From Desulfobacterales bacterium (GTDB lineage Bacteria; Desulfobacterota; Desulfobulbia; Desulfobulbales; JAJRZW01), in contig JALWTY010000292.1 in NCBI GenBank assembly GCA_026993265.1, positions 1 to 34,581 on the forward strand: a DNA stretch of 34,581 bases, read 5' to 3'. The notes beneath the pieces are model-generated. The model saw only the letters and a list, made by a program, of their open reading frames with translations, did no database searches and was not told the DNA's origin. Below are positions 1-34,581 of this stretch, piece after piece; position 1 is the stretch's first letter; every line of letters starts with the position of its first letter. A program made the translations under genes and the position numbers.

Positions 1-39
1 AGAAGATTAGTTGTACAGATTAATCCATATCCGTACGCC

Positions 40-1479
40 ATGAACAGCAAGACCGAAAACACCTTCACAAGAACAGCATCCTGGCTGCGCAACCGCTTCC
101 TGCGGCTGAACATCGCGGCCAAGATCATGCTCGCCTACGTTCCCATCCTTATTCTTCTGGTGCTGGTCTCCACCGTGGCCCTCGGCAACCTGCGAAGGCT
201 CAACCAACTGAACGAAAGCATCCTGAAAAACGACGTGACGGTCCGCGACCTCGCCACCCGGATGATCCAGAACGTCATCGACCAGGAATACCTCCTGCGG
301 CGCTACATACTGGTGAAAGCGCCTGAGATTCTCGACGCCTACCGGACCCGCACCACCGAGTTCACCAGTCTTGCGGTGCGGATCAGGCAACTTCCAGAAG
401 GCGACCATTTCCCGGTGGACAAGGTCATAGAAAGCCACGGGGCCTACACCACCCTGCTGATCGAGGGAATAGAAACGCTGGACACGCCGGACTCTCCCGA
501 GGGCCAGGCGTTCCTCTCCCGGGTCAAGGCGAGCCAGGATGAACTCATTGAGCTGATAAAACAGATGCGGGACCAGGCCGTCCGTTCCCAGAACGAAAAG
601 AACAACGCCATCGCCCGCATCGGCTCATCCGCCTTCCGCACCGCCAACCTCATCTGCCTGGTCGGCCTGCTGCTCTGTATAGCCGGCGCGGCCATGATCA
701 CCCGCAACATCGCGGGCGCTATCAGGAAACTCCAGGAAGCGACCCGGGCGATAAGCCGGGGCGAGTTCAACTACAAGCTCGATATCGGCAACAAGGACGA
801 ACTCGGCGACCTGGCCGAATCGTTCTCGGAGATGGCGCAGCGGCTCAAACAGCTCGAGGAGATGTACCTTGACGCAAGCCCGCTCACCCGCCTGCCAGGC
901 GGCGTCGCCATCGAGAACATCCTCAAGAAAAGGATCGCCGCGGGCGAGCCCTTTGCCTTCTGCATGATGGACCTGGACAACTTCAAGTCGTTCAATGATC
1001 ATTACGGCTACGCCAAGGGCAACGAACTGATCTGCAGGACAGCATCCATAATCTCCGGGGCGGTGGAACAGGCCGGCGGCGAAGGCGACTTCATCGGCCA
1101 CATCGGCGGTGACGATTTTGTCCTCATAACCGTGCCGGAACGCTACGAGGAGATATGCGGCCTCATAATCAAGGAGTTCGACCGGATGATCCCGGAGATG
1201 TACTCCGAGGAAGACCGCAACCGGGGTTACATAACCGGCATAAACCGCCAGGGAACAGAGGTGCGTTTCCCGCTCGCCTCCATATCCATCGCCGTGGTGT
1301 CAAGCCAGAAGAGGCTGTTCGCCAACCACATCCAGGTAGGAGAAGTGGCGGCGGAGCTGAAGGAGGCTGCCAAGGCGCGGGAAGGCAGCGCCATGGTGGT
1401 TGACCAGCGCACCGACACCATAAAAGATGCCGGTCAGGCCAGAAAAATGATACGGTTTCCAAGGAGGAATGAAGAATGA
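40..1479 (+). CDS. Membrane HAMP-GGDEF family protein (putative diguanylate cyclase, GGDDF signature)
   Basis: ORF with N-terminal TM segment, second TM near residue 210, HAMP-like region, DLDNFKSFNDHYGYAKGNELI and HIGGDDFVLI motifs. Confidence 0.85.
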   Translation: MNSKTENTFTRTASWLRNRFLRLNIAAKIMLAYVPILILLVLVSTVALGNLRRLNQLNESILKNDVTVRDLATRMIQNVIDQEYLLRRYILVKAPEILDAYRTRTTEFTSLAVRIRQLPEGDHFPVDKVIESHGAYTTLLIEGIETLDTPDSPEGQAFLSRVKASQDELIELIKQMRDQAVRSQNEKNNAIARIGSSAFRTANLICLVGLLLCIAGAAMITRNIAGAIRKLQEATRAISRGEFNYKLDIGNKDELGDLAESFSEMAQRLKQLEEMYLDASPLTRLPGGVAIENILKKRIAAGEPFAFCMMDLDNFKSFNDHYGYAKGNELICRTASIISGAVEQAGGEGDFIGHIGGDDFVLITVPERYEEICGLIIKEFDRMIPEMYSEEDRNRGYITGINRQGTEVRFPLASISIAVVSSQKRLFANHIQVGEVAAELKEAAKAREGSAMVVDQRTDTIKDAGQARKMIRFPRRNEE

Positions 1480-1847
1480 AACCGGCGGTGGCCATACTCC
1501 TGCTGTTTCTTTGCGGCTGCGCCGCCATGTCCGGCGACGGCCGGAGACATACCGCCTCGCCTGCGGAAAACCGGCAGGCGGCAGGCAGGCCATGCAACGA
1601 GGCCAAGGTGCGGGCGGAGCTGCAAGAGGCGCACAGGGAACTCGATCTGCTCGCGGCAAGGCTGCAGGCGGCCGAGGCCGAGGCTCACGACCTGCGCAAG
1701 GCCCTTGCCGAGGCCAGGGCCCAGAAAGAGTCCATGGCGGAAGAGAACGGGAAACTCGCTGCCAGGCTGAACCGCCTTAAACTCACCCTGGAAAGGCTCG
1801 AGCGCCTGGAACGGGAGATGGAGCAAAAGAGGCGGAAACTGAAGTAA
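1476..1847 (+). CDS. Small coiled-coil lipoprotein
   Basis: MKPAVAILLLFLCGCAAMS lipobox (LCGC) followed by heptad-rich Glu/Ala/Leu region; start overlaps previous stop. Confidence 0.7.
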   Translation: MKPAVAILLLFLCGCAAMSGDGRRHTASPAENRQAAGRPCNEAKVRAELQEAHRELDLLAARLQAAEAEAHDLRKALAEARAQKESMAEENGKLAARLNRLKLTLERLERLEREMEQKRRKLK

Positions 1848-2009
1848 CCCTGAATCCGTGAGCGTTCGAGAGAGATTGGGGTTTAGGGGCTTAGGGATTG
1901 CTTAGGTTACGAGGTGAACAATGCAAACAACTGTCTCCTGTTTCCTGAGTCCTGTTTCCTGTTATGCAGATGCCTCATCAAAATCCACGAAGCCGTCACG
2001 GATTCAGGG
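1848..2009. repeat. Inverted-repeat element family 2, copy A (MITE-like; internal deletion form)
   Basis: ACCCTGAATCCGTG...CACGGATTCAGGGT terminal inverted repeats; interior shared with 5538-5788. Confidence 0.8.
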
Positions 2010-2016
2010 TAAGCTG

Positions 2017-2730
2017 CTACTTCACCCCGAACTCCTCGAGCACGCTTATGTAGGGGCCGAAAAGCTCGTCGTAATCCGACTTTGCCCGTTTGAGAATGTT
2101 CTTGAAATGGGCTGAATCCTTTTCGTTGACAACAAAATTGGCCGACAACGACAGGGCCTCGAGGCCGTAGAGGGAATGAAACCCCGGCCCGACCAGGCAG
2201 TAGAGCAGATAACGGCGCTTGCTCATGGGCAGGTTGAGCATGAAACGGTGAAAGCTCGAATCCTTTATGGCCTTGCCGCCGAACCCGTCCTGCAGGACCA
2301 CGAGGGAAAACTCGGTAAGCGCCATCTGGTCGATGGCATGATCGGGGTCGTTGGCGTACATGGGCTGGTAAAAGGTTTCAACCAGAGCGCCGACGATATC
2401 GTCCCGCAGCTTGCCCTCCTCAACCAAAACCAGGGCCTTGGGGATGTCGCGGATCTCCTCGTGCTCCTCGAACTCGCCGCCGAGCAGCCACTGGATGTCG
2501 GGCGGCGGCGGCGGATCGGGCAATTTCCGCACCTTCCCGCCCTTGACGCTCATTGCCGCCTGGATATCGGCCAGCGACCCGTCGGAAAGCAGCTCGATGG
2601 GTTTGCCGCAGTGAGGACAGCCAAGCCGTAGGGTGCCGGTCTTGAGACGGGCGAGGGCGTTTTCCACCTTGGCCTGCTGGGCCGGGCTGAGATTCAGTTC
2701 TTCCTTGCAGTGAGGGCAGTTGGATATCAT
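2017..2730 (-). CDS. Zinc-ribbon domain protein of unknown function
   Basis: MISNCPHCKEELNLSP...LGCPHCGKPIEL double CPxC motif at N-terminus; long uncharacterised C-terminal part. Confidence 0.75.
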   Translation of the reverse strand: MISNCPHCKEELNLSPAQQAKVENALARLKTGTLRLGCPHCGKPIELLSDGSLADIQAAMSVKGGKVRKLPDPPPPPDIQWLLGGEFEEHEEIRDIPKALVLVEEGKLRDDIVGALVETFYQPMYANDPDHAIDQMALTEFSLVVLQDGFGGKAIKDSSFHRFMLNLPMSKRRYLLYCLVGPGFHSLYGLEALSLSANFVVNEKDSAHFKNILKRAKSDYDELFGPYISVLEEFGVK

Positions 2731-2796
2731 CTTTTGTCTAACCTTTGGGAAACAGGCACCTGCAACCAGGATGCTGCTTGCAACACTGGCAAACCG

Positions 2797-2951
2797 TGAT
2801 GGACTCGTAACAACGGCTTCCTGCCGTTGTTACTCAACGGAAAGCCAAAGGCAGCTTCGGCTTTCCTCTCGAAATTACGCAGTTTTTCAAACAGCGCAAT
2901 TTCGCCGCCGCGTCTGCGGCGGATGATGGACCCGTTGTTACGGGTCCATCA
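2797..2951. repeat. Inverted-repeat element / chain of hairpins (family 3)
   Basis: TGATGGACTCGTAACAACGG at left and CCGTTGTTACGGGTCCATCA at right (20-bp TIR, 1 mismatch); several internal perfect stems. Confidence 0.65.
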
Positions 2952-2971
2952 TCCGTAAACGGATAAAAAAA

Positions 2972-4147
2972 TCAGAAACCGGAACGCCGCTCCCGCCCGG
3001 TGCGCTCCATGGCCAGCCCCTTGATCCCGGTGGTGGACTCGCCGCGGGCGGCCTTGATGCGGTCCAGCCCGCGCTTGACCACGCTGCGGCGGGAACAGTA
3101 GCCGAGCGCGGTCTGTTCGGTGATCAATCCGTCCTCGAACAGTTCGAGTATGTGCTGGTCGAACGTCTGCATGCCCATGGGCTTGCCGTCGGCGATCACG
3201 TCGTAGAAGGTCTTGTCCTCGCTTTCGCCGTTCAGGATCAGCTCCTTGACCCGCAGGTTCATGCCCATGATCTCGATGGCCGCGACCCGGCCGCCGCCGA
3301 TCTTGGGAAGAAGGCGCTGGCCCACGATCCAGCGGACCGTGTCCGCGAGGCGGTTTCTGATCTGGGCCTGCTCCTCGAGCTCGAACATGCCAAGGATACG
3401 GTTGATGGTCTGGCCCGCGTCCACGGTATGGAGGGTGCTCATGACCAGGTGACCGGTCTCGGCCGCGGTCAGGCCGATCTCCATGGTCTCGCGGTCGCGC
3501 ATCTCGCCGACCAGGATGACCTTGGGGGCCTGGCGCAGGGCGGCGCGCAGGCCGGCGGAGAACGAGCTGAAATTGGTGCCCAGCTCCCGCTGGTTGAAGG
3601 TGGCCTTGCGATGGCGGTGGACGTACTCCACCGGGTCCTCCAGGGTGACCACGTGCACCGCCTGCTCCCGGTTTATCACGTCCAGCATGGCGGCGAGCGA
3701 GGTGCTCTTGCCGGTGCCGGTGGCGCCGGTGACCAGGACGAGGCCGTTGCGCTCCCGCGACATCTCGCGCAGGATCGGCGGCAGGTTCAGCTCCTCGAGG
3801 GAGGGTATCCGGTTCTCGAGCTTGCGGAGCACGGTGGAGATGTTGTTCTTGCCGGAGAATATGTCCACCCTGAACCGCACGTCCTTGCCGACCCTGTATG
3901 AGAGGTCGCAGGAGCCGTCCCGGACCAGATCGCTCATCAGCCGGCGGTTGCCGCGGATCAGGTTGAGGGCAAAGACCTCGGCCTGGAACGGGGTCAGCTT
4001 TTCCACCACCGGCCTGACCGGCACGGACTTGAGTTCTCCGGCCGATTCCACCTGCAGGGGCTTGCCAGGGGTGACGTTGAGGTCGGAGACGTAGTCATGG
4101 GACTGGAGCATGCAGGAGATCCAGTATTCTATGTCCGGCTGTTTCAT
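2972..4147 (-). CDS. pilU: PilT/PilU-type type IV pilus retraction ATPase
   Basis: Walker A GATGTGKST, LEDPVEYVH, Asp/His box region, AALRQAPKVILVGEMRD; likely start MKQPDIEYW at 4147 rather than the track start 4240. Confidence 0.85.
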   Translation of the reverse strand: MKQPDIEYWISCMLQSHDYVSDLNVTPGKPLQVESAGELKSVPVRPVVEKLTPFQAEVFALNLIRGNRRLMSDLVRDGSCDLSYRVGKDVRFRVDIFSGKNNISTVLRKLENRIPSLEELNLPPILREMSRERNGLVLVTGATGTGKSTSLAAMLDVINREQAVHVVTLEDPVEYVHRHRKATFNQRELGTNFSSFSAGLRAALRQAPKVILVGEMRDRETMEIGLTAAETGHLVMSTLHTVDAGQTINRILGMFELEEQAQIRNRLADTVRWIVGQRLLPKIGGGRVAAIEIMGMNLRVKELILNGESEDKTFYDVIADGKPMGMQTFDQHILELFEDGLITEQTALGYCSRRSVVKRGLDRIKAARGESTTGIKGLAMERTGRERRSGF

Positions 4148-4291
4148 GCGCCCTCCTCGATGGACAGGCAGGAATTCTCGACATGCAAGGAGCCAAGGCA
4201 GAAACGCCAGCCAGATCAGGCGCGCCGGGCGTTTTCGCAAGCCCGATGCAACCGCGGCGGATCGCGCATCTGCGTTGAGACGTCATCGATT

Positions 4292-5506
4292 TTACCTGTT
4301 CATGCCTGACAACCGCAAGTTTTTTCCCGAAGCGGCGGCGCGGGGGACAAGGACAAAGATCCGGCCCGGATGGCGCATGACCCCGGCCGCGGTTCCGGCC
4401 CGCTTCCCCTCCCCCATGTAGAGGTCGAGGCGGCAGGCCCCGCGGATGGCGGAGCCGCTGTCATGGTTGAACACGAGCCTGCGCATGGGGGTGAAACCGT
4501 TCAGCGAACCGTCCGCGTCAACGAACGGCCGCCGGGAGACAAGAAAAAGCGGTGCGCCGGGCGGATAACATCCCTGGTCCAGGGCCGCGGACCGCCCCGG
4601 AATCAACGGTTCCCCCAGGCTGCCGGCGGCAGGCCCCCGCGCCTTCCTGAAAAATATGTAGGACTCGTTGCGGGAAAGCACCTCGCCAACCTCGTCCGGG
4701 TGCTCTTTCAGATAGGAAACGATCGCCGGCATGGTCACCTCCTCGCGCCGCATCCGGCCCGTCTCCACCAGCCAGGCGCCGATGCTGCGGTACGGACGCC
4801 CGTTTCTGGCCGCATAGGCCACCCGCATGGTGCCGCCGCCGGCAAGATCCAGCACGGCCGAGCCCTGGACATGGACGATGAAGGCCTCGACAGGATCGCG
4901 CATCCAGGCCAGAACCGGCGCGGTGGCAAGACCGCGGGCGTCGATCTCGGCCCGCGGCGGATAGGGGAAGAGCGCGCCGTTCACCATCCTGCCCGCGCGG
5001 CCGTCCGGCAGGGTAACGAGATCCCGCGGCACCCCGTACAGGGGGTAGCGGTACTCCCCGGTCTTCACGGCCGAGGCCGGAAATTCCGGCTGATAATAAC
5101 CGGTTACAAGGGCGCGGCTCTTTCCTTCCGGCCGCAGGAAGACGAACTCACGCCGCAGGGCGGCAAGAAACTCCGCAGACGAGGGATGCCGCCGCCGCAG
5201 GCGGAGCAGGAGAGACAGCCCGGCAGCCAACTGCCCGCTTTCCATGTCAACCGCCCCGAGCCGGAAGGATTTCCGCCTGCTGCGGGCAAGATAGGCGAGC
5301 CCTGCGCGGGCGGCCCGCTCGATACCGGCGCAGTCCATATCATCGGCAAGACTTCCCGGATCAACGGCAACGAAACGAGCATCCCGGCAAGAGGCGCCGG
5401 CCGGACCGCAGAGGCAGAGAAACGCGCACAGCAGCGCGGCCACGGCGAACGCCGCAGGCGCCGCTCCAGATTCACGGCAGGATTCTTGCATGTCTTTTCG
5501 GATCAA
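4292..5506 (-). CDS. mltA: Membrane-bound lytic murein transglycosylase A (MltA/3D domain)
   Basis: ALVTGYYQPEFPAS, LDLAGGGTMRVAYAARNGRPYRSIGAWLVE, FNHDSGSAIRGACRLDLYMGEG. Confidence 0.85.
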   Translation of the reverse strand: MIRKDMQESCRESGAAPAAFAVAALLCAFLCLCGPAGASCRDARFVAVDPGSLADDMDCAGIERAARAGLAYLARSRRKSFRLGAVDMESGQLAAGLSLLLRLRRRHPSSAEFLAALRREFVFLRPEGKSRALVTGYYQPEFPASAVKTGEYRYPLYGVPRDLVTLPDGRAGRMVNGALFPYPPRAEIDARGLATAPVLAWMRDPVEAFIVHVQGSAVLDLAGGGTMRVAYAARNGRPYRSIGAWLVETGRMRREEVTMPAIVSYLKEHPDEVGEVLSRNESYIFFRKARGPAAGSLGEPLIPGRSAALDQGCYPPGAPLFLVSRRPFVDADGSLNGFTPMRRLVFNHDSGSAIRGACRLDLYMGEGKRAGTAAGVMRHPGRIFVLVPRAAASGKNLRLSGMNR

Positions 5507-5537
5507 CTTGGCAACCGCCGATGCTTTCGCAGTAACA

Positions 5538-5788
5538 CCCTGAATCCGTGAGCGCTCGAGAGAGATTAGGGGTTTAGGGGATTAGGGGATTAGGGACTGC
5601 TTAGGTTACGAGGTGAACCATGCAAACAACTGTCTCCTGTTTCCTGTTTCCTGTTATGCAGATGGCCCGCTACCGGACGCCCCTCAGGGCGGCGGGGTGA
5701 AATTTTCGTCGAGGCAATTTTGCGTGAAAAAGCGCGCTTTTTCAAATAGAGACCTCGTCAAAATCCACGAAGCCGTCACGGATTCAGG
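5538..5788. repeat. Inverted-repeat element family 2, copy B
   Basis: CCCTGAATCCGTGAGCG...GCCGTCACGGATTCAGG TIRs; contains octamer G-array, CCT heptamers and GGACGCCCCTCAGGGCGGCGGGG hairpin module. Confidence 0.8.
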
Positions 5789-5842
5789 TAAAATGACATG
5801 GCGCTCCCCGGCGCACAAATACAGACCAGGAAAGGCACGGAA

Positions 5843-7258
5843 ATGCTGCAACTCTTGCAATGCTGCCCCATAGCCCAGTTCGCCCTGGGCCCGGACCACC
5901 GGATAACCATGTGGAACAAGGCCTGCGAGCTTTTGACCGGTTTTTCGGCCGAGGAGATGCTCGGCACGAAAAGGCAGTGGGAACCCTTCTACGACAGCCC
6001 CAGGCCGGTGGTGGCCGACCTGATAATAGATCAGAATATAAACGAGTTCTTCCGCCTCTACCACGGCAAGAACGCCGCGCCGTCGAAAATCGTGCCCGGC
6101 GCGTGGGAGGCGACCGACTTCTTCACCCAGATGGCGGGCAAGGACCGCTACATCTACTTCCTTGCCGCCCCCATCCTCGATGCCGACGGCAACATCATCG
6201 GCGCGGTCGAGACCCTGCAGGACATCACCGAGCAAAAAAAGCTCGAGGAGCATATCCGTCAGGAGTCAGAGCTGCTGCGGCGTGAGAACATCACCCTGAA
6301 ATCGGCCATCTCCGAGCGTTACCGTTTCGGCGACATCATCGGCAAGAGCCACGCCATGCAGGAGGTCTACGAGCTCATCGCCAAGGCGGCGGCGAGCGAC
6401 ACCAACGTCATCGTCTACGGCGAGAGCGGCACCGGCAAGGAGCTTGTGGCCAGCGCCATCCACCGGATGAGCGACCGCAAGGACAAGAACTTCGTCCAGG
6501 TCAACTGCGGCGCCATCCCCGAACAGCTCATGGAGAGCGAGTTCTTCGGCTACCGCAAGGGCGCCTTCACCGGCGCCACCACCGACAAGGAGGGGTTTCT
6601 CTGCAAGGCCGACGGCGGCATCCTCTTCCTCGACGAGGTGGGCGAGCTCAACACCAACATGCAGGTGAAGCTGTTGCGGGCCATCGAGGGCGGCGGCTAC
6701 ACCCCCCTCGGCAGCAACGAGACCCGTTATCCGGACATAAGAATCATCGCCGCCACCAACCGCGACCTGTCGAAACAGGTGGAGGAAGGCAAGATGCGGG
6801 AGGACTTCTACTACCGCATCCACGTCATCCCCATCCACCTGCCGCCCCTGCGGGAACGGAAAGAGGACCTGCCCCTGCTGATCGACCACTTTCTCAACAG
6901 CTTCAGCGGCGCAGACAGGACGCCGGTCCTGCCGGGCAAGGAGATCGAGGCCCTGCTCAACTACGACTGGCCCGGCAACATCCGCGAGCTGCAGAACGTC
7001 ATGCGCCGCTATATCGCCATCCGGGAGATAAACTTCAGCACCGGCCGGGGCCTTGCCAGCACCCGGCCCTCGCCCCAGGTGCCGGAGGTGGAGGAGCCGG
7101 CCGAAACCGACCTGAGGAAGTCGGTGAAGGAGCACGAGAAAGCGGTCATCATCCGGGCGCTGAACCGCAACCGCTGGCACCGCAGCCGCACGGCCAGGGA
7201 AATGGGCATCTCCCGCAAGACCCTGTTCCGCAAGATGAAACATTATGGGCTTATATAG
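5843..7258 (+). CDS. PAS-domain sigma54-dependent transcriptional activator (AAA+ and Fis-type HTH)
   Basis: GESGTGKELVASAIH, GAFTGA, RIIAATNRDL, C-terminal RTAREMGISRKTLFRKMKHYGLI; start at 5843 preferred to 5798 because of AGGAAAGG SD-like sequence. Confidence 0.85.
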   Translation: MLQLLQCCPIAQFALGPDHRITMWNKACELLTGFSAEEMLGTKRQWEPFYDSPRPVVADLIIDQNINEFFRLYHGKNAAPSKIVPGAWEATDFFTQMAGKDRYIYFLAAPILDADGNIIGAVETLQDITEQKKLEEHIRQESELLRRENITLKSAISERYRFGDIIGKSHAMQEVYELIAKAAASDTNVIVYGESGTGKELVASAIHRMSDRKDKNFVQVNCGAIPEQLMESEFFGYRKGAFTGATTDKEGFLCKADGGILFLDEVGELNTNMQVKLLRAIEGGGYTPLGSNETRYPDIRIIAATNRDLSKQVEEGKMREDFYYRIHVIPIHLPPLRERKEDLPLLIDHFLNSFSGADRTPVLPGKEIEALLNYDWPGNIRELQNVMRRYIAIREINFSTGRGLASTRPSPQVPEVEEPAETDLRKSVKEHEKAVIIRALNRNRWHRSRTAREMGISRKTLFRKMKHYGLI

Positions 7259-7264
7259 CCACAT

Positions 7265-7397
7265 ATTGTGTCAATATTAACCCATCGCGGTCCGGGAAAG
7301 CTCTTTTTTTCTGCAACAAGAAGGAGTTAGCGCCGATACAAACACACACAAGCCGACCTTGCCGGGGCAGCATTGACACAATACCACTGAGTGGTAT
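7265..7397. promoter_or_regulatory. Candidate upstream activator sites: ATTGTGTCAAT (7265-7275), ATTGACACAAT (7372-7382), ATACCACTGAGTGGTAT (7381-7397)
   Basis: Two perfect reverse-complement copies of ATTG-N3-CAAT and a 7-3-7 palindrome upstream of a sigma54 promoter. Confidence 0.5.
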
Positions 7398-7487
7398 AAA
7401 CAGATATTCCGGAAACAGGACAACATGAAGAAAAAAAAGGCAACAAACCTTGGGATACACAGCCCCATCCACCAGCCGTCCTTTTCT

Positions 7488-7503
7488 TGGCACACGTATT
7501 GCA
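7488..7503 (+). promoter_or_regulatory. Sigma54 (RpoN) -24/-12 promoter
   Basis: TGGCACACGTATTGCA, an exact match to TGGCAC-N5-TTGCA; about 100 bp upstream of the DUF4212 ORF. Confidence 0.85.
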
Positions 7504-7602
7504 GGTTTTAGCCCCAAATTACGGTTACGCGGCCACAAACCGGCCGGCCCCGACCCAAAACCCGGCGGCCGCGCAGATCAAACCGAACGAAGGAGGAATC
7601 TG

Positions 7603-7854
7603 ATGAAGAAAGATCTGGCAACCTACTGGAAGAGAAACATCTCCCTGATGGCGGTCCTGCTGATCATCTGGGCCGTGGTCTCCTACGGCTGCGGCATCCT
7701 GTTCGTCGAGCAGCTCAACGCCATCCGCCTCGGCGGATTCCCCCTGGGATTCTGGTTCGCCCAGCAGGGCTCCATCTACGTCTTCGTGGCCCTCATCTTC
7801 ATCTATTACAAAATGATGAAAAAGCTCGACATCGAATACGATGTCCACGAATAA
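7603..7854 (+). CDS. DUF4212 domain small membrane protein (symporter small subunit)
   Basis: MKKDLATYWKRNISLMAVLLIIWAVVSYGCGILFVEQLN...; SD AGGAGG at 7591; immediately upstream of an SSS symporter. Confidence 0.85.
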   Translation: MKKDLATYWKRNISLMAVLLIIWAVVSYGCGILFVEQLNAIRLGGFPLGFWFAQQGSIYVFVALIFIYYKMMKKLDIEYDVHE

Positions 7855-7926
7855 AACGCGACAAGACAGGAAAGGAAAACGCCTGCGGCAACCAGGCGTA
7901 ACCAAATAAAAAAGGAGCGATTCATC

Positions 7927-9702
7927 ATGTCCATACTCGCCTGGACCTACATCATGGTAGGCCTCACCTTCAGCATCTATATCGGCATCGCCTGGATTTC
8001 CAGGGTCAAGACAACCAAGGGATTCTACGTCGCGGGCGGCGGGGTCTCGCCCCTTGCCAACGGCATGGCCACCGCGGCCGACTGGATGAGCGCCGCGAGC
8101 TTCATCTCCATGGCCGGGCTCATCTCCTTCCTCGGCTACACCGGCTCCATCTACCTCATGGGCTGGACCGGCGGCTACGTGCTGCTCGCCCTGCTGCTCG
8201 CCCCATACCTCCGCAAGTTCGGCAAGTTCACCGTGCCGGACTTCGTCGGCGACCGCTACTACTCCGACGTGGCCCGCCTCGTGGCCCTGGTCTGCGCCAT
8301 CTTCGTCTCCTTCACCTATGTCGCGGGCCAGATGCGCGGCGTGGGCATCGTCTTCAGCCGCTTCCTCGAGGTGCCGGTCAACACCGGGGTCCTCATCGGC
8401 ATGGCCATCGTCTTCTTCTATGCCTCCCTCGGCGGCATGAAGGGCATTACCTACACCCAGGTGGCCCAGTACACCGTGCTCATCATCGCCTACCTGATCC
8501 CGGCCTTTGCCATCAGCAGCCAGATCACCGGGACGTTCATCCCCCAGATCGGTTTCGGCTCCACCATCGCCCAGGGGCAGGACACCGGCAAATACCTCCT
8601 CGAGACCCTCGACGCCCTCAACCGCGATCTCGGTTTCTCCGAGTACACCAAGGCGTTCGGGCCGGGCTCCAAGTCCATGCTCGACGTCTTCTGCATAACC
8701 ATGGCTCTTATGGTGGGTACCGCCGGCCTGCCGCACGTCATCATCCGCTTCTACACAGTACCCAACGTTCGTGGTGCCCGGCTTTCCGCCGGGTACGCCC
8801 TCCTCTTCATCGCCATCCTCTACACGACAGCGCCGGCGGTTGCCTCCTTTGCCCGTTACAACATGATCAACACCATCAGCAACAAGGAGTACGCCAAGGC
8901 CCCCTCCTGGATGAAGAACTGGGAAAAGACCGGCCTCATCGCCTGGGTGGACAAGAACGGCGACGGCGTCATCCAGTATGCGGCCGGCAAGCCCTTCAAG
9001 GGCAAGCCCAGGTTCACCGGCGAGACCGGCGTCCACGGCGAGCGGCTGCTTGCCAACGAGATGCTGCCCAACGCCAACGAGCTCTTCATCGACCGCGACA
9101 TCATGGTGCTGGCCAATCCGGAGATCGCCAACCTGCCAGCCTGGGTCATCGCCCTGGTGGCGGCCGGCGGGCTCGCCGCGGCCCTGTCAACCGCTTCCGG
9201 CCTGCTGCTCGTCATCAGCTCGTCCATCTCCCATGACCTCTACTACCGGCTGATAAACCGTCAGGCCACGGAGAAACAGCGGCTCACCCTCGGCCGGATC
9301 ATGATCGGGCTCGCGGTCATCGTCGCCGGATACTTCGGCATCAACCCGCCCGGCTTCGTCGCCCAGGTGGTGGCCTTCGCCTTCGGCCTTGCAGCGTCCT
9401 CGTTCTTCCCGATCATAGTGCTCGGCATCTTCTCCAAGCGCACCAACCGGGAAGGCGCCATCGCCGGCATGGTGGTGGGTATCACCTTCACCTTCCTGTA
9501 CATCGTCAATATCAAGTTCATGGGCGGCAAGCCCTGGTTCCTGGGGATCAGCGCCGAGGGCATCGGCACGGTGGGCATGATCCTCAACTTCATCGTCACC
9601 ACCGTGGTCTCGAAGCTCACCGCGCCGCCGCCGCAGGATGTTCAGGACCTGGTCGAGAGCATCCGCTATCCCCGCGGCGCCGGAGCCGCCACCGACCACT
9701 GA
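7927..9702 (+). CDS. Sodium:solute symporter family protein (acetate-type cation symporter)
   Basis: FYVAGGGVSPLANGMATAADWMSAASFI, LPHVIIRFYTVP, AAALSTASGLLLVISSSISHDLYY; SD AAGGAGCG. Confidence 0.9.
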   Translation: MSILAWTYIMVGLTFSIYIGIAWISRVKTTKGFYVAGGGVSPLANGMATAADWMSAASFISMAGLISFLGYTGSIYLMGWTGGYVLLALLLAPYLRKFGKFTVPDFVGDRYYSDVARLVALVCAIFVSFTYVAGQMRGVGIVFSRFLEVPVNTGVLIGMAIVFFYASLGGMKGITYTQVAQYTVLIIAYLIPAFAISSQITGTFIPQIGFGSTIAQGQDTGKYLLETLDALNRDLGFSEYTKAFGPGSKSMLDVFCITMALMVGTAGLPHVIIRFYTVPNVRGARLSAGYALLFIAILYTTAPAVASFARYNMINTISNKEYAKAPSWMKNWEKTGLIAWVDKNGDGVIQYAAGKPFKGKPRFTGETGVHGERLLANEMLPNANELFIDRDIMVLANPEIANLPAWVIALVAAGGLAAALSTASGLLLVISSSISHDLYYRLINRQATEKQRLTLGRIMIGLAVIVAGYFGINPPGFVAQVVAFAFGLAASSFFPIIVLGIFSKRTNREGAIAGMVVGITFTFLYIVNIKFMGGKPWFLGISAEGIGTVGMILNFIVTTVVSKLTAPPPQDVQDLVESIRYPRGAGAATDH

Positions 9703-9977
9703 TAAACCCGCAGAGGCAGCCACGGGCGGCGCGTCCGCCGCCCGTGCGCTCCCTCCTCCCCGGCCTGGCCGAGACTCAAAGGCCGGGGGGATATCCATGG
9801 GGCAGATTCCGCCTCACCCCGTGAAACCATGCTAAAGACCCAACGAAACAGCAGCGGCGTGATTTGACTTGACCGCGACAGTCCGGCTTCAGGTACAATC
9901 GTTTCATGATCCGCACCTGAACGTTCGTGCGCATATAGGCGAAAAAACAGAATCATTCCAAAAGAGAGGCAGATCCC

Positions 9978-11960
<1,983 letters not shown>

Positions 11961-11985
11961 CAACCGCCCGGGTCCGTGAGCTTAG

Positions 11986-12125
11986 CAGCCCGTTGAAAAA
12001 CGTAGCGAGCGCAGACGAGGCAAGGAAAAATCCGGCGAAAAAGCGCAGTTTACATAGGGTAAATGAGCATTTTGAGCCGGATTTTGACGCCGCATCGTCA
12101 AGCGCAGTAGTTTTTCAACGGGCTG
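11986..12125. mobile_element. MITE-like element family 1, copy 1
   Basis: CAGCCCGTTGAAAAAC...GTTTTTCAACGGGCTG TIRs; flanked by TTAG direct repeats (11982-11985, 12126-12129). Confidence 0.85.
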
Positions 12126-12177
12126 TTAGACAACGGGCCGGATGCGTATCAGGGAACAGCATCACTCCCGAAAACCC

Positions 12178-12218
12178 AAAAACCGGGTTCCGGCTTCCCT
12201 GCCGGGACCCGGTTTTTT
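12178..12218. terminator. Bidirectional rho-independent terminator between acs and mltB
   Basis: AAAAACCGGGTTCCGGCTTCCCTGCCGGGACCCGGTTTTTT hairpin with A-tract and T-tract. Confidence 0.8.
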
Positions 12219-12238
12219 ATGGCTCCAGTCTGTAACAA

Positions 12239-13291
12239 TCAGGACTTCTTGTCTTTGGCGCCGGCGGCCAGCCGCTGCGCGAGCAGGCTCACCGCCATGG
12301 CGTAGCGGTTGGAGTGGTTCCACTTGGTGATGGCCTGGAAATTGGGGTAGCCTGCCACATAGCGCATCCGGTCCGGCCCCTCCTCCAGTTTGACGATCGT
12401 CACCCGGCCGGTCACCGGCGCGGGCGGCAGCTCAACCTTCTGCAGGCGCGCAAGCTCCTGCCAGCCGATGAGCCCCCTGCGGCCGAGGGCGCAGACCTTC
12501 TCGAGCCGCGCGTCCCGCAGCCGTCCGCCAAGCTCCACGTAAACCGGCGCCCCGAACTTCCATTTGTAGCGGTGCAGGTAATTGGCGATGCTGGCGACGA
12601 TGTCGGCCACCGAGCTCCACACGTCGCGGCGGCCGTCGCCGTCGAAGTCGACCGCGTACTCGCGGAAGCTCGAGGGGATAAACTGGGTCTGGCCAAAGGC
12701 GCCGCCGTAGGAGCCGGTCACACCCCTGGGATCGATGCCGTTCTCCCGGCACAGAAGCAGAAAACTTATGAGCTGGCCGCGGTAGAACTCACTGCGGCGC
12801 GGATAGGCGTCGAACAGGGTGTTCAAGGTCTGGAAGATCCTGAAGGCCCCCTTGTGGCGGCCGTAGCCCGACTCGATCCCCCAGATGGCGACAAGGTACT
12901 GCCGCTCGACCCCGAAACGCTCCTCCACCCGATCAAGCAGACGGCGGTACATGCGCAGCTTTTCCCTGCCCTCCCTGACTACCGCGGGGGTGATGAACCT
13001 GGGCCAGTACTCGTACCATGGCCTGGCCTCCCATTGATGGTCCATCAGCTCGAGCACCCGGCGTTTTATCGTCACCCCCCTGAAGGTGTCGAGCAATTCC
13101 TTTCTGGCAAAGCCGTGTTTGCGCTCAAGCTCGGCAAAAAGATCCCGGTACCTCTGCGAACCAATGTCGATGGGCTGACCGTCGGTCACCATATCGGCGG
13201 CCAGTTTCCGGTTCTGCCCGGCGGCAAGGGGCGCGGGGACGGCAAGGATGGAGACGGCAAGGAAAAGGTAACACAGTGTCGCTATTCGCAT
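12239..13291 (-). CDS. mltB: Lytic murein transglycosylase B
   Basis: AIWGIESGYGRHKGAFRIFQTLNTL, GSYGGAFGQTQFIPSSFREYAVDFDGDGRRDVW; likely start MRIATLCYL with signal peptide. Confidence 0.88.
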   Translation of the reverse strand: MRIATLCYLFLAVSILAVPAPLAAGQNRKLAADMVTDGQPIDIGSQRYRDLFAELERKHGFARKELLDTFRGVTIKRRVLELMDHQWEARPWYEYWPRFITPAVVREGREKLRMYRRLLDRVEERFGVERQYLVAIWGIESGYGRHKGAFRIFQTLNTLFDAYPRRSEFYRGQLISFLLLCRENGIDPRGVTGSYGGAFGQTQFIPSSFREYAVDFDGDGRRDVWSSVADIVASIANYLHRYKWKFGAPVYVELGGRLRDARLEKVCALGRRGLIGWQELARLQKVELPPAPVTGRVTIVKLEEGPDRMRYVAGYPNFQAITKWNHSNRYAMAVSLLAQRLAAGAKDKKS

Positions 13292-13451
13292 TTTCTTGAT
13301 GGGGATACCGGTGTGCCTGGTTGGTTTGAGGACGCCTTGCAGCCCGTTGGCCACGCAGCGATCTTTTTTAAACGGGATGTTTCAGGGCTGAACGCAGCCT
13401 TCCGCCAGTATAACCGGACGCGGCCGGGAAATAAAGCCGAACAGAAACCGC

Positions 13452-15695
13452 TCAATCCGCGGAGATACGCACCCCACGACCGATTCCGGAAAGAGAGACG
13501 ACCAGCATGAGCCTGCGGCCGCCGCTGTCCTGGCCCGCCTCGAGAGATATCCCCCAGCATCCCGGTTCATAGGTGATCGAAGCGGTTTCCCGCACCTTGT
13601 GGTCATAGAGGAACGACTCCACGGTCTCGTAGGCCAGGATAATCCGCTGCCAGGGCCGCAACCGCAGGCTCGCGGTCAGGTCGCGGGCGGAAGCGGACTC
13701 GGCGTAGTTGAGGCTTATGCGGTTGTCCCCCTTCCGATAACGTCCCTCAACCGTGGTCCGGGTCACATGCTCGCCGTACATGTTCAGCGCGGCCTGGTAC
13801 CTGAAATAGAAACGGTCCGCAGGGAAAAGCTCGAGATCGCATTCGAGATCGCCAAGGGGGCGGCGGGGGGTGGCGGGATCGTCGCGCCTGGCCTCGATAA
13901 TATCGTATTTCTGGGAAAACTTGAGCCGGGCCGCAAGTCTTTCTCCCCTGCCATCCTTGCCCGCGATCCAGAAATAGTTGTTCAGCTCCCAGGCCGCCTG
14001 GTTGACGTCGGCCATCGCGTCGTCGGCGTCGAGCGCCATGACCTCGCCGCGGCCGTCCGCGTCCTGGAACGAATAGACCAGGTTGGGCCTGACGCCGTGC
14101 CGAAAGCCCGCTCCAGGGTAATCGCGGCTGAAGGTGGCGGCCATGTTGGCCCTGGCCGAAACGCCGTGGCGCTCGTAACCGCCGCTTTCTCCGGCTGCGT
14201 CTCCGTGGTATTCCACCCGGTAAAGCCGCTCGTCCGCGCCAAGTGCGATCCTGCCCTCGAAAAGTTTCCAGGGGAAAGGCGCGACCAGCTCCGGCCGCAG
14301 GTACATCCGCTGATATCCGCTTCCCTGGCGACGGTAATAATTATGATAATCCGCGGCCAGGGCCAGGGTGGCCTCCGGCAGCAGCGCAGGCATCCGAAGG
14401 TCGGCCGAAAGGTGCGGCAGGGTATGGAGAGCCTCGCCCGGCCTCTCCTCTTCCTCGAGATCGTCAACAACAACGGCCTGAATTCCGGCAAAACCGTATT
14501 TCCCCCGCCCCTGGACGCCGGCGATGTTCTCGCGCATGGCCAGGCCCGGATCCTGGTAGGCGGAGTTGAACATGGCCAGGCTCTGTTTCACCGATTTTTC
14601 GAACCCGTCAGCGCCGTCGCGGAACTCCAGGATCACGTCCTGGTCGGAAGCGGCGTCGATATCGGCCACGAAATCCGCAAAGCGGCCAAGGCTGCGCTCC
14701 AGCTTGCCCCGCAGCCACCAGCGGTCGTGGCGGGTCCGCAGGACGCCATCGCTGCGGTAGTCGCCGTCTGTGGCAGGGTTCTCCTCCGCGGTGCGGTCGT
14801 GAAGGCAGCTCAAGGCCACAAGCCCGGCGCTTTCCGCGCCGCGAAAACGGGCCTCGAGGCCGAGCGAGGGCCCGCGTTTTTCATGGTATCCCGGAAACAG
14901 GGTGAAATCGGCGCTCGGCGAGACGTTGACGAAAAACGGGGCCGCAAACGCGACGCCGTCGCGGCTCGAGCTTGAGATCCAGGGAAAGAGGAAACCGGTC
15001 TGCCTGGTGGTCTTGGCCGGAAGCGCAAGCCAGGGGATATAGAAGACCGGAACGCCGCGGACCCTGAAGGTGACGTGGGTGAGAAAGGCATACCCGTCAA
15101 CGGTGATGCGGCCCCGGCCCGCGCCAAAGGCCCAGTCCGGCGCGGACGACGGCCCGAACCGGCAGGTGGACAGGGTGAGGTCACGGAACCGCCACAGGGT
15201 TCCGCCGATCCGCTTCATATCCCCGGCTTCGACGTACAGGTGGGCGGGATCGTAATAGAGAAGGCCGTTTTTCAGGACGATATCGCCGCTGTCAAGGTCG
15301 ATTTCGGCGTAGTCAGCGGTCAGGCGGTCGTCCTTCTGGCGCACCTCCACCCGGCCGCGGGCCTCGACCCTGGCGTTCTTCCGGTCGTATACCACCCGGT
15401 CCGCACGGATCACGGCGTCGCCCCTGACCGGCCGCATCTCCACCTCGCCGGTGGCGGTCACCACCCCGGCGGCCGAACTCTCCATCTGCCCGGCCTCGAC
15501 GCGCCAGCCGCCCCGGCCTTCCCCGGCCGCGGCCGCGGCCGGAAAGAATACGCAGACGAGCATCAGGAAGACCGCCGCAGCATCAAACCTTCCACCTGAC
15601 AACCAGTCGAAGAATGCAACGCGGGCTGTCAGCCATTGAGAAGGGCATGGAACGCCTCTTGCGGGCCCATCAACAATGGAGCAGATCTTTTTCAT
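13452..15695 (-). CDS. lptD: LPS-assembly protein LptD (OstA family)
   Basis: OstA-like N-domain (ATGEVEMRPVRGDAVIRADRVVYDRKNARVEARGRVEVRQKDDRLTADYAEID) followed by long beta-barrel-like region; VPVFYIPWLALP. Confidence 0.85.
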   Translation of the reverse strand: MKKICSIVDGPARGVPCPSQWLTARVAFFDWLSGGRFDAAAVFLMLVCVFFPAAAAAGEGRGGWRVEAGQMESSAAGVVTATGEVEMRPVRGDAVIRADRVVYDRKNARVEARGRVEVRQKDDRLTADYAEIDLDSGDIVLKNGLLYYDPAHLYVEAGDMKRIGGTLWRFRDLTLSTCRFGPSSAPDWAFGAGRGRITVDGYAFLTHVTFRVRGVPVFYIPWLALPAKTTRQTGFLFPWISSSSRDGVAFAAPFFVNVSPSADFTLFPGYHEKRGPSLGLEARFRGAESAGLVALSCLHDRTAEENPATDGDYRSDGVLRTRHDRWWLRGKLERSLGRFADFVADIDAASDQDVILEFRDGADGFEKSVKQSLAMFNSAYQDPGLAMRENIAGVQGRGKYGFAGIQAVVVDDLEEEERPGEALHTLPHLSADLRMPALLPEATLALAADYHNYYRRQGSGYQRMYLRPELVAPFPWKLFEGRIALGADERLYRVEYHGDAAGESGGYERHGVSARANMAATFSRDYPGAGFRHGVRPNLVYSFQDADGRGEVMALDADDAMADVNQAAWELNNYFWIAGKDGRGERLAARLKFSQKYDIIEARRDDPATPRRPLGDLECDLELFPADRFYFRYQAALNMYGEHVTRTTVEGRYRKGDNRISLNYAESASARDLTASLRLRPWQRIILAYETVESFLYDHKVRETASITYEPGCWGISLEAGQDSGGRRLMLVVSLSGIGRGVRISAD

Positions 15696-15763
15696 CCGTT
15701 CACCGGCGGCGGTTCAGGCAGATCCTTCCAGCCCGGCCGCGGCCTTGCGCGAGAAAAGACGGC

Positions 15764-17428
15764 TCACTTCTTCAAGACCGCGCCGGTGGCCCCGGAGGTC
15801 ACCATCGCTGCATACCTGGCCGCGTACCCGCTGGTGATGTTGGGTGCGGGCGGCTGCCACCGGCTGCGCCGTTTTTCCAGTTCAGCCTCGTCCACCTCCA
15901 GGGTCATGGTCCGGGCCGGGATGTCGATGGCGATGATATCTCCTTCATGGACCAGGGCGATGGGGCCGCCGTCGGCCGCCTCGGGCGAGACGTGGCCGAT
16001 GCAGGCGCCCTGGGTGCCGCCGCTGAAACGGCCGTCGGTGAGCAGGGCCACGCTCTTGCCAAGGCCCATGCCGATGATGGCCGAGGTGGGCGAGAGCATC
16101 TCCGGCATGCCGGGGCCTCCCCTGGGGCCGCAGTAGCGGATGACCACCACGTCGCCCTCCTTTATCCGGCCGCCGAGGATGGCCTCCTGGGCCTCCTCCT
16201 CGGAGTTGTAGACCCGGGCCGGGCCGCGGTGGCGCATCATCTCCGGCGCCACGGCCGACTGCTTGACCACCGCGCCGTCAGGGGCGAGGTTGCCGCGGAG
16301 AATGGCGATACCGCCCTCGCGGTGATAGGGGTCGTCCACGGCGCGGATGATCTCCGGATCGCATATCCGCACGCCCTCGAGGTTTTCTTCCAGGGGCCGG
16401 CCGGTGACGGTCATCACGCCGAGGTTGACCGCGCAGCCGCCGCGGGCCAGCTCGGCAAGCACCGCAGGCACGCCGCCGGCCTCGTCGAGCTGCTGCATGC
16501 TGTGGGGACCGCCGGGGATCAGGCTTGCGATATGGGGGGTTCTCGCGCTCACCTCGTTGAAGGCGTCAAGGGGCAGATCGACGCCCGCCTCGCTTGCAAT
16601 CGCCGGAACGTGGAGCACGGTGTTGGTGGAGCAGCCCAGGGCCATGTCCACGGCCATGGCGTTCTCAAAGGCCTCGCGGGTGGCGATGTCGCGCGGTTTT
16701 ATGTCCCTTTCCACCAGGTTCATCACTGCCATGCCCGCATGCTTTGCCAGCCGGATGCGGGCGGCCGAGACCGCGGGCACGGTGCCGTTGCCGGGCAGGG
16801 CCAGACCTATGGCCTCGGCCAGGCAGTTCATGGAGTTGGCGGTGAACATCCCGGCGCAGGAGCCGCAGCCTGGACAGGCGGAACTCTCCAGCTCACAGAG
16901 TTCGGACTCGTCCATCTGCCCGGACTTGACCCGGCCCACTCCCTCGAAGACGCTGACCAGGTGGACGTCGCGGCCCCGGTGGCGGCCGGTGAGCATGGGG
17001 CCGCCGCTGACCACCACCGCCGGGATGTTCAGCCTGAGCATGGCCATTATCATTCCCGGGGTGATCTTGTCGCAGCTCGGCACCAGCACCAGGCCGTCAA
17101 ATGGATGGGCCTGGGCCATGATCTCCACCGAGTCGGCGATCACCTCCCGGCTCGCCAGGGAATACTTCATGCCCTTGTGATTCATGGCAATGCCGTCACA
17201 GACGCCGATGGTGCCGAAGGCCACCGGGGTGCCGCCGGCCATGCGGATGCCGGCCTTGACCGCATCCACGATCCGGTCGAGGTGGATGTGACCGGGGATG
17301 ATCTCGTTGTGGGAATGGGCGACGCCGATTATGGGACGGGATATCTCTTCATCGGTGTAGCCCATGGCCTTGAACAGGGAACGGTGCGGGGCGCGTTCGA
17401 GCCCCTTTTTCATCAGGTCGCTTCGCAT
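15764..17428 (-). CDS. ilvD: Dihydroxy-acid dehydratase
   Basis: [71 protein letters not shown]. Confidence 0.95.
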
Positions 17429-17542
17429 TTTATCTGTACTCCCGGACGGTTACGGTTTAACATCGAGGCAGGCGGCCCGCAGACGGCGGACGTGCTGCCG
17501 CAGGCAAGCGCGAAAAAACGATTTAATCTCAAGGAGTTTCGG

Positions 17543-18502
17543 GTGTCAAGCAATAGCCGCAGCGGCAAGAGCCCAAAAGGCGTCATATTCGGCCCGGTAT
17601 CATCGCGGCGGCTGGGGCTTTCCCTGGGGATAGACCTGCTCCCGGCCAAGGTGTGCTCGCACGACTGCGTCTACTGCGAGGTGGGGCGGACCACGCTCCA
17701 CACCTGCGAACGCCGGGAGTACATCCCCACCTCCAGGATCGTCGGGGAGCTGGAAAACTTCCTCACCGCCCCGTTCTGCGCGCCCGACTGCTTCACCATA
17801 ACCGCATCGGGCGAACCGACCCTGCACTCGGGCTTCGGCCGGATAATCAGGCTGCTGAAGGAAAAAGCCGGCCGGCCGGTGGTGGTGCTGACCAATGCCA
17901 CCACCATCACCGACGCGGAAATCCGCAGATCTCTCTGCCTGGCCGACATCGTGGTTCCCTCGCTCGACGCGGCGAGCGAGACGGCGTGGCGCAGGGTGAA
18001 CCGCCCGGCCCGCGGATGCCCGGCTCCTGCTGAGGTCATCGACGGCCTCGCCCGTTTCCGGCAGGAGTACGGCGGCGAGATTTGGCTTGAAATTCTCCTG
18101 GTAAAGGGGCTAAATGACAGCGAAGCCGAACTTGCGGCCCTGGCCCGGGCCGCGTCCACGATAAGACCGGACCTGGTGCAGCTCAACACCGTGGTCCGCC
18201 CCCCCGCGCTCGACACCGCCTTTCCCTTGTCCGCAGACGACCTTAACAGGGCGGGCAGACATTTCCCCGGCAGGGTCGAGGTCATTGCCGCTCCCAGGAT
18301 AAAAGGCCGCGGCGGCGGCGAAGCGGACATCGAGCGCCGCATCACCGGGATGGTTTCGCGCCGCCCATGTCCGGCGGAGGAGATCGCGCAGGCCCTCGGA
18401 CTTGCGCTGCCGCGGGTTGAACCCATGCTTGCCGCGCTCGTCGGGGAGGGCAGGATAAGGGAAAAGAAACATCAAGGCCGGAGATTCTTTGTTAATGTCT
18501 GA
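17543..18502 (+). CDS. Radical SAM protein
   Basis: CSHDCVYC (CX3CX2C), TITASGEPTLH; GTG start at 17543 with SD AAGGAG at 17531; upstream part of the track ORF is antisense to ilvD. Confidence 0.85.
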   Translation: MSSNSRSGKSPKGVIFGPVSSRRLGLSLGIDLLPAKVCSHDCVYCEVGRTTLHTCERREYIPTSRIVGELENFLTAPFCAPDCFTITASGEPTLHSGFGRIIRLLKEKAGRPVVVLTNATTITDAEIRRSLCLADIVVPSLDAASETAWRRVNRPARGCPAPAEVIDGLARFRQEYGGEIWLEILLVKGLNDSEAELAALARAASTIRPDLVQLNTVVRPPALDTAFPLSADDLNRAGRHFPGRVEVIAAPRIKGRGGGEADIERRITGMVSRRPCPAEEIAQALGLALPRVEPMLAALVGEGRIREKKHQGRRFFVNV

Positions 18503-20366
18503 GAACAATGAAAAGGAAAACGGGAAATCGGTATTCGCCAAAATAAGCAATATCAGCAGGTGGCTCACCGGTTCCAGGGAGGAAAAGGTGGACCGGGAAG
18601 ACGAATCCGGAGCGGAAAAGCCGGAAGAAACATCCGCAAAAGAGACGGCAAAGGCCCCTAACAGCGGCGGTCAGTCCAGAAAACGGAAAAGGCCGGCCCG
18701 CAGGCGGAGCGCGTCCCAGAAAAAACAGGACGCAAAGGAGAAACCGGCTGAAAAGACGGAAAACGGCGGCGGCAGTCAGGAGAAAACGCAGACCGAGCGC
18801 CAGGGGCGGAAAAAGACCGGCAGGACCAGAACGAAAAAGCCGGAAGAAACCGCTGAGGCCTCCCGCGCCCCAACCTTCTGCAAGCTCCTCATCAACACCG
18901 ACGAGCCCGAGGAATGCCGCATCGCCCTGGTCGAGGACGGCCGGGTGGAGGCCTTCAACCTCCAGTCGGTGATGTACACCCAGACCCGCGGCAACATCTA
19001 CAAGGGCAGGGTGACGGCGGTGGAGCCCAGCCTCCAGGCCGCCTTCGTCGATATCGGCGAGGAGAGAAACGGCTTTCTCCCCTTGAGCGAGATCCACCCC
19101 GAATACTACGCCGACCCGTCCCTGAAGGAGAAAAGGGGCAGGGATCTGCGCATAGACCAGGTGATAAAGCGGGGCCGGGAGGTGCTGGTCCAGGTGGTCA
19201 AGGAGGCCACCGGCAACAAGGGCGCGAGCATCACCACCTACCTGTCCATACCGGGCCGTTTCCTTGTGCTGATGCCGGGCAGCGATTCCGCCGGGATCTC
19301 CAAGAAGATCGACGACGAAAAACAGCGGGACAAGCTGCGGGCGATGATGAAGAGCTTCGACATCCCGGAAGGGATCGGCTACATCGTCAGGACCGCAAGC
19401 CAGGGGTTGACCAAGAGCGCCCTGTCCCGCGATCTCAAGTTCCTCCTGAAACTTTGGGAAGAGATCCGCGAGCGCGGCCGCAAAAACCAGAAGCCCGGCC
19501 TCATCCACCGGGAGCAGGACGCCATCGCCCGTTTTCTCCGCGACCATTTCTCCGAAAACATCCAGGAGATCGTGGTTGACAGCGAAGACGCCCTGCGCCA
19601 GGTAAACGAGTTTCTCGAACTGATGCCGCCGGGACGCAAGAAGAAGGTGCGGGCCAGGCTGCACCGCGACTCGCGGCCGATATTCAACTATTACGGCATT
19701 GAAAAACAGATCGAGCAGATCTACCAGCCGCAGGTGCCCCTGCCCTCGGGCGGCTCCATCGTAATCACCCCAACCGAGGCCCTGGTGGCGATCGACGTCA
19801 ACTCCGGCAGCACCGACCGCGGCGGCAATTTCGAGGACTCCATCTTCCAGGCCAACATGGAAGCGGCCGAGGAACTGGCCCGGCAGCTGCGGCTGCGCGA
19901 CCTTGGCGGCCTGATCGTGGTCGACTTCATCGATATGCGCGACAACGCCAACAAACGCGCAGTTGAGCGCCATCTCAAGGCCTGCCTGAAACGGGACAAG
20001 GCCAAGACCGACACCAGCCCTATCTCCAAGTTCGGCCTCCTGCAGATATCGCGGCAGAAGATATCCGCGCCGGTGGAAAAGGGCGCCTACCGCATCTGCG
20101 AACACTGCCGCGGCCGCGGCCTGGTGCGCTCGGCCGAGGCCCTGGCCCTGTCATTCCTGCGCCGCATCCAGACCGGCGCGTCCGACAAGGGGGTGAAGGA
20201 AGTCCGCTGCCGCCTGCCGCTCGAGGTGGCCGAATACCTGCAGAACCGCAAACGCAGGGAACTGGCCGAACTTGAGAACAGGTACCAGGTGGAAATCGAG
20301 ATCAGCGGCGAGCCCGATCTTCTGCCCTCGAAGAGCAAGGTGGAGTTCGTCCGGGATAAACGCTGA
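18495..20366 (+). CDS. rng: Ribonuclease E/G family protein with N-terminal basic low-complexity extension
   Basis: LLINTDEPEECRIALVEDGRVEAF, NIYKGRVTAVEPSLQAAFVDIG, VAIDVNSGSTDRG, GGLIVVDFIDM, CEHCRGRG. Confidence 0.88.
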   Translation: MSENNEKENGKSVFAKISNISRWLTGSREEKVDREDESGAEKPEETSAKETAKAPNSGGQSRKRKRPARRRSASQKKQDAKEKPAEKTENGGGSQEKTQTERQGRKKTGRTRTKKPEETAEASRAPTFCKLLINTDEPEECRIALVEDGRVEAFNLQSVMYTQTRGNIYKGRVTAVEPSLQAAFVDIGEERNGFLPLSEIHPEYYADPSLKEKRGRDLRIDQVIKRGREVLVQVVKEATGNKGASITTYLSIPGRFLVLMPGSDSAGISKKIDDEKQRDKLRAMMKSFDIPEGIGYIVRTASQGLTKSALSRDLKFLLKLWEEIRERGRKNQKPGLIHREQDAIARFLRDHFSENIQEIVVDSEDALRQVNEFLELMPPGRKKKVRARLHRDSRPIFNYYGIEKQIEQIYQPQVPLPSGGSIVITPTEALVAIDVNSGSTDRGGNFEDSIFQANMEAAEELARQLRLRDLGGLIVVDFIDMRDNANKRAVERHLKACLKRDKAKTDTSPISKFGLLQISRQKISAPVEKGAYRICEHCRGRGLVRSAEALALSFLRRIQTGASDKGVKEVRCRLPLEVAEYLQNRKRRELAELENRYQVEIEISGEPDLLPSKSKVEFVRDKR

Positions 20367-20441
20367 GGGAGGATGAAAAATGACCCGCGGGCCGGTCATC
20401 GGCGCCGCGGGTCATGACAGCTTCCGCCACTCCTGACGGGC

Positions 20442-20954
20442 TCAGGCGCCGGACGCCGGCGGGGTGAACACCCGGGTGGCGAGTTCCTGATCCAGGGTGA
20501 GCAGGGCCGAGGAATCGCCGCCGATGAGCTTCATCCGGTCGACAAGGCCCGAGGCGGTGGCTTCCTCCTCCACCTGCTCGGTTATGAACCACTGCAGGAA
20601 GATGGAGGTGGCGTGGTCGCGCTCGTCCAGGGCCTGGTCGGCCAGGGCGTTTATCAGCCCGGTCACCTTTCTTTCATGCTCGAGCACGTGCTCGAACACC
20701 GCCAGGGGGGAATCCCACTCGGACTGCGGCTTCTCAATGGCTTCGAGAAGGACCCGGCCGCCGCGCTCGACCACGTAGTCATAGATCTTGGTGCCGTGCA
20801 TCCACTCCTCCTGGAACTGCATCTTCATCCAGTTGGCGCAGCCGGAAAGCCCCGACGACTCGAAGTACGAACTCATGGAAAGATAGAGGTAGGCTGAGTA
20901 GAATTCGGCGTTTATCTGGCGGTTAAGCGCCTCTTCCATGCTGTCCGAAAGCAT
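20442..20954 (-). CDS. Ferritin
   Basis: [64 protein letters not shown] overlaps TGA of the upstream gene by 1 nt. Confidence 0.92.
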
Positions 20955-21331
20955 CAGTTCGACCTCCAGAGACCGTGCAGGTTGCAGTAGCTCCTGGCGC
21001 TGACCTCGTCCGCCGCGGTGGCAAAAACGGCCTCGGGCGCATCCCCTGGGGAGAGATCTGCCCGCAGGACCTGGCCCGCCGCAATGAGCTCGATCCACTC
21101 GATGTAATGTTTCTCCTCCATAGGATGCGCGACCGAGCCGACAGTGACCTTGTAGCCGCCGTCCACCTTCTCGATTACCGGCACATGTTTTTCAACCGCG
21201 GCGTCAACGCTGTTTTCCTCCATCAGGGTCATGTTCTGGCCGCAGCAGACGAGCTGCCCCGCCCCCTCGTGAAGGACCTCGACGATGTTGCCGCACAGCT
21301 CGCACTTGTAGATTCCTGCCTTCTTCGCCAT
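20954..21331 (-). CDS. dfx: Desulfoferrodoxin (superoxide reductase)
   Basis: [65 protein letters not shown]. Confidence 0.95.
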
Positions 21332-21414
21332 TTTTCTCTCCTTGCTTTTTGATCCTGAACGGTTGCCCCAACCGCCTCCGCCCGGAAACCGGACGACGGC
21401 CGCACAGGATAAAT

Positions 21415-21637
21415 CCTGAATCCGTGAGCGTTCGAGAGCGGGCCAGGTGCAAGGAGGCAACGATGTTGATTATACTTCGGTATATCAACGAGTTGCCGAC
21501 ACAGCAGATGGCCCGCTATCGGACGCCCCGCAGGGCGGCGGGGTGATTTTTTTGCCAAGGCAATTTTTCTAGAAAAAAGCATCTTATTTCAAATAGATGC
21601 TCTAACAAACCCCACGAAGCCGTCACGGATTCAGGAT
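21415..21637. repeat. Inverted-repeat element family 2, copy C (UUCG-hairpin version)
   Basis: CCTGAATCCGTGAGCG...GCCGTCACGGATTCAGG TIRs, flanked on both sides by ATAAAT. Confidence 0.8.
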
Positions 21638-21666
21638 AAATTATAGCAGGCGGGGCGGCGGCGAGA

Positions 21667-22242
21667 TCAATAATTCTCGCACGCCTCCTCGAAGTGGGCC
21701 TGCTTGTGGGCGCAGGCCGGACAAACCTCCGGAGCCTCCTCACCCTCGTGGATGTAACCGCAATTGCGGCAGCGCCAGGCGGTCTTCTTCTCCCGGCGGA
21801 AGACCCGGCCCTTTGCGATGTTGTCAGCCAGGGCCCGGTAGCGTTTTTCGTGGAACTTCTCCGCCACCGCGATGGCCTCGAACACGGCGGCGATATCGTC
21901 AAACCCTTCCTCGCGGGCGGTTTTCGCAAACTCAGGATACATGCTGGTATGCTCGTATTCCTCGCCCGCGGCCGCGGCTTTCAGGTTTTCCAGGGTGGAG
22001 CCGATAACCCCGGCCGGGAACGAGGCGCTTATCTCCACCTCGCCGCCTTCGAGAAACTTGAACAGCCTTTTGGCGTGCTCCTTTTCCTGGTCCGCGGTCT
22101 CCTGAAAGATGGCCGCGATCTGGACATAACCTTCCTTTTTCGCCTTTGAGGCAAAATAGGTGTAGCGGTTCCTGGCCTGAGACTCACCCGCGAACGCGGT
22201 GAGCAGATTTTTTTCGGTCCGGCTTCCCTTAAGATTTCCCAT
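21667..22242 (-). CDS. rbr: Rubrerythrin
   Basis: [53 protein letters not shown]-terminal rubredoxin-like [30 protein letters not shown]. Confidence 0.95.
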
Positions 22243-22278
22243 GACTGACCTGCCTCCTTGTTAAGTTTTTTACTATTT

Positions 22279-22293
22279 TAGTAATAATTACCA
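22279..22293. promoter_or_regulatory. Candidate PerR/Fur-family operator upstream of rbr
   Basis: TAGTAATAATTACCA, 7-1-7 imperfect palindrome with perfect GTAAT-N-ATTAC core, about 36 bp upstream of the rbr start. Confidence 0.45.
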
Positions 22294-22497
22294 GAAAAGA
22301 CAACCTTTTCTTCCGCTCCGGCGCAACAGCCCCGGCCACCCTGCCATCCCGGCAGGAGAGTGCTTGTTTAAACAGTGGTTCTGTGATAAAATCTATCTAT
22401 TTGAAATAAAAAACATAAAGGACAAAAGCTTCCCTGCTCCCGTTCTGAAAAGGCCCGGGGAGCAGGCATCGGCCCGCCGGGGCCGGAAACGACCTGT

Positions 22498-25254
22498 ATG
22501 AAATTTCTCAAGACGCTAGCGGTATCGGCACTTCTTTCCGTCCTGGTATTACCTGTTTATACCATTTTCTTTCTTTCCCCGGCTTTCATCTCGTTCATAA
22601 ACGAAAACGCCGAGCAGCAAGCCGTGAAGGTGGCCCGCCACCTCGAGACCGCGCTTCTTTCCGGCAACAACGGAACAATAACATCGCAGACCCTGCCGCC
22701 GTCCCTGCCTGCCGAGGCGGAGAAGGCCAGGCGCGACTTCAACCTCCTCAAGATAAAAGTATACTCCGCCGAGGGGAAAACCATATACTCGTCCGATCCA
22801 GACGACATCGGCGTCACCAACCACAAGCCATACTTCCACCAGATAGTGGCGTCGGGACGCACACACACCCGGATCGTGCGCAAGAACCAGACATCCCTGG
22901 AAGAGCAGGTCATGCCCAGGGACGTGATCGAGACTTATGTTCCGATCATGTACAAGGGTAACTTTGCCGGCGCCTTCGAGATATATTATGACATCACTGC
23001 GGCAACCGCCGAACTCAACCGGCTGATAAACAGGTTCTACGCCACCCTCTCCCCCCTTTCCATCTGCCTTCTGCTGGCAGTGCTGATAAGCGTCTACAAG
23101 GTCAGGGAAAGCCAGGCGAAAAGCGGCCGGGCCGCGAGGCTGCTGCGGGAGAAACAGCGCCGTTACCGCTCGCTGTTCAGCCAGTCCAACGACGCCATCC
23201 TTCTCTACGACGAAAACGGCATCATCCGCGAGGCCAACGACCGGGCCGCGGAACTGCTTGGGTTCCCCTCCAGGGCCGAAATCGAGGGGCACTCGTTCTC
23301 ATTTTTCACCCCGGACGGCAAACTGCCCGGCACAGATGCCGACCTGAGCGGCGACAGCGGCTGCCGTCTCGAGACCGTCCTGCAGACCAGGGACGGGCAG
23401 GCGATCGACGCGGACATGACCATAAGCCGCATCGTCACAGCCGACGACATCCTCACCCAGGCGATAATCCGCGACACCAGCCAGCAGAAGGCGGCCCGCG
23501 AGGAGCTGCGGCGCAGCTACCAGACCCAGACGGTCCTCAACCGCCTGCTAAACCTATCCCTCGAGGAGCTAAGCCTCACCGAGACCCTGGAGCAGTTCAT
23601 CTACTGCATCACCTCGTTTCCCTGGCTGGAACTGGAACCCAAGGGCGCCATCTTCATGGTCGGCGACAAGCCCGGCACCCTGGAACTCAAGGCCCAGCGC
23701 GGGCTGAACGACTCCCTGCTCTCCATGTGCGCCGAAATCCAGTTCGGCCAGTGCCTCTGCGGCCGCTGCGCCCTTTCAAAGGAGGTGGTGTTCGCCAACT
23801 GCGTGGACAAATTCCACGACCACCGCTACAACGGCATCTCCCCCCACGGCCACTACTGTGTGCCCATCCTCTCCTCCAGCCGCCAGCTCATCGGGGTCTT
23901 CACCCTGTACATCAAGGCGGACTGCCGCCGCGACCGGATGGTTGAAGAAACCCTGCGGGCCGCGGCCAATGTGGTCGCAGGCATCATCCAGCGCAAGCAG
24001 GCCGAGGAGGAGCTGCAGCGCTCCCGCGACATGCTCGAGGAAAGGGTGCAGGAGAGGACGGTGGAGCTGGAGGAGATGAACCAGCAGCTCGAGCAGGAGC
24101 TCCAGGAACGGCGCGAGGCGGAACGGGCCCTGACCATCTCCAAGAAGGAAGTGGAAAAGGCCAACGAGGAAAAGGACGAGCTCATCGTCAACCTCTTCGA
24201 GATCATGTACGAGATGCTTGCAAACCGGGACCGCTCAACCTTTGAGCACGCCCTCCGGGTGGCCGAGATATCAAGGCGGATCGGCGAGGAGATGGGGATG
24301 GGCAGCGAGGAGCTCGAGGTCATCAAGCACGGCTGCCTGGTCCACGACATCGGCAAGGTGGCCATCCCCGACGACGTTCTGCTCAAGCCCGGAATCTTCG
24401 ACCGCATAGACCGCAACATCATGAAGGTCCACACCCTGGTCGGGGCCCGCCTATTCTCCAAGCATCACCACGACGAACGCATCCGCAGGATCATCCTTTA
24501 CCATCATGAGCGGCTCGACGGCAGCGGCTACCCCCACGGTCTCAAGGGCTCCGAGATCGGCAGGCTCGAGCGGATCGTGGCCGTGGCCGACGTGTTCGAG
24601 GCCCTGATCTCCCGCAGGCCGTACAAGCGGCCCATGTCGCGCCGCCGCGCCCTCGACATCCTCCGCTTCGAGGTCAAGGAAGGCCGGCTCGACGGCGAAA
24701 TCGTCGATCTCCTCGAAAAGGTCACCGAGAACTGGAATCCGCTCGAGATAACCAGCGATTTCCGCGCCGACTACACCGAGGATCTGGAGATGTTCCGGCA
24801 GATGACCTATTTCCGGGAACCGCTCAGCGACTTCTACAACTACCGCTACCTCCTCTACCTTGACGACGCAAGGATCCTCAAGAAGAAATCGCGGCCATAC
24901 CACATACTCACCGCATCCTTTCCCCATCTGCAGGAGTTCAACCAGGAGCTGGGATTCATCAAGGCCGACCAGATCCTCGACGAACTGGGACAGAAGCTGC
25001 ATCAGACCTCCGAGAAGTTCGGCGACAGCCACAGCCACGACGACAGGGCCGTCCTCCTCCTGCGGAAAGGATCGGATTTCCTCATCTACAGCGAATGCGA
25101 CGACCGCGAGATAGACAAGCTCAAGGAGATGGTGGCGGAACAGCTCGCCGAGGTGAGGCGGGACTGGGGGCTCATCTCCACCTATCATCATCACCGCTTC
25201 GACGGCTCCTACCCGGCCGAGATGGCCCTGAACGACATCTTTTCCGTGCAGTAG
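22498..25254 (+). CDS. Membrane sensor: PAS-GAF-coiled coil-HD-GYP phosphodiesterase with C-terminal degenerate GGDEF-like region
   Basis: PAS (YRSLFSQSNDAILLYDENGIIREANDRAAELLGF), HDIGKVAIPD, HHERLDGSGYPHGL, C-terminal LGFIKADQILDELGQKL...LLLRKGSDFLIY. Confidence 0.85.
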   Translation: MKFLKTLAVSALLSVLVLPVYTIFFLSPAFISFINENAEQQAVKVARHLETALLSGNNGTITSQTLPPSLPAEAEKARRDFNLLKIKVYSAEGKTIYSSDPDDIGVTNHKPYFHQIVASGRTHTRIVRKNQTSLEEQVMPRDVIETYVPIMYKGNFAGAFEIYYDITAATAELNRLINRFYATLSPLSICLLLAVLISVYKVRESQAKSGRAARLLREKQRRYRSLFSQSNDAILLYDENGIIREANDRAAELLGFPSRAEIEGHSFSFFTPDGKLPGTDADLSGDSGCRLETVLQTRDGQAIDADMTISRIVTADDILTQAIIRDTSQQKAAREELRRSYQTQTVLNRLLNLSLEELSLTETLEQFIYCITSFPWLELEPKGAIFMVGDKPGTLELKAQRGLNDSLLSMCAEIQFGQCLCGRCALSKEVVFANCVDKFHDHRYNGISPHGHYCVPILSSSRQLIGVFTLYIKADCRRDRMVEETLRAAANVVAGIIQRKQAEEELQRSRDMLEERVQERTVELEEMNQQLEQELQERREAERALTISKKEVEKANEEKDELIVNLFEIMYEMLANRDRSTFEHALRVAEISRRIGEEMGMGSEELEVIKHGCLVHDIGKVAIPDDVLLKPGIFDRIDRNIMKVHTLVGARLFSKHHHDERIRRIILYHHERLDGSGYPHGLKGSEIGRLERIVAVADVFEALISRRPYKRPMSRRRALDILRFEVKEGRLDGEIVDLLEKVTENWNPLEITSDFRADYTEDLEMFRQMTYFREPLSDFYNYRYLLYLDDARILKKKSRPYHILTASFPHLQEFNQELGFIKADQILDELGQKLHQTSEKFGDSHSHDDRAVLLLRKGSDFLIYSECDDREIDKLKEMVAEQLAEVRRDWGLISTYHHHRFDGSYPAEMALNDIFSVQ

Positions 25255-25324
25255 GCGGCCCGGCGGGCAACGCAGCGCCCGCGCACACGCTGCCCGCCGG
25301 GCCCAAGGCACTGATCCCAAGCAC

Positions 25325-25367
25325 AAAAAAAACGGGAGAATCAGGCGCTCGGCCGATTCTCCCGTTC
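25325..25367 (-). terminator. Rho-independent terminator downstream of tRNA-Glu
   Basis: AACGGGAGAATC...GATTCTCCCGTT stem followed on the minus strand by a T-tract. Confidence 0.75.
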
Positions 25368-25373
25368 TGCATC

Positions 25374-25451
25374 TGGCGTCCCCAACGAGATTTGAACTCG
25401 TGTTGCCGGCGTGAAAGGCCGGTGTCCTGGACCTGGCTAGACGATGGGGAC
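25374..25451 (-). tRNA. tRNA-Glu (anticodon UUC), CCA encoded
   Basis: Reverse complement GTCCCCATCGTCTAGCC...CCGGCCTTTCACGCCGG...GAGTTCAAATCTC...TGGGGACGCCA. Confidence 0.93.
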
Positions 25452-25557
25452 TTTTTTGCTTATCTTTCCGCGGCCCGGCCACCTTACGGCGGTTCGGAAT
25501 CCTGAAGTTTATTATCGTTTCCCGAGGGCCTGACGCAACGCCCTGCGGGGCTTGAAC

Positions 25558-25633
25558 TGGTGGGTCGTGCGCGGCTCGAACGCGCGACTCTCTGCTTAAA
25601 AGGCAGATACTCTACCAACTGAGTTAACGACCC
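25558..25633 (-). tRNA. tRNA-Lys (anticodon UUU), CCA encoded
   Basis: Reverse complement GGGTCGTTAACTCAGTTGGTAGAGTATCTGCCTTTTAAGCAG...GCGTTCGAGCCGCGCACGACCCACCA. Confidence 0.93.
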
Positions 25634-25829
25634 GTCAGCGGAAGGCTTTTTTACAGGATAAATTTTAACATGTCAATGGCCTGTGGCTCCATTTTTTTCT
25701 GCCCGCGGCCGGAACCGCGTTTCCTCTATTGGCTTGTGGCGCCCGGCAAACTCTGATATATCTTTCCTCGGGCTTTTTCTGTCCATCAGGCCCGCAACCC
25801 GAACATCCCGACGGAGGGACAGAGGAAAA

Positions 25830-26432
25830 ATGGGGCTACTTACCGGCACCGCAAGTTTTGTCCGCTACACGGTCGAGGGCGACATCCCGGCCGATTTCTG
25901 GGATTTCGCCGCCGAAAGGATAGCTGCCCGCGCCTTCCGCGACATCGACGACTCGTTTGACGAGCTTTCCGTAGGCTGGGTATCCCTCGCCAGCATGTTC
26001 GACTCCTCCTTCTCCGAGGCGTCATTCATCGCCGGAGACAACGTCGCCATGGCCATGCGGATCGACGAACGCAAGGTAGCGCCCGCGGTCTTGAAAAAAT
26101 TCTTCCTCAAGGAGGAGAAACGTATCCTGAAAGAACGGCAGCTTCCGAAGCTGTCGCGCTCCCAGAAGCTCGAACTCAAGGAAAACGTCCGCCTGCGGCT
26201 GCTCAAGCAGGCCGCCCCGGTCCCGGCGGTGTACGAGATGTACTGGAACCTGGCCGACAACGCGGTCACCTTCTTCTCCACCAGCGGCAAGGCCCAGGCC
26301 GTGTTCGAGGAGCTGTTCCGCGACACCTTTGACCTCGGCCTGGTCATGCAGATACCCTTCACCCTGGCCACGGCGCTGCTGCCCGATGCCGCGGACGAAC
26401 TGCACGAACTGACCCCGGCGGTCATCGCTTAA
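25830..26432 (+). CDS. RdgC-like protein, N-terminal part
   Basis: MGLLTGTASFVRYTVEGDIPADFWDFAAERI...; GWVSLASMFDSS, AMRIDERKVAPAVLKKFFLKEEKRILKERQLPKLSRSQKLELKENV resemble RdgC layout; SD AGAGG. Confidence 0.6.
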   Translation: MGLLTGTASFVRYTVEGDIPADFWDFAAERIAARAFRDIDDSFDELSVGWVSLASMFDSSFSEASFIAGDNVAMAMRIDERKVAPAVLKKFFLKEEKRILKERQLPKLSRSQKLELKENVRLRLLKQAAPVPAVYEMYWNLADNAVTFFSTSGKAQAVFEELFRDTFDLGLVMQIPFTLATALLPDAADELHELTPAVIA

Positions 26433-26447
26433 AGGATCTTTTGTCAT

Positions 26448-26791
26448 CCTGAATCCGTGAGCGCTCGAGAGAGGTTAGGGGCTTAGGGGATGAACCATGC
26501 AAACAACTGTCTCCTGTATCCTGGCCCCTGTCTCCTGATATGGACGCCCCGCAGGGCGGCGGGATGAAATTTCCACCAAGGCGTTTTTTAAAAAAATCTT
26601 ATTTCAGACAGATGCGTTAACAGCCCGTTGAAAAAGGTAGCGAGCGCGGATGAGGCAAGGAAAAATCCGGCGAAAAAGCGCAGTTTACATGGAGTAAATG
26701 AGCATTTTGAGCCGGATTTTGACGCCGCATCATCAAGCGCAGTAGTTTTTCAACGGGCTGTTAACATCCACCAAGCCGTCACGGATTCAGG
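26448..26791. repeat. Inverted-repeat element family 2, copy D, interrupted by a nested family 1 element
   Basis: CCTGAATCCGTGAGCG at left, GCCGTCACGGATTCAGG at right; family 1 copy at 26621-26760 inside. Confidence 0.85.
26621..26760. mobile_element. MITE-like element family 1, copy 2 (nested in family 2 copy D)
   Basis: CAGCCCGTTGAAAAA...TTTTTCAACGGGCTG; TTAA direct repeats at 26617-26620 and 26761-26764. Confidence 0.88.
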
Positions 26792-26794
26792 ATC

Positions 26795-27331
26795 ATGGAC
26801 CTTGTCGATCTCATAAAGGAAAAACGGTTTCTGGGCCAGGAGTTCCTCACCTGGCTGTGGTTTGCGAGCGAGGAGCGCGGCGGCGCCATACTTCTGGAGG
26901 ACTCGCAGGAAGATGTCAACGTTGTCTTCGAAAAGCATCTGCTGCTCGAGAGCGGCGAGGGCGAGGACCTGGAGAAGGTCATCTGCCAGGGGCTGCGCGC
27001 CGGGCTCACCGAGGCCCGCACCGGCCTCGCCCTGGGCAAGAAGATAGAGCAGGCGAGACTGCTCGTCGCCCGCGACACCTACGAGTGGCACGTCACCATC
27101 CGGGCCGGGATGCTGGAGTTCCGCAGCGTGCGGCTGCCCAAGACCATGAACGCGGCCGAAGAGGAAGAAGGACCGGACGCCGTTGCCGGCCGTATCCTCG
27201 ACCGCATATACCTGTTCGAACTCCTGACCCGGACCGTGGACGAGCTCTTCCGCATGTTCCTCAAACGCCGCGTCCGGCCGGAGGACTGGCAGAATGAACG
27301 GGAAAGGATCGCCGCGTGGATAGGGGCTTAG
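26795..27331 (+). CDS. RdgC-like protein, C-terminal part / conserved hypothetical
   Basis: [91 protein letters not shown] resembles the RdgC C-terminal half. Confidence 0.5.
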
Positions 27332-27350
27332 GGGTTCAGGGGTTCAGGGG
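27323..27350 (+). repeat. GGGG octamer array (GGGGCTTA GGGGTTCA GGGGTTCA GGGG)
   Basis: Four G4 tracts with 4-nt spacers; canonical G-quadruplex pattern. Confidence 0.85.
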
Positions 27351-27374
27351 AACAGAAAAAACGGAGAAGAACGA

Positions 27375-28811
27375 ATGCAGTTTGAGACCGTGATCGGGCT
27401 TGAGGTCCACGCCCAGCTCAAGACCGCAAGCAAGATATTCTGCGGCTGCTCCACCTCCTTCGGGGCCGGGCCCAACACCCACGTCTGCCCGGTGTGTCTG
27501 GGCATGCCCGGGGTCCTGCCGGTGCTCAACCGCCGGGTGGTGGACTTCGCCCTGAAGATGGGGATCGCCACCAACTGCCAAATCAACCGCAGGAACCAGT
27601 TCGCCCGCAAGAACTATTTTTATCCCGACCTGCCCAAGGGCTACCAGATCTCCCAGTTCGAGTTCCCCATCGCCGAACACGGCTGGATCGAGGTGGAGAC
27701 GGACGGCAATGCCAGCCGCATCGGCATAACCCGCATCCACATGGAGGAGGACGCAGGCAAGCTGGTCCACTCCGAACACGAGCCGGAAAGCTACGTGGAC
27801 CTGAACCGCACCGGCGTGCCGCTGATCGAGATCGTAAGCGAGCCCGACATCCGTTCCCCGGCCGAGGCGGCCGCCTATCTGCGCAGGCTGCACGCCATTC
27901 TCCGCTACCTCGACATCTGCGACGGCAACATGCAGGAAGGCAGTTTCCGCTGCGACGCCAACATCTCGCTGAGGCCCGCCGGCACGGACGAGTTCGGCAC
28001 CAGGACCGAACTCAAGAACATGAACTCCTTCCGCAACGTCCAGAAGGCGCTCGAGTACGAGGAACGCCGCCAACGCGACATCCTCCTCGACGGCGGCGAG
28101 GTGGTCCAGGAGACCCTGCTCTGGGACCCGGACGCGAACCGGACCGTGTCCATGCGCGGCAAGGAGGAGGCCCACGACTACCGCTACTTCCCCGACCCGG
28201 ACCTGGTCTGGGTGGAGATAGACGACGAATGGATCGAGGCGGCGAAAAGCTCCCTGCCCGAGCTGCCCGAAGAGCGCCTCCAGCGGTTCATCAGCGATCT
28301 CGGCCTTCCGGCCGACACCGCCGCGGTCCTGACCGGCGACCGGGAACTGGCCGATTACTTCGAATCCGCCCTGGAAAAATTCAACAACCCCAGGAAACTC
28401 GCCAACTGGATCGCCTCCGAAGTGGTGCGCGAACTCAAGGAATCGGAGCGCGACATCGCCTCCTTCCCGGTCGCGCCCGCAGCCCTGGCCGAACTGCTCG
28501 TCATGGAGGACAAGGGCACCATCAGCGGCAAGATCGCCAAAACCGTGTTCGCCGAGATGGTGGAAAGCGGCAAGGATGCGGCCACAGTGGTCAAGGAAAA
28601 GAACCTCGTCCAGGTGAGCGACGAGGGCGAACTCCTCGCCGCGGTCCGGGAGATCCTCGATGCAAGCCCGGACCAGGTGGCCCAGTACCTGGACGGCAAG
28701 ACCAAGGTGATGGGCTTCTTTGTCGGCCAGTTGATGAAGAAAACCCGCGGCCGGGCCAACCCCAAGCTGGCCAACGAGCTGTTCGCAAAGGAGCTGGCCG
28801 CGAGGAAGTAG
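27375..28811 (+). CDS. gatB: Aspartyl/glutamyl-tRNA(Asn/Gln) amidotransferase subunit B
   Basis: [68 protein letters not shown]. Confidence 0.97.
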
Positions 28812-28829
28812 GGCCGCCGGAGAAAGGAG

Positions 28830-29561
28830 ATGGCGGGCGGGGACGAATGGAGAAACAGGGTTCGCGGCCACCGGGAACGGATGCGCCGCAAACTTCTCGA
28901 CCGCGGCATCGACGCCCTCACCGACGTTGAGGTGGTGGAGATGCTGCTCGCCCTCGGCACCCCCAGAAAGGACTGCAAGGACCCGGCCCGCGAGGCCGTG
29001 GCCAGGTTCGGCAGCCTGGCCGGGGTGCTTGAGGCCGCGCCAGATGAGCTGATGAAGGTCCGCGGCATCGGCCCGGCCAACTCGGCCGCCCTGCTTCTCG
29101 TCCATCAAACGGGCCGCCGTTTTCTGAAAACCCGCCTCCGGGACCGCCAGTACCTCCGTTCCTCCCGCGAGGTGGCCGAGTACCTGGCCCACTGGAGCCG
29201 CGGCCTTGACCGCGAGGTCTTCAAGGTCATCCTCCTCGACACATCCCTCAAAATAATCGATTCGCACGACCTGTTCGCCGGCACGGTGGACCGTGGCGCG
29301 GTCTACCCCCGCGAGGTGGTGCGGACCGCGCTCATGGCCAACGCCAGCGCCGTGGTCGTGGCCCACAACCATCCCTCCGGCAATCCCCGGCCCTCGGCCG
29401 AGGACAAGGCCCTGACCCGCCGCCTTTACCTCGCCTGCGCTGCATGCGGCATCCGCCTGCTCGACCATCTGGTGGTGGGCGAAGATGAAAAACCCTACAG
29501 CTTCGCCGACCACGGCATCATGGCCGAGATCGGCCGGGAATGCGATGGGCTCCCCGGCTGA
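28830..29561 (+). CDS. radC: RadC-family JAB/MPN domain protein
   Basis: N-terminal HhH (VRGIGPANSAALLL), JAMM motif AHNHPSGNPRPSAEDKALTRRL, RLLDHLVVG. Confidence 0.93.
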   Translation: MAGGDEWRNRVRGHRERMRRKLLDRGIDALTDVEVVEMLLALGTPRKDCKDPAREAVARFGSLAGVLEAAPDELMKVRGIGPANSAALLLVHQTGRRFLKTRLRDRQYLRSSREVAEYLAHWSRGLDREVFKVILLDTSLKIIDSHDLFAGTVDRGAVYPREVVRTALMANASAVVVAHNHPSGNPRPSAEDKALTRRLYLACAACGIRLLDHLVVGEDEKPYSFADHGIMAEIGRECDGLPG

Positions 29562-29562
29562 G

Positions 29563-29701
29563 GAGCCCGTTGAAAACGTCATGAGCGAAGATGGGACAAG
29601 GAACAGTCCGGCGGAGAATCGCGGTTTACCCGCAACAAACGGACATTCCGGGCCTGATCGTCACGCGGTGTCATCGGGCGCGGCGGCTTCTCGACAGGCC
29701 G
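29563..29701. repeat. Diverged family 1 MITE-like copy (copy 4) forming the 5' end of hemW
   Basis: GAGCCCGTTGAAAACGT...GACAAGGAACAGTCCGGCG...CTCGACAGGCCG aligns end to end with family 1 (139 vs 140 bp, roughly 70% by eye). Confidence 0.7.
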
Positions 29702-30810
29702 CCAACCGCATCGGCCTATACGTCCACGTCCCCTTCTGCGTAAGCCGCTGCGCCTACTGCGCCTTCAACTCCGAACCCCTGGCCGGCCGCGATCCGGCCC
29801 CCTACGTGGACGGGCTCATCCTGGATGCGAAAATAGCGCGGGAACGGCTCAGCCGCGACACCGTTTTCGACACCATGTTCATCGGCGGTGGCACCCCTAC
29901 CATCCTGCCCGGCCGGGAACTTGCCCGTCTGTTCACGGGGGTGCGGAAAAATCTCGCCATCGCCCCGGACGCGGAGATAACCGTGGAGGCCAACCCCAAC
30001 CGGGCCGACCGGGACACCTTTGCCCTGCTCCGGGAGCTGGGGGCGAACCGGATCAGCATCGGCGTGCAGAGTTTCGACAACGCCGTGCTCGAAAAAAGCG
30101 GCCGCAGCCACAGCGCGGACGACGCCGCAGCCGCAGTGGAAGCGGCCCGGCAGGCCGGTTTCAAGAACCTGGGCCTCGACCTCATCCGCGGCCTGCCCGG
30201 CGAGAGCCCGGAAAGCTTCCGCGCCGGGCTTGAAACCGCCCTTTCGCTTGCGCCGGAGCACATCTCCATCTACGACCTGTCGATCGAACCGGGCTCCGCC
30301 TTCCACCGCCGCCGGGAAGAACTCGCCCTGCCGGATGAAGAGGCGCTCTGCGAGATGGACCGGATCACCGCGCGCCTGACCGCGGAAAAAGGCTTCATCC
30401 GCTACGAGATCTCCAATTACTGCCAGCCGGGCCGCGAATGCCGCCACAACCTCAACTACTGGAGAAACCGTCCCTACCTCGGCCTTGGCGCGGGCGCGGT
30501 CTCGTACCTTGAAGGAATACGTTTGACAAACACCACTGCGGCCGACTTATATCTGGAAAAGCTGGGCCGGGGCGAATGGCCGCTGGCCTCCTTCGAGATC
30601 ATGCCGCCGCGGGCCCGGACGCGGGAAACGGTTGTCATGGGCCTGCGGACCGCGGCCGGGGCCCGTCTCACCCCGGAGATCCGGGAGATGTACGGCGATG
30701 TCCTGGGACGGCTGGCGGACCGGGAGCTGGTGGAGATGGAGGCGGACCGCCTGCGCCTCACCGCCCTGGGCTTCAGGTTCGCCAACCGGGTGATGGCCGA
30801 GCTGGTGTGA
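29581..30810 (+). CDS. hemW: HemW-like radical SAM protein (heme chaperone / CPO-like)
   Basis: GLYVHVPFCVSRCAYCAFNS (CX3CX2C), FIGGGTPTILP, NRISIGVQSF, GLDLIRGLPGE, YEISNYCQPGRECRHNLNYW; ATG at 29581 in track ORF 29485..30810. Confidence 0.88.
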   Translation: MSEDGTRNSPAENRGLPATNGHSGPDRHAVSSGAAASRQAANRIGLYVHVPFCVSRCAYCAFNSEPLAGRDPAPYVDGLILDAKIARERLSRDTVFDTMFIGGGTPTILPGRELARLFTGVRKNLAIAPDAEITVEANPNRADRDTFALLRELGANRISIGVQSFDNAVLEKSGRSHSADDAAAAVEAARQAGFKNLGLDLIRGLPGESPESFRAGLETALSLAPEHISIYDLSIEPGSAFHRRREELALPDEEALCEMDRITARLTAEKGFIRYEISNYCQPGRECRHNLNYWRNRPYLGLGAGAVSYLEGIRLTNTTAADLYLEKLGRGEWPLASFEIMPPRARTRETVVMGLRTAAGARLTPEIREMYGDVLGRLADRELVEMEADRLRLTALGFRFANRVMAELV

Positions 30811-30811
30811 T

Positions 30812-30936
30812 CCCGCCCCCGTGAGCGCCCGATAGCGGGCCGTCTGCTGTGTCGGCAACGCCTTGATATACCGAAGTATAATCAAGACCGTTGCCTCCTT
30901 GCATCCGGCCCGCTCTCGAACGCTCACGGGGGCGGG
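30812..30936. repeat. Inverted-repeat element family 2 variant, copy E (opposite orientation, near-complete hairpin)
   Basis: CCCGCCCCCGTGAGCG...CGCTCACGGGGGCGGG perfect 16-bp arms; interior is the reverse complement of the 21424-21520 module. Confidence 0.8.
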
Positions 30937-31065
30937 GGAATCTTGTGGCTTCGGGGAACTGGGCCGGGTTGCGAGTCGGGGTCTCCCCAAAAAAATGGTG
31001 CCGGTTGTTTGTCCGACTCGTCAAAAGCTCTTCTGGTTTCCGTCATCTGACTTCTGATTTCTGGT

Positions 31066-32418
31066 ATGAAAAAAAAGCAAAAAAAATTCCGTTGCCGGGA
31101 GTGCGGGGCCGAGAGCGGCAAGTGGGCCGGCCAATGCCAGGCCTGCGGGGAGTGGAACTGTCTCGATGAGGTGAGCCCCGAGGAGGCGGGCCGGGCCGGG
31201 TTCGCCGGAATACGCTCCGAGCTGACTATCCTCTCCCAGGTGAAGAGCGACGCGGCCGGCCGGACAAAAAGCGGTTTCGCCGAGCTCGACCGGGTGCTGG
31301 GCGGCGGGATCGTGCCGGGCTCGGTGATCCTGGTGGGCGGCGATCCCGGGGTGGGCAAGTCCACCCTGCTGCTCCAGGTCTCCTGCCGGCTCGCGGAGAA
31401 GCACAAAACCATCTACATCAGCGGCGAGGAATCGCCGCAGCAGATCAGCCAGCGCGCCATCCGTCTCGGCCTTGGCCGTGACCGGCTGCTCCTGCAGGCC
31501 GAGACATCGACCGAGGCCATCATCGCCACGGCCGAGGCCAACGCCCCCGCCTTCCTGATAATAGACTCCATCCAGACCCTGCAGTGCGGCGACATCGGCT
31601 CCGCGCCCGGCTCGGTCAGCCAGGTGCGCGAGGCCGCGGCCCGGCTGACCGCGTTCGCCAAGCAGAACAACGTCACCGTGTTCCTCATCGGCCACGTGAC
31701 CAAGAGCGGCGATCTGGCCGGCCCCAGGGTGCTCGAGCACATCATCGACGTGGTCTGCTACATCGAGGGCGCAAGCGACAACCGCTTCCGCATGGTCCGG
31801 GCGGTGAAGAACCGCTACGGCGCGGTGAACGAACTCGGGGTCTTCGCCATGACCGACCAGGGCATGCGCGAAATAAAAAACCCCTCGGCAATTTTCCTCA
31901 CCGGCCAGGGCGATCCCATGCCGGGCAGCAGCGTGATGGCGGTATGGGAGGGCAGCCGCCCCCTGCTGGTGGAGATCCAGGCCCTGACCGACGAGTCATA
32001 CGGCGAACACCCCCGCCGGGTCAGCCTTGGGCTCGACGCCAACCGTCTGGCCATGCTGCTCGCAGTCCTGCACCGCCACGGCAGCATATCCACCTGGAAC
32101 CGGGACGTGTTCCTCAACGTGGTCGGCGGGGTGAGGATAACCGAGACCGCGGCCGACCTGCCCCTGCTCCTGGCCGTGGCCTCGAGCATGAAAAACCGGC
32201 CTCTGCCGCAGCGGATGGTATCGTTCGGGGAAATAGGGCTTGCCGGCGAGGTCCGGCCGGTGCCGAACGGCGTGGCCCGGCTGCAGGAAGCGGCCAAACA
32301 CGGCATTGCCCTGGCCGTGGTTCCCTGGCAGAACAGGCCGCCGAAACCGGTGAAGGGCCTCGAGGTCAAAGGGGTCAAAACACTGCGCGAGGCCCTTGGC
32401 GCAACATTACCAGCCTGA
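31066..32418 (+). CDS. radA: DNA repair protein RadA
   Basis: CRECGAESGKWAGQCQACGEWNC zinc finger, GGDPGVGKSTLLLQ, KNRYGAVNELGVF, C-terminal Lon-like domain. Confidence 0.96.
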   Translation: MKKKQKKFRCRECGAESGKWAGQCQACGEWNCLDEVSPEEAGRAGFAGIRSELTILSQVKSDAAGRTKSGFAELDRVLGGGIVPGSVILVGGDPGVGKSTLLLQVSCRLAEKHKTIYISGEESPQQISQRAIRLGLGRDRLLLQAETSTEAIIATAEANAPAFLIIDSIQTLQCGDIGSAPGSVSQVREAAARLTAFAKQNNVTVFLIGHVTKSGDLAGPRVLEHIIDVVCYIEGASDNRFRMVRAVKNRYGAVNELGVFAMTDQGMREIKNPSAIFLTGQGDPMPGSSVMAVWEGSRPLLVEIQALTDESYGEHPRRVSLGLDANRLAMLLAVLHRHGSISTWNRDVFLNVVGGVRITETAADLPLLLAVASSMKNRPLPQRMVSFGEIGLAGEVRPVPNGVARLQEAAKHGIALAVVPWQNRPPKPVKGLEVKGVKTLREALGATLPA

Positions 32419-32445
32419 CAGCCCGCAGAGTCTTTCAACGGGCTG
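32419..32445. repeat. 27-bp family 1 remnant directly after the radA stop
   Basis: CAGCCCGCAGAGTCTTTCAACGGGCTG retains both outer termini. Confidence 0.6.
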
Positions 32446-32599
32446 CTAAGCCCCTACCTGAGTCGGGTGCAATTTTTTAAACCCACCGCTCCATCAAGCC
32501 GACAGCGGTAAAAATTTTTTTACCGGCCGGCCACACCCCTATCCCGCCTTGTTGCCGCAAGCCCACGAAAAAGCGTATATCTCAAAAAAAATTCAGTTC

Positions 32600-32615
32600 T
32601 GGCACGCCGGCTGCA
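32600..32615 (+). promoter_or_regulatory. Sigma54 (RpoN) promoter of a candidate sRNA
   Basis: TGGCACGCCGGCTGCA; GG-N10-GC spacing, one mismatch to TGGCAC-N5-TTGCA. Confidence 0.7.
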
Positions 32616-32624
32616 TAATCATAA

Positions 32625-32711
32625 AGGGAAAGCAAAAATTCATTCTCCTTCCTCCCCTCCGGGACCGGCCTCCTCCCTTCCCCATCATCCAACGGCCGGT
32701 CCCTTTTTTTT
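32625..32711 (+). ncRNA. Candidate sigma54-dependent small RNA with C/U-rich single-stranded segments
   Basis: Starts about 12 nt after the -12 element, no ORF, ends in a perfect terminator. Confidence 0.55.
32661..32711 (+). terminator. Rho-independent terminator
   Basis: GGGACCGGCC ... GGCCGGTCCC + TTTTTTTT. Confidence 0.9.
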
Positions 32712-32713
32712 AT

Positions 32714-32732
32714 CCTGAATCCGCGACGGCTT
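32714..32732. repeat. Solo terminal inverted repeat of family 2 (copy F)
   Basis: CCTGAATCCGCGACGGCTT equals the reverse complement of the family 2 right end (AAGCCGTCACGGATTCAGG) with one mismatch. Confidence 0.65.
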
Positions 32733-32857
32733 ATCAGAAGCCGGAAGTCAGGGGACAGCAAGAGGATGCGGCCTTTGGCCGCGGCCGGTTACATGGGGGC
32801 GCACCGTGACAACAGCCGCAGGCAAAGACCGCCTCCGCTGCTTTGTCTGTCCCATAA

Positions 32858-32998
32858 CAGCCCGTTGAAAAACGTAGCGAGCGCAGACGAGGCAAGGAAA
32901 AATCCGGCGAAAAAGCGCCGTTTACATGGAGTAAATGAGCATTTTCCAGCCGGATTTTGACGCCGCATCGTCAAGCGCAGCAGTTTTTCAACGGGCTG
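32858..32998. mobile_element. MITE-like element family 1, copy 3
   Basis: CAGCCCGTTGAAAAACG...GTTTTTCAACGGGCTG... interior nearly identical to copies 1 and 2; no obvious target duplication. Confidence 0.85.
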
Positions 32999-33018
32999 CT
33001 CCCCCCGCCATCAGCCGA

Positions 33019-33048
33019 TTGACACCGAGGGGGGGAAAATGGTACACA
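33019..33048 (+). promoter_or_regulatory. Putative sigma70 promoter of tRNA-Ser(UGA)
   Basis: TTGACA -35 followed by weak TACACA -10 at 18-nt spacing, just upstream of the tRNA. Confidence 0.45.
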
Positions 33049-33061
33049 GATTTCCTGCAAG

Positions 33062-33147
33062 GGAGGGATGGCCGAGTGGTCGAAGGCGGCGGTCTTGAAA
33101 ACCGTTGAGCGAAAGCTCCGTGGGTTCGAATCCTACTCCCTCCGCCA
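33062..33147 (+). tRNA. tRNA-Ser (anticodon UGA), CCA encoded
   Basis: GGAGGGATGGCCGAGTGGTCGAAGGCGGCGGTCTTGAAAACCG...variable arm...GGTTCGAATCCTACTCCCTCCGCCA. Confidence 0.95.
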
Positions 33148-33172
33148 TTTTCGCCTATAAACCGGGAAAGCA

Positions 33173-33277
33173 CCTGAATCCGTGAGCGCAAGAGCAAGCC
33201 AGAGGCGAAACCATGAAGAAACGCGCTGTTTCAGTCAGATGACCGTCAATAAGGCGCTAAACCGTCACGGATTCAGG
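33173..33277. repeat. Inverted-repeat element family 2, copy G (short form)
   Basis: CCTGAATCCGTGAGCG...ACCGTCACGGATTCAGG between two tRNA-Ser genes. Confidence 0.75.
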
Positions 33278-33284
33278 AATTAGC

Positions 33285-33312
33285 TTGGCAGAAAACATAT
33301 TTCTGCTATTAT
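33285..33312 (+). promoter_or_regulatory. Putative sigma70 promoter of tRNA-Ser(GCU)
   Basis: TTGGCA - 16 nt - TATTAT. Confidence 0.5.
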
Positions 33313-33393
33313 TTCCGCTCTGGATACAGGGACCGTGGCAAGGGGCAGGCGGGTCTTCCGTCCCCTGATTCCTGTCTCCTGTCCCCTGAACAG

Positions 33394-33486
33394 GGAGAGA
33401 TGACCGAGTCGGCTGAAGGTGCTCGCCTGCTAAGCGAGTGTGGGGGTAAAACTCCACCGAGGGTTCGAATCCCTCTCTCTCCGCCA
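33394..33486 (+). tRNA. tRNA-Ser (anticodon GCU), CCA encoded
   Basis: GGAGAGATGACCGAGTCGGCTGAAGGTGCTCGCCTGCTAAGCGAG...GGTTCGAATCCCTCTCTCTCCGCCA. Confidence 0.95.
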
Positions 33487-33492
33487 GCTTTC

Positions 33493-33532
33493 AAAAAAAT
33501 CCGCGGCCAGCCCTTCCGGCCGCGGATTTTTT
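33493..33532 (+). terminator. Rho-independent terminator after tRNA-Ser(GCU)
   Basis: AAAAAAATCCGCGGCCAGCCCTTCCGGCCGCGGATTTTTT. Confidence 0.85.
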
Positions 33533-33570
33533 CCTTATCCCTCCTTTTCGCGTCCGGTTGTGTTTCCGCC

Positions 33571-34386
33571 ATGTGCAAGTTTTTCGTCCAGCTTGTCGTT
33601 ACAGCCCTGCTCGCCGCCTGCGCCACCGTGCCCCACAGCGGCAGAACCCAGATCAACCTGGTCAGCGACGCCGAGCTCAACCGGCTTGCCGCGCAAAGCT
33701 TCAAGGAAATCCTGAAGAAGGAAAAAATCTGCGCCGACGCCCGGCTCAACGCACTGGTGGACAGGGTGGCCGGGCGGATAATCCGCGCGGCCGAGGAGAT
33801 GGACATGCCAGGATTCGACTGGGAAGTGCGGCTGATCGAAAAGGACGAGGCCAACGCCTTCTGCCTGCCGGGCGGCAAGATCGTGGTCTACACCGGACTC
33901 CTCAAGACGGCTGAGAACGAGGCCGGGCTGGCGGCGGTCATCGGCCACGAAGTAGCCCACGCCGTGGCCCGGCACGGGGCCGAGCGCATGAGCCAGGAGC
34001 TTATCCTCTCCGGGGCAATGGCCCTGGGCGCGATAGCCCTCGACGCCGGCTCCTCGCCGGAAAGAAGAAGGCTGCTCGCCGCCATCGGCCTGGGAGCCAA
34101 TGTGGGAATCATCCTCCCATTTTCAAGACGGCACGAAGAAGAAGCGGACGAAATCGGCCTTTTCTACATGGCCAGGGCCGGCTACGACCCGTCCGGGGCC
34201 CCGGGGCTGTGGGCGAGAATGAAAAAAACCTTCAGCGGCAAGGAGCCGCCGGTGTGGCTGTCCACCCATCCGTCGTCAGCGGCCAGAATGGAAAACCTCA
34301 GATCCCTGCTGCCGCAGGCAATGGAAATATACCGCAACGCGCCGGAGCAATACGGGATCGGGGAAAAACTGATAATGGATGATTGA
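33571..34386 (+). CDS. M48 family metallopeptidase, lipoprotein-like
   Basis: LLAACATV lipobox-like, VIGHEVAHAVARHGAERM (HExxH), RRHEEEADEIGLFYMARAGYDP; start at 33571, upstream part of track ORF is tRNA. Confidence 0.9.
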   Translation: MCKFFVQLVVTALLAACATVPHSGRTQINLVSDAELNRLAAQSFKEILKKEKICADARLNALVDRVAGRIIRAAEEMDMPGFDWEVRLIEKDEANAFCLPGGKIVVYTGLLKTAENEAGLAAVIGHEVAHAVARHGAERMSQELILSGAMALGAIALDAGSSPERRRLLAAIGLGANVGIILPFSRRHEEEADEIGLFYMARAGYDPSGAPGLWARMKKTFSGKEPPVWLSTHPSSAARMENLRSLLPQAMEIYRNAPEQYGIGEKLIMDD

Positions 34387-34441
34387 GCGGGAAACAGTCC
34401 AAGGGCAGGCCCGAGGGCAAGCAGCCGAAACAGGTGGCCAC

Positions 34442-34580
34442 CGCCCGCAGATTCGTCACCCTGGCACAACAAAATCGCGCCAGGGGGGCGGAGATGCGGG
34501 CAAGCAGCCGGGATGGCTATACACCAGGTATGCCGTAACGGCTGATCGCCCGCAGATTCGTCACCCTGGCACAACAAAAA
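34442..34580. repeat. 34-bp direct repeats (CGCCCGCAGATTCGTCACCCTGGCACAACAAAAT) 105 bp apart, at the window edge
   Basis: Exact copies at 34442 and 34547; GGGCAAGCAGCCG also repeated at 34415 and 34498. Confidence 0.8.
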
Positions 34581-34581
34581 T

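Follow-up and report, generated by a model that had tools for sequence, protein, structure and literature searches.

A predicted small RNA gene between radA and two tRNA-Ser genes

The window, a 34,581-nucleotide stretch of DNA from a Desulfobacterales bacterium (contig JALWTY010000292.1), carries a compact unit between a radA-like gene and two tRNA-Ser genes. The unit consists of two palindromes, a sigma-54-type promoter, a short region predicted to be transcribed, and a terminator. The features are listed below, UAS denoting an enhancer site.

31066..32418, + strand: radA-like gene, the conserved upstream neighbor in syntenic group B
32466..32483, no strand: distal UAS palindrome GGTGCAATTTTTTAAACC, putative; 10/12 match to the consensus, centered ~124 bp upstream of the -24 T
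32507..32524, no strand: proximal UAS palindrome GGTAAAAATTTTTTTACC, putative; 10/12 match, centered ~83 bp upstream of -24
32600..32615, + strand: sigma-54 promoter TGGCACGCCGGCTGCA, with GG at 32601-32602, N10, and GC at 32613-32614
32625..32711, + strand: predicted small RNA of ~87 nt, its start inferred at ~11-12 nt past the -12 GC
32643..32660, + strand: putative anti-Shine-Dalgarno C/U-rich segment TTCTCCTTCCTCCCCTCC, mostly single-stranded
32661..32703, + strand: terminator hairpin with a 10-bp stem and C-rich loop, supported by fold and covariation
32704..32711, + strand: T8 terminator tract, read from the sequence
33062..33147, + strand: tRNA-Ser(TGA), the conserved downstream neighbor, in the same order in G001 and G008
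33394..33486, + strand: tRNA-Ser(GCT), context, in the same order in G001 and G008

The gene at 31066..32418 is one which we take to be RadA, from its domain order and from knowledge of the family. A first-pass annotation had reported the promoter, the C/U-rich segments, the stem, the T8 tract, and one palindrome, and all of these coordinates held when the sequence was re-checked. Its palindrome, given as CGGTAAAAATTTTTTTACCG at 32506-32525, is the proximal UAS; the second enhancer at 32466-32483 had been missed.

The terminator stem is perfect, with GGGACCGGCC (32661-32670) pairing with GGCCGGTCCC (32694-32703), and the hairpin holds the C-rich segment TCCTCCCTTCCCC (32671-32683) in its loop. 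In the MFE fold, the C/U-rich segment at 32643-32660 was unpaired apart from its CCCC. The predicted RNA had a folding energy of -25.4 kcal/mol (z = -3.1 against shuffles), and a covariance model of the family matched 32599-32715 of the window with 92.8 bits, this segment being a training sequence. A covariance search of the window with Rfam matched no family; a minus-strand snoR9 match was rejected as noise (19 bits, with 90 needed).

The string TGGCACG-N5-TGCW has one exact match in the window, TGGCACGCCGGCTGCA, and one further site with a single mismatch. With up to one mismatch allowed, 0.96 sites are expected by chance in the 34 kb, and the promoter string by itself is therefore weak proof. 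Separately, an inverted repeat (CAGCCCGTTGAAAAAC/GTTTTTCAACGGGCTG), whose arms are 109 nt apart, was observed at 32855-32998, with a partial copy at 32421-32448 just past radA; judged by its sequence, it may be a MITE- or REP-like element.

Conservation and genomic settings of the RNA family

In a DNA search of relatives, the RNA body was found to be 93% identical in a genome of the same genus (G001), where its neighbors are again radA on one side and the two tRNA-Ser genes on the other. The BLAST match covered the RNA body only, and outside it, at the same offset, a perfect sigma-54 promoter was present, TTGGCACGCACATTGCT (TTGGCACG-N4-TTGC). This conservation raises the window promoter above chance. 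A weaker DNA match was obtained in another family (G020); it follows CTGGCACAGCCATTGCA and likewise has a C-loop terminator. Orthologous sigma-54 promoters were identified in L002, L025, L026, and L028. L025, L026, and L028, which belong to other families of the order, were found with a covariance model built from the RNA body only, without promoter positions (R1), and in all three TTGGCAC-N5-TTGC is correctly spaced upstream of the RNA. Since R1 held no promoter positions, these matches constitute an unbiased test of the promoter. The R1 matches L027 and L029-L033 were discarded on inspection.

Two further models included the promoter, so that promoter conservation among their matches is partly built in. 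R2, from 6 sequences, matched 111 of 258 genomes of the order at E<=0.1, while R3, from 88 sequences, matched 203/258 genomes and 59/69 genera at E<=0.01. When R3 was applied to 395 genomes of the phylum, 83 matches were obtained at E<=0.001, 72 of them outside the order, in 72 sampled genomes of other classes, and several of the latter matches carried the full architecture, including enhancers. The model E-values are rough. R3 matches in other classes also include a second regulator-RNA pair (f91/f43/f113), probably a different family, and R3 absorbed some RNAs of the f12 'type II' group without UAS, so the count for the order is somewhat inflated. The model did not confirm matches to the pattern from Zixibacteria (L088) and SI034_bin78 (L105). 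Public contigs with the pattern belong to Desulfobulbaceae, Desulfurivibrio, Desulfocapsa, and similar MAGs, from which the order was inferred to be Desulfobulbales.

The type II hairpin RNA (AATGAAACTTCATTTTTCTTCCCCTCCC; L082:4149-4255, L134, L136, L141, L147, and L159) looks similar to the family but has TTGGCAC..TTGTA in place of the full -12 GC and no enhancers, and is likely to be a separate RNA. Near the type II RNA of L136, a cobalamin riboswitch was observed at 4982-5177 (115 bits).

The terminator stem covaried, to a degree that none of 500 shuffles reached, in the order and in the other classes. Within the order, 98.0% of cells were paired, with 228 double changes compared to 53.8 in shuffles, and the covariation score of 0.703 compared with at most 0.192 when slid. 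The other classes gave 64 doubly changed cells versus 15.7 when shuffled. Of 127 distinct members, 111 had GG and GC at -24/-12, and 91 had the exact TGGCAY-N5-TTGC. The strand 5' of the terminator, the counterpart of window positions 32643-32660, was conserved as ATCTCCTTTCTCC through much of the order, and CTCCTTTC occurred in 52% of members versus 0.8% of shuffles. Open reading frames were depleted within the RNA (1.6 codons versus 6.0 in shuffles), which marks it as non-coding, and the median length from the predicted start was ~80 nt.

Three syntenic groups were distinguished: acnB, RNA, DUF362, and SDR (group A); radA, RNA, and tRNA-Ser (group B, the window); and a chemoreceptor-like gene, RNA, and dusB (group C). 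Neighbor names come from reading translations, except where Pfam was run. The tRNA-Ser pair also accompanies the RNA in L025. The genome of the window holds a second copy, of group A, in the acnB/DUF362 setting (L064:6403-6520). Some genomes contain 4-5 copies (G046, G053), and G020 has three in tandem (L074). Given the varied settings and the multiple and tandem copies, a free RNA gene rather than a leader is the best fit. One copy in G020 (L022, 4600-5140) was observed to be divergent from amtB, an ammonium transporter gene with its own sigma-54-like promoter. A search of the open-access PMC literature found nothing on the family beyond the Desulfovibrio precedents discussed below. The segment is very probably the gene of a small regulatory RNA whose undescribed family, without an Rfam entry, occurs across most of this order of sulfur-cycling anaerobes and in other classes of the phylum.

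Enhancer palindromes and the associated response regulator

Palindromes with the consensus GGTAYA-N6-TRTACC were present upstream of the RNA in all syntenic groups, the proximal one being kept throughout. Their frequency was assessed in 94 upstream regions that shared under 70% identity, with Markov shuffles as the control. The best site reached at least 10/12 in 46% of the regions, compared to 1.2% of shuffles, and a second site reached 9/12 in 33%, compared to 1.1%. Positions peaked at 80-100 bp upstream of -24 (58 sites), and second sites lay around 125 or 170-175. As no model included the UAS region, the way in which members were found cannot have influenced this test. The window's own genome (2.57 Mb) has just three sites when up to two mismatches are allowed, all upstream of its two RNA copies; the reversed pattern gave 4 sites, so the number is not significant, but the location is. 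A rigid enhancer-plus-promoter pattern proved too strict, with merely 2 matches in 58 genomes. The IHF-type option that had been offered for the palindrome is not favored, the motif recurring at a constant spacing and also downstream of the regulator gene. Both palindromes are inferred from sequence to be conserved enhancer sites for a bEBP, in the absence of binding data.

A candidate for this activator came from other classes, where the gene order is HK-RR-UAS-sRNA. In f24, f47, f50, f52, and f63, a gene for an NtrC-type response regulator precedes the RNA by ~140-300 nt, and in every case where the stretch read extended far enough, a histidine kinase gene comes before that gene; at L175, the gene upstream of the RNA is a different one. 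The regulator comprises receiver, sigma-54 activator, and Fis-HTH domains, with a loop motif that is mostly GAFTGA or GSFTGA. Its ortholog in the window's genome (G000:C122:2849-4228) scored 667 bits versus 525 for the next paralog and has the HTH sequence VQxHAAxxLGITKSLLQYKMKKY. The regulator fell below the NCBIfam NtrC cut-off (456 versus 558.6 bits) and far below that for LuxO, NF041946 (388-391 versus 800 bits).

Within the order, the ortholog was found in 212 of 253 genomes, nearly always as a single copy. There, the regulator gene is not adjacent to the RNA gene, and its kinase neighbor varies (REC-kinase or CheA-like). The RNA was present without the regulator in the MAGs G046 and G020, which are perhaps incomplete, whereas G004, G031, and G110 had the regulator and no detected RNA, and G007 and G019 lacked both. 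In other classes, the regulator was detected at E<=1e-185 in 33/40 RNA-positive but only 6/40 RNA-negative genomes (Fisher p = 1.4e-9). The p value is indicative only, as the cut-off was chosen after the score gap was seen and the genomes are related. By coordinates, the RNA lies directly behind the regulator in 15 of those 33 RNA-positive genomes, and in two of the six RNA-negative genomes with the regulator (G261, G262) it is followed by a diverged RNA that R3 did not detect. In G262 (L290), two tandem sigma-54 units were observed 394-720 bp behind the regulator gene; since these escaped R3, the family diverges beyond that model. This specific NtrC-type response regulator is thereby implicated as the putative activator of the RNA, an inference from sequence without binding data.

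A different NtrC-type regulator was observed beside a sigma-54-promoter RNA at L208:3661-3778, L216:3687-3808, L217:3924-4043, and L214:3401-3906. These RNAs have CCCUCCC/CCUCC motifs, lack the GGTAYA enhancer, and are in tandem in L214. They may form a second, parallel regulator-sRNA system of other classes, one possibly akin to the Desulfovibrio examples.

Proposed circuit and alternative explanations

In the proposed mechanism, a sensor kinase would phosphorylate the NtrC-type response regulator, which would then bind the two enhancers and activate RNA polymerase-sigma-54 at a single copy of the RNA gene or at several scattered ones; in the window's genome, these would be the radA and acnB/DUF362 copies. 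The transcript would end at the C-loop terminator, and its exposed CUCCU-type single strands may pair with Shine-Dalgarno (SD) regions and block translation without Hfq. Hfq was found in none of the 28 relatives searched, with positive controls. CTCC occurred in 87% of members versus 48% when shuffled and TCTCC in 74% versus 20%, while GGA motifs were depleted (18% versus 31%). A search for the 13-nt complement ahead of ATG turned up 12 exact matches across 194 genomes, and in no case was the gene that followed convincing; pairing, if real, would therefore use shorter cores or other contacts. Action by SD masking is plausible but inferred, with no validated mRNA targets.

The first-pass annotation had proposed a standalone, activator-controlled, sigma-54-dependent RNA able to repress many mRNAs through SD pairing. 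The standalone gene held: promoter and terminator belong to the RNA itself, the syntenic settings number at least three and are unrelated, and open reading frames are depleted. So did sigma-54 control, as inferred from the promoter sequence, which most members keep and which was present even in matches of the promoter-free model. Activator control held at the level of a conserved enhancer site and an implicated regulator. Broad repression remains no more than plausible, its support being the frequent CTCC; extended complementarity before real starts was not found.

The circuit is inferred from sequence to resemble LuxO-Qrr or CbrB-CrcZ without being homologous. LuxO is an NtrC-type response regulator that, with sigma-54, drives the Qrr sRNAs, and Qrr1-5 of Vibrio are several dispersed sRNA copies of ~100 nt (PMC8043402). 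An NtrC-type regulator with sigma-54 and one or several dispersed sRNA copies are thus shared; however, there is no Rfam Qrr match, the regulator is under the LuxO cut-off, and Hfq is missing in the relatives tested. The CbrAB-CrcZ/CrcY system of Pseudomonas likewise combines a kinase, an NtrC-type regulator, sigma-54, and an sRNA (PMC6296734). In Pseudomonas, crcZ follows cbrB, a regulator-then-RNA order like the HK-RR-sRNA order of other classes. CrcZ titrates Hfq/Crc via CA-rich motifs, whereas the present family has CUCCU motifs in a host without Hfq. CJnc230 (FlmE) of Campylobacter jejuni, of 98/88 nt, is RpoN- and FlgRS-dependent, represses translation at RBSs through a single-stranded anti-SD motif, and arises chiefly by processing of the flgE mRNA instead of by transcription from a sigma-54 promoter of its own (PMC11187230). 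By analogy, the anti-SD motif and the RpoN/two-component link are alike, and the RNA's own sigma-54 promoter is the difference.

The best precedents, by analogy and without sequence comparison, are in Desulfovibrio vulgaris, a related sulfate reducer in which an NtrC-type regulator is followed by a sigma-54 sRNA. There, the response regulator DVU0679 precedes Dv_sRNA2, of unknown function (PMC3333781), and an ncRNA lies downstream of DVU0653 (PMC4641369). Orthologs of DVU0653 occur in only a few Desulfovibrio species, and the loop of DVU0679 reads GAYTGS (PMC3333781, PMC4641369), in contrast to the predominant GAFTGA/GSFTGA here. CyaR (RF00112) shares a terminator with a UCUCCCUU-like loop and a CCUCC single strand, but its model reached at best 40.3 bits in one homolog (L026), under the gathering score of 47, and did not match the window; CyaR is an Hfq-bound sRNA and not sigma-54 driven. 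The family does not meet the criterion of multiple loop GGA motifs for CsrB/RsmZ-type sRNAs, GGA being depleted.

Several other explanations were weighed. A genuine sigma-54 two-component sRNA could titrate a protein, as CrcZ does Hfq and CsrB does CsrA, or the ribosome, rather than pair with many SDs. The repeated C/U-rich motifs in single strand and loop do look like a multi-site decoy, and no extended complementary targets were found, but neither known titration target fits, with Hfq missing and CsrA-type GGA motifs depleted; this reading appears improbable. Still harder to sustain is a leader or attenuator of the downstream gene (DUF362, dusB, or tRNA-Ser). In its favor, the DUF362 gene of group A follows closely on the same strand; against it, the downstream genes vary by group and include convergent genes, the unit closes with a strong terminator and its U tract, and tandem copies exist (three in L074 of G020, and in G262).

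The enhancers might instead bind another bEBP, such as NtrC, placing the RNA in a general nitrogen regulon, as the G020 copy divergent from amtB, with its sigma-54-like site, could suggest. We doubt this: amtB was seen beside the RNA only in G020, the NtrC site of the literature differs from the family UAS, the RNA-adjacent regulator is of the same ortholog group in several other classes, and it scores under the NtrC cut-off. A chance pairing of a promoter-like string with an ordinary terminator, which the expectation of about one such string in 34 kb would allow, is contradicted by conservation, covariation, enhancers, and synteny and can be virtually dismissed.

The preferred reading remains that the window element is the gene of a trans-acting small RNA of ~87 nt, of an undescribed family, driven by sigma-54 and a two-component system and masking SDs without Hfq. 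We consider this likely, with a probability of roughly 0.78. The sequence-level evidence, namely promoter, enhancers, terminator, covariation, synteny, paralogs, regulator adjacency and co-occurrence, and lack of Hfq, is shown; transcription, regulator binding, SD pairing, repression, the signal, and the targets are inferred, there being no expression data. A bolder version is an ancient two-component/sigma-54/sRNA circuit spanning the phylum (Desulfobacterota in the broad sense), with dispersed, duplicated, and tandem RNA copies as almost the only targets of the regulator, and with SD masking of many mRNAs without Hfq, which would amount to a global post-transcriptional switch comparable to Qrr. 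The evidence falls a little short of favoring that version.

Characterized base-pairing sRNAs are nearly absent for sulfate-reducing and sulfur-disproportionating bacteria, the Desulfovibrio precedents being without known function. Now that a regulator, an enhancer sequence, and a candidate seed can be named for a conserved RNA, sRNA regulation in Hfq-less bacteria becomes directly testable, and the RNA offers both a new Rfam-type family and a regulon readable by DAP-seq and RNA-seq in cultured relatives.
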